A stretch of 52,936 nucleotides of DNA from Clostridia bacterium (GTDB lineage Bacteria > Bacillota > Clostridia > Oscillospirales > CAG-272). Location of the stretch: contig JAGBAS010000071.1 in assembly GCA_017938885.1 (NCBI GenBank), positions 1-52,936 of the forward strand, in the 5' to 3' direction. Under the pieces are notes generated by a model that saw only the letters and a program-made list of their open reading frames with translations, had not been told where the DNA came from and made no database searches. The translations under genes were made by a program, and so were the position numbers. This document shows, piece by piece, positions 1 to 52,936 of this stretch; positions within the stretch are counted from its first letter, which is position 1, and each line of letters starts with the position of its first letter.

Positions 1-59
1 ATATTGGTTTTTCCGCTGCCGTAATGTCCGGCAAATAAGGTTAATCTTTTATGTAACAC
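1..59 (-). CDS. P-loop ATP-binding protein, N-terminal fragment (runs off the left edge)
   Basis: Only about 19 codons are visible. The minus strand reads R-L-T-L-F-A-G-H-Y-G-S-G-K-T-N, a Walker A loop (GHYGSGKT) directly after a short beta-strand, as at the N-terminus of MinD/CobQ-like or related P-loop NTPases. I place the start at a GTG (57-59); no strong ribosome site is visible, so the start is uncertain. The gene lies about 30 bases downstream of the stop of the acyl-CoA synthetase on the same strand, so the two are probably cotranscribed under the T-box leader. The substrate and pathway cannot be told from this fragment. Confidence 0.55.
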   Translation of the reverse strand, partial: MLHKRLTLFAGHYGSGKTN

Positions 60-88
60 ACGCAATTCTCGATTCCAAATTGTCAATT

Positions 89-2386
89 TTAGAGTTGTTT
101 ACGGATGATTTTGCCGCTTGTGGTCTTCGGCAGGCTTTCCCGGAATTCCACGATTCGGGGATACTTATACGGCGCGGTGCGGGACTTGACATAGTCCTGG
201 ATCTGCTTTTTCAGCTCGTCGGTGCCCTTGAAGTCCTTCACCAACACAATGGAGGCCTTGACCACCTGTCCGCGGACCTCGTCCGGAGCGGCAGATACGC
301 CACACTCCAGCACATAGGGCAGCTCCATAATAACGTTCTCGATCTCAAAGGGCCCGATGCGGTAGCCGGAGGACTTGATGACATCGTCTACCCGGCCCAC
401 ATACCAGAAGAAGCCGTCCTCGTCGCACCAGGCGGTATCGCCGGTGTGGTAGTAGCCGTCGTGGAGCACCTCGTCGGTCTTCTCCTGATTGCGGTAGTAG
501 CCCAGGAACAGGCCGCAGGGAGCCTTGTCGCCCACCTTGATGACGATCTCACCCGTCTCACCGTCGGGAACGGGGTTGCCGTCGGGATCCACCAGCATCA
601 TGTCGTACAGAGGCGAGGGCTTACCCATAGAGCCCACCTTGTGGGGATTGCCCATGAGGTTGGCGATGGACAGGGTGGTCTCGGTCTGGCCGAAGCCCTC
701 CTTGATCTGGAGTCCGGTTGCCTTTTCGAACTGTCGGTAGACCTCGGGATTGAGAGCCTCGCCGGCGGTGGTCATATGGCGGACAGACGAGAAATCGTAC
801 TTGGAGATGTCCTCCTTAATCATCATGCGGAGCATGGTGGGCGGCGCGCAGAAGGTGGTGATCTGATACTTGGCGAACATGGGCAGGATCACGGATGCGT
901 CAAAGCGGTCGAAGTCGTAGGTGAATACTGCGCCCTCGGCCAGCCATTGGCCGTAGAGCTTGCCCCACAGAGCCTTACCCCAGCCCGTATCCGAGATGGT
1001 GAAGTGGAGGCCGTCCTCGGAAACGCCGTGCCAGTACTTGGCGGTGATGTAGTGACCCAGGGCATACTTATAGCTGTGGGCGGCGATCTTGGGATAGCCC
1101 GTAGTACCCGACGTAAAGAACATAATCATGGGATCGTCGCCGCAGGGGGTATCCTCGGTACGGTAGAAGTGAGCCGAGTAAAGAGGGAATTCCTCATCGA
1201 AATTGCGCCAACCCTCACGCTCACCGCCCACCAGGATCTTGGTCTTGAGGGAAGGTGCCTCTGCGGCGGCCAGGTCTACCTGGTTCGCCACGTCACCGTC
1301 GGCGGTACAGACAATAGCAGAGACCTCGGCGGCGTTGAAGCGGTACTCCAGATCGTGCTTGACCAGCTGGTTGGTGGCGGGGATGGCGATAGCGCCCAGC
1401 TTGTGCAGGCCCAGGATCGCAAACCAGAACTGGTAGTGTCGCTTGAGCACCAGCATAACACGGTCGCCCCGCTTGATGCCCAGGGACTTGAAGTAGTTGG
1501 CCGCTTGCGCCGAGGCGCGCTTCATGTCGTTGAAGGTAAAGCGGCGCTCGGTCATATCGCGGGAAATGTGGAGCATGGCCAGCTTGTTCGGGTCGCGCTT
1601 AGCCAGGGCGTCCACTACGTCAAAGGCGAAGTTGAACTGATCCTCGTTCTTGAAGGTGATCTTTTGCAACGCACCCTTCTCATCCACCACGGTATCAATG
1701 AAGGGGGTGGTGACGGTAACGGCGGCGCGGGTCTCTCCCTCGGCGTGCACCTGGCGCAGAGTCTCCTGCACCAGCTCGGGGGACAGGGCGCTCTCACCGG
1801 GGAGGACAACGGCCATGAACAGGCAGTCCTGACCGTCCACGGCGATCATACCGTGGGGGGTGGAGGAATTGTAATAGATGCAGTCGCCCGCCTCCAGATA
1901 CTCGATATTGGAGCCGACCTGTACCTTGAGCTTACCTTCCAGCACGAAGTCAAACTCCTGGCCGTCGTGCTTGGTGAGGTGGATGGGCTTGTTTTGCAGG
2001 GCAGGATCGTACTCGTAGCGCACGCGGTAGGGCTCGGCGATCTTCTGACGGAAGAGGGGTGCCACCGACATGATGCTGATGCCCGCCTCCTTGGCGGTCT
2101 CCTGGCCTTCTCCCTTACGGGTCACGGTATAGGAGGACAGGTGAGCCGAGCGACCCTCCAGAAGATCGGTAATACCAATACCAAAGGCCTGAGCGCACTT
2201 GTGAATGAAGGAGAAGGGAAAATCCAGCTCTCCCGCCTCGTAGCGCAGGTAGTCGTCTGTGCTGACCTCGGTCTTCTCAGCCATCTCGGCCACGGTATAG
2301 CCGCAAATATCCCGCATCTCGCGGATTCGGATGGCAACCTCCTGGAGCTTGACCAGATCCACTGCATTGGTTCTCTCGTTTGCCAT
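89..2386 (-). CDS. XRE-cupin-acyl-CoA synthetase fusion (AMP-forming ligase)
   Basis: A protein of 765 aa. Residues about 10-70 form an XRE-type helix-turn-helix, about 110-190 a cupin barrel (HDGQEFDFVLEG, then a TPHGM motif), and about 205-765 an ANL-superfamily adenylate-forming ligase. Ligase motifs are the phosphate loop TSGTTGYPK (near 425), GFGQTE (near 562), YHTGD, GRVDDVIKSSGYRI and the catalytic-lysine motif KTTSGKI near the C-terminus. The family makes acyl-CoA from a carboxylic acid, ATP and CoA; the substrate is unknown, and the cupin may sense it. I start at MANERT because AGGAGG lies 9 bases upstream; longer in-frame starts would fall inside the T-box leader. Regulation by that leader is read directly from the sequence. 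The regulator-plus-enzyme fusion suggests product or substrate sensing (inference). Confidence 0.9.
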   Translation of the reverse strand: MANERTNAVDLVKLQEVAIRIREMRDICGYTVAEMAEKTEVSTDDYLRYEAGELDFPFSFIHKCAQAFGIGITDLLEGRSAHLSSYTVTRKGEGQETAKEAGISIMSVAPLFRQKIAEPYRVRYEYDPALQNKPIHLTKHDGQEFDFVLEGKLKVQVGSNIEYLEAGDCIYYNSSTPHGMIAVDGQDCLFMAVVLPGESALSPELVQETLRQVHAEGETRAAVTVTTPFIDTVVDEKGALQKITFKNEDQFNFAFDVVDALAKRDPNKLAMLHISRDMTERRFTFNDMKRASAQAANYFKSLGIKRGDRVMLVLKRHYQFWFAILGLHKLGAIAIPATNQLVKHDLEYRFNAAEVSAIVCTADGDVANQVDLAAAEAPSLKTKILVGGEREGWRNFDEEFPLYSAHFYRTEDTPCGDDPMIMFFTSGTTGYPKIAAHSYKYALGHYITAKYWHGVSEDGLHFTISDTGWGKALWGKLYGQWLAEGAVFTYDFDRFDASVILPMFAKYQITTFCAPPTMLRMMIKEDISKYDFSSVRHMTTAGEALNPEVYRQFEKATGLQIKEGFGQTETTLSIANLMGNPHKVGSMGKPSPLYDMMLVDPDGNPVPDGETGEIVIKVGDKAPCGLFLGYYRNQEKTDEVLHDGYYHTGDTAWCDEDGFFWYVGRVDDVIKSSGYRIGPFEIENVIMELPYVLECGVSAAPDEVRGQVVKASIVLVKDFKGTDELKKQIQDYVKSRTAPYKYPRIVEFRESLPKTTSGKIIRKQL

Positions 2387-2702
2387 GTGTTTGTTCCTCC
2401 TATCGGGAAAAGTATGAATAAAAAAACACACCTGTCTCAAACGTTTTGAGACGGGTGCATAACACTCGCGGTACCACTCAAATTGCGCCAAACGACGCCA
2501 CTCTTCGGAATCATACAATTCCTATGCTCTCACGCGGCATTCGCGGGAGTCTCTACTTTCGTCCATGGGTCGGGTTCAAGTCCTCCGGCTCGGAAGGGAT
2601 GGGTCTCTCAGGGGAATACCGTCTGCTCGCACCAACCGCCGACTCTCTGCACGCATTCGACCTTGACCGTCTTCGTCATAGCCTTTGTTTTCTTATTCGA
2701 TT
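2387..2702 (-). promoter_or_regulatory. T-box riboswitch leader
   Basis: On the minus strand the leader carries the hallmarks of a T-box: an AGAGAG bulge followed by GGTTGGTGCGAGC (Stem I distal region, 2625-2655), then the conserved T-box core GAGTGGTACCGCGAG (2465-2479), then a terminator hairpin with a T-run (2418-2457). T-boxes bind uncharged tRNA and switch terminator to antiterminator. The specifier codon cannot be assigned with certainty; by alignment with other leaders an ATC (Ile) triplet at 2598-2600 is one candidate, but the base after it is not the usual purine. The leader feeds the acyl-CoA synthetase gene. Confidence 0.9.
2429..2457 (-). terminator. T-box intrinsic terminator
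   Basis: A 13-bp stem (CACCCGTCTCAAA on the RNA strand) with a very short loop is followed by a run of T on the minus strand at 2418-2426. It begins just after the T-box core, so it is the alternative terminator of the leader. Confidence 0.85.
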
Positions 2703-2708
2703 GGGCGT

Positions 2709-2737
2709 ATTATAGCACAATTTACAGGCGTTGTCAA
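2709..2737 (-). promoter_or_regulatory. Promoter of the T-box/acyl-CoA synthetase transcript
   Basis: A perfect sigma-A-type promoter: TTGACA (2732-2737) and TATAAT (2709-2714) with a 17-base spacer. The start of transcription would fall near 2702, giving a leader of about 315 bases. Confidence 0.85.
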
Positions 2738-2811
2738 GGGGTTTTCGCAATTTTCTTGCGGCAATTTGCCGTTTTTTTGTCTATCGCCCGACCTTCCCTT
2801 CCCGCATGAAA

Positions 2812-2837
2812 GCGCACCCCGCCAAAGCAGGGTGCGC
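2812..2837 (-). terminator. Hairpin after the phosphodiester glycosidase gene
   Basis: GCGCACCC pairs with GGGTGCGC around a short loop, 20 bases past the stop at 2857. The following T-run is short, so termination may be weak. Confidence 0.45.
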
Positions 2838-2856
2838 AGATACAGTATGAAAGACC

Positions 2857-5043
2857 TCAAGCCTTCCGCTTTCCGCAAGCCACAGCGGCGGCGATAGCGG
2901 TCAGCAGGACACCGCCGGATACGGTCACGACCCCGCCGCAACCGCCCTTGACAGCCTCGGTCTCGGGGGCGGCGGTAGTCATCTCGGTGGGTGCCTCGGT
3001 GGGTGCTTCGGTAGGCTCTTCGGTGGGTTCTTCGGTAGGCTCCTCGGTGGGTTGCTCCGTCGGCTCCTCCGTAGGTGCCTCGGTCTCCTCCGCAAAACGG
3101 GTGACCTTCTCAATGGTCAGGTAATGGAGCAGCTTTTCGGCGTTGCCTGCGGCGGCAACCGCCAGGTAAACCGTGAAGCTGTCCCCCTCTTCCTCCGAAA
3201 GGTTGACGGTCAGACCCTCAAAACGGCCGTTCTCGGCGGCGGGGAGCTTCATGTTGCCCTCGCTCGTAGCCTTGTCCAGGATCTCCTGCTCGGCATCGGT
3301 GAAAGTGCCGTCGGTACACTCATACCAATGGAGCTTGTCAATGGACCAGTAATGCTTGCCCTGGCCGCCGTTGACCTGGGCCCAACCCGACAGGGTGAGC
3401 TTACCGTCCTCGCCGAGCATCAGCTCGGGCAGAGTCGCGGGCTGGATGGCAGCAGCCTTCTGCTCGGCCGTCCAGGTAGAGGTGTAGGCGGGATCACGCT
3501 TACCGATCAGGTCGTCATAATCGGTGCCGTTGATGCGCTCCACCTGCGCCAGATAGCCGTAGGCGTAGGAGGGCTCCACCTTGAGGTCAGCTCCGTCGGT
3601 GTCGGGAGGCTCGGGAGCCGAGAGACCGATGCCGGGGAGGGTATAGGTGGCGGCGGTCTCGATGTTCTTGGGCTCCTCGTCCACGCCCTTGTAGACCACA
3701 CCCATACCGTGGATGACGGCACGGATGCTGTTACCTCCGTCCACGGCGGAGGAACGGCGGACGTAGTTACTGCCCGACAGGGTCACCATGGTGGTGGAGC
3801 CGCCGCCGTCCATGAGGATGGCGGTGTGCAGACCCAGCTCCTTGCAGAGGGCGGGGAGGTTGGTCATCTTACAGGCGTTGCGGGTGCCGTCCACAGTGGC
3901 GGTGGTAGAGAGCATGATGACCTTCCCTTCCTTGGTCAGACCCAGGATGGTGCAAGGGTAGTGGGTGTTGTTGCCGGGCTGACCCGTGGCGTTTCCCTTC
4001 TGCATGAGGGTGAAGAAGCCCGCCATGGCCTCGGTGACGCCCGCCCAATCCGCCTTCTGGGAGGAGGTCATCATATCGGCAATCACGTTGGGCGTCATGG
4101 TAACGGTATCGCCCACCTTGAACTTGTCGGTGACGCGGTTGACGGCACTGCCTCGGGCCGAGATGACCACGGTCTTTTCGGTGATGGCGGGACGCTCGGC
4201 CTTATCACCGCTCTTGAAGATCGCCACGACCTTACCCGTGGTCTCCTTACCGATGCGGAAAGCGGAGTCAGAGCACTCCAGGTAGACCTCGTAGGCATCC
4301 TCAAAGGCGAAGGACTCGGTGCCGCAGCGCTGATTGTAGAGGATGACCGAATTGGGGGCGGGGAGGCGGTTGACACCGTTAGCCGTCACCGAGATGTTGG
4401 TGGTGGTGTTCTCCATAGCGATATTGATGGTGGGCTGACCGATCATGGCGGTGCCGTCGGCCTTGATGGCAAAGACGGGGCCGCGGGAGGCACCGGTGCC
4501 CCGCTCCACGTTGTCGTCGCGGGCCAGATTATTCTCGTCGTCGAGCTGGTGGGAGGCCCACAGCTCCCCCGCGATGATCATGGTGCCGCGGGAGACGCTG
4601 ACGTGCTTAACCGCGGGGCCCGTGGCCTTCTTGCCGTCGCCGTCGTAGTCGGTGTGGTGGACGATCCAGGGATCGCCGTTGATGGCGGCGATGACGGTAC
4701 CGTCGCTGTGGGCCTTGTTGTAGGCCACGGCGTTGTTGCCCATGGTATCCTTGGTCCAGGTGTACGCGCCGCCATTGAGGACAGCCATGGTAAGCTTGTC
4801 CGACAGCTCCAGCTCCACCACGCTGACCAGACCGTCGGCGGCGGTGCTGTACTTGGAGCCCTTCTCCAAGAGGTATTGAGTCAGGGTGGCTCCCGTCTCC
4901 TTCTCGTTAATCTTGATGGGGGCGGAGTCGGTCTTGACTGTGCCCGTCAGGGTCGCGGGGGCGGCGGACACACCGAAGGAGCAGATCCCCGCCAGCATGG
5001 ACAGGCAGAGGAGGAGGGTTGTGATCCTTATAGAGAGTTTCAC
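2857..5043 (-). CDS. Secreted phosphodiester glycosidase (NAGPA-like) domain protein
   Basis: A protein of 728 aa with an N-terminal signal peptide (about 1-27). The NAGPA/DUF2233 domain lies in the first 450 residues: INGDPW, TILGLTKEGKV and the family signature AILMDGGGSTTMV are visible. Family members cleave sugar phosphodiesters on proteins or cell-wall polymers; the substrate here is unknown. Near the C-terminus is a low-complexity EEPTE/EAPTE linker, then a segment with GGCGG, one hydrophobic stretch and a basic tail (GKRKA), which looks like a cell-surface sorting or anchoring tail. The start is GTG (5041-5043), supported by AAAGGA 7 bases upstream. It follows the Opp transporter genes on the same strand and may be cotranscribed, although a hairpin (5072-5102) intervenes. 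Confidence 0.8.
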   Translation of the reverse strand: MKLSIRITTLLLCLSMLAGICSFGVSAAPATLTGTVKTDSAPIKINEKETGATLTQYLLEKGSKYSTAADGLVSVVELELSDKLTMAVLNGGAYTWTKDTMGNNAVAYNKAHSDGTVIAAINGDPWIVHHTDYDGDGKKATGPAVKHVSVSRGTMIIAGELWASHQLDDENNLARDDNVERGTGASRGPVFAIKADGTAMIGQPTINIAMENTTTNISVTANGVNRLPAPNSVILYNQRCGTESFAFEDAYEVYLECSDSAFRIGKETTGKVVAIFKSGDKAERPAITEKTVVISARGSAVNRVTDKFKVGDTVTMTPNVIADMMTSSQKADWAGVTEAMAGFFTLMQKGNATGQPGNNTHYPCTILGLTKEGKVIMLSTTATVDGTRNACKMTNLPALCKELGLHTAILMDGGGSTTMVTLSGSNYVRRSSAVDGGNSIRAVIHGMGVVYKGVDEEPKNIETAATYTLPGIGLSAPEPPDTDGADLKVEPSYAYGYLAQVERINGTDYDDLIGKRDPAYTSTWTAEQKAAAIQPATLPELMLGEDGKLTLSGWAQVNGGQGKHYWSIDKLHWYECTDGTFTDAEQEILDKATSEGNMKLPAAENGRFEGLTVNLSEEEGDSFTVYLAVAAAGNAEKLLHYLTIEKVTRFAEETEAPTEEPTEQPTEEPTEEPTEEPTEAPTEAPTEMTTAAPETEAVKGGCGGVVTVSGGVLLTAIAAAVACGKRKA
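2965..3085 (-). repeat. Tandem repeat coding for the Pro-Thr-Glu linker
   Basis: Imperfect tandem units of about 12 bases (variants of GAGGAACCTACC on the coding strand) encode a run of EEPTE/EAPTE. This is a wall-spanning type of linker between the enzyme and its C-terminal anchor and is likely to vary in copy number between strains (inference). Confidence 0.75.
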
Positions 5044-5071
5044 GATCGTATCCTTTCTTGGGTGAGAGTAA

Positions 5072-5102
5072 GACCGCGCAAGTCGAAAAAGGGCTTGCGC
5101 GG
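5072..5102 (-). other. Stem-loop between small membrane gene and NAGPA-like gene
   Basis: ACCGCGCAAG pairs with CTTGCGCGGT across a loop of about 11 bases. There is no proper T-run on the minus strand, so it may be a partial terminator or an RNA-stability element rather than a full stop between the genes. Confidence 0.5.
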
Positions 5103-5128
5103 TAATGATCTTTGGGATGAGTAAATGT

Positions 5129-5416
5129 TTACGCGAAGAATCCGAGAATGACCCAAATGAGGAAGAAGACCACCGACATACCTCCCAAAAAGATCAGCAT
5201 AGGCCCGATCATGGAGCGGACGGCGGAGACGTAGGTCTGCCAGATGCTTCCCGCTCTTGTGGTGGGTTGTCGCTTCTGCTTCTTGTAGGAGGGCTGTACG
5301 GGACGGCGGAGGGGGGTATTCCCCCGCGTCCCCGACATATCGGCCACGGTGGATCCGTCGTCGATATAGGTGATCTTTTCCTTCTTCTTTTTGGGCTGCT
5401 TGCCGTCCTTTCCCAT
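5129..5416 (-). CDS. Small membrane protein of the Opp operon
   Basis: A protein of 95 aa. The first 60 residues are very basic (GKDGKQPKKKKEK, then KKQKRQPTT) and should lie in the cytoplasm. The last 30 residues are a strongly hydrophobic segment (about 66-94), long enough for one membrane helix or a tight hairpin. It starts 6 bases after the oppF stop; the ribosome site (AAGGT) is weak and distant, suggesting translational coupling to oppF. No known family is recognised. Its position as the last gene of the transporter suggests an accessory role in the peptide transporter or its regulation (inference). Confidence 0.7.
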   Translation of the reverse strand: MGKDGKQPKKKKEKITYIDDGSTVADMSGTRGNTPLRRPVQPSYKKQKRQPTTRAGSIWQTYVSAVRSMIGPMLIFLGGMSVVFFLIWVILGFFA

Positions 5417-5422
5417 GGCAGA

Positions 5423-6436
5423 TCAGACCTTGTGGCAGGCCACGAAGTGCCCGGGCTCCACCTCGCGGTAGACGGGCGCCTCGGCGCCGCACTGTTCACA
5501 TGCCTCGGGACAGCGGGTATGGAAACGGCACCCCGCGGGAGGATTGGCGGGAGAGGGGATGTCCCCCTTCAGCACGATGCGCTCCATCTTCTTGTCGGGA
5601 TCGGGGTTGGGGATGGCCGAGAACAGGGCGCGGGTGTAGGGGTGCAAGGGATTGCCAAAGATATCCTTCTTCGCACCGAACTCCACCATGTTGCCCAGGT
5701 ACATGACGCCGATCTTGTCCGAAATGAACTTGACCACCGACAGGTCGTGGGAGATGAAGAGGTAGGTGAGCCCTCTCTCCTTCTGGAGCTTCTTCAGCAG
5801 GTTGATGATCTGGGCCTGGATGGACACATCCAGCGCCGAAACAGGCTCGTCGCAGACCACCAGCTTGGGGTTGACCGCCAGGGCGCGGGCGATGCAGATA
5901 CGCTGACGCTGTCCGCCCGAGAACTCGTGGGGGTAGCGCTCGTAGTAGTAGTCGCGGAGACCGCACTGCTCCATGAGGTCGATGACGTACTCCTTGACCT
6001 GGGAGGGAGGCACGATCTTGTGGACCTTCACAGGCTCCGAGAGGATATCTCCCACGGTGGCGCGGGGAGGCAGGGAGGAGTAGGGGTCCTGGAAGATGAT
6101 CTGCATTTCGGTGCGCAGAGAGCGCATCTGGGTCTTGGAGTAGCTCGTAATATCCTTACCGTCGTAGATGATCTGTCCGCCGTTTGAGGAGTGGAGCTTA
6201 AGGATGGTTCGGCCCAGGGTGGTCTTGCCGCAGCCCGACTCGCCCACGATGCCCAGGGTCTCGCCGGGATACAGGTCGAAGGAGACGTTGTCCACGGCGA
6301 TCAACTCCTGCTGGACCTTACCCGTCAGGGACTTCTTGATGGGGAAGGCCTTGCGGAGATCCTTCACCGAAAGGAGGGGCTTACGCCCATCGGCGGTCTC
6401 TACGGCCTCTGCCGTCATATTCTTGGTATCAGCCAT
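5423..6436 (-). CDS. oppF: Oligopeptide ABC transporter ATP-binding protein OppF
   Basis: A protein of 337 aa. Walker A GESGCGKTT, the ABC signature FSGGQRQR, and Walker B LVVCDEP followed by VSALDVS are present, then a C-terminal oligopeptide-transporter region with the cysteine motif CRFHTRCPEACEQCG. With OppD it forms the ATPase pair that drives peptide uptake through OppBC. GGAGAGGAGG lies just upstream of the ATG. The start overlaps the end of oppD by 8 bases, typical of coupled translation. Whether the cargo is oligopeptides or dipeptides cannot be settled by reading. Confidence 0.93.
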   Translation of the reverse strand: MADTKNMTAEAVETADGRKPLLSVKDLRKAFPIKKSLTGKVQQELIAVDNVSFDLYPGETLGIVGESGCGKTTLGRTILKLHSSNGGQIIYDGKDITSYSKTQMRSLRTEMQIIFQDPYSSLPPRATVGDILSEPVKVHKIVPPSQVKEYVIDLMEQCGLRDYYYERYPHEFSGGQRQRICIARALAVNPKLVVCDEPVSALDVSIQAQIINLLKKLQKERGLTYLFISHDLSVVKFISDKIGVMYLGNMVEFGAKKDIFGNPLHPYTRALFSAIPNPDPDKKMERIVLKGDIPSPANPPAGCRFHTRCPEACEQCGAEAPVYREVEPGHFVACHKV

Positions 6437-7652
6437 GGCTTTCCTCCTCTCCGTACAGGTGACAGGACACGAAATGGGTGGGGCTGACCTGCACCATGCA
6501 GGGGTAGTCCCCGCCGCACTTCTCGATGCAACGGTCGCAACGCTCCTTGAAGTAACAGTGGTTCGGCATATTCACGGGGTTGGGGACGTTGCCGGGGATG
6601 TTGAACAGGGTATCGCTGTCGGAATCCATAGTGGGCTTGGACTTTTGCAGGCCGATGGTGTAGGGGTGGCGGGGATCGTGGAAGATCTCGTCCACGGTGC
6701 CCATCTCGATGACGCGGCCCGCGTACATGACCACCACGAAGTCGGCCATCTCAGCGATGACGCCCAGGTCGTGGGTGATGAGCAGGATAGATCCGTCCAT
6801 CTTGTCCTTCAGGTCACGGAGCAGATCCAGGATCTGAGCCTGGATGGTCACGTCCAGAGCCGTGGTGGGCTCGTCAGCGATGATGAGGCGGGGGTTGCAG
6901 GCCAGGGCCATGGAGATCATGACGCGCTGGCGCATACCGCCCGACAGCTCGTGGGGGAAGGACTTGTAGACCCGCTCGGGAGCGGCGATGCCCACCAGAG
7001 AGAGCATCTCCATGGAGCGGGCTCGGGCCATCTCCTTGGTGGCCCCGGGGACGTGGATGAAGGTCACCTCGTCCAGCTGCTCACCGATGGTGAACACGGG
7101 GTTGAGGGAGGTCATGGGCTCCTGGAAGATCATGGCGATCTGACGGCCGCGGATGCGGTGGATCTCATGGATGGGCATGGAGGCGATGTCGAAGACCTTG
7201 TCCTCCATCTCAAAGAGGGGCGTGCCGTTGTGGTCCACCTCACCCGTGGGGATGAGGTTGCCGTGGCTGTCCCGCTTGAAGTCGTGGGAGTTGAAGCGGA
7301 TGGCGCCCGAGACGATCTGACCCTGGGGACCCTGCAAGAGCTGCATGACCGACATGGAGGTCACGCTCTTACCGCAGCCCGACTCGCCCACGACGCCAAC
7401 GGTAGCGTTCTTGGGGACGTTGAAGGACACGCCGTTTACGGCCTTGACCACGCCCTGATCCGTAAAGAAGTAGGTGTGCAGATCCTCGATCTCCAGAATG
7501 TTGGCGGGATCCTTCATTTCGGTGGTGAACTCGGATTCGTCGGCCCGTCTGTGCTTGCGCTTCTCCAGGGCGTTCATGATCTTGCGATTCTCCTTGGCGA
7601 TGGCGCGGACCTCTTTACCCGAGAGGTAATGGGAATTTTTCTTTTCTGCCAT
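6429..7652 (-). CDS. oppD: Oligopeptide ABC transporter ATP-binding protein OppD
   Basis: A protein of 407 aa, about 60 longer than many OppD proteins because of a basic N-terminal extension of about 60 residues before the first strand of the ABC domain. It has Walker A GESGCGKS, signature LSGGMRQR, Walker B LIIADEP followed by TTALDVT, and a C-terminal cysteine cluster ([18 protein letters not shown]) typical of the oligopeptide/dipeptide subfamily. The ribosome site AGGAGGTGAT is strong. It starts 4 bases after the oppC stop and overlaps oppF, so it sits within one transcription unit. Confidence 0.93.
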
Positions 7653-7656
7653 GGTA

Positions 7657-8730
7657 TCACCTCCTCATCTTGGGGTCAAGGGCGTCACGCAGGCCGTCGC
7701 CTACGAAGTTGAAGCCCAGCACCGCCAGAATGATGCAGAGGCCGGGAGGGCCCCAGACGTTGAAGAAGTTCTCCAGTATGTACTGATCCTCGGCCACGAT
7801 ATTGATCATGGTACCCCACGCGGCGTAAGGAGCGCGGACACCCATGTTCAGGTAGGACAGGGAGGCCTCGTAGAGGATCATGCTACCCAGAGACAGGGTC
7901 ATGGAGACGATGAGCTGGGGCATGACGTTGGGGACCAGGTGTTTGAAGATCTTGCGGGGGGTGGAGTAGCCCATGGCCTCGGCGGCCACCATGTACTCCT
8001 GCTCGCGGAGGGACAGGATTTGACCGCGCACCAGTCTTGCCGTTCCCGGCCAGGAGAACAGGGTCAGGTAGGCCATCAGATAGTAGATACGAAGCTGGGA
8101 CGGGACTCCCATGGAATCCAGGAGAGTACCGATGATGAGCAGGATGGGGAATCCGGGCAGACACATGAGGATATCGCAGATTCTCATGATGACGCCGTCC
8201 ACGGCCCCGCCAAAGTAGCCCGAGATACCGCCCAGCACCACGCCGAAGACGGTGATGGCAAAGACGGCGATGAAGCTGACGGTCAGGGAGATGCGGCCGC
8301 CGTACATGAGACGGGTGAAGACGTCACGGCCGTCCTTATCGGTGCCCAGGATGTGATCCTTGTCGGGCTTGGCCAGGGAATTAATAGTCTTGTTGGTCTC
8401 CACCACCTGGTAGACGGTCACTTCCTTGCCGTCCACCATCATGGTGATGGGCTGCTGGGTGTACTCCACCTTGCCCGACTTGTCCTGGGTGGTCTCTCCC
8501 CACTGGGTGTAGACCACGGGGCCCAGCCAGCAGAAGAGGAACAGGGCCACGATCATGACAAGGCCCGCCACGCTCAGCTTGGAGCGGAAGAAGCGGCGCA
8601 TGACCATGCGGGTGGGGGACATAAGGCGGACGTTTTTATCCAGAGGCTCATCGGTGTCGGCGGTATCCTCGACCTTGACCTCGGTCTCCTCGGCTACGGC
8701 CTCAAGGGATTGATTCTTATTTTCTTCCAT
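7657..8730 (-). CDS. oppC: Oligopeptide ABC transporter permease OppC
   Basis: A protein of 357 aa. An acidic cytoplasmic N-terminus is followed by one membrane helix (about 63-85), an external loop with the family motif HILGTDKDGRDVFTR, and five further helices containing the binding-protein-dependent permease domain (the EAA-type loop appears as EQEYMVAAEAMGYS). It pairs with OppB to form the membrane channel. GGGAGG precedes the ATG. The first external loop is somewhat long. It lies between oppB and oppD with only short gaps. Confidence 0.92.
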   Translation of the reverse strand: MEENKNQSLEAVAEETEVKVEDTADTDEPLDKNVRLMSPTRMVMRRFFRSKLSVAGLVMIVALFLFCWLGPVVYTQWGETTQDKSGKVEYTQQPITMMVDGKEVTVYQVVETNKTINSLAKPDKDHILGTDKDGRDVFTRLMYGGRISLTVSFIAVFAITVFGVVLGGISGYFGGAVDGVIMRICDILMCLPGFPILLIIGTLLDSMGVPSQLRIYYLMAYLTLFSWPGTARLVRGQILSLREQEYMVAAEAMGYSTPRKIFKHLVPNVMPQLIVSMTLSLGSMILYEASLSYLNMGVRAPYAAWGTMINIVAEDQYILENFFNVWGPPGLCIILAVLGFNFVGDGLRDALDPKMRR

Positions 8731-8751
8731 AATATCAAACCTCCCGCCGTA

Positions 8752-9744
8752 TTAAGTGAGCTTGACGCGGGGATCCACCACCGCGTACATCAGATCGGCC
8801 AGCAGCACGCCCAGGACGCTGAGGAGCGCCAGGAACATATTGTAGCCCATGATGAAGGGAATGTCGGCCACGATCATGGCCTTGTAAGCCACGTTACCGA
8901 TACCGGGGAGGTCAAAGACCTGCTCGGTGATGATGGCACCCGAGAACAGGGAGGGCAGAAGCCCCGCCAGAGAGGTGACCAGAGGGATCAGGGTGTTGCG
9001 GAAGGCATGCTTGTAAACCACGACCCGCTCCGAAAGACCCTTGGCGCGGGCGGTGCGGATGTAGTCGGAGTTCATGACCTCCAGCATATTGGTACGGGTC
9101 ATTCTCATGCGTCCGCCGATGGAGAGGATGACCACCGTCAGAACGGGGATGAACATATGCTTCAGGTAGTCCAGAAGCAGGTAGATGCCCGTATAGGACT
9201 GGGAGGCGTCGGTCATACCCGACGGCGGGAACCAGCCCAGCTTATTGGCGAACAGGTCCTTCAGCACCTGTCCGAAGAAGAAGGCGGGGAGAGAAATACC
9301 GACCATGACCAGGACGGTGACGACGTAGTCTCTGGCCGTGTACTGGTGAGTGGCGGCCGTGATACCCAGAGGGATGGCGATGAGGAACTCCAATATCACC
9401 GCCACGAAGGCGATGGCGAAGGACACGCCCATGTGATCGCGGATGACGTCGATGACGGGAGCACCGTACTTGAAGCTGGTACCGAAATCGAACTGCACCA
9501 GCTTCCCGAGCCAGTTGACGTAGCCCTTCATGATGCCCATGAAGCTGTCGTCCTCCAGACCGTAGAGCTTCTTCATGCTCTCCACCGTCTCCTCGGGGAT
9601 GGTGGCGCCGCCCTGGTTCATCTCGGCGATCTTGCCCTCGATGAAGCTGACGGGCATACATCTGACCAGGACGTAAATGATGAGAGATACGCCCAAAAGG
9701 ATCAGCACCGCCAGACCGAGACGTTTCAAAATATACTTTAACAT
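8752..9744 (-). CDS. oppB: Oligopeptide ABC transporter permease OppB
   Basis: A protein of 330 aa with six predicted membrane helices. The N-terminus (LKYILKRLGLAVLILLGVS) is the typical OppB/DppB first helix. The cytoplasmic EAA-type loop reads DYIRTARAKGLSERVV. It forms the transport channel with OppC. It is separated from the binding-protein gene oppA by about 200 bases holding a palindromic repeat, an arrangement often seen where the binding protein is made in excess (inference for this locus). AAGGTG lies upstream of the ATG. Confidence 0.93.
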   Translation of the reverse strand: MLKYILKRLGLAVLILLGVSLIIYVLVRCMPVSFIEGKIAEMNQGGATIPEETVESMKKLYGLEDDSFMGIMKGYVNWLGKLVQFDFGTSFKYGAPVIDVIRDHMGVSFAIAFVAVILEFLIAIPLGITAATHQYTARDYVVTVLVMVGISLPAFFFGQVLKDLFANKLGWFPPSGMTDASQSYTGIYLLLDYLKHMFIPVLTVVILSIGGRMRMTRTNMLEVMNSDYIRTARAKGLSERVVVYKHAFRNTLIPLVTSLAGLLPSLFSGAIITEQVFDLPGIGNVAYKAMIVADIPFIMGYNMFLALLSVLGVLLADLMYAVVDPRVKLT

Positions 9745-9840
9745 AATGACACCTTATCTTATGGATTTGTCATAGCGTACACACCCCAAAGCTCACGCTT
9801 CCCTACCCTTTCACAGGCACATCGGGTCACATATCCTTAT

Positions 9841-9935
9841 TTTCAAAGGTTTTGGGGAGTCCAGAGGGACTTTTGCAAAAGTCCCTCTGGCGGGTCCGGG
9901 GCAGAGCCCCGGCGGGGGACAGGGGCAGAGCCCCT
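9841..9935 (-). repeat. Dispersed palindromic repeat between oppA and oppB
   Basis: Three palindromes in a row: AGAGGGACTTTTGCAAAAGTCCCTCT (split here as AGAGGGACTTTTG and its complement, 9863-9888), CCGGGGC-AGA-GCCCCGG (9896-9912) and AGGGGC-AGA-GCCCCT (9921-9935). A related set of elements recurs at 26105-26262, also after a lipoprotein gene. It belongs to a repeat family, and as RNA could stabilise the oppA part of the message or reduce read-through. The rest of 9745-9840 shows no gene. Confidence 0.75.
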
Positions 9936-9940
9936 CGTTC

Positions 9941-12514
9941 TCAGTGAGCGAACTCGATCTCCCAGATCTTGTCCAGGGGAGAGGTGTAGGGGTTGATCTC
10001 CTCGGGGAGGGAGGAGGACTTGATGACGTTCGCGTTGTAGGCGTACAGCACATCACGCTGGTAGACGGGCATCTCCACGGCCAAATCCAGGACGTAGCCC
10101 ATGGCCTCCTTGTACAGCTCGGAGCGGACGGCCTGGTCGTCGGTCTCACGGGCCTCGTCAATGACGTTGGACAGGTCGTTCAGAATGGCGTTCTCGTACT
10201 GGTACAGAGCGGGAGAGGCCAGGATCTCACGGTAGCCCCAGGCCAGGGTGGAAGTGGCGGTGGAGTTCTTGTGGTAGACCTGGTACATATCGGGGTCGAT
10301 GGTGGAGCCCCAGGCGGCGGCCCAGACGGCCAGGGAGCCGGTGGACAGCTTGGTCAGCGCCTGGGTGTCGGGTACCACCTCAATGTCCCAGCCGCACTCG
10401 TTGAGGAGGTCGGCGGCGTTCTGGAAGGTCTGGTAGGTGGGGTGATCGGTGAGGTTGGAGCCTGCAATGGTGAACTTGATGGACAGGGCAGAGTCTCCGG
10501 CGGAGACGCCTGCCATCTCCATGAAGGACTTGATGGACGCCATGGCATCCTCGCGGTTCCAGTTGATGGCGATGTAGTCGCTGTGGAGGTTGTCACGGCT
10601 GTTGTTGCCGCTCTCGTCCTTGGGGTATGCCCAGGAGACGGTGGACATGGGCCAGTAGATGGTCTCGGCGGTACCCGTGGAGTAGTAGGACAGGGCCAGG
10701 CTGGTGTCCATGGCGCACATGATGGCCTTACGGATGTTGATATCCGGCACCTTGCCCGCATTGATACCGATGTAACCGTAGCCCAGCTGACGGGTGGAGG
10801 TCTTCTCGATGCCCTTGGCGGCCATGCCGTTGAGCTTGTCGATGTTGTTCTGGGTGAACTGGGGAGTGACGAAGTGGACCGAGCCGCTCTCCAGCACGTT
10901 CAGGGCGTTGGAGGAGGAGACCACCTGATAGCGGAGCTTCTCGATCTTGGGCGCGCCCATGAGGAAGTTATTGTTGGCCTTGAAGTAGACCACGTTGTTG
11001 CTGAAGAAGGCGGTACCCTCGGGGTTGTCGCCGTTATTGGCGTCGGTGGCCTTATAGGCGCCCGCGCCCATGGGAACCTTGACGTTACGGGGAGACTGGA
11101 TGACGGTGGTCATGAACTCGTAGGAGCCGTACTCCACGCCGAACTGATTGTTGGGGATGTCCACGGTGTAGCCCTCGGCGTAGTAGTGCTGGGGTGCCAC
11201 CGAGAAGGCGAAGTTCCAGATGGCCTTGGGGTCGGTGCCCTTGACCGTGATCTGGAGGACGTCGTACTCGTTGGGGTTTGCGGGAGTGCCGTCGGGGTTG
11301 TGGTCGTGGGCCACGGTGTAGCTGCCGTTCTTGGCGTAGGCCATGGTCTCGTCGGTGGTGTGACCCAGAGAAACGATGCCCGCGATGTTGGGAACAGCCA
11401 GCTGGCCGTCCTGCATATTGGCATGGAGGATGACTTCCTTGGCGGCGGCGGTGTAGCCGGTGGAGAGCTTCTGAGCGGTAGCCCAGTACATGAGGATCAT
11501 GTGCAGCTCCTGCTCCACCTTGGAGTCGTAGACGTACTTGATGGCGGAATCCTTATCCACCACCACGTCGGCGTTGTAGTTGCGGATAACCTTCTTGATC
11601 TGGGACTTGATATCCTTGTTGTTCTCGTCCTTCTCGTACTCGATGGTGACATAGCCCTCGGCGTACATGAAGGAGGTGACCTCGTCGAATTCTCCGGTGG
11701 ACTTGTAGGGCTCCTCCAGGTAAGCCTCCTTGGCGGAGGTATAGTCGGTGTTCAGCTCCTCCTTGAAGTACTGGAGGGTGAGCTCGTAGTCCTTCAGAAG
11801 GTTGTCCACGGTAACCTCAGACGGATCGTTGGAAATTGCCTCCTTGTAACCGCTGGACAGGCTGTGGGACTGGATGGCGGCCACCATCTGGTCGTAGGTA
11901 GCGCTGTAAGTACCCTGGGTAGCGGTCTGACCTACCTGCTTGTAGAGGTTGATGAGCTCGTTGATGCGGTTCTTGGCTCTGTCGGAGGCCTGCTGGGAGA
12001 TCTGGTCGTCAGCACTATTGTCCCCCGAGCTGACGGTCTGGGTGCGGTAATCCTTCAGACCCAGAATGTCGGTGGAGTACATGGTGGAGGAGCCGGTGTA
12101 GACGGGATCCAGGTAGACGTACAGGTTGAACAGGACGTCACCGATAGTCAGGGGCTTACCGTCCGAGAAGGTGATGCCGTTCTTGATGACGAAGGTGTAG
12201 GTGGTGTTGCCGGTGGCGCTGTCGAAGACCACGTCGTAGTCCTTGACGGCCACAGCGTGCTCGTCGCCGCAGGCCACCACGACCTCACCGTTCACGTAGT
12301 CGGTGCCCAGCATACCGATCTGGGTCATGGAGACGATGGTACCGTCGGCGGCGGTGGTGGAAAAGAAGGGGTTAAAGAGGCCGTCCAGCTCCTCGGTCAT
12401 AATGACCAGAGCGTCGGGATTCCCCCCCTTGCCGCCTCCGCAGGAAGCGAACACGGCGACCGTGCTCAGACACATCACGAGAGCCAGCACGACCGAAAGG
12501 ATTTTCTTACTCAT
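9941..12514 (-). CDS. oppA: Oligopeptide-binding lipoprotein OppA (large variant)
   Basis: A lipoprotein of 857 aa: the signal ends in the lipobox VFASC with the lipidated cysteine at 25. It is a cluster C (SBP_bac_5) solute-binding protein that presents peptides to OppBCDF. The usual family length is about 500-600 aa; this one is larger, with extra sequence around residues 150-370 rich in charged helices and Tyr/Lys/Glu. Family-like segments are GITFSDGKPLTIGDVLFNLY near the N-terminus and NIRKAIMCAMDT in the second lobe. A strong TAGGAGG ribosome site precedes the ATG. It lies 36 bases after the giant protease gene on the same strand, which fits capture of peptides released at the cell surface. 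Confidence 0.88.
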   Translation of the reverse strand: MSKKILSVVLALVMCLSTVAVFASCGGGKGGNPDALVIMTEELDGLFNPFFSTTAADGTIVSMTQIGMLGTDYVNGEVVVACGDEHAVAVKDYDVVFDSATGNTTYTFVIKNGITFSDGKPLTIGDVLFNLYVYLDPVYTGSSTMYSTDILGLKDYRTQTVSSGDNSADDQISQQASDRAKNRINELINLYKQVGQTATQGTYSATYDQMVAAIQSHSLSSGYKEAISNDPSEVTVDNLLKDYELTLQYFKEELNTDYTSAKEAYLEEPYKSTGEFDEVTSFMYAEGYVTIEYEKDENNKDIKSQIKKVIRNYNADVVVDKDSAIKYVYDSKVEQELHMILMYWATAQKLSTGYTAAAKEVILHANMQDGQLAVPNIAGIVSLGHTTDETMAYAKNGSYTVAHDHNPDGTPANPNEYDVLQITVKGTDPKAIWNFAFSVAPQHYYAEGYTVDIPNNQFGVEYGSYEFMTTVIQSPRNVKVPMGAGAYKATDANNGDNPEGTAFFSNNVVYFKANNNFLMGAPKIEKLRYQVVSSSNALNVLESGSVHFVTPQFTQNNIDKLNGMAAKGIEKTSTRQLGYGYIGINAGKVPDINIRKAIMCAMDTSLALSYYSTGTAETIYWPMSTVSWAYPKDESGNNSRDNLHSDYIAINWNREDAMASIKSFMEMAGVSAGDSALSIKFTIAGSNLTDHPTYQTFQNAADLLNECGWDIEVVPDTQALTKLSTGSLAVWAAAWGSTIDPDMYQVYHKNSTATSTLAWGYREILASPALYQYENAILNDLSNVIDEARETDDQAVRSELYKEAMGYVLDLAVEMPVYQRDVLYAYNANVIKSSSLPEEINPYTSPLDKIWEIEFAH

Positions 12515-12550
12515 TTTCTATATTCCTCCTAAATTATATACGCGGCACGG

Positions 12551-15500
12551 TCACTCGGCGAAGGTCAGGGTGACCTCGCCGGTGATCTCATCCACCTCCA
12601 CGCGGGCGGTGTTATTGTCGGGGTCCTCGACCGTAACGGCAATGCCGCTCATGTCGATCCCCTCAATCTTACCGGCACCGCAAAGCAGGCCGATGTTGTA
12701 GTCGTTCGGACGGTAGCAGTCCTTGCCGATCTCAATGGTACCCGTAAGGGTTACGCCCGTGATGGTCGCGCCCTCCTGGACGGTACCCGCCAGCAGGCCG
12801 TAGTTGGTTCCCTGCATACGGGAGCCCGCCGCGATGCGGAAGGTGATATTCTCCAGGCGGAGATCGGTGATGGAGGAGGAAGCCCCCAGTACGCCGAAGA
12901 GACCGCCGTTGATCTTGGAATTATCGCCTTGCAGAACAGTCACGTTCGAAATGGTATGACCGTTACCCACAATGGAGCCGGTGAACTCGCCCGTGGACAT
13001 GACCGTAGGCCACAGGGTATTGGAGAAGTCCAGATCGGCCTCAATGAGGTAACTGCCCCCCAGACGGGCGTTGTCGTAGAACTGCTTGGGGGTGGAGATG
13101 CGGAACCAGGTTCCCTCCATCCAGGTAGTGTAGAGGCGGATGGTACCGTCGCTCTCCACCGTACCCGTTGTGTAGTCCACGTTGCCGCTGACCTTGCCCT
13201 CGGCGGGGACGGTCATGGCCTCATCCATGAACGCGGATTCGAAGGTCATGCCCTCCACAGCGGGGAAGTCCTTCATATCCAGCTTACCGGTACGCTCATT
13301 CCACACGGGCAGGTCGATGGTGACCAGCTGCTTGGTCTCGATCAGAGAGAAGGAGCCGTCCGCCTGCTCGGCGTAGAACTCGAAGTTGAAGTAGGGGACC
13401 CAGGCGGCGTAGAGGGTGATCTCGCTTTCTGCCGAGCCCTTGGTGCCGTTGGGGTCCACGGCCAGGCGGTCGGTCTTGAAGTCCCACTTACCACTGTAGG
13501 TGTAGCCCTGGGGACGGCCGCTCTGGGCGGTGGGCTTGCCGTACTCGTCCAAAGGCTGACCGCTTTCATCCACGCGGAGGGTACGCTCGGTATACCAGCC
13601 CGCCAGGAAGTAGCCGGTATTGGACACGGGGAAGGCACTGTCCTTGCGGATGGGATCGTCGGGAGCGATCAGGGCGATCTGCGCCTTGCCCGAAGCGTCG
13701 GTCTTGTAATCGGCGGGATTGAAGACATCCACGATGTAGACCTCGTTGGGGGAGCCCGCGAAGGAGCCTCCGTTGGCGTCGAAGCGGACGCTGACGGTGT
13801 AGCCCTCCTCGTCCATGCCGGTGTAGGGGGTATCCCACAGGGACAGGCCGCCCACGATAGCCAACACACCGAAGACCACGGCGGCCACGGCCAGGACAAT
13901 GACGATGGCCAGGGTCACGGCGGGAGGCAGGCTGAAATGGATGGGTGCGCGGGTCTTTCCGAAGGCCTTCAGGTTGGTCTTGGGACGGCTCTTGCGGGCC
14001 TTCTTAGGAGCCTTGACGGTGGGCTCCGTAGGAGCTTCCTCCTCTGCCGGAGCTTCCGCAGGCACATCGGCGGCAGCACGGTCGGCATCGTCGGCATCGG
14101 AGACAGAATGGTCGGCATCGTCGGCAACCGCAGAAGCTTCGGTGGAGGCTTGGGCAGTAGCCTCGGCTTCTCCATCGAGAGCGGGAGTAGCCGCAGCACC
14201 GCTTGCGGCGGCAGCCGCAACAGCCTTGCGCTTGCTCAGATAGAGACAAGCGAAAACAATGGCGGCGACGAGGAACAGGAGTGCCAAAGCACCCATGGCC
14301 AAAGCAGAAGCAGGGATGGACTCGAAGAATCCGCCGTTTCCGCCATCCTCGGTGTCGGTCTCGGTCTCATCTCCGTTCTCCAGATACTCCAGATCCTTGA
14401 TACGCTTCTCAGCCTGCTCCAGCTTGGCGTAATTGGTGACCAGAGCGCGCTGTTCAATGGTAGAGATCTTATCGTAGGCCTCGCGGGCGGCCATGACCAG
14501 GGGCTTATCGGCCAGGGAGACGGTCTCGGGGAGCGCGTCGATGGCGGCGATGGCGGCCAGAGTGATGTCGTCAGCGGCGGCGGCACCATCCACCACGGTA
14601 GCGAAGTACTGACCCCAGATGAAGGAATCGTACTGACGGCCGTTGACGGGACGGATCATGACCAGGTCGCCCTCGGTCAGGCCGATATAATCCACGAAGT
14701 TGGCTCCGTAGTAAACGTTAGAGGGCGTATCCGAGGCGTTCCACATGAAGTAGGGCACAATGCCGAGACCGTCGTAGTAGATCTCCTCGCCCTCGGCGGA
14801 GCCCGTAAAGCTGTACTGACCCGTAGCGGGAATGTGCTGCTTGCTGTTGTAGAGCTCCACGTCGTAGGCCTCCTCCAGCGCAGGCGCGAAGTAGGACGTG
14901 AAGGAAAGCATAGTCAGCTTGTCACAGCCGTAGAAGGCCTTGTGACCGATGGCCTTCAGGGTATAGGGGGTCACGACCTGACGGACAGGCGCGCCCGCGA
15001 AGGCCATGTCGCCGATACGGACGGTACCGTCGGCCACGGTGACCGAGGCGGTGTCGCCTGCGTAGGCAATAAGCTCCAAACCCGTGGGCACCACGCGGTA
15101 GAGATGTCCGTCGATCACGCGAACTGTATCGCTGATAGCAAAGGTCAGAGTCTCGGTGGCATACTCATTGCCATTGAAGGTCTCGGTCTCGGTGGACTTG
15201 AAGGCCTCCAGCCGGCAGTTTGCGAAGGGATTGTCGCCCAGATCGGCCAGAGCCTGTCCCAGGGTGACGGTAAAGTCAGTCATCTCGGTCTTGAGGAAGG
15301 CATGGGTACCGATATAGGCGGCAGCCTCCAGATCAGCCGAGGTGATAGATGTGTAGGCGAAGGCGTAATCCCCCACAGAGGTGACCTTGTTCAGATTCTG
15401 CACGGCGGACAGAGCCTCGCAGTAGGAGAAAGCACCCTCCCCAAGGCTCACGCCGTTGGGATGCAGCGTCACGGATGAAAGCCCCTCATTGTACACGAAG

Positions 15501-18500
15501 GCGTAGGTGCCGATATCCTCCACCGTCGAGAGATCGGCGGCGGTCAGCGCGGTACTGTTGAAGGCGTTGGTGCCAATGGACAGAACACCCTTGAAATCAA
15601 AGTCGGACAGAGCCTCGCAGTAGAAGAAGGCCTGTGCGGGGATGGCGGTGATGCCGTCGCCCAGCTTGACAGACACAAGACTCTGACAATGGGCAAAGGC
15701 GGACTCGCCGATGGCGGTGGCGGCGGCCAGATCGACCGATTCCAGCGCGGCGGCGTAGTAGCGGTAGATGTACATACCCTCCTCGTCCAGGGCGGGGACG
15801 GTCATGTTGCTGTCGGAGAAGACGTAGAGCATATCACCCGAGAAGGCCGACTCGCCCACCGCCGTCACGGCAGAGAGATCCATGCCCTTCAGGGACATAC
15901 TGTTGTAGAAGGCAAAATCACCGATGGAGACGCCCTTACCCAGGGTCACGTTCTCCAGCTCCGATGCGCCGTAGAAGGCGGAATGCCCCACCGTGACGTT
16001 CTCACCGATGGTGAGCGATGTCAGGGGAGAGGTCAGCGTGTAGTAGTAGAAGCGGGTATCGCCCACCTTGTAGAAGTCAGCCTTGTAGTTGCTGTCGATA
16101 TCCAAACGGAAGGCAGAGTCGCCAATGACGACGCTGTTACCGATCGTCACCGACTTCAGGGACTTGCACTCGCGGAAGGCGGAGTTTCCGACGGTCACGC
16201 CGTCGGGAATGGTCACGCTCTCCAGCGCGGTACGGGCAAAGGCGTACTCACCGATGACCGACACCCCCGAAAGATCGGGAGCCGTCTTGATGGCGGTGCG
16301 GTAGAAGCTGTAATTGTCAATGGCGGTCAGCTTGCCGAGGGTGATGCTCTCCAGCTTGGAGCAATCCGCGAAGGCGTACGCCCCCACAACCGTGACCTGG
16401 GGCATCTTGACCGAGGTGATCTGTCGGTTGCCCGAGAAAGCGCCCGTACCGATGGAAGTCACCTTGGCATCGGTCAGCTCAAAGGAGCCCTTGACACCGG
16501 GAGCCACCAGGATGAGGGTGTTCCCTTCCTTATTTAATAAGTAAGGCTTACCGGACTGGACCGTAAAGGCGGTATTGCCCGCATCCACGGTAAAGGCATT
16601 CAAGGCGGTGCCTCGGAAGGCATACTCACCAATGACGGCGACGTCCTTACCCAGCGTGACCGAGGTCAGAGCCGCGCAACCGTCGAAGGCACCTGCGGGC
16701 ACCACCGAGGCGTTGATGGAGACGGTAGGCAGGGACTTACAGCCCGAGAAGGCGTAGCGGCCCAGCTTGATCTTCTCGGCGGGGATGTTCACCGCAGTCA
16801 GGGATTCACAGCCCGCAAAGGCGTAAGCACCCACCGACTGGGTGGAGGCCGAAAGGGTCACGCCCTTGAGGGGGGCGTTGCCAAAGAAAGCGTAGTCAGC
16901 CAGAGCCACCACGCTGTCCAGCTTGATGGAACCCTCCAGGGCACAGTCGGCGAAGGCATTCTGGTTGATGAATTTGACGCTTTCCAGACCCTCGACGGAC
17001 TTGAGGGCGGTACAGCCGTAAAAGGCGCCCTGGTCGATGCGCTCCAGAGTGGAGGGCAGAACCACCCGCTTCAAGGCGGTCAGATTGGCAAAGGCGAAGG
17101 GGCCAATGGTTTTGACACCCTCGGGGATAATGACCTCCTCCACGGTGTCGTCACCGATGAACCAGATCTTAGTGGTCTCGGGGGCGTCCTCGGAGATCTC
17201 GTCCTCGGGTCCCTTGGGGATGTAATCGAAGTTGGAGAAGGCGTACTGGCCGATCTCGGTGATGGAGAGGGAAGCGGGGATATTGACCACGCCGCCCAGA
17301 CCGAAGTAGTGGGTCAGGGAGGGGCCCGTCGTAATGTAGGGATCCTTGACGCTGATGCTGATGGACTTGGAGAAGAAGGTAGGATTGCCGTCCATCATGA
17401 CCTTGACGGCGATGGATGCAAAGCCCTCGGAGACGGCAGTGATCTTGCCGGTCTCGTCCACGGTCACGATGTTCTCGTTGGAGGATTCAAAGACTACTTC
17501 AGTATCCTCGGGGAAGTAGGCGTCCAGACGGTAGCGCAGGGTCACGGCTTCGGAGGGGAACATGGAGAGGCTGTAGCTCTCACCCACGAATTTCATCTCG
17601 TCGCCGTCCACGCCGATCTCCCGCTCCTCGGAGGAGAGGAAGTAGTACGCCTTATCCACCAGGTATCCCGTCAAGCGGAAATTCTCCGCCACGGGCTTGT
17701 CGTAGCGGACGTAGCCCTCATCGCCCTCGCCCCGCACCGTCAGGGTGAAGGAGGCGGTCTTCTTGGTCACGGGATCGCGGGCTACGATACGGGACACACC
17801 GGGAGCGATGGCCACCAGCTTATCATTGACGACCGTTGCCACGTCCATGTTGGCGGAGTAATACTCCAGAAGCTCGGGCCACTCGGTGTTGGGGTAGACC
17901 AGAGGCTTGAGGTCGTAGACCTCGTTGGGAGACAGGGTCAGCTCGGACTCGGTAAAGTAGAAATCGGTGTAATCGTCGGGCAGGGGGATCTCGTAGGCGG
18001 CGGTGTTCAGCGCGTAGTCGTAGGCGACCACGGTGATGCAGTTACCGTTGGCGGAACCGGTACGGATCTCGTCCACGTAATCGGTCAGCTCGTAGATGAC
18101 GGTGGTGGTGGAGTTCTCCTCGGAGTAGACGGGGGTCATGTACTTGTCAAAGGCCTTGACCATGTAGCCGTCCTGCTCCAGGGCCACGTAGCCCACCTGC
18201 ATACACATGGCGTAGTGGTTGTCGTAGACCGACATCTTGGCAAAGAGGCGGGTCTTCTTGGCCGACTTGTCGTACTCGGTGTAGAACTCGCAGTCGGTGA
18301 TGGCGGGAGCCTCGAAGTCGGTGACGACGGGGAAGGTAAACGTATTATTGTCGTTGGTCTCGGCACCGTCGCGATCATAGTCCATGTAGGTTTTGAGGGT
18401 GACGGTGTAGGAGGTATTATTCTTGAGATTCTGCTCAATGGCCGAGAACTTGACGTCAACGTTGGCGGGGAAGATGGTCGCGCCGTTACTGTAGGACTTG

Positions 18501-21400
18501 CGGATATCCCGATCCACGGTCTCGTAGACCACCTCGCCGGTCACGTCGTCGGTGACCGTCACCACGACCTCCTTGGCGTTTCGGAGCAGACCCGCCCAGA
18601 CGTACTGGACGGAATTGACCGCACCCTCCTGGTTGGAGATGGAGATGTACTTGCGGTCTGCGGCGATCTTCTTGTCGGCAGGGTTCTGGACGAAATAGTA
18701 GGCACCCATGAAGCTCACGTAGTCCCCCTCCACGCGTCCCACGGGACGGGTGGCGTAGGCATCGGGCAGGGTCTTGTCCAAAAGGTCGATGGAATCGTCC
18801 AGCTCGTCCTTATTGGTAGCAAAGAAATCCAGGTCGAGGATGGGAGCCTCGGTCCAGTCGCCGTAGAAGGCCAGGAAGGGAGCGTTCAGGCTGACGGCGG
18901 TTCCCTCCTTGGCGGTCAGGGTCACGAAGCCCTCCACGTACATACCGTTCTCGAAAGAATCGTTCAGGTACTTCTTGTCGTCCTCGCTCAAGGTGATGGT
19001 AACGGTCAGCTCGGCAACCTTACCGCCCGCCACGGTGACGGTATTGCCCGAGGCGGTACCGCCCGAGCAGGCCGTCAGCACCACAGAGGCGCCGCCCAGG
19101 ATGTAGCCCTGCTCGGTGACGGTGGTCTCGCCCTGGTTGGTCTTGGTGTCGCTGACGCCCTCGGTCATGACGAGAGCCGAAACGTCATAGGTCAAGGCCG
19201 AGGCGCCGAAGTTGTTGATGGCAAATTTGAGGGTGTACACACCGGTGCAGGTAGGATCGTCGCCCAGCTCGATCTTGGACTTGTCCATGATCTCACCCGT
19301 CTTGCGGTCGTAAGTCTGTACGAAAGCCTTGGTAGCGGCGGAATTGGTCAGATTGGCCAGGCCCGCGCCCTGCTTACGGGGGGAATAGGGCAGGCCGTTG
19401 GTATTGTAGACGATGTCCGCAGTGGACATGAGAAGCTGATTGACGAAGGCGGCTACGGCCACAGGGTCGTTGGCCTTATCGGGGAAGTTCTGCTTGACGT
19501 ACTGACGGAGCAGGGCGGTCACACCCGACATATTGGGGGTCGCCATGGAGGTACCCGAAATGCGGTCGTAGGACTGACCGGGGACAGCCGACAGGATGGA
19601 GCCGCCGTGGGCGGTGATCTCAGGCTTCAGCTGGAGATCGGGGGTGGGGCCCCAGGAGGAGAAGTCGGACATGAAGGGGCCCGAGGTCTGGGAACGCTTC
19701 ACCGACAGGACGCCCTTGCCGGCGGCGGCCAGCAGCTCACCGTCGTCCTGGCGGATGGAGGCCACGGCGATGGTGGTGTCGCCCACGTTCATCTTGATAT
19801 CACCCGATACGTTATTGTAGATGATGATACCCGCCGCGCCCTTCTGCTGGGCCACGTTGGCCTTCTCCTCGAAGGTGGTGGAGCCGCGGGCGACCAGCGC
19901 GATCTTGCCGGTCACGTCGATGCCGGTATAGTCAGCCGAGCGGCCTGCGCCGGGGATGGTGATGAACTCGATCTCCATTTCGTCCACTCCGTCGGGGAGA
20001 AGATCGTCGTAGAAGTTCTTCTCCTCGGAGACGCGGTCGGAGGACTCCAGGAAGTAGATGATGGTCTCGCCAAAGAGCAGGTAAGGCGTCTTGGTTCCGC
20101 TGATGGAGGCGACCGAAAGCGCACCCTTATATGTAGAAGGAGAACCGACGGTAGCCGAGTCGGGGTTGGAGGTAAGCCCCAGGTTACCGTTCTTCTCGGA
20201 GGAATAGGTAGAATTGTAGCTGTTGGAGGCGGCGGCTACGATGGAGATACCGGCGGCGCGGATACGGTCGTACACGCCCGAGATGGCTTCCTTATCCATC
20301 TCGCGGGAGAAGCCGCAGTCGGTACCGAGAGACATATTGATGACGTCCACGCCGATGACCACGCAGTCGTCCAGAGCCGCCAGGATCCAGGCGGAACGTG
20401 CGGAGGTCTCCACGTCCGAGAAGGTCTTCATGATGCAGAGCTGGGCGTTGGGTGCAACACCGGTAATGGTATCGTCCTTACCCGCGATGATGCCCGCCAC
20501 GTGGGTACCGTGATCCGAGGCGATGGGGTAGACATCGGAGTCCCCGTCGGCGTAGTCGAAGCTGAAGGGCACCTTCTCGTTGATGTAGACGTCGGAAGCG
20601 GTCAGATTCGACTGCATACCCGAAGCGCGGGTGTCCCCGATAAGGGCGGCGACCTCGTCAAAGGTCAGGCCCAACTGACTGCGGTCGGCGGTGAAGTTGG
20701 CCAGAGAGAAGGCGGAGTGGTAGTAGTCCAGACCCGTGTCCAGAACCGCCACCACGGTGCCGGTGCCGTCGTAGGCGAAATCCGAGCTGTTGAAGATACC
20801 CGTGGGGTAGACGTTGACGGTGTTCTCCACCAGCTGCGTCCCCACAGACTTGGTCTCCTCGGGCTTGTAGACCTCACCGATGATGGTGGTGCCTCGGTCG
20901 CCCACCGTCTTGGCGATGGCCTCGAAATCCCCCGCTCGGATGACCAGCTCAAAGCCGCTGAGAACGTTGGTATAGTCCTCGCCCGTGACGTAGTTCAGCT
21001 CGGCCTTGTCCAGGTCGGAGAGCAGAACCCGCTTCTCGGCGGCGATGCGGTCGCGGATGGCGGCGGCCTCGTCCGAGAGGGCGTACTCGGTGAAGCTCAT
21101 GCCCGAGGAGGCCCCGGGATACTGCTCCAGCAGAGATTTTTCCTTGACCTCAATGATAACCGATATTTCATCGGTTTCCTTGATGGTCTCGGGGAGCTTG
21201 TAGATCACCGAGCTGTCGTAGTAGTTCTCCTTGTTGGTGATGAGATCACCGTCGAAGAGATGGATCCCGCCTCCGTTTTGGGTACTGCCGGGGATGAGCC
21301 AACCGATGACGGCGGCGGCCACCGACAGGGTCATCACGGCGGCCAGCACCACCGTCAGGACGCGGATCGTAGTCTTTTGCTTTGCGGAATTTGCGAACAT
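12551..21400 (-). CDS. Giant cell-surface subtilisin-like protease with LRR array
   Basis: A protein of 2,949 aa. I start at MFANSAKQ (AAGGTAAGG upstream) rather than the in-frame ATG 26 codons earlier. After an N-terminal signal/anchor helix (about 10-32) comes an S8 domain with triad Asp221 (AVLDTGLD), His297 (SDHGTHVAG) and Ser618 (SGTSMATP), with a protease-associated (PA) insert near 500-570. Fn3-like domains follow, then a BspA-type leucine-rich array (about 1370-2170; units like IGEYAFRG). A membrane helix (about 2363-2390), a roughly 100-residue Ala/Glu/Lys-rich segment and a second helix (about 2492-2522) precede an InlB-type repeat (VSVRFDANGGSF) and a GLUG-like C-terminus. Two internal helices would place the Ala/Glu loop in the cytoplasm. 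It probably cuts host or dietary protein and feeds the Opp system downstream. Fusion of two genes is possible. Confidence 0.87.
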   Translation of the reverse strand: MFANSAKQKTTIRVLTVVLAAVMTLSVAAAVIGWLIPGSTQNGGGIHLFDGDLITNKENYYDSSVIYKLPETIKETDEISVIIEVKEKSLLEQYPGASSGMSFTEYALSDEAAAIRDRIAAEKRVLLSDLDKAELNYVTGEDYTNVLSGFELVIRAGDFEAIAKTVGDRGTTIIGEVYKPEETKSVGTQLVENTVNVYPTGIFNSSDFAYDGTGTVVAVLDTGLDYYHSAFSLANFTADRSQLGLTFDEVAALIGDTRASGMQSNLTASDVYINEKVPFSFDYADGDSDVYPIASDHGTHVAGIIAGKDDTITGVAPNAQLCIMKTFSDVETSARSAWILAALDDCVVIGVDVINMSLGTDCGFSREMDKEAISGVYDRIRAAGISIVAAASNSYNSTYSSEKNGNLGLTSNPDSATVGSPSTYKGALSVASISGTKTPYLLFGETIIYFLESSDRVSEEKNFYDDLLPDGVDEMEIEFITIPGAGRSADYTGIDVTGKIALVARGSTTFEEKANVAQQKGAAGIIIYNNVSGDIKMNVGDTTIAVASIRQDDGELLAAAGKGVLSVKRSQTSGPFMSDFSSWGPTPDLQLKPEITAHGGSILSAVPGQSYDRISGTSMATPNMSGVTALLRQYVKQNFPDKANDPVAVAAFVNQLLMSTADIVYNTNGLPYSPRKQGAGLANLTNSAATKAFVQTYDRKTGEIMDKSKIELGDDPTCTGVYTLKFAINNFGASALTYDVSALVMTEGVSDTKTNQGETTVTEQGYILGGASVVLTACSGGTASGNTVTVAGGKVAELTVTITLSEDDKKYLNDSFENGMYVEGFVTLTAKEGTAVSLNAPFLAFYGDWTEAPILDLDFFATNKDELDDSIDLLDKTLPDAYATRPVGRVEGDYVSFMGAYYFVQNPADKKIAADRKYISISNQEGAVNSVQYVWAGLLRNAKEVVVTVTDDVTGEVVYETVDRDIRKSYSNGATIFPANVDVKFSAIEQNLKNNTSYTVTLKTYMDYDRDGAETNDNNTFTFPVVTDFEAPAITDCEFYTEYDKSAKKTRLFAKMSVYDNHYAMCMQVGYVALEQDGYMVKAFDKYMTPVYSEENSTTTVIYELTDYVDEIRTGSANGNCITVVAYDYALNTAAYEIPLPDDYTDFYFTESELTLSPNEVYDLKPLVYPNTEWPELLEYYSANMDVATVVNDKLVAIAPGVSRIVARDPVTKKTASFTLTVRGEGDEGYVRYDKPVAENFRLTGYLVDKAYYFLSSEEREIGVDGDEMKFVGESYSLSMFPSEAVTLRYRLDAYFPEDTEVVFESSNENIVTVDETGKITAVSEGFASIAVKVMMDGNPTFFSKSISISVKDPYITTGPSLTHYFGLGGVVNIPASLSITEIGQYAFSNFDYIPKGPEDEISEDAPETTKIWFIGDDTVEEVIIPEGVKTIGPFAFANLTALKRVVLPSTLERIDQGAFYGCTALKSVEGLESVKFINQNAFADCALEGSIKLDSVVALADYAFFGNAPLKGVTLSASTQSVGAYAFAGCESLTAVNIPAEKIKLGRYAFSGCKSLPTVSINASVVPAGAFDGCAALTSVTLGKDVAVIGEYAFRGTALNAFTVDAGNTAFTVQSGKPYLLNKEGNTLILVAPGVKGSFELTDAKVTSIGTGAFSGNRQITSVKMPQVTVVGAYAFADCSKLESITLGKLTAIDNYSFYRTAIKTAPDLSGVSVIGEYAFARTALESVTIPDGVTVGNSAFRECKSLKSVTIGNSVVIGDSAFRLDIDSNYKADFYKVGDTRFYYYTLTSPLTSLTIGENVTVGHSAFYGASELENVTLGKGVSIGDFAFYNSMSLKGMDLSAVTAVGESAFSGDMLYVFSDSNMTVPALDEEGMYIYRYYAAALESVDLAAATAIGESAFAHCQSLVSVKLGDGITAIPAQAFFYCEALSDFDFKGVLSIGTNAFNSTALTAADLSTVEDIGTYAFVYNEGLSSVTLHPNGVSLGEGAFSYCEALSAVQNLNKVTSVGDYAFAYTSITSADLEAAAYIGTHAFLKTEMTDFTVTLGQALADLGDNPFANCRLEAFKSTETETFNGNEYATETLTFAISDTVRVIDGHLYRVVPTGLELIAYAGDTASVTVADGTVRIGDMAFAGAPVRQVVTPYTLKAIGHKAFYGCDKLTMLSFTSYFAPALEEAYDVELYNSKQHIPATGQYSFTGSAEGEEIYYDGLGIVPYFMWNASDTPSNVYYGANFVDYIGLTEGDLVMIRPVNGRQYDSFIWGQYFATVVDGAAAADDITLAAIAAIDALPETVSLADKPLVMAAREAYDKISTIEQRALVTNYAKLEQAEKRIKDLEYLENGDETETDTEDGGNGGFFESIPASALAMGALALLFLVAAIVFACLYLSKRKAVAAAAASGAAATPALDGEAEATAQASTEASAVADDADHSVSDADDADRAAADVPAEAPAEEEAPTEPTVKAPKKARKSRPKTNLKAFGKTRAPIHFSLPPAVTLAIVIVLAVAAVVFGVLAIVGGLSLWDTPYTGMDEEGYTVSVRFDANGGSFAGSPNEVYIVDVFNPADYKTDASGKAQIALIAPDDPIRKDSAFPVSNTGYFLAGWYTERTLRVDESGQPLDEYGKPTAQSGRPQGYTYSGKWDFKTDRLAVDPNGTKGSAESEITLYAAWVPYFNFEFYAEQADGSFSLIETKQLVTIDLPVWNERTGKLDMKDFPAVEGMTFESAFMDEAMTVPAEGKVSGNVDYTTGTVESDGTIRLYTTWMEGTWFRISTPKQFYDNARLGGSYLIEADLDFSNTLWPTVMSTGEFTGSIVGNGHTISNVTVLQGDNSKINGGLFGVLGASSSITDLRLENITFRIAAGSRMQGTNYGLLAGTVQEGATITGVTLTGTIEIGKDCYRPNDYNIGLLCGAGKIEGIDMSGIAVTVEDPDNNTARVEVDEITGEVTLTFAE
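14850..17300 (-). repeat. LRR_5 (BspA-type) coding repeat array
   Basis: The coding strand carries more than 25 degenerate units of about 66-75 bases, each giving a variant of L-x-x-V-x-L-x-x-x-V-x-x-I-G-x-x-A-F-x-x-C. BspA-type repeats mediate adhesion in gut and oral bacteria; here they sit between the protease domain and the membrane segments of the same protein. Confidence 0.85.
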
Positions 21401-21468
21401 GTTCCTTACCTTTCTGACGCTTTTCGGCGTGTTTTCGACATATATAAAAAAGTCCATGCGTAAACAGT

Positions 21469-21497
21469 ATTTTATCACATCGAAATGGATAATTCAA
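21469..21497 (-). promoter_or_regulatory. Promoter of the protease-opp transcript
   Basis: TTGAAT (21492-21497) and TAAAAT (21469-21474) are spaced by 17 bases on the minus strand, about 70 bases upstream of the chosen protease start. No convincing promoter is seen further down before the opp genes, so the whole block may depend on this one (inference). Confidence 0.6.
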
Positions 21498-21547
21498 GAG
21501 CAAATTGTAAACATATATCCTTAATTATAAAAAATTCAAAAACCCTC

Positions 21548-21576
21548 TTGATTTTTCTCGAAGTTTGTGGTATGCT
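21548..21576 (+). promoter_or_regulatory. Promoter of the thioredoxin-like lipoprotein gene
   Basis: TTGATT (21548-21553), 17 bases, TATGCT (21571-21576). It is divergent from the protease promoter; the two share about 100 bases of A+T-rich sequence. Confidence 0.5.
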
Positions 21577-21651
21577 ATACCATGTTGTTCTATGCTCCTT
21601 TGTAGCCTGTCACATACATAGCGAACAAAATCCCCCGATAGGAGAAGAAAA

Positions 21652-24489
21652 ATGAAGAAACTACGCAAGTCCCTCGCCCTCATTCTGGCGGTTCTGATGT
21701 TGCTGGCGACCCTTGCCGCCTGCAAGCCGAGCACCCCGCCCGATGAGACCACCGGCGAGACCACCCACCCCGACAATCCCACCGAGACGAACCCCGGAAA
21801 TACCGAAGCTAAGGCCGAGTACTCCATTACGGTCAAGTCGGCAGGCGGCCTGGCTCTCGCAGGTGTCAACGTCTATATCTACACCGACAACACCCTGGAG
21901 GATCTGGTCAATTACACCACTACCGATGCTCTGGGCGTGGCTAAGATCACCCTCAAGAAGAGCGACAAGTACGTGGCCGTCCTCTCGGGTATGCCCGAGG
22001 GCTACAAGACCGAAGCCTGCTACCCCCTGACCGGCACCGCCACCGAAATCTCGGTCACCTCTGCGGTCATCGACAACACCGACCACAGCGGTAAGTCCTA
22101 CCAGCTGGGCGACGTCATGCGGGACTTCTCGGTGGTGGACTCTGACGGCAACACCCAGAAGCTCTCCGAGCTTCTCAAGACCAAGAAGATGGTGCTCATC
22201 AACTTCTGGTACACCACCTGCTCTTGGTGTGTCAAGGAATTCCCCTACATGGACGCCGTCTATCAGCAGTATAAGGACGAGATCGAGATCGTAGCTCTGA
22301 ACCACTCTACCCTCCAGGGCGACTCCGAGGAGGGCATCAAGAATTTCAAGAATAATTTCTACACCGATTACGTGGGCGGTGAGGCCACCGGCGGCCTATC
22401 CTTCCCTATGGCCAAGGATTACACCAACATGGGTCCTGCCTTTGCGCTTGAGGGCTACCCCACATCGGTCATCGTGGACCGTTACGGCGTCATCTGCATG
22501 ATCGAGGCAGGCGGTATCGTCAGCGAGGCTCCCTTCGTGGCCATGTTCGAGCACTTTACTGCTGAAAACTACGAGCAGAAGATCTTCCACAGCCTGGAGG
22601 AGCTGATGCCTGCCGAGAAGCCCAACGTCTCCATGCCCTCCTCCGATGAGATCGCGGGCGTGTTCAACCAGGGTGAAATCACCGTCACCTACCGCCCCGA
22701 GACCGAGGACGAGAACGCCGAGATGTACTGGCCCTTCATCATTTCCGAGAAGGACGGCGAAAAGGTCATCGTCCCCGCCAACACGGGCCGTGACGGAAGC
22801 TTTGCCATCATGTACGCCGACGTTGCCCTGAAGGCAGGAGAAGCGCTGGCCTTTGACTACTGGGCCTCCAGCGAGCAGGGTGCCGATATCCTCTATATGC
22901 TGGTGGATGCCAAGGATATCTATCAGATCTCGGGCGTATCCGACAAGTGGAACACCTGCTATACCTTCGTAGCCGAGGAGGACGGCACCTATGAGGTTGC
23001 CTTCTGCTTCACCAAGGACTCCTCCGATACCGTAGGCGACGATACCGTCTATCTGAGAAACCTTCGCGTAGCCAAGGTGGCCGACATCGACGTTCCCACC
23101 TACATCCCCCGCCAGGCTGCCACCAAGCCCGCCGCCGACGGCTTTGGCTACGAGCAGTATATCACCCCCGTCTTTAACGAGGAGGACGGCCTCTGGCACG
23201 TGGGCGACAAGAACGGCCCCCTGCTTCTGGTGAACCTCATGATGGGCACCCAGTTCTCCAACAACCCCATCTACTCCCACGCCTACAACGGCGAGATTGT
23301 CCTGGATGGCGTCAACTACTACGATGAGCTGGTGGAATACTGCAACTACGCCTCCAACGCCTCCATCTACGGCTATTGCTCCATCAACGCCGAGCTGAAG
23401 GATCTTCTGGAAAAGGTCGCCGCCGCCATCGGCCTGGAGACCGATAACCCCAATCAGTGGCTCCAGATGTGCGCCTACTACGACGCCTACGGCACGGATG
23501 GTGCCCAGCTGGACGACCCCATCCGAGGTCTGGCTCCCTACTCGGCCTACACCGCTACCGAGGGAGATAACAACTACGTCTACTACGACCGCGTCATCAT
23601 GCCCAGAGGTCTGCTTTACAAGTTCGTTCCCGAGCGCTCGGGCGCCTACCGCATCACCTCCCACAGTGATTGGCAGGTAGACGGCTGGATCTTCAACCCC
23701 GACCGCACCGAGTACTACGTCCACGAGGGCGGCGAGCGTATGTTCTACGACCCCGTCAACCTCTCCATGGTGGTCTACTTCGAGGCCGGCCGCGACTACT
23801 ACATCGACATCGCCTTCTACGACGTCTATCAGGTGGGCGGATTTACCTTCTCGGTAGAATTTCTGGGTGCATCCTACGACCACTTCACGGTCTGCGCCCC
23901 CGGATACTTCACCTTCCCCGACGGTGAGATCGTGGACGACGGCGGGCTGGGCGAGCTGGCCGAAATCCTCTCGGGCGGTATCCAGATCGCCCTGGGCGAC
24001 GACGGCTACTACCACGAGAAGCGCGCCGACAGCAGTCTCGGCTCTATCCTCTACGCCGATTTCGTGGGTCTGACCGCCATCTTCTCCCACTCCATCGAAT
24101 CCATGATCGATCGCGGTGCCTTCAACTTCGCCGTTACCGAGTCTGACCAGGAGATCCTCAACTACATGGCTCTCTACGGCGACGGCACCCGTGATAAGCT
24201 CAAGGAAATCTGGGGCGAGGAATTCGACTCCCTGGCCGAGATCTATATGCTGGACGAGGTTCTGGCCGGTAAGACCCATGGCCGCGGCTCCGACTTGACG
24301 AACGACATCAAGGCTTACCTGGACAAGAAGGAGCCCGCCTCCGAGGAGCATCCCGAGCGTGAGGGTTGCGTGGCCGTTGACGTCCGCTTGGCTGAGCTGC
24401 TCCAAACCCTCATGGACAAGTACACCTTCGCCGGCGTGGACTACTCCTGGGCCAAGCTCTGCTACTACTATCAGCACTTGGGGGCTTGA
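21652..24489 (+). CDS. Surface lipoprotein with prealbumin-like, thioredoxin-like and two DGYYH modules
   Basis: A lipoprotein of 945 aa; the lipobox LAAC puts the lipid on Cys24, followed by a Thr/Pro/Glu linker. Residues about 45-140 form a Cna-B/prealbumin-like beta-sandwich (YSITVKSAGGLALAGVNVYI). Residues about 145-310 are a TlpA/redoxin-type thioredoxin fold with the active site CSWC (190-193, TTCSWCVKEFP). A PPC-like or carbohydrate-module-like sandwich and a second one (near 660-750) surround a module starting EEDGLWHVG (about 510); a second copy starts DDGYYHEK (about 784) and ends near the C-terminus. The same module ends the next gene's protein. AGGAG lies 9 bases before the ATG. 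It probably handles thiols at the outer surface; the partner is unknown. The polyferredoxin-TlpA gene nearby is a likely functional link (inference). Confidence 0.82.
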   Translation: MKKLRKSLALILAVLMLLATLAACKPSTPPDETTGETTHPDNPTETNPGNTEAKAEYSITVKSAGGLALAGVNVYIYTDNTLEDLVNYTTTDALGVAKITLKKSDKYVAVLSGMPEGYKTEACYPLTGTATEISVTSAVIDNTDHSGKSYQLGDVMRDFSVVDSDGNTQKLSELLKTKKMVLINFWYTTCSWCVKEFPYMDAVYQQYKDEIEIVALNHSTLQGDSEEGIKNFKNNFYTDYVGGEATGGLSFPMAKDYTNMGPAFALEGYPTSVIVDRYGVICMIEAGGIVSEAPFVAMFEHFTAENYEQKIFHSLEELMPAEKPNVSMPSSDEIAGVFNQGEITVTYRPETEDENAEMYWPFIISEKDGEKVIVPANTGRDGSFAIMYADVALKAGEALAFDYWASSEQGADILYMLVDAKDIYQISGVSDKWNTCYTFVAEEDGTYEVAFCFTKDSSDTVGDDTVYLRNLRVAKVADIDVPTYIPRQAATKPAADGFGYEQYITPVFNEEDGLWHVGDKNGPLLLVNLMMGTQFSNNPIYSHAYNGEIVLDGVNYYDELVEYCNYASNASIYGYCSINAELKDLLEKVAAAIGLETDNPNQWLQMCAYYDAYGTDGAQLDDPIRGLAPYSAYTATEGDNNYVYYDRVIMPRGLLYKFVPERSGAYRITSHSDWQVDGWIFNPDRTEYYVHEGGERMFYDPVNLSMVVYFEAGRDYYIDIAFYDVYQVGGFTFSVEFLGASYDHFTVCAPGYFTFPDGEIVDDGGLGELAEILSGGIQIALGDDGYYHEKRADSSLGSILYADFVGLTAIFSHSIESMIDRGAFNFAVTESDQEILNYMALYGDGTRDKLKEIWGEEFDSLAEIYMLDEVLAGKTHGRGSDLTNDIKAYLDKKEPASEEHPEREGCVAVDVRLAELLQTLMDKYTFAGVDYSWAKLCYYYQHLGA

Positions 24490-24537
24490 TTTTAAACCTA
24501 TCGTTTAGAATTCAACACCTTGTTAATAAAATAAGCG

Positions 24538-24573
24538 AGACTCCGTGGGCATTGGCTTGCGGAGTCTTGTTTT
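24538..24573 (+). terminator. Intrinsic terminator after the thioredoxin-like lipoprotein
   Basis: GACTCCG pairs with CGGAGTC around a 13-base loop, followed by CTTGTTTT. It lies about 50 bases past the stop. The remaining stretch to 24740 holds no gene that I can see. Confidence 0.7.
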
Positions 24574-24741
24574 CATCAGAAGTGATTCGGACAATAGAGA
24601 AAGGTTCAACGACGTTTGTCGCTCACAGTACCAAACGCAAACTGCGGCACATACGTTTCGCACCTTCGTCTCAGTCACGATTCCGACACAAAAAATTTCG
24701 TTTCCATTCATGGAAACCGCCGCCTTTTTTCGCCAATCCCC

Positions 24742-24770
24742 TTGCAAAAGCCGAAAAACCGTGTTATAAT
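24742..24770 (+). promoter_or_regulatory. Promoter of the second lipoprotein gene
   Basis: TTGCAA (24742-24747), 17 bases, TATAAT (24765-24770), about 40 bases upstream of the ATG. Confidence 0.75.
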
Positions 24771-24811
24771 ATAAGTTGTGCTCCATAAAACCATTTCAAA
24801 GGAGAACGTAT

Positions 24812-26095
24812 ATGCGAAAATTCCATAGATTCACCGCCTTGGCATTAGCCGGGCTGCTGGGTGCTTCCCTGCTCCTTGCCTCCTGCCAAAAGGACGTTCC
24901 GTGGGACGAGGAAACGCCCCCCGCCGATCCGGGTAGCGAGTCCGCACCCGACACCGCCCCCGAAAACCAGACCGCCTACAAGGTCACGGTTCTGAATCAT
25001 GACGGCACCCCCGCCCGGGATATCATCGTCAAGGTGCAGAAGGGCGGCGAGGAGGTCTCCTTCAAGCTGGTCGGCCCCACGGGTTCTGCCGGCTTCGAGC
25101 TCCCCGAAGACAGCTACACCGTTCTGATCGAATCCCCCTCAGGTAAGACGCTTCACTACGATTCCGAAGCGGCCGTTCTGACCCCCGATGCCCCCGAGAT
25201 CACTCTGACGGTATACGAAGCCGTAGCCGCCACCCAACCTCTGAACGCTCCCTCCAAGCACGGTGACTACGCCAGACATGAGGCCGCCTCGGTAGGCGAG
25301 GGACTGACCTTCATTCCCTTCTCCACTTCCGACTACACGTACGTAGTCTTCACCCCCACCCGCCCCGGTATATACGAGTTCACCTGCGAGAGCGGCACCG
25401 ATGTGACCCTGACCTACCACGGTGCGCCCATCAACGTCTTTGAGAATCCCCTCCTGGAGACCGTGGACGGCAAGGTCACCTTCGATATCACCGCCGGGAG
25501 CGTGGGCACCACCCCCGACACCACCGCCCAGTACGTCTTCCGTCTGGAGGGAAGCGGCGACGGCTGTATGTTCAAGGCCACCCGCACGGGCGACGTCCCC
25601 AAGTCCCCCTACGACGAGCCCTGGACCGTTCCCATGCCCACCGCCGATGACCTCAAGCCCTATGAGGGCGTCACCGACGGCACTCTGACCGATCTGGACG
25701 TCACCGACCCCGCCCTGACCGTGGTCAAGGGGGAGGACGGCTACTACCACCTGGGCAACGCCGACGGCCCCGTGGTCTTCATCCGCCTGTCCTCCGCCAA
25801 CCCCTACATGGCTGACTTCAAGACCATCTGCGACACCACCCGCATCTGCGCCTATCTCTACAATGAGGATGGCAGCTTTGACAAGCGGGTCAGCTACAAC
25901 GAGATGATCCTGGAATATCTCACCGTTGCCAATGAGGACGGCGTGGTCCCCCTGAATGACCAGCTGGCCGACATGGTCAAGACCGCCGGCGGCTACATGG
26001 GCTGGTGGAACTTCTCCGACGACCTGGACATCTTCGGCGACAAGATCGTCGACCCCGCCATCGCCTGGCTCTTCCCCTGCGCGGTGTATCAGTAA
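24812..26095 (+). CDS. Surface lipoprotein with prealbumin-like domain and DGYYH module
   Basis: A lipoprotein of 427 aa. I start at MRKFHRF (GGAG 8 bases upstream) and not 12 codons earlier. The lipobox LLASC lipidates Cys25. Residues about 55-150 form a prealbumin-like sandwich (YKVTVLNHDGTPARDIIVKV), about 170-280 a PPC-like sandwich (YTYVVFTPTRPGIYEF), and about 308-427 the module GEDGYYHLGNADGP that also occurs twice in the upstream lipoprotein. It lacks the thioredoxin domain. It has its own promoter but sits in the same cluster. The function is unknown; a surface scaffold or binding role is plausible. Confidence 0.8.
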   Translation: MRKFHRFTALALAGLLGASLLLASCQKDVPWDEETPPADPGSESAPDTAPENQTAYKVTVLNHDGTPARDIIVKVQKGGEEVSFKLVGPTGSAGFELPEDSYTVLIESPSGKTLHYDSEAAVLTPDAPEITLTVYEAVAATQPLNAPSKHGDYARHEAASVGEGLTFIPFSTSDYTYVVFTPTRPGIYEFTCESGTDVTLTYHGAPINVFENPLLETVDGKVTFDITAGSVGTTPDTTAQYVFRLEGSGDGCMFKATRTGDVPKSPYDEPWTVPMPTADDLKPYEGVTDGTLTDLDVTDPALTVVKGEDGYYHLGNADGPVVFIRLSSANPYMADFKTICDTTRICAYLYNEDGSFDKRVSYNEMILEYLTVANEDGVVPLNDQLADMVKTAGGYMGWWNFSDDLDIFGDKIVDPAIAWLFPCAVYQ

Positions 26096-26104
26096 GGGGA
26101 ACGG

Positions 26105-26262
26105 CAGGGCTCTGCCCTGCACCCGCAAGGGCTCTGCCCCAGTCTCGCTGCGGCTCGGTCACGACACGGCTCTGACTGCCACCGGCAGTCATTCACTACC
26201 GTGTCGCCGCTTCGCTACCCGCTTAAGTGACTTTTTGCAAAAAGTCCCTTAAGGATCTTCAA
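26105..26262 (+). repeat. Composite palindromic repeat
   Basis: CAGGGC-TCT-GCCCTG (near 26105-26119) and GGGCTCTGCCCC are followed by a longer hairpin in which CGACACGG pairs with CCGTGTCG around an inner TGACTGCC/GGCAGTCA stem (26161-26207), then AGTGACTTTTTGCAAAAAGTCCCTTA (read as a GACTTTTTG palindrome, 26227-26252). The outer elements match the family found at 9841-9935; the central hairpin looks like a second repeat inserted in it. Confidence 0.65.
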
Positions 26263-26297
26263 AAAACTTTAAAACAAAATACACAAGGAGATAAAAA

Positions 26298-26741
26298 ATG
26301 AAGAAGCTTGCCCTGATCCTGGCTCTGCTCATGAGCCTGTCCTGCCTGCTGATGGCCTGTGACACCCCCGCTCCCGACACCGACACCACCGCCGATACCA
26401 CCGTGACCGAGGCTCCCACTGAGGCCCCTACCGAGACTCCTACCGAGGCGCCTACCGAGGCTCCTACCGAGGCCCCCTCCACCAAGGTCACCTACACCGT
26501 CACCGTCAAGGACCAGAACGGTAATCCCGTTGAGGGCGCACAGGTCCAGATGTGCGACGACAAGGGCTGCAAGATGCCCGCCGCCACCAATGCCGAGGGC
26601 GTGGTCACCTTCACCTACGATCCCAGCAACTACCACGTCACCATTGTGGAGTGCCCCGCCGGCTACACCGCTGATCCCGAGCAGGCCTTCTACTTTGAGG
26701 GCGAGGCTACCGAGCTGACCGTGGAGATCACCAAGGATTGA
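26298..26741 (+). CDS. Small lipoprotein with prealbumin-like domain
   Basis: A lipoprotein of 147 aa. The signal ends LLMAC (Cys21), followed by a Thr-rich linker with a tandem APTEAPTETPTEAPTE repeat (about 36-58), then one prealbumin/Cna-B-like domain of about 85 residues (VTYTVTVKDQNGNPVEGAQV to the C-terminus). This domain is closely related to the N-terminal domain of the two upstream lipoproteins, so this gene looks like the minimal member of the set. A lone Cys pair (CDDKGC) is notable next to thiol-redox genes. Ribosome site AAGGAG. It may be cotranscribed with the upstream lipoprotein through the repeat. Confidence 0.8.
   Translation: MKKLALILALLMSLSCLLMACDTPAPDTDTTADTTVTEAPTEAPTETPTEAPTEAPTEAPSTKVTYTVTVKDQNGNPVEGAQVQMCDDKGCKMPAATNAEGVVTFTYDPSNYHVTIVECPAGYTADPEQAFYFEGEATELTVEITKD
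26410..26478 (+). repeat. Tandem repeat coding for the APTE linker
   Basis: Units of about 12 bases (variants of GAGGCTCCTACC) encode the Ala/Thr-Pro-Thr-Glu linker of the small lipoprotein. It resembles the linker repeat of the NAGPA-like protein at 2965-3085. Confidence 0.8.
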
Positions 26742-26759
26742 TCCCTTCATACCAAAAAG

Positions 26760-26799
26760 AATCCCTTCAAGACCGATCTGATCTTGAAGGGATTTTCTT
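26760..26799 (+). terminator. Intrinsic terminator between convergent genes
   Basis: AATCCCTTCAAGA pairs perfectly with TCTTGAAGGGATT (26760-26772 and 26782-26794), followed by TTCTTT. It ends the small-lipoprotein transcript and, on the other strand, may also stop the polyferredoxin message. Confidence 0.85.
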
Positions 26800-26812
26800 T
26801 ATCGAGTAAGAC

Positions 26813-28372
26813 TTATTTTCCCAAAGCCCCCTCCACGGCGGCCACCAGCTCGTCATGCGTCAGCGACCCGCGTCGGGTGAAGGTGATGACGCCCTCGGCG
26901 TCCACGATGATGGTCATGGGGAAGTCGCCCTCACCGCCCAGGGCGGTGTAGTACTCTCCGTTGACCCCATCATCGGGATCCTGGGCGAAGAGGATGGAGG
27001 TCTCGGGGTAGTTCTTGGCGATCCACACGGCGGCGGTGGGGGCCTTGTAGTTGGAGTGGACGGCCACCACGGTCACGGTGTCGGCGTATTCCCTCGCCAC
27101 CTCCTCGAAGTGAGGCAGCTCGGCGATGCAGGGGCCGCACCAGGTGCCCCAGAAGTTGATGACGGTGACCTTACCTCGGTTGTTATCCACGGCAAAGGTA
27201 TCCCCGCCCGTGTACAGCTCCAGCACGGTGCTGATACAGAGCTTGCCCACCTCGTTGCCTCTGGGAGGCAAAGGCTTGCCCGTCTCTCCCTCGGAAGAGG
27301 TGGTGATATCCCCGCTCTCGGTCGTGTCCTCGGAGGGAGTCTTGTCCCGCCCGTCCACGAAATTGTAGTAGTACAGCGCCCCGCCCAGCACGGCCAGAGC
27401 CAGTACCCACGCCACACAGCGGGCGATGCGGGCGCGCTTTTTCGCCTTCTCCTGCTTGGCCGCGAGTTCGGGCTGCTTGGTAGCGATCTCACCGCCGATG
27501 GCCTGGGGCGGCAACAGGATCTTGGGTCCCTTCCACCTGATGGCGTTCGTGGGACAGACCTCGATGCACTCGCCGCACTGGATGCACTCGTGATCCCCCA
27601 CATGACGGATATCCATCTTACACTTGCCCACGCAGAGCCCGCAGTCGGTACAGGCCTCCTTATCCAGCTTGACCCCCACCAAGGAGATCCTGTTGAACAA
27701 GCCGTAGATAGCCCCCAGCGGGCAGAAGAAGCGGCAGAAGAAGCGGTACATGAACACCGCGCCCACCAGAAAGATCACCATCAGGAGGAATTTCCAGGTG
27801 AACAGCGGCCCCAGCATCCCCAGCATATTCTCGTTCTCGGGGTTGGAGAGGAGTCCCACCGCTCCCTCCAGGGTACCGGCGGGGCAGATATACTTGCAGA
27901 ATCCCGGCAGGGGGAACTCGTAGCCCGCGTAGACCAGGGGAAAGATGATGGCGAAGAAGACCAGAATGACGTACTTGAAGTAGGAAAGCACCCGCGTGAC
28001 ACGGTTCTTGCCCAGCTTGGGGGTCTTGATCTTGTGGAGCAGATCCTGGATCAGCCCGAAGGGGCAGAGGAATCCGCAGATCCACCGCCCGAAAAGCAGA
28101 CCGTAGAGCAGGATGATGCCCACCACGTAGTAGGGCGCGGTCTTGCCGCTGTCCGACAGGGCGTTCTGGAGGGCGCCCATGGGGCAGGCCCCCGAGGCGC
28201 CGGGGCAGGAGTAGCAGTTCAGACCGGGGGTGCAGATGTTCTTGACAGGGCCTTGGTAGATGCGTCCATCCACAAAGCCCTTGAGGTTGGCGTTGAACAG
28301 GAGGGCGGCGTAGAGCTGGATCAGTCTCCGCTTGGTCGGCTTGTGGGTATCCCACCATTGCTTCAGCTTCAT
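26813..28372 (-). CDS. Membrane polyferredoxin fused to a TlpA-type thioredoxin
   Basis: A protein of 519 aa. The first 230 residues resemble NapH/YccM-type membrane ferredoxins: several helices and cysteine motifs CYSCPGASGACPMG, CGFLCPFG, CKYICPAG and CRFFCPLG. Two 4Fe-4S motifs follow (CTDCGLCVGKC near 240 and CIQCGECIEVCP near 265). After another membrane helix (near 325-345) comes a C-terminal thioredoxin domain with active site WCGPC near 411. This order would bring electrons from the cytoplasm through Fe-S centres to an outward-facing thioredoxin (inference). A perfect AAGGAGGTG ribosome site precedes the ATG. It follows the CxxC-tail membrane gene by 12 bases on the same strand, and faces the lipoprotein cluster. 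Confidence 0.87.
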   Translation of the reverse strand: MKLKQWWDTHKPTKRRLIQLYAALLFNANLKGFVDGRIYQGPVKNICTPGLNCYSCPGASGACPMGALQNALSDSGKTAPYYVVGIILLYGLLFGRWICGFLCPFGLIQDLLHKIKTPKLGKNRVTRVLSYFKYVILVFFAIIFPLVYAGYEFPLPGFCKYICPAGTLEGAVGLLSNPENENMLGMLGPLFTWKFLLMVIFLVGAVFMYRFFCRFFCPLGAIYGLFNRISLVGVKLDKEACTDCGLCVGKCKMDIRHVGDHECIQCGECIEVCPTNAIRWKGPKILLPPQAIGGEIATKQPELAAKQEKAKKRARIARCVAWVLALAVLGGALYYYNFVDGRDKTPSEDTTESGDITTSSEGETGKPLPPRGNEVGKLCISTVLELYTGGDTFAVDNNRGKVTVINFWGTWCGPCIAELPHFEEVAREYADTVTVVAVHSNYKAPTAAVWIAKNYPETSILFAQDPDDGVNGEYYTALGGEGDFPMTIIVDAEGVITFTRRGSLTHDELVAAVEGALGK

Positions 28373-28384
28373 GATGACACCTCC

Positions 28385-29185
28385 TTAACCCAGACCGATG
28401 CACTCGGTGCAGATGCGGATGGCCTTGCCCAGCACATCCGCCATGCCGCCATTACGCACGCCCAGCACGATAAAGACGATACCAACCGCCAGGATCGCCC
28501 CCCGCACGCCCCACACGAAGCGGGGATCGGAGGTCCATTTCTTCTTGTCGGACTTACCGTTTTTCGGGGCAGACGCACCGCTCTTCACCGCCGCCAGAGC
28601 GACCTTGACCGTTGCGGTCTCGCGGGCTACCGAGGCGTGACGGAGGAGCCGCTCCCCCGTCAGAAGCCCCAGGGACACCACGGCGCAGGGCAGGATGAAC
28701 AGCGCGGCGGTCTTGATGTCTGTATTCAGATCCTCAATGGAGAAATGGGCGGGGTTCACGCACCACATCAGCGCGGGAACCAGGGTGATCCCCGCCAGTA
28801 CCCACAAAATGACCGTGACCGCGCGGCGCCATTTCCGCTCCTTGCGGATGGAGCCCGCCACCGTCTCGTCACAGGCGCTCAGATCCAGCCGCGCCGCCAG
28901 CTTGGAGAGGGCGGCCTCGGGATCCCGACGGGACTTGACTTTCCCTCCGTCCACAGGCAAGACCAGCGAGAGGATAGCACCGCCGATCACCCCCGCGATA
29001 CAGATATAGGTGGGAATGGCGATACGGGCAAAGTGGGCGGAGATGCTCTCTCTCGTGAAGGGAGAGGCCCCGCTTTGGTAGATGGAGATACAGGAGAGGG
29101 CAAAGCAGACACCCACGACCAGGATCAAGACCGACAAAATGATCCCGTATATGAGGTGGATGCGCCCCTTGGTTTGGTTTGACAT
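28385..29185 (-). CDS. Membrane protein with CD1871A-like CxxC tail
   Basis: A protein of 266 aa from MSNQTKGR (GGAAAGG 6 bases upstream; another start 6 codons earlier is possible). It has about five hydrophobic segments: 15-37, 55-77, 132-155, 170-190 and 230-250. The last 40 residues (a helix followed by VLGKAIRICTECIGLG) match my memory of the CD1871A family of small CxxC membrane proteins, which usually stand alone next to 4Fe-4S and TlpA genes. Here the small protein appears fused to a larger membrane protein. It is cotranscribed with the polyferredoxin-thioredoxin gene, so a role in the same thiol-electron relay is likely (inference). Confidence 0.72.
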   Translation of the reverse strand: MSNQTKGRIHLIYGIILSVLILVVGVCFALSCISIYQSGASPFTRESISAHFARIAIPTYICIAGVIGGAILSLVLPVDGGKVKSRRDPEAALSKLAARLDLSACDETVAGSIRKERKWRRAVTVILWVLAGITLVPALMWCVNPAHFSIEDLNTDIKTAALFILPCAVVSLGLLTGERLLRHASVARETATVKVALAAVKSGASAPKNGKSDKKKWTSDPRFVWGVRGAILAVGIVFIVLGVRNGGMADVLGKAIRICTECIGLG

Positions 29186-29288
29186 GATAGCCTTTCCGCG
29201 CATGAGCGCGCCTTTCTGTTTTCGTCCGTGTATGGGCGTATGGAATGGGGTAAATTGGGGGTTACATGGGTGTGACCCCCTGCTTTTC

Positions 29289-30314
29289 TTACAGGATCGC
29301 CTCCAGAGCGCGAATATCCTCCTCGGTGGTGGCCCAGCTGGTGGCGAAGCGCACCACGGTATGGGTGGCGTCGGGCTTCTCCCAGAAGCTCAGCACGCAC
29401 GCCCGCTCCAGCTCGGCCTTTCTCTGATCGGGCAGGGTGATAAAGATCTGGTTGGTGGTGGTCTCCATGAAGAACTCGTATCCCTTCGCGCGGAAGATGG
29501 AGCGCATGAGCTCGGCCATCTCGATGGCGTGACGGCTGATCTTCATATACAGATCATCGGTGAACAGGGTGTCGAACTGGATCCCCAATAGCCGCCCCTT
29601 GGCCACCAGCGCGCCGTGCTGCTTGATAATGGACAGGAAGTGTCTGGGAGCCTTGCGGCGGGCGAACACCACCGCCTCCCCGCAGAGCGCCCCCACCTTG
29701 GTGCCGCCGATGTAGAAGACGTCGCAGAGATCGCAGAGGTCGTGCAGAGTCAGATCCGCGTCGGGAGCGGCCAGACCGTACCCCAGCCGCGCGCCGTCCA
29801 TGAACAGGGGGATCTCATACTCGTCGCAGACCTTCCGCAGGGCGGTCAGCTCCTCCTTGGTGTACAGGGTGCCGTACTCGGTGGGGTGGGAGATATACAC
29901 CGCCCCGGGGCGCACCATATGCTCGGCGTTGTCGTCGGCGTGGTAGGTGGCGAGGTAGGCCGACAGATCGGCGGCGGTCATCTTCCCCGCGTGATGGGGA
30001 ACCGTCAGCACCTTATGCCCCGTGAACTCGATGGCCCCCGCCTCGTGGGCGGCGATATGCCCCGTCTCAGCGGCCACCACGCCCTCATAGGGTAGGAGCA
30101 GGGAGTCGATCACCACCTGGTTGGTCTGGGTCCCGCCCGTCAAAAACCACACGTCAGCCTCGGGGCAGGCGCAGGCGGCTTTGATCTTCTCGCGGGCGGA
30201 AGCGGTATACTCGTCGGAGCCATAGCCCGCTTGCTTGACGAGGTTGGTGTCGATGAAACGCTGAAGGATGGCGGGATGAGCGCCCTCCACGTAGTCGCTG
30301 GCGAAGGAAAGCAT
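29289..30314 (-). CDS. ltaE: Low-specificity L-threonine aldolase
   Basis: A protein of 341 aa, the usual family length. It belongs to the beta-eliminating lyase/GLY1 group of PLP fold type I enzymes: the PLP lysine is Lys206 in FYIGGTKVGALCG, and the aspartate that holds the PLP nitrogen lies in LFMDGARLG. The enzyme splits L-threonine (or allo-threonine) into glycine and acetaldehyde. An early TGGTQTNQVV binds the cofactor phosphate. It stands alone with its own promoter, divergent from the next gene. The 29204-29288 gap holds a GGGGGT/ACCCCC stem-loop that may act as a weak terminator. Confidence 0.9.
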   Translation of the reverse strand: MLSFASDYVEGAHPAILQRFIDTNLVKQAGYGSDEYTASAREKIKAACACPEADVWFLTGGTQTNQVVIDSLLLPYEGVVAAETGHIAAHEAGAIEFTGHKVLTVPHHAGKMTAADLSAYLATYHADDNAEHMVRPGAVYISHPTEYGTLYTKEELTALRKVCDEYEIPLFMDGARLGYGLAAPDADLTLHDLCDLCDVFYIGGTKVGALCGEAVVFARRKAPRHFLSIIKQHGALVAKGRLLGIQFDTLFTDDLYMKISRHAIEMAELMRSIFRAKGYEFFMETTTNQIFITLPDQRKAELERACVLSFWEKPDATHTVVRFATSWATTEEDIRALEAIL

Positions 30315-30357
30315 GGTATATGGCCTCTCTTTCGGTGAGTTGATTGCAATTCATATT

Positions 30358-30386
30358 ATTATATCATAAAAAAACGGTTCTGGCAA
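30358..30386 (-). promoter_or_regulatory. Promoter of the threonine aldolase gene
   Basis: TTGCCA (30381-30386), 17 bases, TATAAT (30358-30363) on the minus strand. It lies back-to-back with the plus-strand promoter at 30405-30433. Confidence 0.75.
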
Positions 30387-30404
30387 GGGATTTCGGCAAG
30401 AAAC

Positions 30405-30433
30405 TTGACAAACCGCCCCATTTCTGCTATACT
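30405..30433 (+). promoter_or_regulatory. Promoter of the 152-aa membrane protein gene
   Basis: TTGACA (30405-30410), 17 bases, TATACT (30428-30433), about 30 bases upstream of the ATG. Confidence 0.8.
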
Positions 30434-30463
30434 GTTCCCAACCTCACCGAAAGGAGCCCCGCC

Positions 30464-30922
30464 ATGCCCTCCACCAACGCCCTCCTGACCCTTCTTCGCA
30501 TCCTCCTCCCCGTGGCCACGGTGGCGGTCTTCGCCCTCGCGGGGGTCTTCTTTTGGGTCCAGTTCATCTTCTCCCGCCGCCCCAAGAGCACCGCTAAAAC
30601 AGGCGCCATTCTGCGGGAGGCTACCCACAAAAAGAACGTCACGGTCCGCTCCCGTCGTGGCAGTATGCTCATCAAGGACCTCACCAAGGCCCTCTATATC
30701 TACACCGTAGACGGCGTGGAATACGGCATCCGCGGTGAGTTCCACGCCACCAAGCGTCAGACCCCGAGGTTCGTCCCCGTGGTCTACGTAAAGCGCTTCC
30801 CCCGCTTCGCCTACATGGACGATATCGGCTCCTTCTCGGACATCCGCTACGGCCTGTGGGGCGGGATCCTGGTCGCCTGGGGGCTGTCCCTGGCCGTGAT
30901 CACGGTCACGCTCTTGACCTGA
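30464..30922 (+). CDS. Conserved-type membrane protein of unknown function
   Basis: A protein of 152 aa, started at MPSTNALL because AAGGAG lies 7 bases upstream. It has a membrane helix near each end (about 8-33 and 128-150) with a hydrophilic beta-rich middle of about 90 residues (GAILREATHKKNVTVRSRRG, then ALYIYTVDGVEYGIRG). The layout resembles small DUF3592-like membrane proteins, but no family can be confirmed. It has its own promoter and a terminator directly after the stop, so it is a single-gene unit. Confidence 0.7.
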   Translation: MPSTNALLTLLRILLPVATVAVFALAGVFFWVQFIFSRRPKSTAKTGAILREATHKKNVTVRSRRGSMLIKDLTKALYIYTVDGVEYGIRGEFHATKRQTPRFVPVVYVKRFPRFAYMDDIGSFSDIRYGLWGGILVAWGLSLAVITVTLLT

Positions 30923-30933
30923 CCCATACAAGA

Positions 30934-30966
30934 AAACAGCGAGTGACGGATCACCCGCTGTTTTTG
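30934..30966. terminator. Bidirectional terminator
   Basis: AAACAGCG pairs with CGCTGTTT (outer stem) and GTGA with TCAC (inner stem), with T-runs on both sides. It separates the convergent 152-aa membrane protein gene and the XRE regulator gene. Confidence 0.85.
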
Positions 30967-30968
30967 TA

Positions 30969-32204
30969 TTATGCCTCGTTCTCCACGGGAGCGAAGACCG
31001 CCTTGACTCGCTCCACGTAGGCGGCGAAGCGAGGGTCGTTGCGGATGGGGTCGAACCATTCCCAGCCTGTGGGAGAGGTGAGGGCAAAAATTGGGAAGCC
31101 GGAGCCAATGATCACTATCCGATCAGATTTTCTAAAGCAATTGTGGTACAACCTCAAAATGGGTCTGTATACTCCCGCTTCCTCCCTCGATTCGTGCCGA
31201 AGCTCAAAGGACTCTCCCTCCAAACTGATACTTTTACAAGTCAGCATAGTTCCATCGGGCAGGCTCATGGCCAGTTCCAACATGGATACGGTATCCTCCA
31301 ATATCACAAATGCCCCCTCGGGGTCTCCTGTAGCCGCCAGATAACAGGCGCGGCGAATGCCCAATTCCAATCGCTCGGACAAAAACAGGTCTATGGAGCC
31401 GTCTCCTGTGATGGGATGGGCGGGGTCGGGGATCACACCGCAGAGATTGTGGAGGAAGTTCAAAAGAGTCGTATTGATCTGCAAGCACTCAAACGCATCG
31501 TTGGGACGGTTTCCAATGCGAAACAAACCATTATTGAAAAATTGCTTTTCGATCATAGAAAGCAATTGCTTTTGCCGCAAAACGTCAGCTTTGTCCCACT
31601 CATCACGCCCCCAGTAACGGGCGTACAGAAGGGTGTCCTTGGTCAGATCGCGCTCGGTGGCATACCGATCCAAAAAGGCTTCAACGTGCTCGTCGTCCTC
31701 AATATAGCTCATGTGCTCCACCACCGCATCCTTCAGCCATCGCTCAAAGTTCCCTTCCAGGATCTCTTCGGCGGCGAGGCGCAGTTCTTCGAGAACGTCG
31801 GGGCACTGGATCAGGGACTCTGCTTTCCAATGCGCGAAGCCAAAAAGCTGCCACAAATACCTCGACAGCGTGGGATCCGCCATGCAATCCCGTTTCAGCT
31901 CCCGTATCAAGGCTACGATGGCCTTCGAATCGGGCGTATCGCTGTAGCAGAGATCGCGGTACTCACAGAACCGCTCACTGATCTGCTCCTTCTTCTTACT
32001 CTCCTCCATCCCGATCAGCTCATCCACCGTCACCCCAAATATCCCCGCCAGCACAGGCAGAAATTCCATATCGGGATAGGTCGTCCCATTCTCCCAGCGG
32101 CTCACCGACTGGTAGGCGACTCCCAGCTTGTCGGCCAGCTGCTCCTGGGTCATATCGGCGGCACGGCGCAGTCGGCGGAGGTTTTCACCGATGTTCAGTT
32201 TCAT
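30969..32204 (-). CDS. XRE-family transcriptional regulator with helical C-terminal domain
   Basis: A protein of 411 aa. The N-terminal HTH_3 domain (residues about 5-62) contains MTQEQLADKLGVAYQSVSRW followed by ENGTTYPD. The rest is about 340 residues of Leu/Glu/Arg-rich helices without a recognised domain, similar in layout to the regulator at 50410-51567; both may have TPR-like repeats that bind a peptide or partner. GAAAGGAAG lies upstream of the ATG. The gene is monocistronic with its own promoter. Its target genes cannot be read from the sequence. Confidence 0.85.
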   Translation of the reverse strand: MKLNIGENLRRLRRAADMTQEQLADKLGVAYQSVSRWENGTTYPDMEFLPVLAGIFGVTVDELIGMEESKKKEQISERFCEYRDLCYSDTPDSKAIVALIRELKRDCMADPTLSRYLWQLFGFAHWKAESLIQCPDVLEELRLAAEEILEGNFERWLKDAVVEHMSYIEDDEHVEAFLDRYATERDLTKDTLLYARYWGRDEWDKADVLRQKQLLSMIEKQFFNNGLFRIGNRPNDAFECLQINTTLLNFLHNLCGVIPDPAHPITGDGSIDLFLSERLELGIRRACYLAATGDPEGAFVILEDTVSMLELAMSLPDGTMLTCKSISLEGESFELRHESREEAGVYRPILRLYHNCFRKSDRIVIIGSGFPIFALTSPTGWEWFDPIRNDPRFAAYVERVKAVFAPVENEA

Positions 32205-32254
32205 AGTTTCTTCCTTTCATTCCCGCGCGGGTGAGGTTTTTTACCGGTGACTCT

Positions 32255-32283
32255 ATGATACCACATTTCCCTCCAAATTGCAA
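32255..32283 (-). promoter_or_regulatory. Promoter of the XRE regulator gene
   Basis: TTGCAA (32278-32283), 17 bases, TATCAT (32255-32260) on the minus strand. The stretch 32284-32390 holds no gene. Confidence 0.65.
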
Positions 32284-32390
32284 TAACGCATATAGTGAGA
32301 ATTATTCTCGATCCGCGTGAGCTGCGGGATTTGAATCCGGGGCTGATCGAAGCTGCATCCACCCAATCATGCTCTGAACGAAAGTATACC

Positions 32391-32421
32391 GAAAAGGCCC
32401 CCAACCGAATCGGCCGGGGGC
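32391..32421 (-). terminator. Intrinsic terminator of the alpha-mannosidase gene
   Basis: On the minus strand AGCCCCCGG pairs with CCGNNNGGGGGC-type sequence (core GCCCCC/GGGGGC), followed by CCTTTT. It lies about 25 bases past the stop at 32445. Confidence 0.75.
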
Positions 32422-32444
32422 TGATCTGCGTATGGCGGAAGGGC

Positions 32445-35000
32445 TCAATACAGCTCCACCGTCACGATCTTCTTCGCGGGGATATCCAGGAGCAGCTTCC
32501 CGTCCCAAAGTGCAAGCTCCTCCTCGCCTACCTCGTTCAGGTTGGTCAATCTTGCGCCTCTGAACACGGGGGAAAGCTCGACCGTCAGTGCCGCCGTCTC
32601 AGCGGTCGTGTTGAACAGACGGAGGATGGCGGTGTCCCGATCCTCCGCTTTCTTGAAGGCGGTCATGCGGACGTGCTCGTTATCAAAGCGGACGTAGTCG
32701 GCGGCGGCAGGGAGAGTCCCGTCGTGCTTGGGGGTACCGATGGCCAGGACGGCGGGGTAGGAGAAGGTGTAGCCCTCGCGGTATGCCTCAGCCAGGCCGC
32801 CTCCGGCGTAGGGGATCAGGGAATATTCCAGCGTCCAGGTACCCTTTTTTTGTCCCAGGGGCGTCGGGAACACGCCCCAATCACCGATCTGTCCTACGGC
32901 GCGGAGCAGCGTAACGGCCAGGGTATTATGACCGTCTCGCAGTACCTCATACTCGTGAAGACCGCGATTGGCCACCATCAGTGCAGGAGCGGCAGTCTCG
33001 GATTCCAGACCTGCAAAGGCCTGACAGCGGTGGGAATTACAGGGGTTCTGCCAGAACTCCGAGGGTTGAATGCTTCGCCGCAATACGTCGAACTGCCCGT
33101 CGGCAAAGGAATAGCGGGTATCGATATCCGTGGGGAACAGGGCGCGGAGACGGTGGTTCTCCATACGGTTTACGACCACGGTTCTGAAATCCACACGGGC
33201 CACCTTGTCGGAAAGGGTGACGTAGGTGGTGACGTCGGCATCGATGGCCATGGGAATGGCGGCCTTGAAGGTCACCGACCAGGGCGTGACCTCGTGGAGC
33301 GTGATCTCCGCCTTGGCGTCTGCGGTGGTCACGGCTTCGTCTCCCTTGGCCTGCCAGTAATTATAGAGGTCGCCCACGTCGCGGGTGTCCTCGAAGAGGT
33401 TCTGACCCGCGTAGGTATGCCCCGAACGCTTATCGGTGACGTCCACGGTACCGTTTGCATGGAACTGCACGGCCAGGAACTCGTTCTCCATGGTGCTCTC
33501 GGTGTAGCGAACGGCCGTGCTCACGGCGGGCATCTGCTTACGGACTGTGAAGGTGCGGTAGCCGACGCCGTGAGACTCCACCTGCATCTCCACCTCAAAC
33601 CGATTCACGTAGCGGGGCTGACGGAAGCGATCCTTGGGCAGGGTGTAGGTGAATTGGTTGGGGATATAGGTGAATTTCGCAGGTACTTCCCTGCCCGTCT
33701 CGTCGAAAACGGCGATGGCGGCGGTATCGTCAGCCCGGTCAAGATCCACGTTGGCCTTGACCGTCAGGACCGAGTGATTCGGCTCCAGGGACAGCACCAC
33801 GATGGTGTGGTCGCCGTCGGTATCCGCGGTGTCGATGGCGGCAACCAGGTAGTCCAGCGCACCGTCCCGCAGCTCCTCGCCGCAGGCGGCGGCCTTGGCA
33901 AAGCGGGTCTTCATCTCCTCGTAGATCTCGTCGCAGGAGCAGGAGCAGATGGAGTCGTGAGGATGGTTCTGCATGAGCTTCTTCCAGGCGTAGAACAGGA
34001 GCTCCTGCTTGTACTCACCGCCGTTCAGCATGGCCAAAAGACTCACAGGCTCGGCCACACGCTCCAGAAGATGCTGGGTGTCGTGGTTTTTCTGCTTGAT
34101 ATCCACGTGGGAGGAGGAGGTGCTGACGAGGGGGAAAGAGCCCGTGGCCAGCTGACCGTTCATCTCGCCCTCGTACACGGGGAAGGTATCCTTATAGGGA
34201 CGAATGGCCGCTATATAGTCCTTGAAATTGGACTGCTTCACCACCACCTCGTCCTGCACCCGGTTGGCCAGGGCGATGGCCTCGTGCAGATCGGTCTGCA
34301 CGGGCTGGTGGTCACAGCCGTTCATACCCAGAAGGTGATCCGTGAGGGCGAAGCGGGAGGTGGAGGCCACGATACCCGCCAGACGGTCGCGCAGGGACGT
34401 CTCTTCGGCGGGGAGCTCCATGGCGTTGTGGTACCAGTTCGCAAACAGGACGGCGATAACCTCCGAGCCGTCGGCACCTCGCCAGATCAGCTCGCTGGTG
34501 GTGATGCCGTTCTGCTTGATGATCTGATTGTCGGAGCCCACGTCGTTGATGCCGCGGCCGAACACCGCGTTATCAAAGCCGAAGCCCCTCACGATCTGGG
34601 GAGCCTGAGAGATGTTTCCGAAGGAATCGGGAAAATAGCCCGTCTCCACAGGCTCCGCTCCGATCTCGCGGCATAGCCTCAGGCCATAAAGCATATTGCG
34701 GACGTTGGCCTCCCCCGAGGTGAGGTACTCGTCCTGGAGGACGTACCAGGGGCCGACGTGGATCCGCCCGTCGCGGATGAGCTTCATGAGCCGCTCCCGC
34801 ATATGGGGCTTGATCTCCAGGTAGTCGTCGATGACGATATACTGACCGTCCATGTGGTAGTATGTGTAGTCGGGATTCTGCTCCATGACATCAATCAAGG
34901 TATCAAAAAGCTCCACCAGGCGGACGCGATGCTTCTCAAAGGGGAGGTACCACTCTCGGTCCCAGTGGGAATGGGGGATGATATGCAGGGTCTTTTTCAT
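32445..35000 (-). CDS. Alpha-mannosidase, glycoside hydrolase family 38
   Basis: A protein of 851 aa, the usual size for bacterial GH38. It opens with the family signature HIIPHSHWDREWYLPF (zinc-binding His and Asp). Other GH38-like features are YFPDSFGNISQAPQIV, with the aspartate typical of the active site region, and the domain pattern of an N-terminal barrel, a three-helix bundle (about 275-370, HDSICSCSCDEIY) and a long beta-rich C-terminal half. The enzyme removes alpha-linked mannose from glycans, probably in the cytoplasm because no signal peptide is seen. Start at MKKTLHI with AAAGGA upstream. It has its own promoter and terminator, with no other sugar gene beside it. Confidence 0.9.
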   Translation of the reverse strand: MKKTLHIIPHSHWDREWYLPFEKHRVRLVELFDTLIDVMEQNPDYTYYHMDGQYIVIDDYLEIKPHMRERLMKLIRDGRIHVGPWYVLQDEYLTSGEANVRNMLYGLRLCREIGAEPVETGYFPDSFGNISQAPQIVRGFGFDNAVFGRGINDVGSDNQIIKQNGITTSELIWRGADGSEVIAVLFANWYHNAMELPAEETSLRDRLAGIVASTSRFALTDHLLGMNGCDHQPVQTDLHEAIALANRVQDEVVVKQSNFKDYIAAIRPYKDTFPVYEGEMNGQLATGSFPLVSTSSSHVDIKQKNHDTQHLLERVAEPVSLLAMLNGGEYKQELLFYAWKKLMQNHPHDSICSCSCDEIYEEMKTRFAKAAACGEELRDGALDYLVAAIDTADTDGDHTIVVLSLEPNHSVLTVKANVDLDRADDTAAIAVFDETGREVPAKFTYIPNQFTYTLPKDRFRQPRYVNRFEVEMQVESHGVGYRTFTVRKQMPAVSTAVRYTESTMENEFLAVQFHANGTVDVTDKRSGHTYAGQNLFEDTRDVGDLYNYWQAKGDEAVTTADAKAEITLHEVTPWSVTFKAAIPMAIDADVTTYVTLSDKVARVDFRTVVVNRMENHRLRALFPTDIDTRYSFADGQFDVLRRSIQPSEFWQNPCNSHRCQAFAGLESETAAPALMVANRGLHEYEVLRDGHNTLAVTLLRAVGQIGDWGVFPTPLGQKKGTWTLEYSLIPYAGGGLAEAYREGYTFSYPAVLAIGTPKHDGTLPAAADYVRFDNEHVRMTAFKKAEDRDTAILRLFNTTAETAALTVELSPVFRGARLTNLNEVGEEELALWDGKLLLDIPAKKIVTVELY

Positions 35001-35036
35001 AGCCCAGGTTCCTTTCGGTATGGAGGAATTTTCTCT

Positions 35037-35066
35037 ATTGTACCACAAGTACAGGGACTCCGTCAA
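35037..35066 (-). promoter_or_regulatory. Promoter of the alpha-mannosidase gene
   Basis: TTGACG (35061-35066), 18 bases, TACAAT (35037-35042) on the minus strand, about 37 bases upstream of the chosen ATG. It supports the start at 35000 over the longer reading frame. Confidence 0.65.
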
Positions 35067-35118
35067 TACATTTTTCGGGATTTTTTGACAGGATCGGCAT
35101 TATTTCATGGCATTCCCA

Positions 35119-35147
35119 TTGCATAACGCCGAAAAATATGCTATAAT
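35119..35147 (+). promoter_or_regulatory. Promoter of eutH
   Basis: TTGCAT (35119-35124), 17 bases, TATAAT (35142-35147), about 43 bases upstream of the eutH ATG. Confidence 0.75.
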
Positions 35148-35189
35148 GATAGCGATCAAACACATCAAATCCAAAAGCGGAGATCTGCC

Positions 35190-36311
35190 ATGGCTTTATC
35201 ACGCATCCTGTTTATTCTTTTCGCCCTGTTCGCCGTTGCCGGCGGGCTGGACTTCATATTCGGCAGTCGTTTGGGGTTGGGCAAGGCTTTTTCCCGAGGC
35301 TTTTCCGCTATGGGTCCGCTGGCACTGACCATGACGGGAATGATCGTACTGGCCCCCCTTCTGGCGCGGCTGCTCTCTCCCGTCATCCTGCCCGTGTTCG
35401 AATGGATGGGGGTAGACCCCGCCATGTTCGCGGGATCCCTCCTGGCCTGTGATATGGGCGGTGCGGCCTTGGCTCAGGAGCTGACCGCTGACCCGCAAGG
35501 CGCGCTTCTCGGGGGTATCGTCTGCTCCTCCCTGCTGGGCGTTACCGTCACCTTCACCATCCCCGTAGCCATGGGTATGCTGGCTGAAGCCGACAGACCC
35601 TACGCCGCCAAGGGCGTTCTATGCGGCATCATCACCATTCCCTTGGGTATTCTCGCGGGAGGACTCGCCGCAGGAATTCCCTTTCGCAAAATACTCGTCA
35701 ATCTGCTCCCCACCCTTCCCCCCGCCCTGCTCATCGCCCTGGGGCTGTGGAAGCTGGAAAAGACCGTCATTAAGCTCTTTACGTGGTTCGGAAAGATCAT
35801 GACCGCCCTGTCTACCCTGGGGCTTTTGGCAGGTCTGATCCAAAAGCTGACCGGCTGGAGCCTGATCCCCGATCTGACTCCGGTCGAAGACGCGCTCCTC
35901 ATTGTAGGAGAGATCGCCCTGCTTCTCGCCGGAGCGTTTCCCCTCATGCACCTGGTCACCATGCTCTTAAGAAAGCCTTTGCCGGCATTGGGCAGACGGT
36001 TGGGGATCAACCAAGCCTCGGTTACGGGGTTTCTCACCACCACGGTCAATTCCATCGCTACCTTCGACACAGTTGCCGACATGGATCCTCGCGGGAAGGT
36101 GCTGAACATGGCCTTCGCCGTGTCCGCCGCCTTTGTGTTCGGCGACCATCTGGCCTTTACAGGCGGTTGGAATCCCGCCGCCATCCCCGCGCTGATCGCC
36201 GCCAAGCTGACGGCGGGGCTGACGGCTCTGGGGCTTGCGCTGCTCCTGACACGGAGCATGAAGAAGGCGGTCCTGCCCACCAATGACCGCGAGCGCGAGG
36301 GGGCGGGATGA
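35190..36311 (+). CDS. eutH: EutH-like ethanolamine transporter
   Basis: A protein of 373 aa with about 10-11 membrane helices, the usual EutH size. Family-like segments are the first helix, GPLALTMTGMIVLAPLLARL, and the glycine/alanine-rich SLLACDMGGAALAQEL. EutH is thought to bring ethanolamine into the cell. No other eut gene (EutBC lyase, shell proteins, regulators) is in the window, so it is an orphan here and may serve another use such as phospholipid scavenging. CGGAG lies 8 bases before the ATG. The next gene starts 60 bases later on the same strand. Confidence 0.87.
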   Translation: MALSRILFILFALFAVAGGLDFIFGSRLGLGKAFSRGFSAMGPLALTMTGMIVLAPLLARLLSPVILPVFEWMGVDPAMFAGSLLACDMGGAALAQELTADPQGALLGGIVCSSLLGVTVTFTIPVAMGMLAEADRPYAAKGVLCGIITIPLGILAGGLAAGIPFRKILVNLLPTLPPALLIALGLWKLEKTVIKLFTWFGKIMTALSTLGLLAGLIQKLTGWSLIPDLTPVEDALLIVGEIALLLAGAFPLMHLVTMLLRKPLPALGRRLGINQASVTGFLTTTVNSIATFDTVADMDPRGKVLNMAFAVSAAFVFGDHLAFTGGWNPAAIPALIAAKLTAGLTALGLALLLTRSMKKAVLPTNDREREGAG

Positions 36312-36370
36312 TCCTCCTCACCGAAATACAAAAGCCAGGACCCATCCATACACCAAGAAAGGACACAACC

Positions 36371-38281
36371 ATGAGACCCATCCAACGTCTGCTTGCCCTG
36401 ACCTTGATTCTGGTCACCCTGCTCTCCCTCTGTATCCTCCCCGGCACCGCCGAGACCGCCGAGGACGAGATCACCATTCTCTTTACCCACGACCTGCACT
36501 CCCACCTTCTCCCCGCGGCCAGCGAGACGGGGGGCGGTGAGTACGGTGGCTACGCCCGCCTCATGACCGTCATCAAGGAGCAGAAGGCCATGGACCCCGA
36601 CGCCATTCTGGTGGACGGCGGTGATTTCGCCATGGGCTCCCTGTTCCAGACCGCCTACCCCACCTCGGCCATCGAGCTGCGGATGATGGGGGCCATGGGC
36701 TATGACGCCACCACCTTTGGCAATCACGAATACGACTACCTTCAGAGCGGGCTGAAATCTATGCTGAACGCCGCCGTGGCCAGCGGAGATCCTGTTCCTC
36801 CCATCGTCTGCGCCAATTACCTGCCTCCCGTAGAGGGTCAGGAGGGCTACGACGCCACCCTGTGGGACGCCTACAACTCCTACGGCGTCAATGATTATAT
36901 CATCCTGGAGCGGGGCGGTGTCCACTATGTTCTCTTCGGCATCTTCGGCTTTGATGCCGATGACTGCGCGCCTAATTCGGGCATGGTCTTTGAGGATCCC
37001 GCTGCCAAAGCCGCCGAGGTGGTAAGCACCGCCGTGGCCGAGTGTGAATCCAAGTACGGCACCCACCCCGTGGTGGTCTGCCTCTCCCACAGCGGCACCA
37101 GTGGCGGCAAGGGGGAGGATTATGAGCTGGCCGAGGCCGTAGACGGCATCGACGTCATCGTGTCGGGCCACACCCACACCACCCTGCGGGAGCCTGTGCA
37201 GGTCAACGGTACCCTCATCGTCTCCGCCGCCGAGTACGGCCGCAACCTGGGGGTGCTGAAGCTCAGAAGGGACGGTGATGGCGTTGCCCTCAAGAGCTAT
37301 GAGCTGATCCCCATCGACGAGAACGTAGCTGACGATCCTGCCATCGCCGCGCTGGTAGAGGGCTTCAAGGCCGCCGTGGAGACCGATTATCTTTCCAAGT
37401 ACGGCTTCACCTTCGACCAAGTGCTGGTGAACAATCCTTACACCTTCGATACCGTCAAGCAGGTGTCGGCGACGCCCCACGAGTCCACCCTGTGCAACAT
37501 CTTCTCGGATGCCTACAAGCGCGCCGTGGAGCAGGCTACGGGGAAGAAGGTGGACGTGGCCATCACCGCCGCAGGGGTCATTCGCGGCAGCCTTCCCGTG
37601 GGGAACGTTACCGTCTCCGACGTATTCAACGCCGCTTCCCTGGGTGTGGGCACCGAGGGCGAGCTGATCGCCATCTACGTCACGGGTAAGGATCTCAAGA
37701 ACGCCATCGAGCTGGATGCCTCGGTCCAGCCCCTCATGAACACCGCCCAGCTCTTCATGTCGGGGGTGGAGTATTCCTTCAATCAGAACCGCATGATCTT
37801 CAACAAGGTGGACTACGCTATGCTCCGTAGCGAGGACGGCACCCTCACCGAGATCCAGGATGATAAGCTCTACCACATCGTGGCGGGGATGTACATGGGC
37901 CAGATGCTGGGCTCCGCCGAGGAGACCTCCATGGGTATCCTCACCATCACCCCCCGGGATGAGAACGGCACCCCCATCGCCGTGGAGGATCTGGTGAACT
38001 ACGTGGTCAAGACCGAGAGCGGCGCCAACCTTAAGGAGTGGTACGCCATCGCCGACTATCTGGACAGCATGGAGGGGGAGCTGGACAGCCGCTACGCAGA
38101 GCCCGACGGCCGCAAGGTGGTGTACAAGAGCCTGAACCCCGTCAAGCTCCTGCGCAACGCCAATATCTTCACCTATATCGTGCTGGTGCTGATCCTGGGG
38201 ATCATCATAGCCATCATCTTTATCACCCGCGCCATCGTTCGTAAGATCAAGCGGAAGAAGGCGGCGAAGGTGACGGTCTGA
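36371..38281 (+). CDS. Surface-anchored 5'-nucleotidase/metallophosphoesterase (UshA-like)
   Basis: A protein of 636 aa. A signal peptide (about 1-27) is followed by a metallophosphoesterase domain with metal-binding motifs FTHDLHSHLLP, DGGDFAMGS, GNHEYDY, VVCLSHSG and VSGHTHT, then the 5'-nucleotidase C-terminal domain (about 335-560; NIFSDAYKRAVEQATGKKVD). A C-terminal membrane helix (about 598-622) and a basic tail (RKIKRKKAAK) anchor it. The family removes phosphate from nucleotides or UDP-sugars outside the cell. Start at MRPIQRLL (AAAGGA upstream). It probably shares the eutH promoter. A role in salvaging phosphate and nucleosides is inferred. Confidence 0.9.
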   Translation: MRPIQRLLALTLILVTLLSLCILPGTAETAEDEITILFTHDLHSHLLPAASETGGGEYGGYARLMTVIKEQKAMDPDAILVDGGDFAMGSLFQTAYPTSAIELRMMGAMGYDATTFGNHEYDYLQSGLKSMLNAAVASGDPVPPIVCANYLPPVEGQEGYDATLWDAYNSYGVNDYIILERGGVHYVLFGIFGFDADDCAPNSGMVFEDPAAKAAEVVSTAVAECESKYGTHPVVVCLSHSGTSGGKGEDYELAEAVDGIDVIVSGHTHTTLREPVQVNGTLIVSAAEYGRNLGVLKLRRDGDGVALKSYELIPIDENVADDPAIAALVEGFKAAVETDYLSKYGFTFDQVLVNNPYTFDTVKQVSATPHESTLCNIFSDAYKRAVEQATGKKVDVAITAAGVIRGSLPVGNVTVSDVFNAASLGVGTEGELIAIYVTGKDLKNAIELDASVQPLMNTAQLFMSGVEYSFNQNRMIFNKVDYAMLRSEDGTLTEIQDDKLYHIVAGMYMGQMLGSAEETSMGILTITPRDENGTPIAVEDLVNYVVKTESGANLKEWYAIADYLDSMEGELDSRYAEPDGRKVVYKSLNPVKLLRNANIFTYIVLVLILGIIIAIIFITRAIVRKIKRKKAAKVTV

Positions 38282-38294
38282 TCGGAATACCGTT

Positions 38295-38705
38295 ATGACC
38301 AAACGAATTTCACAGACCCACTCCCCCGAAAGTCCGCCCGACTGGTACTGGGTCAAGGGCCTTCACGACGCCCATATCACCCTTGTGGAGTCCTTTGAGT
38401 TTCCCTTTGACTACGATCGCTACATCCGTGAGAAGAACACCTACGACCGCAATTGCCTGACCTTGACGGTGGATGCGGCGGGGGCTATGTTCGACACCTC
38501 GGTCAGGGAGATCCGCCTGTATAACTACAAATATCTGTCTCCCGAGACCACCCCGGAGGGACATGGGGCCCTGTGGTGGATCGGGGATCGGCTCACCGCC
38601 CGGGATGGCCGCTTTGAGCTGGAGATCGACCTGTATGACGGCGAGGCCTTTCCCGAAGAGTTTACGGTGCGGGTTCGGTTTGAGCGGGCGGAGGTGGAGC
38701 GGTGA
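38295..38705 (+). CDS. Hypothetical protein
   Basis: A protein of 136 aa, not recognised. It has no signal peptide or membrane helix. It is rich in Tyr/Trp/Asp with likely beta strands (HDAHITLVESFEF, EIRLYNYKYLS, TVRVRFERAE), giving the look of a small beta-sandwich binding protein. It begins 13 bases after the 5'-nucleotidase stop with a weak ribosome site, so it is probably the last gene of the eutH-nucleotidase transcript. It ends just before a MITE-like element. Confidence 0.6.
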   Translation: MTKRISQTHSPESPPDWYWVKGLHDAHITLVESFEFPFDYDRYIREKNTYDRNCLTLTVDAAGAMFDTSVREIRLYNYKYLSPETTPEGHGALWWIGDRLTARDGRFELEIDLYDGEAFPEEFTVRVRFERAEVER

Positions 38706-38755
38706 GAGCCGCGTCGATCGGCCTCGCCATATGAAAAAAGAGGAAGTCCCTTTAT

Positions 38756-38930
38756 GGGCAATACCATTAAGTTAAGCCTCCCCCTCTGGGGGAGGTATCC
38801 GCTGAGCAAGCTCAGTGCGAAGCGTGACAGAAAGGGCATTTACGCGCAAAATTGCCCTCTCAGTCGCCTTTCGGCGCCAGCTCCCCCAAAGGGGGAGCCT
38901 TTTCATTTCCTTAACTTAATGACATTGCCC
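38756..38930. mobile_element. MITE-like element with terminal inverted repeats and TTTAT duplication
   Basis: A 175-base element with no gene. The ends are imperfect inverted repeats: GGGCAATACCATTAAGTTAAG at the left (given as its first 20 bases, GGGCAATACCATTAAGTTAA) against a right end that reads TTAACTTAATGACATTGCCC. Inner arms form CCTCCCCCTCTGGGGGAGG and CTCCCCCAAAGGGGGAG hairpins. TTTAT flanks both ends directly (38751-38755 and 38931-38935), as a target-site duplication would. It has the build of a non-autonomous transposable element. Confidence 0.7.
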
Positions 38931-38954
38931 TTTATGGGGCTTTCCCTTTTCTGT

Positions 38955-39500
38955 TTACAAGTGCTTTTGCATGGAGAACTCCCCCAGATAGGTGCCGTCC
39001 TTCAGCTTGAAGGCGTTTCGCTTGAAGCCTACGATTGCAAAGCCCATCTTCTCGTATAGTCTCTGTGCGCGGGCGTTTCCTTCGATGAAGTCCAGCTCCA
39101 ATATCTCGGTGCCATGGGCGCGGGCGGCGGCGATCAGTTCGGTCATGAGAGCGGTGCCGATGCCCAGGCGCCAGAACTCGCGGAGGACAGATATGCCCAG
39201 CATGGCGCGGTGGGCGGTCTTGATCCCCCCAAAGAAGCGCACCTCACAGCTTCCCGCGATGCGGCCCTCCACCTCGCAGACAATGGGCAGGACGGCGGGG
39301 GACTCCACCATACGGCGGATCCAGGCCTCCTCGGCCTCCATACTGTCCCCGTACTCCTCGGGGTAGCGGGAGAGAAAGTCGGTCTCGGCGCAGCAGGTCT
39401 TGATGTAGGCCAGCATCTCGGCGGCATCGGTAAGGGCGGGGGCGCGGAGGGTGGCGGCGCGGCCGTCCTTCAGGGTGACGGTCTTGGTTGTAAAAATCAT
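38955..39500 (-). CDS. GNAT-family N-acetyltransferase
   Basis: A protein of 181 aa, started at MIFTTKTV because its ATG overlaps the stop of the upstream gene as ATGA and GGAAGG precedes it. GNAT features are the strand-4 segment AMLGISVLREFWRLGIGTAL, with a QxxGxG/A-type acetyl-CoA loop variant (RLGIGTA), and the late motif NARAQRLYEKMGF. It resembles RimJ/RimL-like or YncA-like acetyltransferases of small molecules or peptides; the substrate is unknown. It is translationally coupled to the double-GNAT gene. Confidence 0.82.
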   Translation of the reverse strand: MIFTTKTVTLKDGRAATLRAPALTDAAEMLAYIKTCCAETDFLSRYPEEYGDSMEAEEAWIRRMVESPAVLPIVCEVEGRIAGSCEVRFFGGIKTAHRAMLGISVLREFWRLGIGTALMTELIAAARAHGTEILELDFIEGNARAQRLYEKMGFAIVGFKRNAFKLKDGTYLGEFSMQKHL

Positions 39501-40525
39501 GTCTGTATTTCCTTCCATTCCATGTAGCCGCTGGTAAAGGGCAGATGGTCAAATTTCAGATTCCCCGTGTAGACAAAGCCCTGCTTTTCGTACCAGTTCC
39601 GCAGGTTCTTGTCCTCGTCGATGAAGCCCAGAGTCAGCATGGGACACAGGATGGTGGGCGGGTGGCCGATGAGCCGCACCGTCTCGGCCTTGGCGTGGGC
39701 GACCAGCAGCTCCCCGAAGCCCCGTCCTCGGTAGTCGGGGTGGATGCAGAGGTTGTGAAGCTCACAGGAGCAGTCGGAGGTCTCGGACAGGGCCATATAC
39801 CCGATCATGCGCTTCCCCGCGAACAGGCCGTACATACGGCGGAGGGGGAAGAAGCGTTCGAGATAGTCCATGGAGACAAAGGAGGTGTGGGCGGGACAGT
39901 TCTCCCTTGTCAGGCCATGTTTTTTGGCGGCGGTGGCGAAGCTCTCGCGGATGAGGGAGAGGGCGGCGGGGAGGTCGGAGGCCTCCAGGGCGAATACCTG
40001 CGGGTGACGGACGCATTTTTTGGAGTTGGAGGGATCGACTGTTTTCTTGTAGAGAGCGATCACAGGCTCCCCGGGGGTGCGGGTCTCCATACCCGTATCG
40101 GCAAAGCCGACCTTTTCATAGCATCGGCGGTTTTTGTCCATATCGGCGGGGAAGTCCACGTAGTAGGCGGTGGCATCGGGAAACTCCTGCTCGCAGAGCC
40201 GAATGGCCTCGGCGGCGATGCCCCTGTTTTGGTAGAGGGGATGGACGTAGATCCGCCCGAGGTAGTATTCACCCTCTGTGAGCGGATCAAAGGGGCGTCG
40301 CTTTCCGTGCAGGCGGTAGAGGATGCCGCCCACGGTCTCACCGTCACACTCGATCGTGTACTGACGGTAATTGCGATTCAAGCGGCAAAGGATATCCTCG
40401 GGACCGCGGAGGTAGGGGTTGCCTTCGTCACGGTAGCGGTCGTACAGAGGCTTGAAGGCGGCCTTTTGGATGGTGGCCAGAAGCTCGGCCTCGGCGGGAA
40501 GGGTGGGGTGGATGGTGACTGTCAT
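39497..40525 (-). CDS. Tandem two-domain GNAT acetyltransferase
   Basis: A protein of 342 aa with two GNAT domains. The first (about 1-165) has YLGRIYVHPLYQNRGIAAEA and ENVGF-like CYEKVGFADTGM. The second (about 180-342) has LHNLCIHPDYRGRGFGELLV and NWYEKQGFVYTG. Each therefore keeps an acetyl-CoA loop (QNRGIA, RGRGFG). I start at MTVTIHPTL, with AAAGGAG 12 bases upstream; a longer in-frame start exists at the end of the leader ORF. The substrates are unknown. It is preceded by a promoter, a short reading frame and a terminator (40545-40813), which suggests attenuation (inference). Confidence 0.82.
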   Translation of the reverse strand: MTVTIHPTLPAEAELLATIQKAAFKPLYDRYRDEGNPYLRGPEDILCRLNRNYRQYTIECDGETVGGILYRLHGKRRPFDPLTEGEYYLGRIYVHPLYQNRGIAAEAIRLCEQEFPDATAYYVDFPADMDKNRRCYEKVGFADTGMETRTPGEPVIALYKKTVDPSNSKKCVRHPQVFALEASDLPAALSLIRESFATAAKKHGLTRENCPAHTSFVSMDYLERFFPLRRMYGLFAGKRMIGYMALSETSDCSCELHNLCIHPDYRGRGFGELLVAHAKAETVRLIGHPPTILCPMLTLGFIDEDKNLRNWYEKQGFVYTGNLKFDHLPFTSGYMEWKEIQT

Positions 40526-40544
40526 GGTCAGTTGGACTCCTTTC

Positions 40545-40594
40545 TGAAAATAAAAATAACGGTGCAACTCGAGAACTCTCCCGACTTGCACCGT
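40545..40594 (-). terminator. Terminator upstream of the double-GNAT gene
   Basis: ACGGTGCAA pairs with TTGCACCGT around an 18-base loop that itself contains a GAGA/TCTC stem; a T-rich tail (TTATTTTTATTTT) follows on the minus strand. It lies between the short ORF and the double-GNAT start, so it is a candidate attenuator. Confidence 0.7.
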
Positions 40595-40617
40595 ATCAAC
40601 CGAATATTCCGTTGGGG

Positions 40618-40752
40618 TCATCCTCCTGTGGTAGAGGTGACCGTTCCCGAAAAATGGGTATGACGACACAAGCCCGACAGAGTTCCATACATGGTCTCCG
40701 TGTCGCGCTTCTCTACGGTATACAGATGATTCATCATGGTAAAGAGCTTCAT
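40618..40752 (-). CDS. Short leader ORF or small protein (44 aa)
   Basis: AAAGGA sits 7 bases before an ATG that opens a 44-codon frame (MKLFTMMNHLYTVEKRD and so on, ending SGTVTSTTGG). It lies directly under a good promoter (40784-40813) and ends at a TGA that overlaps an ATG in the frame of the double-GNAT gene. A terminator follows. I do not recognise the peptide; it may be a real small protein or a leader peptide that sets the readthrough of the terminator. Confidence 0.45.
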   Translation of the reverse strand: MKLFTMMNHLYTVEKRDTETMYGTLSGLCRHTHFSGTVTSTTGG

Positions 40753-40783
40753 GGCCGTGTCCTTTCGGGAAAAATTTTCACAC

Positions 40784-40813
40784 AGTATAGCACAGTCAGG
40801 GTGGCTTTGTCAA
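40784..40813 (-). promoter_or_regulatory. Promoter of the short ORF/GNAT transcript
   Basis: TTGACA (40808-40813), 18 bases, TATACT (40784-40789) on the minus strand, about 30 bases upstream of the 44-codon ORF. Confidence 0.75.
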
Positions 40814-40831
40814 GTGATTTTTGAAAAAAAC

Positions 40832-40860
40832 TTGCATTTTTCGCTATGATATGGTACAAT
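40832..40860 (+). promoter_or_regulatory. Promoter of the sugar isomerase gene
   Basis: TTGCAT (40832-40837), 17 bases, TACAAT (40855-40860), about 33 bases upstream of the ATG; divergent from the promoter at 40784-40813. Confidence 0.65.
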
Positions 40861-40893
40861 GGAGGCAGAAAAGACCGAAAGGAGGGCTTTGTC

Positions 40894-41739
40894 ATGCTCC
40901 AAGGCCTCGCCATCTGGCACTACCCCCACCGCACTATGATAGACAACATCCGCTACTTCGCCGCCCTCGGCCTGGACTCGGTCAGCGTCCACGGCGCCCA
41001 ATTCGTGAATGCCATCGCCGCCCCCGCTACCTCCGACGCCATCGCCCTGGCCGTCCGTGAGACGGGGGTGGTGTTCACCGTCCATTACTGCCTTCCCCGC
41101 AAGCACGACCCCGAGGCGGTGGCGGTCTTTGAGGCAGGCATCCACGCCATTGCGGCGTGGCAGAAGGCCCACGGAAGCATCTCGGTGCTGTCCTTCGACG
41201 TGCCCCAGCCCATTCGCGGCGGCGTTGGTATTGGCTCCTACGTGGACTTCGTGCTGAATACCGTCCCCGATTGCAAGGTGGCGGTGGAGGATTTCGGTCT
41301 GAACGCTACCGAACGGGAGCAGATTGCTCATCTGAAGGGGAATGACCGCTTCGGGTATCTGGTGGATATCGGTCACCTGTTCATCCGTCTGCGGGGTCAG
41401 AACCAAAGCGGAAAGTCCCTGTTTACTCCTGCCCCCGACGAGCATCCCGTGTGCGAGGCTCTCGACAGTTCTGTGTTTAAAGCCGCCTTTGAGAGCAAGG
41501 AGCATCCCATTTTCGAGATGCACCTCCACAACAACGATGGCGTGGACGATCTCCATTGGTTTTTGGAGCAGGGCAACATGAACGTGCCCGCCGTGGCCAA
41601 GGCTTTGCAGGAAATGGAATTTGATGGAGTGCTGACCGTGGAGAGCGCCCCGGGCTTTCGGTTCGAGTGTCGTGGGAAGGATGCCGATGAGGGGATCGGG
41701 AAGACATTGGAGTATTGGAAAAAGTGCTGTGAGATATGA
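40894..41739 (+). CDS. Sugar phosphate isomerase/epimerase-like TIM-barrel protein
   Basis: A protein of 281 aa, the usual length of the AP-endonuclease-2-like (xylose isomerase-type) family. Metal-ligand-type segments are visible: VAVEDFGLN (Glu on a strand), GYLVDIGHLFIR (Asp and His), EMHLHNNDG and LTVESAPGF. These match the Glu/Asp/His set of the family's active site. I start at MLQGLAIW, with AAAGGAGG 9 bases upstream. The substrate is unknown; sugar or sugar-acid epimerisation is the general role. The gene has its own promoter and a terminator directly after it. Confidence 0.82.
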   Translation: MLQGLAIWHYPHRTMIDNIRYFAALGLDSVSVHGAQFVNAIAAPATSDAIALAVRETGVVFTVHYCLPRKHDPEAVAVFEAGIHAIAAWQKAHGSISVLSFDVPQPIRGGVGIGSYVDFVLNTVPDCKVAVEDFGLNATEREQIAHLKGNDRFGYLVDIGHLFIRLRGQNQSGKSLFTPAPDEHPVCEALDSSVFKAAFESKEHPIFEMHLHNNDGVDDLHWFLEQGNMNVPAVAKALQEMEFDGVLTVESAPGFRFECRGKDADEGIGKTLEYWKKCCEI

Positions 41740-41740
41740 G

Positions 41741-41778
41741 AAAAAGACCGGGGAGAGGTGAGTCTTCCCGGTCTTTTT
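41741..41778 (+). terminator. Intrinsic terminator of the sugar isomerase gene
   Basis: AAAAAGACCGGG pairs with CCCGGTCTTTTT (41741-41752 and 41767-41778), starting right after the stop codon. Confidence 0.9.
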
Positions 41779-41810
41779 ACGGTCAAATTTGGGTTCGTCG
41801 GTCCGTTCCT

Positions 41811-41991
41811 TTGCCTTCCCCAGCGGGGAAGGGGGACCGCGAAGCGGTGGATGAGGAGAGCAAATTACGGTTCGGTATCGGGTATGATTCTTCTTGGCGT
41901 ATCAAGGGTTTTACGTATACACCCGCTTGTAAATTCAAACCCGCTCTCCTCATCCGTCACTTCGTGACACCTTCCCCGCTGGGGAAGGCAA
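41811..41991. mobile_element. Palindromic MITE-like element
   Basis: An element of about 180 bases with inverted ends of about 50 bases: TTGCCTTCCCCAGCGGGGAA at the left, TTCCCCGCTGGGGAAGGCAA at the right, followed inward by GGATGAGGAGAGC against GCTCTCCTCATCC. The centre is about 80 bases of A+T-rich, unrelated sequence. No target-site duplication is seen. Its ends differ from those of the element at 38756-38930, but the plan (GC-rich end hairpin, then a GAAGC/GTGAC-type arm) is similar. Confidence 0.65.
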
Positions 41992-42029
41992 GTAACGAGG
42001 AAACCCACCGACAAACCCCAATTTGTCCG

Positions 42030-42737
42030 TTATTGCCCCATCAGCTCCCTTTCCCTTTTCTCCCGCTTCGCCCGCACGATCTTACAGATCACCCCCACCG
42101 TCGCGCCGATGCAAAAGGCGGTGTAGAAGACCCACAGGCCTGTGAATATGAGCGTCCAGCTCACGGGGAGCAGGGAGCCTCCCGAACAGGAGAACAGGAG
42201 GATGAACTTGCCCGCTATGATGAACCGGGAGCAGGTCCAGAACAGCCACACCGTCCACATGACGATGAAGAGGGGCTTCCAGCGGATTAGGAAAAGCTCC
42301 ATACCGATCACGATGCAGATACCCGCCAGAATCCAAAGGGCGGTGGAGCTTATGCGAAACAGAACGAACAGAATGGCGACCTGGATGAGAGCGATGCCCA
42401 GGATGAACAGGGCCCAGCCCGCGAAGCGGATACCGGAGAGGGTCTTGGCAGACGGGGCGGCGGGAGGGGGCGTGGGTTCTGTCCGAGGGAGCGACGGGGC
42501 TTGCTCGGTCGGCGGGGGAGGCGCGGTCTCGACGGTCTCCTTCTCGGGGCGGATGAGGTAGTCGGCGGTGACTCCGAATAGATCGCAAAGCTTGCAAAGG
42601 TAGTCCAGGTCGGGGGTGGAGCTGTCCAGCTCCCACTTGGAGATGGTCTGGCGGGTGACGCCGATGGCCTCCGACAGCTCCTCTTGGGTCATACTGCGGG
42701 CCTTTCGTAGGTTGATGATCTTCTGACCGAGGGTCAT
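42030..42737 (-). CDS. XRE-family regulator with C-terminal membrane domain
   Basis: A protein of 235 aa, started at MTLGQKIINL (AAGGAGG upstream). The HTH_3 domain (residues about 4-62) reads MTQEELSEAIGVTRQTISKW. A Pro/Thr-rich linker (about 72-108) leads to about four hydrophobic segments (110-130, 137-155, 160-178, 192-215). Such membrane-tethered XRE proteins may sense envelope state, but no signal is known here. It is followed by a MITE-like element and has its own promoter. The last membrane helix is followed by a basic tail (RAKREKRERE). Confidence 0.82.
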   Translation of the reverse strand: MTLGQKIINLRKARSMTQEELSEAIGVTRQTISKWELDSSTPDLDYLCKLCDLFGVTADYLIRPEKETVETAPPPPTEQAPSLPRTEPTPPPAAPSAKTLSGIRFAGWALFILGIALIQVAILFVLFRISSTALWILAGICIVIGMELFLIRWKPLFIVMWTVWLFWTCSRFIIAGKFILLFSCSGGSLLPVSWTLIFTGLWVFYTAFCIGATVGVICKIVRAKREKRERELMGQ

Positions 42738-42768
42738 GGTGGGGCCTCCTTTTCGGTTTAATGGGGTC

Positions 42769-42797
42769 ATTATACCGCTTTTTTTCGCAAAAATCAA
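42769..42797 (-). promoter_or_regulatory. Promoter of the membrane XRE regulator gene
   Basis: TTGATT (42792-42797), 17 bases, TATAAT (42769-42774) on the minus strand, about 30 bases upstream of the ATG. Confidence 0.7.
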
Positions 42798-42872
42798 GCG
42801 ACGGGCGTAGGAATCTGCGCAACGAACCGTTGCGTTTGAGGGGTCTGGGGGTGTAACGACCGAAAAAGGGAC

Positions 42873-42907
42873 AAAAAGCCGCCGAGGGAACGGTGTCCCC
42901 CGACGGC
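42873..42907 (-). terminator. Intrinsic terminator of pgsA
   Basis: GCCGTCGGGGGA pairs with TCCCTCGGCGGC (minus strand), followed by TTTTT. It begins about 14 bases past the pgsA stop. Confidence 0.85.
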
Positions 42908-42920
42908 GATGGAGTGAGGA

Positions 42921-43559
42921 TTACTTTTCGGGATCCAGATACTTCCACATCCCGATGAAGTAGTTGATGCCCGACCAGACCGTGAACAGCAGGGTCAGCC
43001 CGCCCGTCAGGTAGGACAGGGGGACGTTCTCCACCCACCACGCGGGGAGCAGATTGCCCAGGGCGGGGATGGCGTAGAGGGCGGGTTCGATGAAGACGGT
43101 GCTGATGAAGATGATCTGCATGACGGTCTTGATCTTGCCCAGCATATTGGCGGCGACCACGGCACCCGCCGAGGTGGAGGCCACCAGGCGCAGGGAGGTG
43201 ACGGCCAGCTCACGGAAGATGACCACCAGCAGAACCAGCGTAAAGAACAGCCGCAGGGCGTTGGTGTTGGCGCGATAGACAATGACCGCCAGGGCGCCGA
43301 TGACCATGAACTTGTCGGCCAGAGGGTCCATGAGCTTACCAAAGTCGGTGACCAGACCGTACTTGCGGGCGATCTTACCGTCCAGCATATCCGTGAGAGA
43401 AGCCACGATAAAGATGGCCACGCCGATCAGTCCGCTGACGAGGGGATCCAGCACCGAGGCGGGGAGCATCATGACCACGATGAAGACGGGGACGAGACAG
43501 ATGCGCAGGACGGTCAGCTTGTTGGGTAGGTTCATGCCTTTTTTCTTTTGGTTGGACAT
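42921..43559 (-). CDS. pgsA: CDP-diacylglycerol-glycerol-3-phosphate 3-phosphatidyltransferase
   Basis: A protein of 212 aa, slightly longer than the usual 180-190. The CDP-alcohol phosphatidyltransferase signature D-G-x2-A-R-x8-G-x3-D-x3-D is intact: DGKIARKYGLVTDFGKLMDP and then LAD (residues about 57-80). About five membrane helices follow the family pattern. It makes phosphatidylglycerophosphate, the first step to phosphatidylglycerol and cardiolipin. I start at MSNQKKKG because GAGGTGA precedes it; MNLPNKLT, 8 codons later, is the alternative. It follows rimO on the same strand at a distance of about 100 bases, a common pairing in Clostridia. Confidence 0.92.
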   Translation of the reverse strand: MSNQKKKGMNLPNKLTVLRICLVPVFIVVMMLPASVLDPLVSGLIGVAIFIVASLTDMLDGKIARKYGLVTDFGKLMDPLADKFMVIGALAVIVYRANTNALRLFFTLVLLVVIFRELAVTSLRLVASTSAGAVVAANMLGKIKTVMQIIFISTVFIEPALYAIPALGNLLPAWWVENVPLSYLTGGLTLLFTVWSGINYFIGMWKYLDPEK

Positions 43560-43656
43560 GGAATGTCACCTCACTTTCGCAGTTTCGGGCGCTTATGAGT
43601 ACAGTATACGCTACTTTTGTTGCGGGAATTTAAATTATGCGGAATAACCTGGGCGA

Positions 43657-45021
43657 TCAAGCATTTTCAGGCTTCATGGCAAAGCCGTAGACGTCGTAGT
43701 CCACCACCTCGCGGACCTTCACCTTGACCATGGAGCCGGGCATGATCCGCTCCTCGCCGTTATAGCGGAAGAAGACCTTGCCATCGATGTCGGGGGCATC
43801 CTCGGAGGAGCGGCCGTAGTAGCACTCGTTGACGGGATCATAGGCCTCGCACAGCACCGTGATGACGGATCCGATGCGGCTCTCGTTGCGGGTGGTATTG
43901 ATGTTCATCTGGGTGCGCATGAGAATGTCCATGCGGTCCTGCTTGACCTGCTCGTCGATCTGGTCGGCGAAGTCGTAGGCGGGGGTACCCTCCTCGCGGG
44001 AGTAGGTGAACACACCCGCGTGCTCGAATCTCTGCTCGGTGATGAAGTCGGCCAGTTCGTTGAAGTCCTCCTCGGTCTCCCCGGGGAAGCCCACGATGAA
44101 GGTGGTGCGGATGACCATGCCCTCCACGGTACGCAGCTTCTTTAGCACATCGCGGATGGTCTGCCCGTTTCCGTGGCGATTCATGGCCTTGAGCATACGG
44201 TCGCTGATGTGCTGGAGGGGGAGGTCGATGTACTTGAGGAGGCGGGAATTGGTCTTGAACTCCTCGATGAGCTCGTCGGTGATCTTGTCGGGGTAGCAGT
44301 ACAGCACCCGGATCCAGGGGATATTGGTCTCCTCGGTGATCTTATGGATCAGCTCGGCCAGGGCGTAGCGGCCGTAGAGGTCCTTGCCGTAGCGGGTGGT
44401 GTCCTGTGCCACCAGGGTCAGCTCCTTGATGCCCAGGGCGTCCATATCCTTGGCCTCGGCGATCACGTCCTCCATGGGGCGGGAGCGGAACTTGCCTCGA
44501 ATGGAGGGGATGGCGCAGTAGGTGCAGCGGTTGTCACAGCCCTCGGCGATCTTGAGGTAGGCGGCGTAGTCGGGGGTGGTGAGGACGCGGTCGCCGCCCA
44601 GGCGGACGGTATTCTTGTCCTCGAAGGAGCGGTACTTCTGTTCGGCGGGGACATTCTTACGCTTGCTCTGCTTCTCCACGGCCCGGATGGCCTCCACGAT
44701 GTTGTGGATACTGCCCACGCCGAGAAGAGCATCTACCTCGGGGAGCTCCTCGAGGATCTGCTCGCGGTAGCGCTCGGCGAGACAGCCCGTGACGATGATG
44801 CCCTTGAGGGAGCGGTTCTCCTTGAGCCAGGCCTCGTCCAGGATGTTGTCGATGGCCTCCTGCTTGGCGCTCTCGATGAAGGCGCAAGTGTTGATGATGA
44901 TGATGTCCGCGTCGATATCCTCCGAGGTCAGCTCGTAGCCTGCGGCCACCACCTCGTGGAGCATGACCTCGGTGTCCAGCTGGTTCTTGGGACAGCCGAG
45001 GGAGATGAATCCGATCTTCAT
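43657..45021 (-). CDS. rimO: Ribosomal protein S12 methylthiotransferase RimO
   Basis: A protein of 454 aa, started at MKIGFISLGCPKNQLDTEVM (AAAGGAAA upstream). The N-terminal MTTase domain supplies three cysteines to an auxiliary cluster (SLGCPK, NTCAFI, VTGCLAERY). The radical SAM motif is CDNRCTYC (near 161-168), followed by SIRGKFRSRP. A TRAM domain ends the protein (MPGSMVKVKV). RimO adds a methylthio group to Asp of ribosomal protein S12. It is the first gene of a rimO-pgsA unit with its own promoter. Confidence 0.95.
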   Translation of the reverse strand: MKIGFISLGCPKNQLDTEVMLHEVVAAGYELTSEDIDADIIIINTCAFIESAKQEAIDNILDEAWLKENRSLKGIIVTGCLAERYREQILEELPEVDALLGVGSIHNIVEAIRAVEKQSKRKNVPAEQKYRSFEDKNTVRLGGDRVLTTPDYAAYLKIAEGCDNRCTYCAIPSIRGKFRSRPMEDVIAEAKDMDALGIKELTLVAQDTTRYGKDLYGRYALAELIHKITEETNIPWIRVLYCYPDKITDELIEEFKTNSRLLKYIDLPLQHISDRMLKAMNRHGNGQTIRDVLKKLRTVEGMVIRTTFIVGFPGETEEDFNELADFITEQRFEHAGVFTYSREEGTPAYDFADQIDEQVKQDRMDILMRTQMNINTTRNESRIGSVITVLCEAYDPVNECYYGRSSEDAPDIDGKVFFRYNGEERIMPGSMVKVKVREVVDYDVYGFAMKPENA

Positions 45022-45066
45022 ATATGGTTTCCTTTCGTTGGGGAAGTGCCTATTCATTCATCTTAT

Positions 45067-45095
45067 ATGATACCACAAAAGTGGTGAATTGTCAA
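45067..45095 (-). promoter_or_regulatory. Promoter of rimO
   Basis: TTGACA (45090-45095), 17 bases, TATCAT (45067-45072) on the minus strand. Confidence 0.75.
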
Positions 45096-45154
45096 GGCGG
45101 GGCAGAAAACTTTCATACAAATACAAAAAAAGAAAACTTTTTTTCAAAAACCTC

Positions 45155-45183
45155 TTGCTTTTTTTGCAAAAGTATGTTATAAT
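45155..45183 (+). promoter_or_regulatory. Promoter of tRNA-Trp
   Basis: TTGCTT (45155-45160), 17 bases, TATAAT (45178-45183), 14 bases upstream of the tRNA. Confidence 0.7.
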
Positions 45184-45197
45184 ATATCCCGTTGCAC

Positions 45198-45273
45198 AGG
45201 GGTATAGCTCAGCTGGTAGAGTACCGGTCTCCAAAACCGTGGGTCGCGGGTTCGAATCCTCCTGCCCCTGCCA
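45198..45273 (+). tRNA. tRNA-Trp (anticodon CCA)
   Basis: A 76-base tRNA including an encoded CCA end. The acceptor AGGGGTA pairs with TGCCCCT, with discriminator G as in tRNA-Trp. The D arm (GCTCAGCTGGTAGAGT), the anticodon loop CTCCAAA with anticodon CCA at 45231-45233, and the T arm (GCGGGTTCGAATCC) are all standard. It marks the edge of an A+T-rich accessory region. Confidence 0.97.
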
Positions 45274-45313
45274 AGTCTTTAGGTCGATTTAGATCCGACC
45301 GAGAAAAAACGAG

Positions 45314-45350
45314 AAAAGCGGAGATTTCGAGAGATTTCTCCGCTTTTTTC
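45314..45350 (+). terminator. Intrinsic terminator after tRNA-Trp
   Basis: AAAAGCGGAGA pairs with TCTCCGCTTTT, followed by TT, about 40 bases past the tRNA. Confidence 0.85.
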
Positions 45351-45399
45351 GCGCCTAACTTTTTTCAGATTTCCATAGATCCATTTTCGATTTTTATTC

Positions 45400-45600
45400 G
45401 AGTCGAAGGATTCGAACTACCGAAAACACACTTTTTCATGAATTGAATACGGAACACAAGCGACCGGAAGGACTTGAACCCACGACAGGGTTTCAAATTC
45501 TTCCGGTTTTTTACGCTCATCACAAATTGTTTACAAATAGTACCTTCCAAAACAGATCCGTACCTTCTTCGAGAGGACTTGAACTACAGAAAAAGTTTTT
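45400..45600 (-). repeat. Three tRNA T-arm-like fragments
   Basis: Minus-strand segments near 45402-45425, 45465-45490 and 45570-45595 each read like the 3' half of a tRNA T arm (for example GGTTCAAGTCCTTCC, TTCAAGTCCTCTCG, AGTTCGAATCCTTCG). They do not build full tRNAs. The middle one sits inside a long hairpin, ACCGGAAG/CTTCCGGT with a T-run (45463-45512), that could end transcription on the plus strand. No gene is seen in 45350-45680. Confidence 0.45.
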
Positions 45601-45624
45601 TAATAAGTGATTGGTTGCCACTAC

Positions 45625-45653
45625 TTGAAAAATATGTCGAATTATGATATAAT
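45625..45653 (+). promoter_or_regulatory. Promoter of the nuclease-like gene
   Basis: TTGAAA (45625-45630), 17 bases, TATAAT (45648-45653), about 33 bases upstream of the ATG. Confidence 0.75.
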
Positions 45654-45686
45654 AAATATAATTATAAAAAATTCACGGAGGTTCTT

Positions 45687-46616
45687 ATGGATCAGAATTA
45701 TGTATATGAGAAAATTTCGCAGCTCTCAAGTGTAGCATGTGAGCGTATGAACCAGTTTTCTGCACAAATACTAAAAACTCGGGGCGGGCGAATCGGAAGC
45801 GGTATGGGTGCATTACTTGAAGCCCTTTGGGGATATATGATGAATCAAATTATTTTAGAAGAAAATGATTTGGATTGTGAAATAGCCTGGTTTCCAGATA
45901 ACCAATATAATGATTTTTCATGTATCAGGCGCGATACCGTCTGGGACTCAACTACACGTACTGGAGAATACTTTCGAATTGAAGCCAAAAGCATGAACGT
46001 CGGCGCTGATGAGTCCAAAGCGCATTTTGCAGCATTAGACAGAGAAATTGAGAAAAATGATGCACTATTAATTTTGGTTTGGGAATGGAGAAAAATTGAT
46101 GATTTTCACTTTTCTCCCATAGTTATTGATAGCTTTTTTGATAGAGCAAAAGGTGTTGCAATGTTGAGAGATGCTCTCCATATTGCGCGTGGAGGATATT
46201 TTGTTGACTCTCGACATTGCCCTGATGGTTGTCAATCATATTGTTGCACGCATAAAGGCGAACCATTAAACGCAGAGGGAAAGAGAGAGCGCCTAAGCGG
46301 TCCCGAAGCAACTCGCCCTTCGCTTAAAGTTTCATATGCTGCAAACTTTGGTGGCTTGGTAAGAATGCTTAAAACTGATAACGAAAACGCGCGAAACGTT
46401 TTGAGAAACATACGTAGACAAAACTTAGTTGCTGATCATTACATATCCTTTATTCACAAGAACTTTCCAAACGAAGAGAAAAACCAGTATACAGTTGGTG
46501 AATTAAGAAGAGTAGCTACAAGTTTAGGAATGAACAGTTCCGGAATGAGTAAAGATGCATTATACAATGCAATCCGTTCCATTGAAAATTATCAAACAGC
46601 TCTTAAAAGCATTTGA
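45687..46616 (+). CDS. PD-(D/E)XK-like restriction endonuclease candidate with SAP-like tail
   Basis: A protein of 309 aa, not assigned to a named family. A nuclease-type core is suggested by Glu45 (GMGALLEALWG, in a helix), Asp76 (YNDFS) and the pair Glu99-x-Lys101 (YFRIEAKS) after 22 residues, the order expected for PD-(D/E)XK enzymes. A Cys/His-rich segment, HCPDGCQSYCCTHKGEP (177-193), may bind zinc. The last 40 residues (YTVGELRRVATSLGMNSSG) look like a SAP or Rho-N-like DNA-binding helix pair. CGGAGG precedes the ATG. It is A+T-rich, converges on the hsdM/hsdS pair, and shares a bidirectional terminator with it, so it may be the nuclease of that system (inference). Confidence 0.65.
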   Translation: MDQNYVYEKISQLSSVACERMNQFSAQILKTRGGRIGSGMGALLEALWGYMMNQIILEENDLDCEIAWFPDNQYNDFSCIRRDTVWDSTTRTGEYFRIEAKSMNVGADESKAHFAALDREIEKNDALLILVWEWRKIDDFHFSPIVIDSFFDRAKGVAMLRDALHIARGGYFVDSRHCPDGCQSYCCTHKGEPLNAEGKRERLSGPEATRPSLKVSYAANFGGLVRMLKTDNENARNVLRNIRRQNLVADHYISFIHKNFPNEEKNQYTVGELRRVATSLGMNSSGMSKDALYNAIRSIENYQTALKSI

Positions 46617-46656
46617 AAATATAGCCAGCAACAAATCTTAGTTGCTGGCTATATTT
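46617..46656. terminator. Bidirectional terminator between nuclease candidate and hsdS
   Basis: AAATATAGCCAGCAAC pairs perfectly with GTTGCTGGCTATATTT (16 bp) around an 8-base loop. It begins at the stop of the nuclease-like gene and ends inside the stop of hsdS. Confidence 0.9.
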
Positions 46657-47321
46657 CACTTATAAGCATCGGTAATGTATTTATCGATATCTGTTGGGAT
46701 TTCTTTTGCAAGCCGAATATGCTCTTCTAATTCTCTTCGTTTCTTTAATATTTCCTCAGCTATTTGATTTTGCTTTTTTAATGAGGGAATAGGGAGAACA
46801 ACTTGTTTGAGATCCGCCATTGCGATTCGCGGCAAAGCCGCTCCTTTTATTAATCCAACAATATTACGATTAATTGCATCAGTTCTTAGTAACTCGGAGA
46901 GATAAACGGGATTGACTTTCTCTATTATTGGAGATAAAACAATAATCTCAGTTGTACATACACCGTTTTCAAAATAGTCATTAAAATACACTTTGTTAAG
47001 TGTTGGTCGCAGTCTGCCATAAAGAATGTCTCCCTTATAGAATCGTTTGCAAGTAGATTTTATTTCTTCACCTTGTTTGGGAGAGAACGAAGCGATTCGT
47101 CCTGTTTTTGCTTCAATATTTTCCAAACCAATGTAATTTATATTTTTGTCCGCATCGCTTAATGTAATACTTTCACGACGTTCACTAACAAGTGTTTCGA
47201 GCTTTACAAGTTTGAATTCATCATTAGTTAGCAATTCTTCTTTGGGAAGAAAAAACTGAACGCTCCAAACATTTTTTATAAACAAATCATCACGAGAAAT
47301 GATGTTAGTAATCATTACCAC
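46656..47321 (-). CDS. hsdS: Type I-like specificity subunit with a single target-recognition domain
   Basis: A protein of 221 aa, about half the usual length of HsdS (around 400). Only one target-recognition domain is seen: YGRLRPTLNKVYF and LPIPSLKKQNQIAEEILKKR (the conserved end of a methylase-S domain and its coiled-coil arm). A one-domain S subunit would have to act as a dimer, as in BcgI-like and some type I systems. It overlaps hsdM by 7 bases. A second ATG lies two codons downstream. With hsdM it methylates DNA; no HsdR is in the window. It is A+T-rich like its neighbours. Confidence 0.8.
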   Translation of the reverse strand: MVMITNIISRDDLFIKNVWSVQFFLPKEELLTNDEFKLVKLETLVSERRESITLSDADKNINYIGLENIEAKTGRIASFSPKQGEEIKSTCKRFYKGDILYGRLRPTLNKVYFNDYFENGVCTTEIIVLSPIIEKVNPVYLSELLRTDAINRNIVGLIKGAALPRIAMADLKQVVLPIPSLKKQNQIAEEILKKRRELEEHIRLAKEIPTDIDKYITDAYK

Positions 47322-48859
47322 CCCTCCTTATCAATAAAAGATTTAAATTCCTCTGCAACCTCAAACCAATCAGGATTTTTTGTATCATTACCTTTACTAT
47401 CAAATCCTATATCTTCAATAACTCCAGTAAAGATTTTGTAATTTTCCACAGTTTTTGTTTTTGTTGCTATCAATATGCTCGTCTTGATATTTGCTCCAAA
47501 CGGCGTAAATGTTGATAACGGAAGACTTATGATTCCCCTTATTTTAACATTGTTTTGTAACCAAGTTCGAACATATGCATAAGACTTATTGACAAAAACA
47601 CTTTCGGGAAGAACAATAGCAAGTTTTCCACCCTCTCTCAGTAATTGAATTGAACGTTCCAATCCCAATATTTCAAGAGGCACTTTGTTTTTTTCTTTAA
47701 GTAATTCAAAATCTCCTAAATATGAATATGATTCTTTTTGTAAAACAGAGCCAAAAGGGGGATTGGTCATAACTATATCAAATGAATTGCCAGATAAATC
47801 TGTATATGAATCAAAAGGAAGCAAGGCATCTGTACAGCGAATATTAGAATGACCATCTCCATGAAGGCGCATATCGGTCATTGCAATACGAACCATTCTT
47901 TCGCTTTTCTCAATTCCGTGTAATTTGTAAAATATAAATTCGTTCTTCGCTTTTTCATTGTCAGCAAGAGGAAGTACATACATTAAAGATTCGGTTAAAA
48001 AGTGAGCAGATCCAGCAAATGGATCAATAATCAAATCAGATAGATTTGGAGATATACAAGAAACAATAAAACGTATCACTTGTATAGGAGTAAAATATTG
48101 CCCCATTCCCGAACGAGTAGCGGGATTATACACGTTTTGAAATGCTCTAGCTTTAAAATCAATGTCCGCATTCGAAAAATTATATTTTGAAAACAAACGC
48201 CCAGCTTTTACAATTGCATTCGAAGAAATAAATATCGCCTCTTCAAATACGCCACGGGAACGTTTGTAGCCTGGAATTTTCAGGGCATATACACGCATAT
48301 CATATTTATTCGCTTTATTATACAAGAATCTAATACTAGCTGCATATTCTTCCCCATTGCCAACCGATGAAGAAAAAATATTTTCTCCAGATTCTTCATC
48401 GTACATTTTTGCATAAATTAATTTGCAAAGTTCGTCCAATGCTTCATCGGGATGCAATCCGTCTAAATCACGCAAAAAAGAATGAGCTTCATAAAAAACG
48501 TTTTCAAAACGATTGCTTTCTATTTTTGAAGATGTTATTGTATTCACAATTGATGTGTGAGAATAAGCAACCATATCCTTCAGCAAAATATATTGTTTGC
48601 TTTTAAGGTTTTTAGAATAACATCTAAATTCGCCCTTGTGCCAAGTTAGCAATAAAGAGCAAAATTCATCGCCATCTTGTTTGTTTTTCTCATATACTGA
48701 TGAAATATCGTAAGCATTTTCGCTCGTAATTTCATACGCTAAAAGAAAAATTGCACTGTTAGCTGAATAAAATCTAATTTTTCTTGTGCTTTCCGAACAT
48801 ATAATATCATGTTTTATTAAATCGAGTGAATATCCATACTCAAGCAAAAAATCTTCCAT
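47315..48859 (-). CDS. hsdM: HsdM-like N6-adenine DNA methyltransferase
   Basis: A protein of 514 aa, started at MEDFLLEYGY because GGAGG lies 6 bases upstream; an ATG 12 codons earlier has no such site. The N-terminal 230 residues include a helical region. The SAM-binding motif I is DPFAGSAHFL (near 275) and the catalytic motif IV is NPPFG (near 364), in the order of gamma-class N6-adenine enzymes. It is the M subunit of a type I-like or BcgI-like system. The gene has its own strong promoter and leads into hsdS. Confidence 0.88.
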   Translation of the reverse strand: MEDFLLEYGYSLDLIKHDIICSESTRKIRFYSANSAIFLLAYEITSENAYDISSVYEKNKQDGDEFCSLLLTWHKGEFRCYSKNLKSKQYILLKDMVAYSHTSIVNTITSSKIESNRFENVFYEAHSFLRDLDGLHPDEALDELCKLIYAKMYDEESGENIFSSSVGNGEEYAASIRFLYNKANKYDMRVYALKIPGYKRSRGVFEEAIFISSNAIVKAGRLFSKYNFSNADIDFKARAFQNVYNPATRSGMGQYFTPIQVIRFIVSCISPNLSDLIIDPFAGSAHFLTESLMYVLPLADNEKAKNEFIFYKLHGIEKSERMVRIAMTDMRLHGDGHSNIRCTDALLPFDSYTDLSGNSFDIVMTNPPFGSVLQKESYSYLGDFELLKEKNKVPLEILGLERSIQLLREGGKLAIVLPESVFVNKSYAYVRTWLQNNVKIRGIISLPLSTFTPFGANIKTSILIATKTKTVENYKIFTGVIEDIGFDSKGNDTKNPDWFEVAEEFKSFIDKEGW

Positions 48860-48897
48860 ATATTCCTCCAAAAACAAAAAGTGACCATCTGTCATAT

Positions 48898-48926
48898 ATT
48901 ATACGTCTATATGTCCGTTTTGTCAA
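48898..48926 (-). promoter_or_regulatory. Promoter of hsdM-hsdS
   Basis: TTGACA (48921-48926), 17 bases, TATAAT (48898-48903) on the minus strand, about 40 bases upstream of the chosen hsdM start. Confidence 0.85.
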
Positions 48927-48982
48927 GAGGTGTGTGAAAACGATTGTTAAAAATTTTCATATAGATGAGATAGCAACGATGT

Positions 48983-49050
48983 ACATAGATTCGTTTACAA
49001 GCATGGAGCAGCACCCCCAGAAGATAGCGGTCGCGTGCATCTCCCATCAT
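48983..49050 (+). repeat. Direct repeat, copy 1
   Basis: About 68 bases (starting ACATAGATTCGTTTACAAGC) match the segment at 50277-50345 at roughly three bases in four. Copies flank the hairpin array and the lone membrane protein gene. The stretch 48927-49140 holds nothing else that I can identify. Confidence 0.6.
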
Positions 49051-49141
49051 CGCCCAGGGATAAGTCTACCCACCGACTAAAAACCATGGATCGATTTCGA
49101 AAAAACTTACTCTGCGGATCGATTTTGAAAGGGTGTGCCAT

Positions 49142-49360
49142 GAAAAAAGCCATTCGCGAAAGCGAATGGCTTTTTTCAGTGAAATTCGTTCCTGCGGAAC
49201 GAGTGGAATACGCCGGCGCGGGTGAAATTGCCTGCGGCAGTGAAATACGCCTACGGCGTGTGAAGGAACGAATTTCATTTCACATTGCGACCAACGGAAG
49301 CAATATTTCACAATTCACGAAGTGAATTATTTCACATTCACCGTAAGGCGAATATTTCAC
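49142..49360. repeat. Ordered array of short hairpins with GTGAAAT/ATTTCAC spacers
   Basis: The array opens with a perfect 16-bp hairpin (49142-49177, GAAA loop, core GCCATTCGC). Units then alternate GTGAAAT with small hairpins TCGTTCC-tgc-GGAACGA, TGCC-tgc-GGCA and ACGCC-tac-GGCGT on the left, and hairpins AATTCAC-ga-(A)GTGAATT and ATTC(A)CC-gtaa-GGCGAAT followed by ATTTCAC on the right. GGAACGAATTTCA in the middle is complementary to the first unit, so the whole is one large inverted structure. A promoter starts at its right edge. Confidence 0.8.
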
Positions 49361-49389
49361 TTGAAAAACTTACGTATCTATGATATAAT
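49361..49389 (+). promoter_or_regulatory. Promoter of the 286-aa membrane protein gene
   Basis: TTGAAA (49361-49366), 17 bases, TATAAT (49384-49389). The -35 box touches the end of the hairpin array (ATTTCAC then TTGAAA). Confidence 0.75.
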
Positions 49390-49412
49390 ATTGGAGGAAA
49401 GGCGGTGCTATT

Positions 49413-50273
49413 ATGACAAAACAAGAGATTTTGCAGGGAGCTCTTGCCTTAAACTGCAATGATAAAAAATATACGATTACAGTTGAAGGCGATAAAATAA
49501 TCATCGAAACCAAATATCGCAGTACGAGTGTGAGAGAATCAACATTTCGCTGTATCGCGCAGTTAAAAGATAATAAAACCTATACCGAAACAACTTATGA
49601 CTTTAATGGGTACCGTATGCAATATGGAGTCCGGAAAAAAGCAGTCTCTTACTGCTTAGATGGGTCAAAAGAGGTATTCGATTCAGAAGAGATAAAGAAA
49701 GTCTTACGAAATTATCTCGATTCGTGTGGGTATCAAAGAATCGTCAATAAAAAACTCATAGCATTGTGTATCTCTATTCCGATTATTGTTATTGTTGCCA
49801 TACTGATTGTCGTTACCATTTCATTAAAATCGGAATCTGGTTTTATTGATACAAACGAACCTGAGAATTTTTCGTTGACCGAAATTACACGAGAGGAAAT
49901 CTTAAGCAAAGATAATAATTACAGGATTTCTATGGTGTCGGAAAGACATTCCGGACGTCATACAAACATAATCGGAACAAGGCTTAGAGATTACGATTAT
50001 GATTACATGAGCAGATCGTTTGGCAAAATTCATGGCGTCGTGATTCTTCAAGCAACGAAAATATCGGGCAATACCCTTACGCTGACTATCCATAGCTCCG
50101 TGGAATCGGGAAATGCAGAAATAGTCATTATGATTGACGGAGAATACTATTGTTCGGTTGATGTTAATCAAGATCAATCTGTCACACTGCAAAATGTTTC
50201 CGACAAGGAAGTGCTCGTCAAGCTTGCGGGAGAGGGAGCAAAAATAAAAATTGATGTGACACGCGTCTACTAA
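49413..50273 (+). CDS. Membrane protein of unknown function
   Basis: A protein of 286 aa, not recognised. Residues about 1-112 are cytoplasmic and charged, with a beta-rich look (KYTITVEGDKIIIETKYRS). One membrane helix lies at about 114-138 (LIALCISIPIIVIVAILIVV). About 150 residues follow outside, with possible beta strands (GNTLTLTIHSSVESGNAEIV). The gene is A+T-rich, like the R-M genes, and has its own promoter and terminator, with the ribosome site GGAGG plus AAAGG. It lies between two copies of a direct repeat. A surface or sensor role is possible but not shown. Confidence 0.6.
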   Translation: MTKQEILQGALALNCNDKKYTITVEGDKIIIETKYRSTSVRESTFRCIAQLKDNKTYTETTYDFNGYRMQYGVRKKAVSYCLDGSKEVFDSEEIKKVLRNYLDSCGYQRIVNKKLIALCISIPIIVIVAILIVVTISLKSESGFIDTNEPENFSLTEITREEILSKDNNYRISMVSERHSGRHTNIIGTRLRDYDYDYMSRSFGKIHGVVILQATKISGNTLTLTIHSSVESGNAEIVIMIDGEYYCSVDVNQDQSVTLQNVSDKEVLVKLAGEGAKIKIDVTRVY

Positions 50274-50276
50274 TTA

Positions 50277-50345
50277 AACATAAATTCGTTCGCAAGCATG
50301 AAGCAACACCCCGGAGGACAGCGGTCAAGTACAACTCTCCTCACC
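50277..50345 (+). repeat. Direct repeat, copy 2
   Basis: About 68 bases (starting ACATAAATTCGTTCGCAAGC) related to 48983-49050, directly after the membrane protein gene. Confidence 0.6.
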
Positions 50346-50361
50346 GCCTGCACCGCTTGAT

Positions 50362-50398
50362 AAAACACAGCCAAGAAGCACGCTCGGCTGTGTTTTTC
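50362..50398 (+). terminator. Intrinsic terminator
   Basis: AAAACACAGCC pairs with GGCTGTGTTTT around a 13-base loop, followed by TCT; flanked on both sides by A/T runs, it could act both ways between the membrane protein gene and the convergent regulator gene. Confidence 0.85.
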
Positions 50399-50409
50399 TG
50401 AAAAAGCAA

Positions 50410-51567
50410 TCACGAAATCGCGGTGATTCTTTGTACCAAAGCAGTATATCCGGGATGCTTTTCCAGCGGTTTGAACGCGTCGTTGCAGATCAAGCGACAC
50501 AGCTTCCCCGAAAGGTCATGATATTCCGCACGGCCATCATGGCCGTATCCAAAGGAATAACCGCGCAGAAGCGGAACGTCCAGGTGTCTCTTCTTGTTAA
50601 AGCTTTCTGCCTGTGCGAGAATGAAGCTGACGCCTTCCTCAAGCAGGGCGACGGCCTCCTCCTCGCGGCCCAGTTTCATAAGACATTCTGCCGGGAAGCG
50701 ATACATAGGATCATAATCATACAGAAACGGGGGTCTGTACGGCTCATGCGTATACATCGCTTCCACCAGATTCCGAAGAAACGTGTAGCAATACAGCGCA
50801 TCTTCAAGCTTGCCTTCACGCAGATACAGATTGCCCAGCATCGAAACCTCGTGCCCGAATTGGGATGATAGGGTTACGATATTTCCGTAGCGTTGCATTC
50901 TTTCTCCGTCCGCATCCCCCTCTCTGTGCTTGAGCTCCGCCATGAGCAGACAGCGAATATGGCTGACGGTATTCGGGAACGTTTCCGCCAATGCGTATGC
51001 CGCATCCCAATTTTTTCGGAGAATATAGATGTCGATCAGCCGTCTCTTGGCCAACAGCATATGCCCCGTGGAAGAGCTGTATTTGATAACCAGCTCCGAC
51101 CAACGAATAATCTCTTGGGCAAGGTCGTCGATCCCTTTCTGTCCAACGAGAGGCATGAGATCTGATTGGTAGCTTCCCAGGATCATCGCGCCAAACGCCG
51201 AGGCTTCGGAGAGAAGGGTGGCATCGTTCGGATAGGTGCGCAATGCATCCCGATATTTATCCAGGATGACCAGCGCAGTCGCCCCCTCCTCGCCGTCCTT
51301 ACAGCCATCATAGATTTCATAAATTTCTTTCAGACGCGCATTGACCTCCTCCTCATGCACCGTACCGCATACGCCGAACAGCACGTCGGTTGGTACACCG
51401 AACAGATTGGCAAGCGGTACAACCTGGGAAATATCGGGCATACTCGTACCGTTTTCCCATTTGGAGATCGCTTGTGCAGAAACGTTCAGTTGCTCGGCAA
51501 GCTCTTCTTGCGTAAGATTTCGCTCTTTTCGCAGACGCTTGATGATCTGCCCCATATTTTCTTTCAT
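50410..51567 (-). CDS. XRE-family transcriptional regulator with helical C-terminal domain
   Basis: A protein of 385 aa, started at MKENMGQIIK because GGAGGG lies about 6 bases upstream; the frame is open 26 codons further. The HTH_3 domain (residues about 6-62) reads LTQEELAEQLNVSAQAISKW followed by ENGTSMPD. The rest is a helical, TPR-like region of about 310 residues, as in the regulator at 30969-32204. It has its own promoter. Base composition is closer to the G+C-rich background than to the R-M genes, so it may lie at the edge of the island. Its targets are unknown. Confidence 0.85.
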   Translation of the reverse strand: MKENMGQIIKRLRKERNLTQEELAEQLNVSAQAISKWENGTSMPDISQVVPLANLFGVPTDVLFGVCGTVHEEEVNARLKEIYEIYDGCKDGEEGATALVILDKYRDALRTYPNDATLLSEASAFGAMILGSYQSDLMPLVGQKGIDDLAQEIIRWSELVIKYSSSTGHMLLAKRRLIDIYILRKNWDAAYALAETFPNTVSHIRCLLMAELKHREGDADGERMQRYGNIVTLSSQFGHEVSMLGNLYLREGKLEDALYCYTFLRNLVEAMYTHEPYRPPFLYDYDPMYRFPAECLMKLGREEEAVALLEEGVSFILAQAESFNKKRHLDVPLLRGYSFGYGHDGRAEYHDLSGKLCRLICNDAFKPLEKHPGYTALVQRITAIS

Positions 51568-51607
51568 AAAAACCCTCCATAGTATGTATTCCGGTACCGT
51601 TGTACAT

Positions 51608-51636
51608 ATTATAACAGATTTTTGACAGCCTGTGAA
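51608..51636 (-). promoter_or_regulatory. Promoter of the XRE regulator gene
   Basis: TTCACA (51631-51636), 17 bases, TATAAT (51608-51613) on the minus strand, about 40 bases upstream of the chosen start. Confidence 0.6.
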
Positions 51637-51712
51637 GCGATTCAAAAGAAAGTTCTCATCAACCGGCAGTTGAGTTTATACTGTTTCAGCTGTATGCGGT
51701 ACGCCAAGAAAG

Positions 51713-51753
51713 AGGCCATTTGCGACGTAAGCGAAAGCAAATGGCCTTTTTTT
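51713..51753. terminator. Terminator hairpin downstream of mutY
   Basis: AGGCCATTTGC pairs with GCAAATGGCCT around a 13-base loop; the strong T-run is on the plus strand. It resembles the first hairpin of the array at 49142 (GCCATTCGC), so it may come from the same repeat family. It touches the mutY stop. Confidence 0.7.
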
Positions 51754-52868
51754 CATTTGATCTGTCCTTGCGTTTCTGTTGAGCCTTCGTACCCATGCCG
51801 GACAGCTTCCCGATATACCCCATAAGCCGACGGAATGGCGTACCGCTCGTCCGGCTCGGTTATTCCGGCAAAAAACCAGTCCTCCACCTTGTCGGGCGCG
51901 GCCTCCGCCTCCACGGCGTACCCGATCATGCGCCACTCGATGTGGGAGAACAGGTGCTTGGCTGGAGGGAGGGGGGTGACGGAAGTCACAATGAGACCGA
52001 GGGCGGTCAGGTGGGAGCTTACCTCGTCGGAAGTGGCATGCCCTTCCAGGCAGGGAAACTCGTACAGGCCGCCCAAAAGCCCCTCGGGGGGACGCTTGCG
52101 GAGGGCGATGCGGGGGGATTCGGCGGGGGAGGCTTCATCCCAAAGGCGAATGACCAGTACGGTGCGCTCCTCGATACGGCGTTTGGTCTTGGCCAGACGG
52201 ACGGGGAGCGCGGTCTGCTTCCCTTCCCGATTGGCTGTGCAGAACAGGTGGAGGGGACAGTCACGACACTTAGGCTCCCCGGGCACGCACACCAACGCCC
52301 CCAACTCAATGAGGCTCTGGGTGAAGTCCCCTGCCGCGTCGGCGGGGATAAGGGGAGCGAGGGTGGCTTCGGCGGTCTTCTTGGCGGTGGGAGAGAGGAT
52401 GTCGGTGTCGTCTCCCGTGAGGCGGGCCAACACCCGCAGGACGTTGCCGTCCACGGCGGGGACGGGGATCCCAAAGGCGATAGAGGCCACGGCCCCGGCG
52501 GTATAGCGGCCCACACCGGGGAGCTTGAGAAGGGCGTCGAAGTCGGCGGGTATCACGCCCCCATGATGCTCCATGACCGCTTTAGCGGCCTTTTGGAGGT
52601 TACGAACGCGGCTATAGTAGCCCAACCCCTCCCAGAGCTTGAGCAGGGTGGACTCGTCGGCGTTGGCGAGAGCCTCCACCGTGGGCAGGGTGGCCAGAAA
52701 GCGATGGAAGTAGGGCTTGACCGTCTCGGCGCGGGTCTGCTGGAGCATGATCTCCGAGACCAGGACGCGGTATGGGTCGGTAGACTCACGCCAGGGAAGG
52801 TCGCGGCGGTTTTGGCGGTACCAATCTATGAGGAGGGGGACGGCTGCGGGGGGGAGGGGAGTGGGCAT
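51753..52868 (-). CDS. mutY: A/G-specific adenine DNA glycosylase MutY
   Basis: A protein of 371 aa, the usual MutY length. I start at MPTPLPPAAV (ATG 52868, CGGAG 8 bases upstream) rather than a TTG six codons earlier. The HhH-GPD domain shows SEIMLQQTRAETV (catalytic Glu), LPGVGRYTAGAVAS and VPAVDGNVLRV (catalytic Asp). The 4Fe-4S cluster cysteines lie in CVPGEPKCRDCPLHLFC. A C-terminal NUDIX-like domain (KRPPEGLLGGLYEFPCLEG, then HLFSHIEW) reads 8-oxoG. MutY removes adenine from A:8-oxoG pairs. No promoter can be read before the window end. Confidence 0.95.
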   Translation of the reverse strand: MPTPLPPAAVPLLIDWYRQNRRDLPWRESTDPYRVLVSEIMLQQTRAETVKPYFHRFLATLPTVEALANADESTLLKLWEGLGYYSRVRNLQKAAKAVMEHHGGVIPADFDALLKLPGVGRYTAGAVASIAFGIPVPAVDGNVLRVLARLTGDDTDILSPTAKKTAEATLAPLIPADAAGDFTQSLIELGALVCVPGEPKCRDCPLHLFCTANREGKQTALPVRLAKTKRRIEERTVLVIRLWDEASPAESPRIALRKRPPEGLLGGLYEFPCLEGHATSDEVSSHLTALGLIVTSVTPLPPAKHLFSHIEWRMIGYAVEAEAAPDKVEDWFFAGITEPDERYAIPSAYGVYREAVRHGYEGSTETQGQIK

Positions 52869-52936
52869 AGTGAAACTCCGTTTCAAATGAATAATGAAGA
52901 ATGAATATTGATGAATGAATAATTGCGGTACATTTC

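Follow-up and report, generated by a model that had tools for sequence, protein, structure and literature searches.

The locus examined here raises the question of why the gene for an acyl-CoA synthetase should be placed under a T-box riboswitch, and which amino acid would connect its expression to tRNA charging. It is located at the start of a contig (JAGBAS010000071.1, assembly GCA_017938885.1) of a Clostridia bacterium of the order Oscillospirales (CAG-272), analysed over positions 1 to 52,936; this stretch of 52,936 nucleotides is referred to below as the window. A preliminary description, made from the sequence alone, had treated the acyl-CoA ligase as a departure from the usual amino-acid targets of T-boxes, and had suggested that the enzyme acts on a branched or aryl acid derived from an amino acid.

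The T-box leader and its specifier codon

All elements of the leader lie on the minus strand, 5' of the ligase gene. A sigma-70 promoter (TTGACA-17-TATAAT; 2709..2737) agrees with the consensus at 12 of 12 positions; in the control for this site (2737..2709), shuffled sequence yielded a mean of 0.3 promoter-like sites. The T-box leader itself (2444..2688) matches RF00230 over the whole model, with an alignment spanning positions 1-219 in the covariance-model search, at 74.8 bits (E 2.3e-16). Since the gathering score of this family in Rfam is 93, a default scan of the window at the gathering cut-off reports no T-box, while a scan by E-value does report one. Such a sub-threshold score is typical of this genome, in which only one of nine T-box matches exceeds 93 bits and the leaders of trpS, valS and pheST score 93, 92 and 66, respectively.

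Stem I (2587..2683) is built of the helices GGCU (2683-2680)/AGCC (2590-2587), GAAG (2674-2671)/CUUC (2596-2593) and GGU (2668-2666)/ACC (2604-2602), and carries the distal motifs AGAGAG (2648-2643) and GGUUGGUG (2637-2630), identified by sequence within 2630..2648 and conserved in the leader alignment. The antiterminator (2446..2481), placed by alignment, consists of the helix UUGAG (2481-2477)/CUCAA (2450-2446) and the T-box core UGGUACCGCG (2476-2467); its bulge is UGGU, which meets the UGGN criterion. An intrinsic terminator hairpin (2430..2456) precedes a U run (2426-2420) and has ACCCGUCUCAAA in common with the antiterminator, and a Shine-Dalgarno sequence, GGAGG (2396..2400), is found 9 nt 5' of the ATG at 2386. 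The preliminary description had reported the promoter, Stem I motifs, T-box core and terminator as visible, and all of them were indeed found.

In an alignment of 50 Ile-type leaders, 93% of the cells in the helices of Stem I, Stem III and the antiterminator are paired, and 23 of the 38 pairs show compensatory changes, a result matched by none of 500 shuffles. The antiterminator helix UUGAG/CUCAA is paired in every one of the 50 leaders, and the terminator, which uses the same strand, is 97% paired. The AGUA/GAA loop E motif of the Rfam consensus is absent from the specifier loop in the RF00230 alignment, its place being occupied in these leaders by the GGU/ACC helix; loop E is a recurrent element of the T-box consensus, but it does not strictly define the class. 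Thus, comparison shows this RNA to be a canonical T-box in every tested feature except loop E, while its tRNA-dependent switching is inferred. Two of the checks proposed in the preliminary description have been carried out: the search with RF00230 in Infernal gave a significant full-length match, yet one below the gathering score, and the comparison of orthologous leaders revealed a conserved codon and covarying helices.

The specifier codon AUC (2598..2600) lies in a 5-nt bulge, C-AUC-C, bounded below by the GAAG/CUUC helix, which is invariant across the aligned leaders, and above by the GGU/ACC helix, all three pairs of which covary (23 cells; 0 of 500 shuffles). Its position fits the rule used in TBDB (PMC7778990), which counts from the 3' end of the bulge and takes nucleotides 2-4 as the specifier. 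The same register, applied to other leaders of the window's genome, gives UGG for trpS, GUC for valS, UUC for pheST (before pheT) and CUC for a LeuA-like gene. Because the helices, the TBDB rule and this calibration within one genome all agree, the specifier is read as AUC, i.e. isoleucine; TBDB lists this codon for 99% of its Ile specifiers (PMC7778990). The same codon stands in each of the 70 leaders identified for the Ile-type ligase clade, and so the isoleucine codon, which the preliminary description had offered as possible and not firm, is now firm, by sequence comparison. The base 3' of the specifier is C in the window instead of the usual purine, as it is in 29 of 68 parsed AUC leaders. 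No tRNA-Ile(GAU) was found among the 30 tRNA loci examined, and an argument from the discriminator base was dropped because UGGU can pair with A or, by wobble, with G.

Two other candidate features of this region were set aside. The plus-strand sequence gggttcaagtcctccggctc (approximately 2573-2592) looks like the 3' end of a tRNA, but a tRNA is not among the Rfam matches at this site; long plus-strand open frames over the ligase gene (80-2449) were taken as shadow frames of a GC-rich gene.

The ligase fusion and its Ile and Val clades

As previously described, the first gene (92..2386, minus strand) encodes an XRE-cupin-ligase fusion. The 765-aa protein is composed of an XRE-type HTH (aa 17-78; 2153..2338), matching HTH_31/HTH_19 and helical in the structure model, a Cupin_2 domain (aa 139-193; 1808..1972), supported by a domain match and by beta strands in the model, an AMP-binding domain (aa 262-631; 494..1603; E 9e-67) and an AMP-binding_C domain (aa 681-759; 110..346; domain match). 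The mean pLDDT of the model is 79. The nearest solved structure is 3etc (616 bits), that of MacsMa, an enzyme preferring 2-methylbutyrate (PMC10455477). The best NCBIfam match is MbcS, selective for 2-methylbutyrate and isobutyrate (PMC10026030); at 430 bits, against an equivalog cut-off of 850, the ligase is similar to MbcS but is not classed as such. The AMP-binding fold therefore best resembles that of branched-acid enzymes of the MbcS/MacsMa type, and the protein is predicted to be a 2-methylbutyrate--CoA ligase (AMP-forming), its substrate being inferred.

We collected 80 orthologous loci, 77 of which have enough upstream sequence; the remaining ones (L046, L047 and L071) start too near the gene for a T-box to be judged. 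A T-box precedes the ligase in 72 of the 77, including L072, whose core is the variant TGGTTCC and whose AUC is unchanged. None was found before the ligase in L048 and L053, nor in L028, L038 and L059, where the gene lies directly 3' of a LeuA-ligase gene pair. In many loci there is a sister ligase, usually encoded by the adjacent gene, and a separate T-box precedes it with GUA or GUC, both valine codons, as specifier. In a tree of 136 ligases the 70 genes with AUC fall on one side and the 47 with GUN on the other, without exception and with 100% support for both sides, so that comparison shows codon and clade to be paired. Eight specifiers missed or misread by the regular expression were assigned by eye, the seven missed ones before the tree was made; in L044 the reading CGC was rejected in favour of AUC. 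The use of both Val codons is what would be expected if selection acts on the amino acid, and AUC is retained in fusions that are more distantly related within the order.

Only two positions of the catalytic domain are diagnostic of the clades, and both lie in the segment Gly470-Leu473 (968..979, minus strand). Position 470 is Gly in 70/70 members of the Ile clade versus Ala in 47/47 of the Val clade, and position 473 is Leu in 70/70 versus Met or Ala. By alignment, Trp474 corresponds to the pocket residue Trp259 of MacsMa, Gly470 to Gly255 and Leu473 to residue 258 (Gly459 and Tyr460 of the MacsMa paper are chain residues 482 and 483, an offset of 23). Both diagnostic sites thus lie beside the Trp of the pocket, and MacsMa shares the Gly of the Ile clade. 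Trp265 and Leu267 of human ACSM2A, which contact the acyl-CoA (PMC6122825), align with Trp469 and Lys471 of the window ligase. The bulkier residue of the Val clade may possibly reflect a fit to the smaller acid, isobutyrate, an inference from these alignments.

Outside the pocket, 15 further diagnostic positions and an insertion are found within the HTH-cupin part or immediately after it, a distribution that would be consistent with separate recognition on the Ile and Val sides. Conservation extends to the XRE-cupin part but is stronger in the enzyme part. A bolder reading, conceivable from sequence alone, is that each ligase is a trigger enzyme whose XRE-cupin part would bind DNA and respond to the branched acid, to its CoA ester or to some related metabolite; protein and T-box might then jointly set the response of the operon to acid supply and tRNA charging.

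In related genomes (L140-L153, L172-L174 and L178-L179) the XRE-cupin and ligase parts are encoded by separate adjacent genes. These split loci often lie beside VorA/VorC and mostly lack a T-box; in L149 and L173 the leader reads GUC, like that of valS. They could perhaps represent the ancestor of the fusion.

Operon context and the distribution of ilvC and ilvD

The ligase gene is followed by the start of another gene (MLHKRLTLFAGHYGSGKTN...; 1..59, minus strand), cut by the contig end, that matches the ParA-like ATPase found on another contig of the same genome, C133, and in 63 of the 80 orthologous loci. On C133 the C-terminus of another Ile-type ligase is followed by a Val T-box, a Val-type ligase, the ParA-like ATPase, a ferredoxin, VorB (538 bits against an NCBIfam cut-off of 399), a TPP subunit, a gamma subunit and a branched-chain aminotransferase, which passes two cut-offs for BCAA transaminases (474 bits against 307). 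Comparison shows the conserved order to be ligase(s)-ATPase-ferredoxin-VorB-VorA-VorC-BCAT, so that ligase, 2-ketoacid:ferredoxin oxidoreductase and branched-chain aminotransferase are encoded together on C133 and in orthologous loci; the ferredoxin was found in 57 and VorB in 55 of the 80 loci, many of which end before the later genes. Since 59 nt of the same ATPase gene come after the ligase, the window holds the first part of an operon of this kind. The contig itself shows only the ligase and the ATPase start, without oxidoreductase genes; the single VorB copy of this genome is that on C133, beside the second Ile-type and the Val-type ligases.

Several neighbouring genes deserve mention in their own right. 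No gene between ligase and oxidoreductase is more conserved than the ParA-like ATPase (L100:14786-15469), which matches no family above cut-off. On C133 (L100:6424-10652) a Leu T-box (CUC) lies upstream of two genes, one LeuA-like but divergent, the other encoding an 838-aa TIM-barrel/AMP-ligase fusion; this gene pair adjoins the operon in many loci. A true leuB above cut-off was detected in just 5 of 47 carriers, and not in the window's genome.

Both ilvC and ilvD are missing from 39 of the 47 ligase-bearing genomes searched, 46 of which possess VorB; the remaining eight carriers, the window's genome among them, retain both genes. The carriers in which no ilvC was detected include a cultured one, Erysipelotrichaceae NK3D112 (L051). 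Among 147 genomes of the order, ilvC is present in 10 of the 54 with the fusion versus 60 of the 93 without it (Fisher p 6e-8, uncorrected for phylogeny). About 30 fusion-bearing genomes without ilvC are listed at ≥90% completeness, and missing contigs therefore do not explain its absence. Comparison thus shows that most carriers lack these genes, and they are predicted to depend on the route from branched acids proposed below; in the window's organism, which has ilvC and ilvD, that route would be supplementary.

A weak Ile T-box (35 bits, AUC) in the window's genome reads into an ilvD fragment (residues 236-315) with no terminator between them (L101:6660-7180; C62:52669-53139). It is apparently a relic of a T-box-controlled ilvD, although an intact ilvD lies on C135. 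Elsewhere in the window, on the minus strand, we noted a Gut-1 RNA (RF01706, an sRNA family; 49272-49362; 57.3 bits) and a 2975-aa open frame (12551-21478) with, by reading only, a signal-like start, an apparent subtilisin-like region and then many repeats.

Proposed function, alternatives and known systems

The reading that we consider likely is that this locus provides tRNA-gated activation of branched short-chain acids for the synthesis of isoleucine and valine via reductive carboxylation; no experiment has been performed. In this view the leader is a transcriptional T-box sensing the charging of tRNA-Ile. Uncharged tRNA-Ile would pair through its anticodon to AUC and through its acceptor end to UGGU, so that the antiterminator forms and RNA polymerase enters the operon, while with charged tRNA-Ile the terminator could form. 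The AMP-forming acyl-CoA synthetase would convert external 2-methylbutyrate into 2-methylbutyryl-CoA, the ferredoxin-linked 2-ketoacid oxidoreductase, its reductive direction being inferred, would carboxylate this to 3-methyl-2-oxopentanoate, and the branched-chain aminotransferase would yield isoleucine. The sister ligase, under its own Val T-box, would lead from isobutyrate to valine by the same route. This operon of gut and rumen bacteria thus appears to use scavenged branched fatty acids instead of the textbook Ile/Val pathway. The ligase gene would then probably be an amino-acid biosynthesis gene in disguise, and the supposed departure from the usual T-box targets is corrected, acid activation being the first step of amino-acid synthesis in this operon. 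Of the substrates originally suggested, the branched acid is supported by comparison (specifier, Val sister, operon linkage and MacsMa), the activity itself being inferred, while the aryl acid is unsupported.

Three other explanations may be considered. The ligase could provide branched acyl-CoA primers for the synthesis of branched-chain fatty acids, the role of MbcS in Staphylococcus aureus, the T-box coupling membrane lipid supply to isoleucine status. In favour of this, MbcS, the nearest NCBIfam equivalog, feeds FabH (PMC10026030), and 2-methylbutyryl-CoA could go to both fates; however, the conserved oxidoreductase and aminotransferase are not needed for priming, and ilvC and ilvD are missing in most carriers, which makes this explanation unlikely. 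We give still less credence to an aryl acid (phenylacetate or indoleacetate) as substrate under a Phe or Trp T-box. The reductive carboxylation of phenylacetate to phenylalanine is known in rumen bacteria (PMC7356843), but every leader of the family has AUC or GUN as its specifier, and neither UUC nor UGG occurs, and the oxidoreductase matches VorB best, not the indolepyruvate enzyme IorA.

It is equally hard to sustain a degradative direction, in which an amino acid would be converted for energy through the 2-oxoacid and acyl-CoA to the acid. Oxidoreductases of this family serve peptide fermentation in other anaerobes, which is the point in its favour. Against it, a T-box opens at amino-acid scarcity, the wrong moment for degradation, AMP-forming ligases work toward the thioester, and genomes without ilvC and ilvD would be left with neither a synthetic nor a salvage route.

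Under the preferred reading, activation for amino-acid synthesis, the locus proposes genes for the acid-activating step of the route from branched volatile fatty acids, from which rumen anaerobes have long been reported to make Ile, Val and Leu. The predicted substrates of two sister ligases, 2-methylbutyrate and isobutyrate, are assigned from the codons of their controlling RNAs. This would be a natural example of enzyme specificity read from a riboswitch, in which two paralogues differ in their codon and in a Gly/Ala switch by the acyl pocket. In the literature searched we found no report linking a T-box to an acyl-CoA synthetase, a 2-ketoisovalerate oxidoreductase or branched acids, and none that assigns the present genes to the known biochemistry; major T-box regulon surveys (e.g. 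Vitreschak 2008) were not covered, and no priority is claimed.

With the known Ile (AUC) T-boxes of RF00230 the leader has in common the Stem I AGAGAG/GGUUGGUG motifs, the K-turn region, the specifier bulge, Stem III, the UGGN antiterminator and the terminator; it differs in its acyl-CoA synthetase target, in the lack of a loop-E match and in its Val T-box partner on the sister gene of the same operon. The catalytic domain of MacsMa of Methanosarcina acetivorans (PDB 3etc) aligns end to end with the window ligase, but this archaeal enzyme has no XRE-cupin part and is not known to be under a T-box. MbcS belongs to the same ligase family, and its acids, 2-methylbutyrate and isobutyrate, are also the substrates predicted here, whereas MbcS is a stand-alone protein, one enzyme for both acids, that feeds branched fatty acid synthesis, and its equivalog cut-off is not reached here. 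In chemistry the closest parallel comes from rumen anaerobes, which carboxylate branched volatile fatty acids reductively (Robinson & Allison 1969; Allison & Peel 1971; both cited in PMC7356843), with the same predicted sequence of acid, acyl-CoA, 2-oxoacid and Ile or Val; the conversion of 2-methylbutyrate to Ile and of isobutyrate to Val has also been inferred for Methanobrevibacter ruminantium (PMC2812497). That rumen work was biochemical, whereas linked genes and tRNA-dependent control are proposed here. The biochemistry has been known since the 1960s and the RNA itself is ordinary; what appears new is the controlled gene and the paired specifiers.

Follow-up and report, generated by a model that had tools for sequence, protein, structure and literature searches.

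A probable Type IIH-like restriction-modification system with a convergent nuclease and a half specificity subunit in a Clostridia genome

We analysed a 52,936-nucleotide stretch of DNA (the window; contig JAGBAS010000071.1 of the Clostridia bacterium assembly GCA_017938885.1) carrying a three-gene module, in which an operon for a methylase (M) and a specificity subunit (S) on the minus strand faces a convergent nuclease gene (R) on the plus strand. The module is most likely a compact anti-phage restriction-modification (R-M) system belonging to a hybrid class that is known but not common, in which a half-sized specificity subunit guides a methylase of Type I style and an ordinary-looking Type II enzyme does the cutting separately, and we consider it highly probable that R, S and M form one Type IIH-like ("Type 1 1/2") system, similar to AhdI, PshAI and BsaBI and operating as proposed below. 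We take R to be, very probably, the system's cognate endonuclease, because it is linked to S and M in all three bacterial loci in which it was found, belongs to a Type II endonuclease family, has a matching predicted fold and stands in a genome where no HsdR was found. Of the two options offered by an earlier sequence-only reading, a cognate nuclease or an unlinked defence gene, these observations support the first.

The components of a Type IIH system are all present: a separate methylase lacking a nuclease domain, a separate S with a single TRD, and a separate IIP-like endonuclease, the last recognised by family and fold. AhdI consists of a Type IIP-like endonuclease with separate M and S subunits, which form a 2M + 2S complex and methylate an interrupted palindrome (PMC4081073; PMC2878638), and PshAI and BsaBI are described as composed in the same way (PMC3874165). 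Compared by described composition, the window module shares with them a separate gamma-class M, a single-TRD S, a stand-alone Type II nuclease and the lack of a translocase. It differs in the convergent arrangement of R and M-S, and in that no controller (C) gene like that of AhdI was seen by eye among the window ORFs. The architecture is already known, though uncommon, and R already falls within an existing REase_II family.

Since the architecture equals that described for Type IIH, we infer methylation by an M2S2 complex and cleavage of one palindrome by a dimer of R. The single TRD of S would read one half-site, two S subunits would pair via their helices and carry two M subunits, and the resulting complex would methylate an interrupted palindrome at an adenine in each half. 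The R dimer, with D76, E99 and K101 as predicted catalytic residues and E45 likely assisting, would read the same site itself and, using Mg2+ without ATP, cut when neither strand is methylated, so that unmodified phage DNA would be destroyed. By analogy with the known enzymes, this stoichiometry, the interrupted-palindrome target, the shared target of R and S, and cleavage itself would all be expected here.

Gene layout and base composition

R (45687-46616, plus strand) encodes a 309-aa putative Type II restriction endonuclease, with GGAGG preceding the ATG. S (46656-47315, minus strand) encodes a 219-aa half specificity subunit, in which a single TRD is accompanied by a helical region at the C-terminus, and M (47315-48859, minus strand) a 514-aa gamma-class N6-adenine DNA methyltransferase. 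In the ORF listing, S spanned 46656-47321 (minus strand) from a GTG at 47321 and M spanned 47315-48895 (minus strand) from an ATG at 48895; we favour the ATG codons at 47315 (S) and 48859 (M) because of the ribosome sites in the upstream sequence. GGAGG lies just upstream of position 48859, the 514-aa length matches that of M in a relative (L002, below), and the start of S overlaps the stop of M by one base (TAATG).

A putative R promoter at 45625-45653 (plus strand; TTGAAA-17-TATAAT with TG before the -10 element) matches the consensus at 11/12 positions, and a putative M-S operon promoter at 48898-48926 (minus strand; TTGACA-17-TATAAT) at 12/12. Both are consensus matches only, from a scan that called 22 sites against 15.2 expected in shuffled sequence. 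The 39 bp separating the convergent R and S genes are filled by an inverted repeat (46617-46656) with 19-nt arms that are 95% complementary and flank a 2-nt gap. It is likely a shared two-way terminator; the terminator scan did not pick it.

R, S and M have a GC content of 33-39%, against 60.5% for the flanking rimO (named by eye) and 64.1% for the flanking mutY (named by its HhH-GPD and NUDIX_4 domains). The interval 45275-48981 had no match in eight stretches, from six genomes of the same genus, around rimO or tRNA-Trp, two markers that fall in different stretches in most of the same-genus genomes compared. The three genes thus form a low-GC insert that looks recently acquired. The interval 45150-49400 was searched for a direct repeat of the tRNA-Trp end and contained none, so that integration at the tRNA is conjectural. 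A plasmid search with R gave no match, and one with S returned 203 records, none covering 80% of the query.

Adjoining the R-M genes, positions 49413-50273 (plus strand) encode a 286-aa protein of low GC content (37.6%), with a promoter-like site resembling that of R. Elsewhere in the window, a 2975-aa ORF (12551-21478, minus strand) contains subtilase, PA, Fn3-like and BspA-type leucine-rich repeat domains, and its product is a probable giant surface protease.

The R nuclease and its cyanophage homologues

By sequence, R had no match in Pfam, NCBIfam (above cut-off), PHROGs or the PDB, and the PDB sequence search yielded no solved structure for the family. R had been left unassigned at first; its best PADLOC family is REase_II PDLC03408 (317 bits, profile positions 20-312 of 314), with which it agrees without visible difference, PADLOC family names being derived from source sequences, not from assays. 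The series E45...D76...E99-x-K101, picked out in the sequence-only reading, is invariant in alignments with two bacterial relatives (L001 and L002) and two distinct phage homologues, and the Cys/His-rich patch noted with it (C178, C182, C187 and H189) is invariant in all three bacterial copies. The order of acidic and lysine residues is the same in EcoRV.

In an AlphaFold2 model of R, built on four sequences only (pLDDT 79.6, pTM 0.79), helix 40-59 bears E45, strand 76-81 D76, and strand 94-104 both E99 and K101. When the model was compared with the PDB using Foldseek, the ten best rows were all Type II restriction endonucleases (including BglI, HincII and SfiI), headed by R.SwaI with an E value of 4.1e-3 and a probability of 0.99; nothing was found at E ≤ 0.001. 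VIA-align returned SwaI with a Z-score of 10.0 (155 residues, 4.9 Å), HincII with 8.8 and EcoRV with 7.8, together with unrelated rows (Rep15 and CinB, Z 5-6) that ranked below the endonucleases. As no Foldseek row reached E 0.001, the fold call is based jointly on these ranks, the residue order and the PADLOC family, which point to an EcoRV-like PD-(D/E)xK fold in the model. A non-nuclease fold, which the sequence-only reading had named as the result that would count against it, did not emerge, the best matches being nucleases. R shares its predicted fold with R.SwaI, HincII, EcoRV and BglI at ~10% identity only, and adds to it the Cys/His patch and an HeH/SAP-like tail (residues ~265-300).

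The SAP-like character of this tail, also proposed earlier, is plausible only: the model has two helices there (270-279 and 289-297), but R gave no Pfam SAP match up to E = 1. Against viral models, Foldseek found nothing at E ≤ 0.001, and an HeH/LEM row in BFVD appeared only at E 2.3. A literature search for SAP-tailed Type II enzymes found nothing on topic. The Cys/His patch may bind metal, and the tail DNA.

A homologue of the R core (34.6% identity, E 2e-35) is carried by T4-like cyanophages, in three of 50,697 phage records and one IMG/VR contig, among them Synechococcus phage S-M1 (L005, 4995-5696), phage QB2 (L004) and L007 (3397-4110). Viral scans with R alignments confirmed none of 43 stretches in one case and one of 26 in another, the latter on the L007 contig. 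In S-M1 and QB2, the gene directly follows psbD, and no methylase is annotated near it in the 10.7 kb read. The match from psbD to the next gene measures ~1,130 bp in S-RIM2-type records versus 1,867 in S-M1; given this difference in length, the phage gene seems to have been inserted cleanly, being present in some records and absent from others. The two distinct homologues aligned are shorter than R, keeping the four acidic and lysine residues without the Cys/His patch or the tail; a model of the cyanophage homologue was poor (pLDDT 59.7). We found no literature on cyanophage restriction or homing nucleases associated with psbD. A restriction-type nuclease carried by a phage without a protecting methylase raises the question of whether it acts in host DNA degradation, in phage-phage exclusion or simply as a mobile gene.

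The distribution of patch and tail bears on another arrangement, in which R would dock on M2S2 through both elements and cut where S directs, giving a motor-less, ATP-free three-subunit enzyme between Type I and Type IIB. Such docking would account for the presence of patch and tail in the three bacterial copies and their absence from the two phage homologues, which have no noted methylase neighbours. However, R is matched in fold by Type IIP enzymes that need no partner, the existence of the cyanophage homologues implies a core capable of acting by itself, and the known Type IIH enzymes are described as having independent endonucleases (PMC4081073). We regard this arrangement as improbable. 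We think it equally improbable that the bacterial-only patch and tail are a docking module to M2S2 while the cyanophage members are free nucleases acting without a methylase. The Type IIH-like reading, with an R that reads its site independently, is preferred.

Linkage and constraint in bacterial relatives

A scan of genome_contigs gave eight candidate stretches, in two of which relatives of R were confirmed: L001, from a goat-gut Clostridia MAG (74% identity), and L002, from Lachnospiraceae MD329 (72%). The pairing of genes in other genomes, which the sequence-only reading had suggested surveying, proved constant, as both loci have the order R→←S←M seen in the window; three bacterial loci are the whole basis of this linkage. 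The best PADLOC families are also the same in all three, at 302-321 bits for R (PDLC03408), 111-132 bits for S (PDLC03590) and 440-462 bits for M (PDLC03218).

Among the loci, protein identity is 72-74% for R, 53-61% for S and 65-71% for M, while identity at third codon positions is 40-48% over the three genes. This divergence at third positions relative to protein identity shows that the arrangement is old and that constraint acts on all three proteins. For R, the observation is more than chance, because the genes are only 41-47% identical at third positions whereas the proteins are 72-74% identical.

These data also weigh on the possibility that M and S are an orphan methylase, derived from Type I and with an epigenetic role, and R a defence nuclease with no relation to them that came to lie alongside. 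That R lies on the other strand, behind a promoter-like site of its own, would suit such an origin, as would the R relatives that stand alone in cyanophages. Yet R adjoins and converges on the same S-M pair in 3/3 loci despite the strong third-position divergence, and PADLOC places it among Type II endonucleases. We judge the orphan methylase decidedly improbable, and the related suggestion of an unlinked defence gene in the same island is disfavoured by the conserved order. A single Type IIH-like system remains the preferred reading of the three genes.

R is rare, being present in the window's own genome only among the genomes searched: 398 of the phylum, 391 of the class (with PDLC03408) and 295 of the family. 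One R-like match, in genome G823, was dropped as chance (20 bits, two stops, among unrelated genes). Beside the R-M genes of L002, an ORF at 4104-4988 (minus strand) resembles a tyrosine recombinase by eye, as might be expected if the module is mobile.

The methylase, the half specificity subunit and the search for HsdR

M contains a Pfam N6_Mtase domain (E about 1.2e-28 to 1.3e-28), with motif I as DPFAGSAHF and motif IV as NPPF, the latter invariant in the three bacterial loci. Its best PADLOC family is MTase_II PDLC03218 (462 bits), and it also matched PDB entries 2okc and 5ybb_A. No HSDR_N-type nuclease domain was detected in M up to E 0.01, and a dead nuclease remnant in its N-terminus was rejected (hhalign probability 0.1%, E 0.6). 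Membership of MADS or BREX was likewise rejected, as the NCBIfam matches were far under their cut-offs (MAD2, 167.5 of 720 bits; MAD5, 28.9 of 400 bits).

S has one Pfam Methylase_S domain (1.8e-8), its best PADLOC family is Specificity_II PDLC03590 (132 bits), and it aligns with the N-terminal half of two-TRD S structures of 398-412 aa (3okg and 5ybb_D). With one TRD in 219 aa, it is not the two-TRD HsdS of Type I systems. Its relatives are half-size as well (220 aa in L001 and 222 aa in L002, as aligned), so that all three loci have a half S. Both M and S are of Type I ancestry.

The absence of an HsdR beside HsdM and a one-TRD HsdS, first noted for the window, extends to the assembled genome as judged by domain searches. 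HSDR_N (PF04313) had no match in the assembly to which the window belongs (3.03 Mb in 145 contigs, 95% complete), whereas the same search was positive in nine of 14 control genomes. The other result named in the sequence-only reading as counting against it, an HsdR elsewhere in the genome with the same neighbours, thus did not turn up either. The eight ResIII helicase matches comprise PriA, RecG, UvrB, Mfd and RecQ, together with a DEXH helicase of uncertain subtype, an SNF2-related protein and an unnamed one. The genome has one Methylase_S match and two N6_Mtase matches. At 95% completeness, an hsdR could have escaped the search, but such a gene would be unlikely to partner M and S. A Type I system whose HsdR has been lost or lies elsewhere in the genome, an outcome that the Type I ancestry of M and S might suggest, is barely credible and was rejected, given the lack of an HSDR_N match in the 95%-complete genome, the mostly housekeeping nature of the ResIII matches, the half S in 3/3 loci and best PADLOC families for M and S that are Type II sets, not Type I sets.

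For the preferred Type IIH-like system, M provides a link to Type IIB/IIG enzymes such as BcgI and BsaXI: its closest PDB sequence match is RM.BsaXI (8w0p, 1.9e-24), but, unlike in those enzymes, the nuclease is not fused to the window M. The close M family occurs in two of 391 class genomes, the window's own and G519. The G519 relative (48% identity over 387 aa), on a contig of only 3,056 bases, is a 612-aa protein (L042, 264-2869, minus strand) in which an N-terminal HSDR_N_2 nuclease (1e-17) is fused to the M-family methylase. It adjoins a 260-aa S in which Methylase_S matches once, and together the two resemble an enzyme of the Type IIB/IIG-like sort that uses a half S. The N-termini of the window M and the G519 protein do not align. 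One methylase family thus includes fused and separate nuclease versions. Because the closest family member of M in the sampled class genomes carries a fused nuclease, the two form a natural comparison for how a half-S methylase couples to a fused as opposed to a separate nuclease.

A second R-M system is present in the window's own genome (L010; contig C53, 1459-3718), where an Eco57I/N6-type methylase gene is followed by one for a BsuBI/PstI-type restriction endonuclease.
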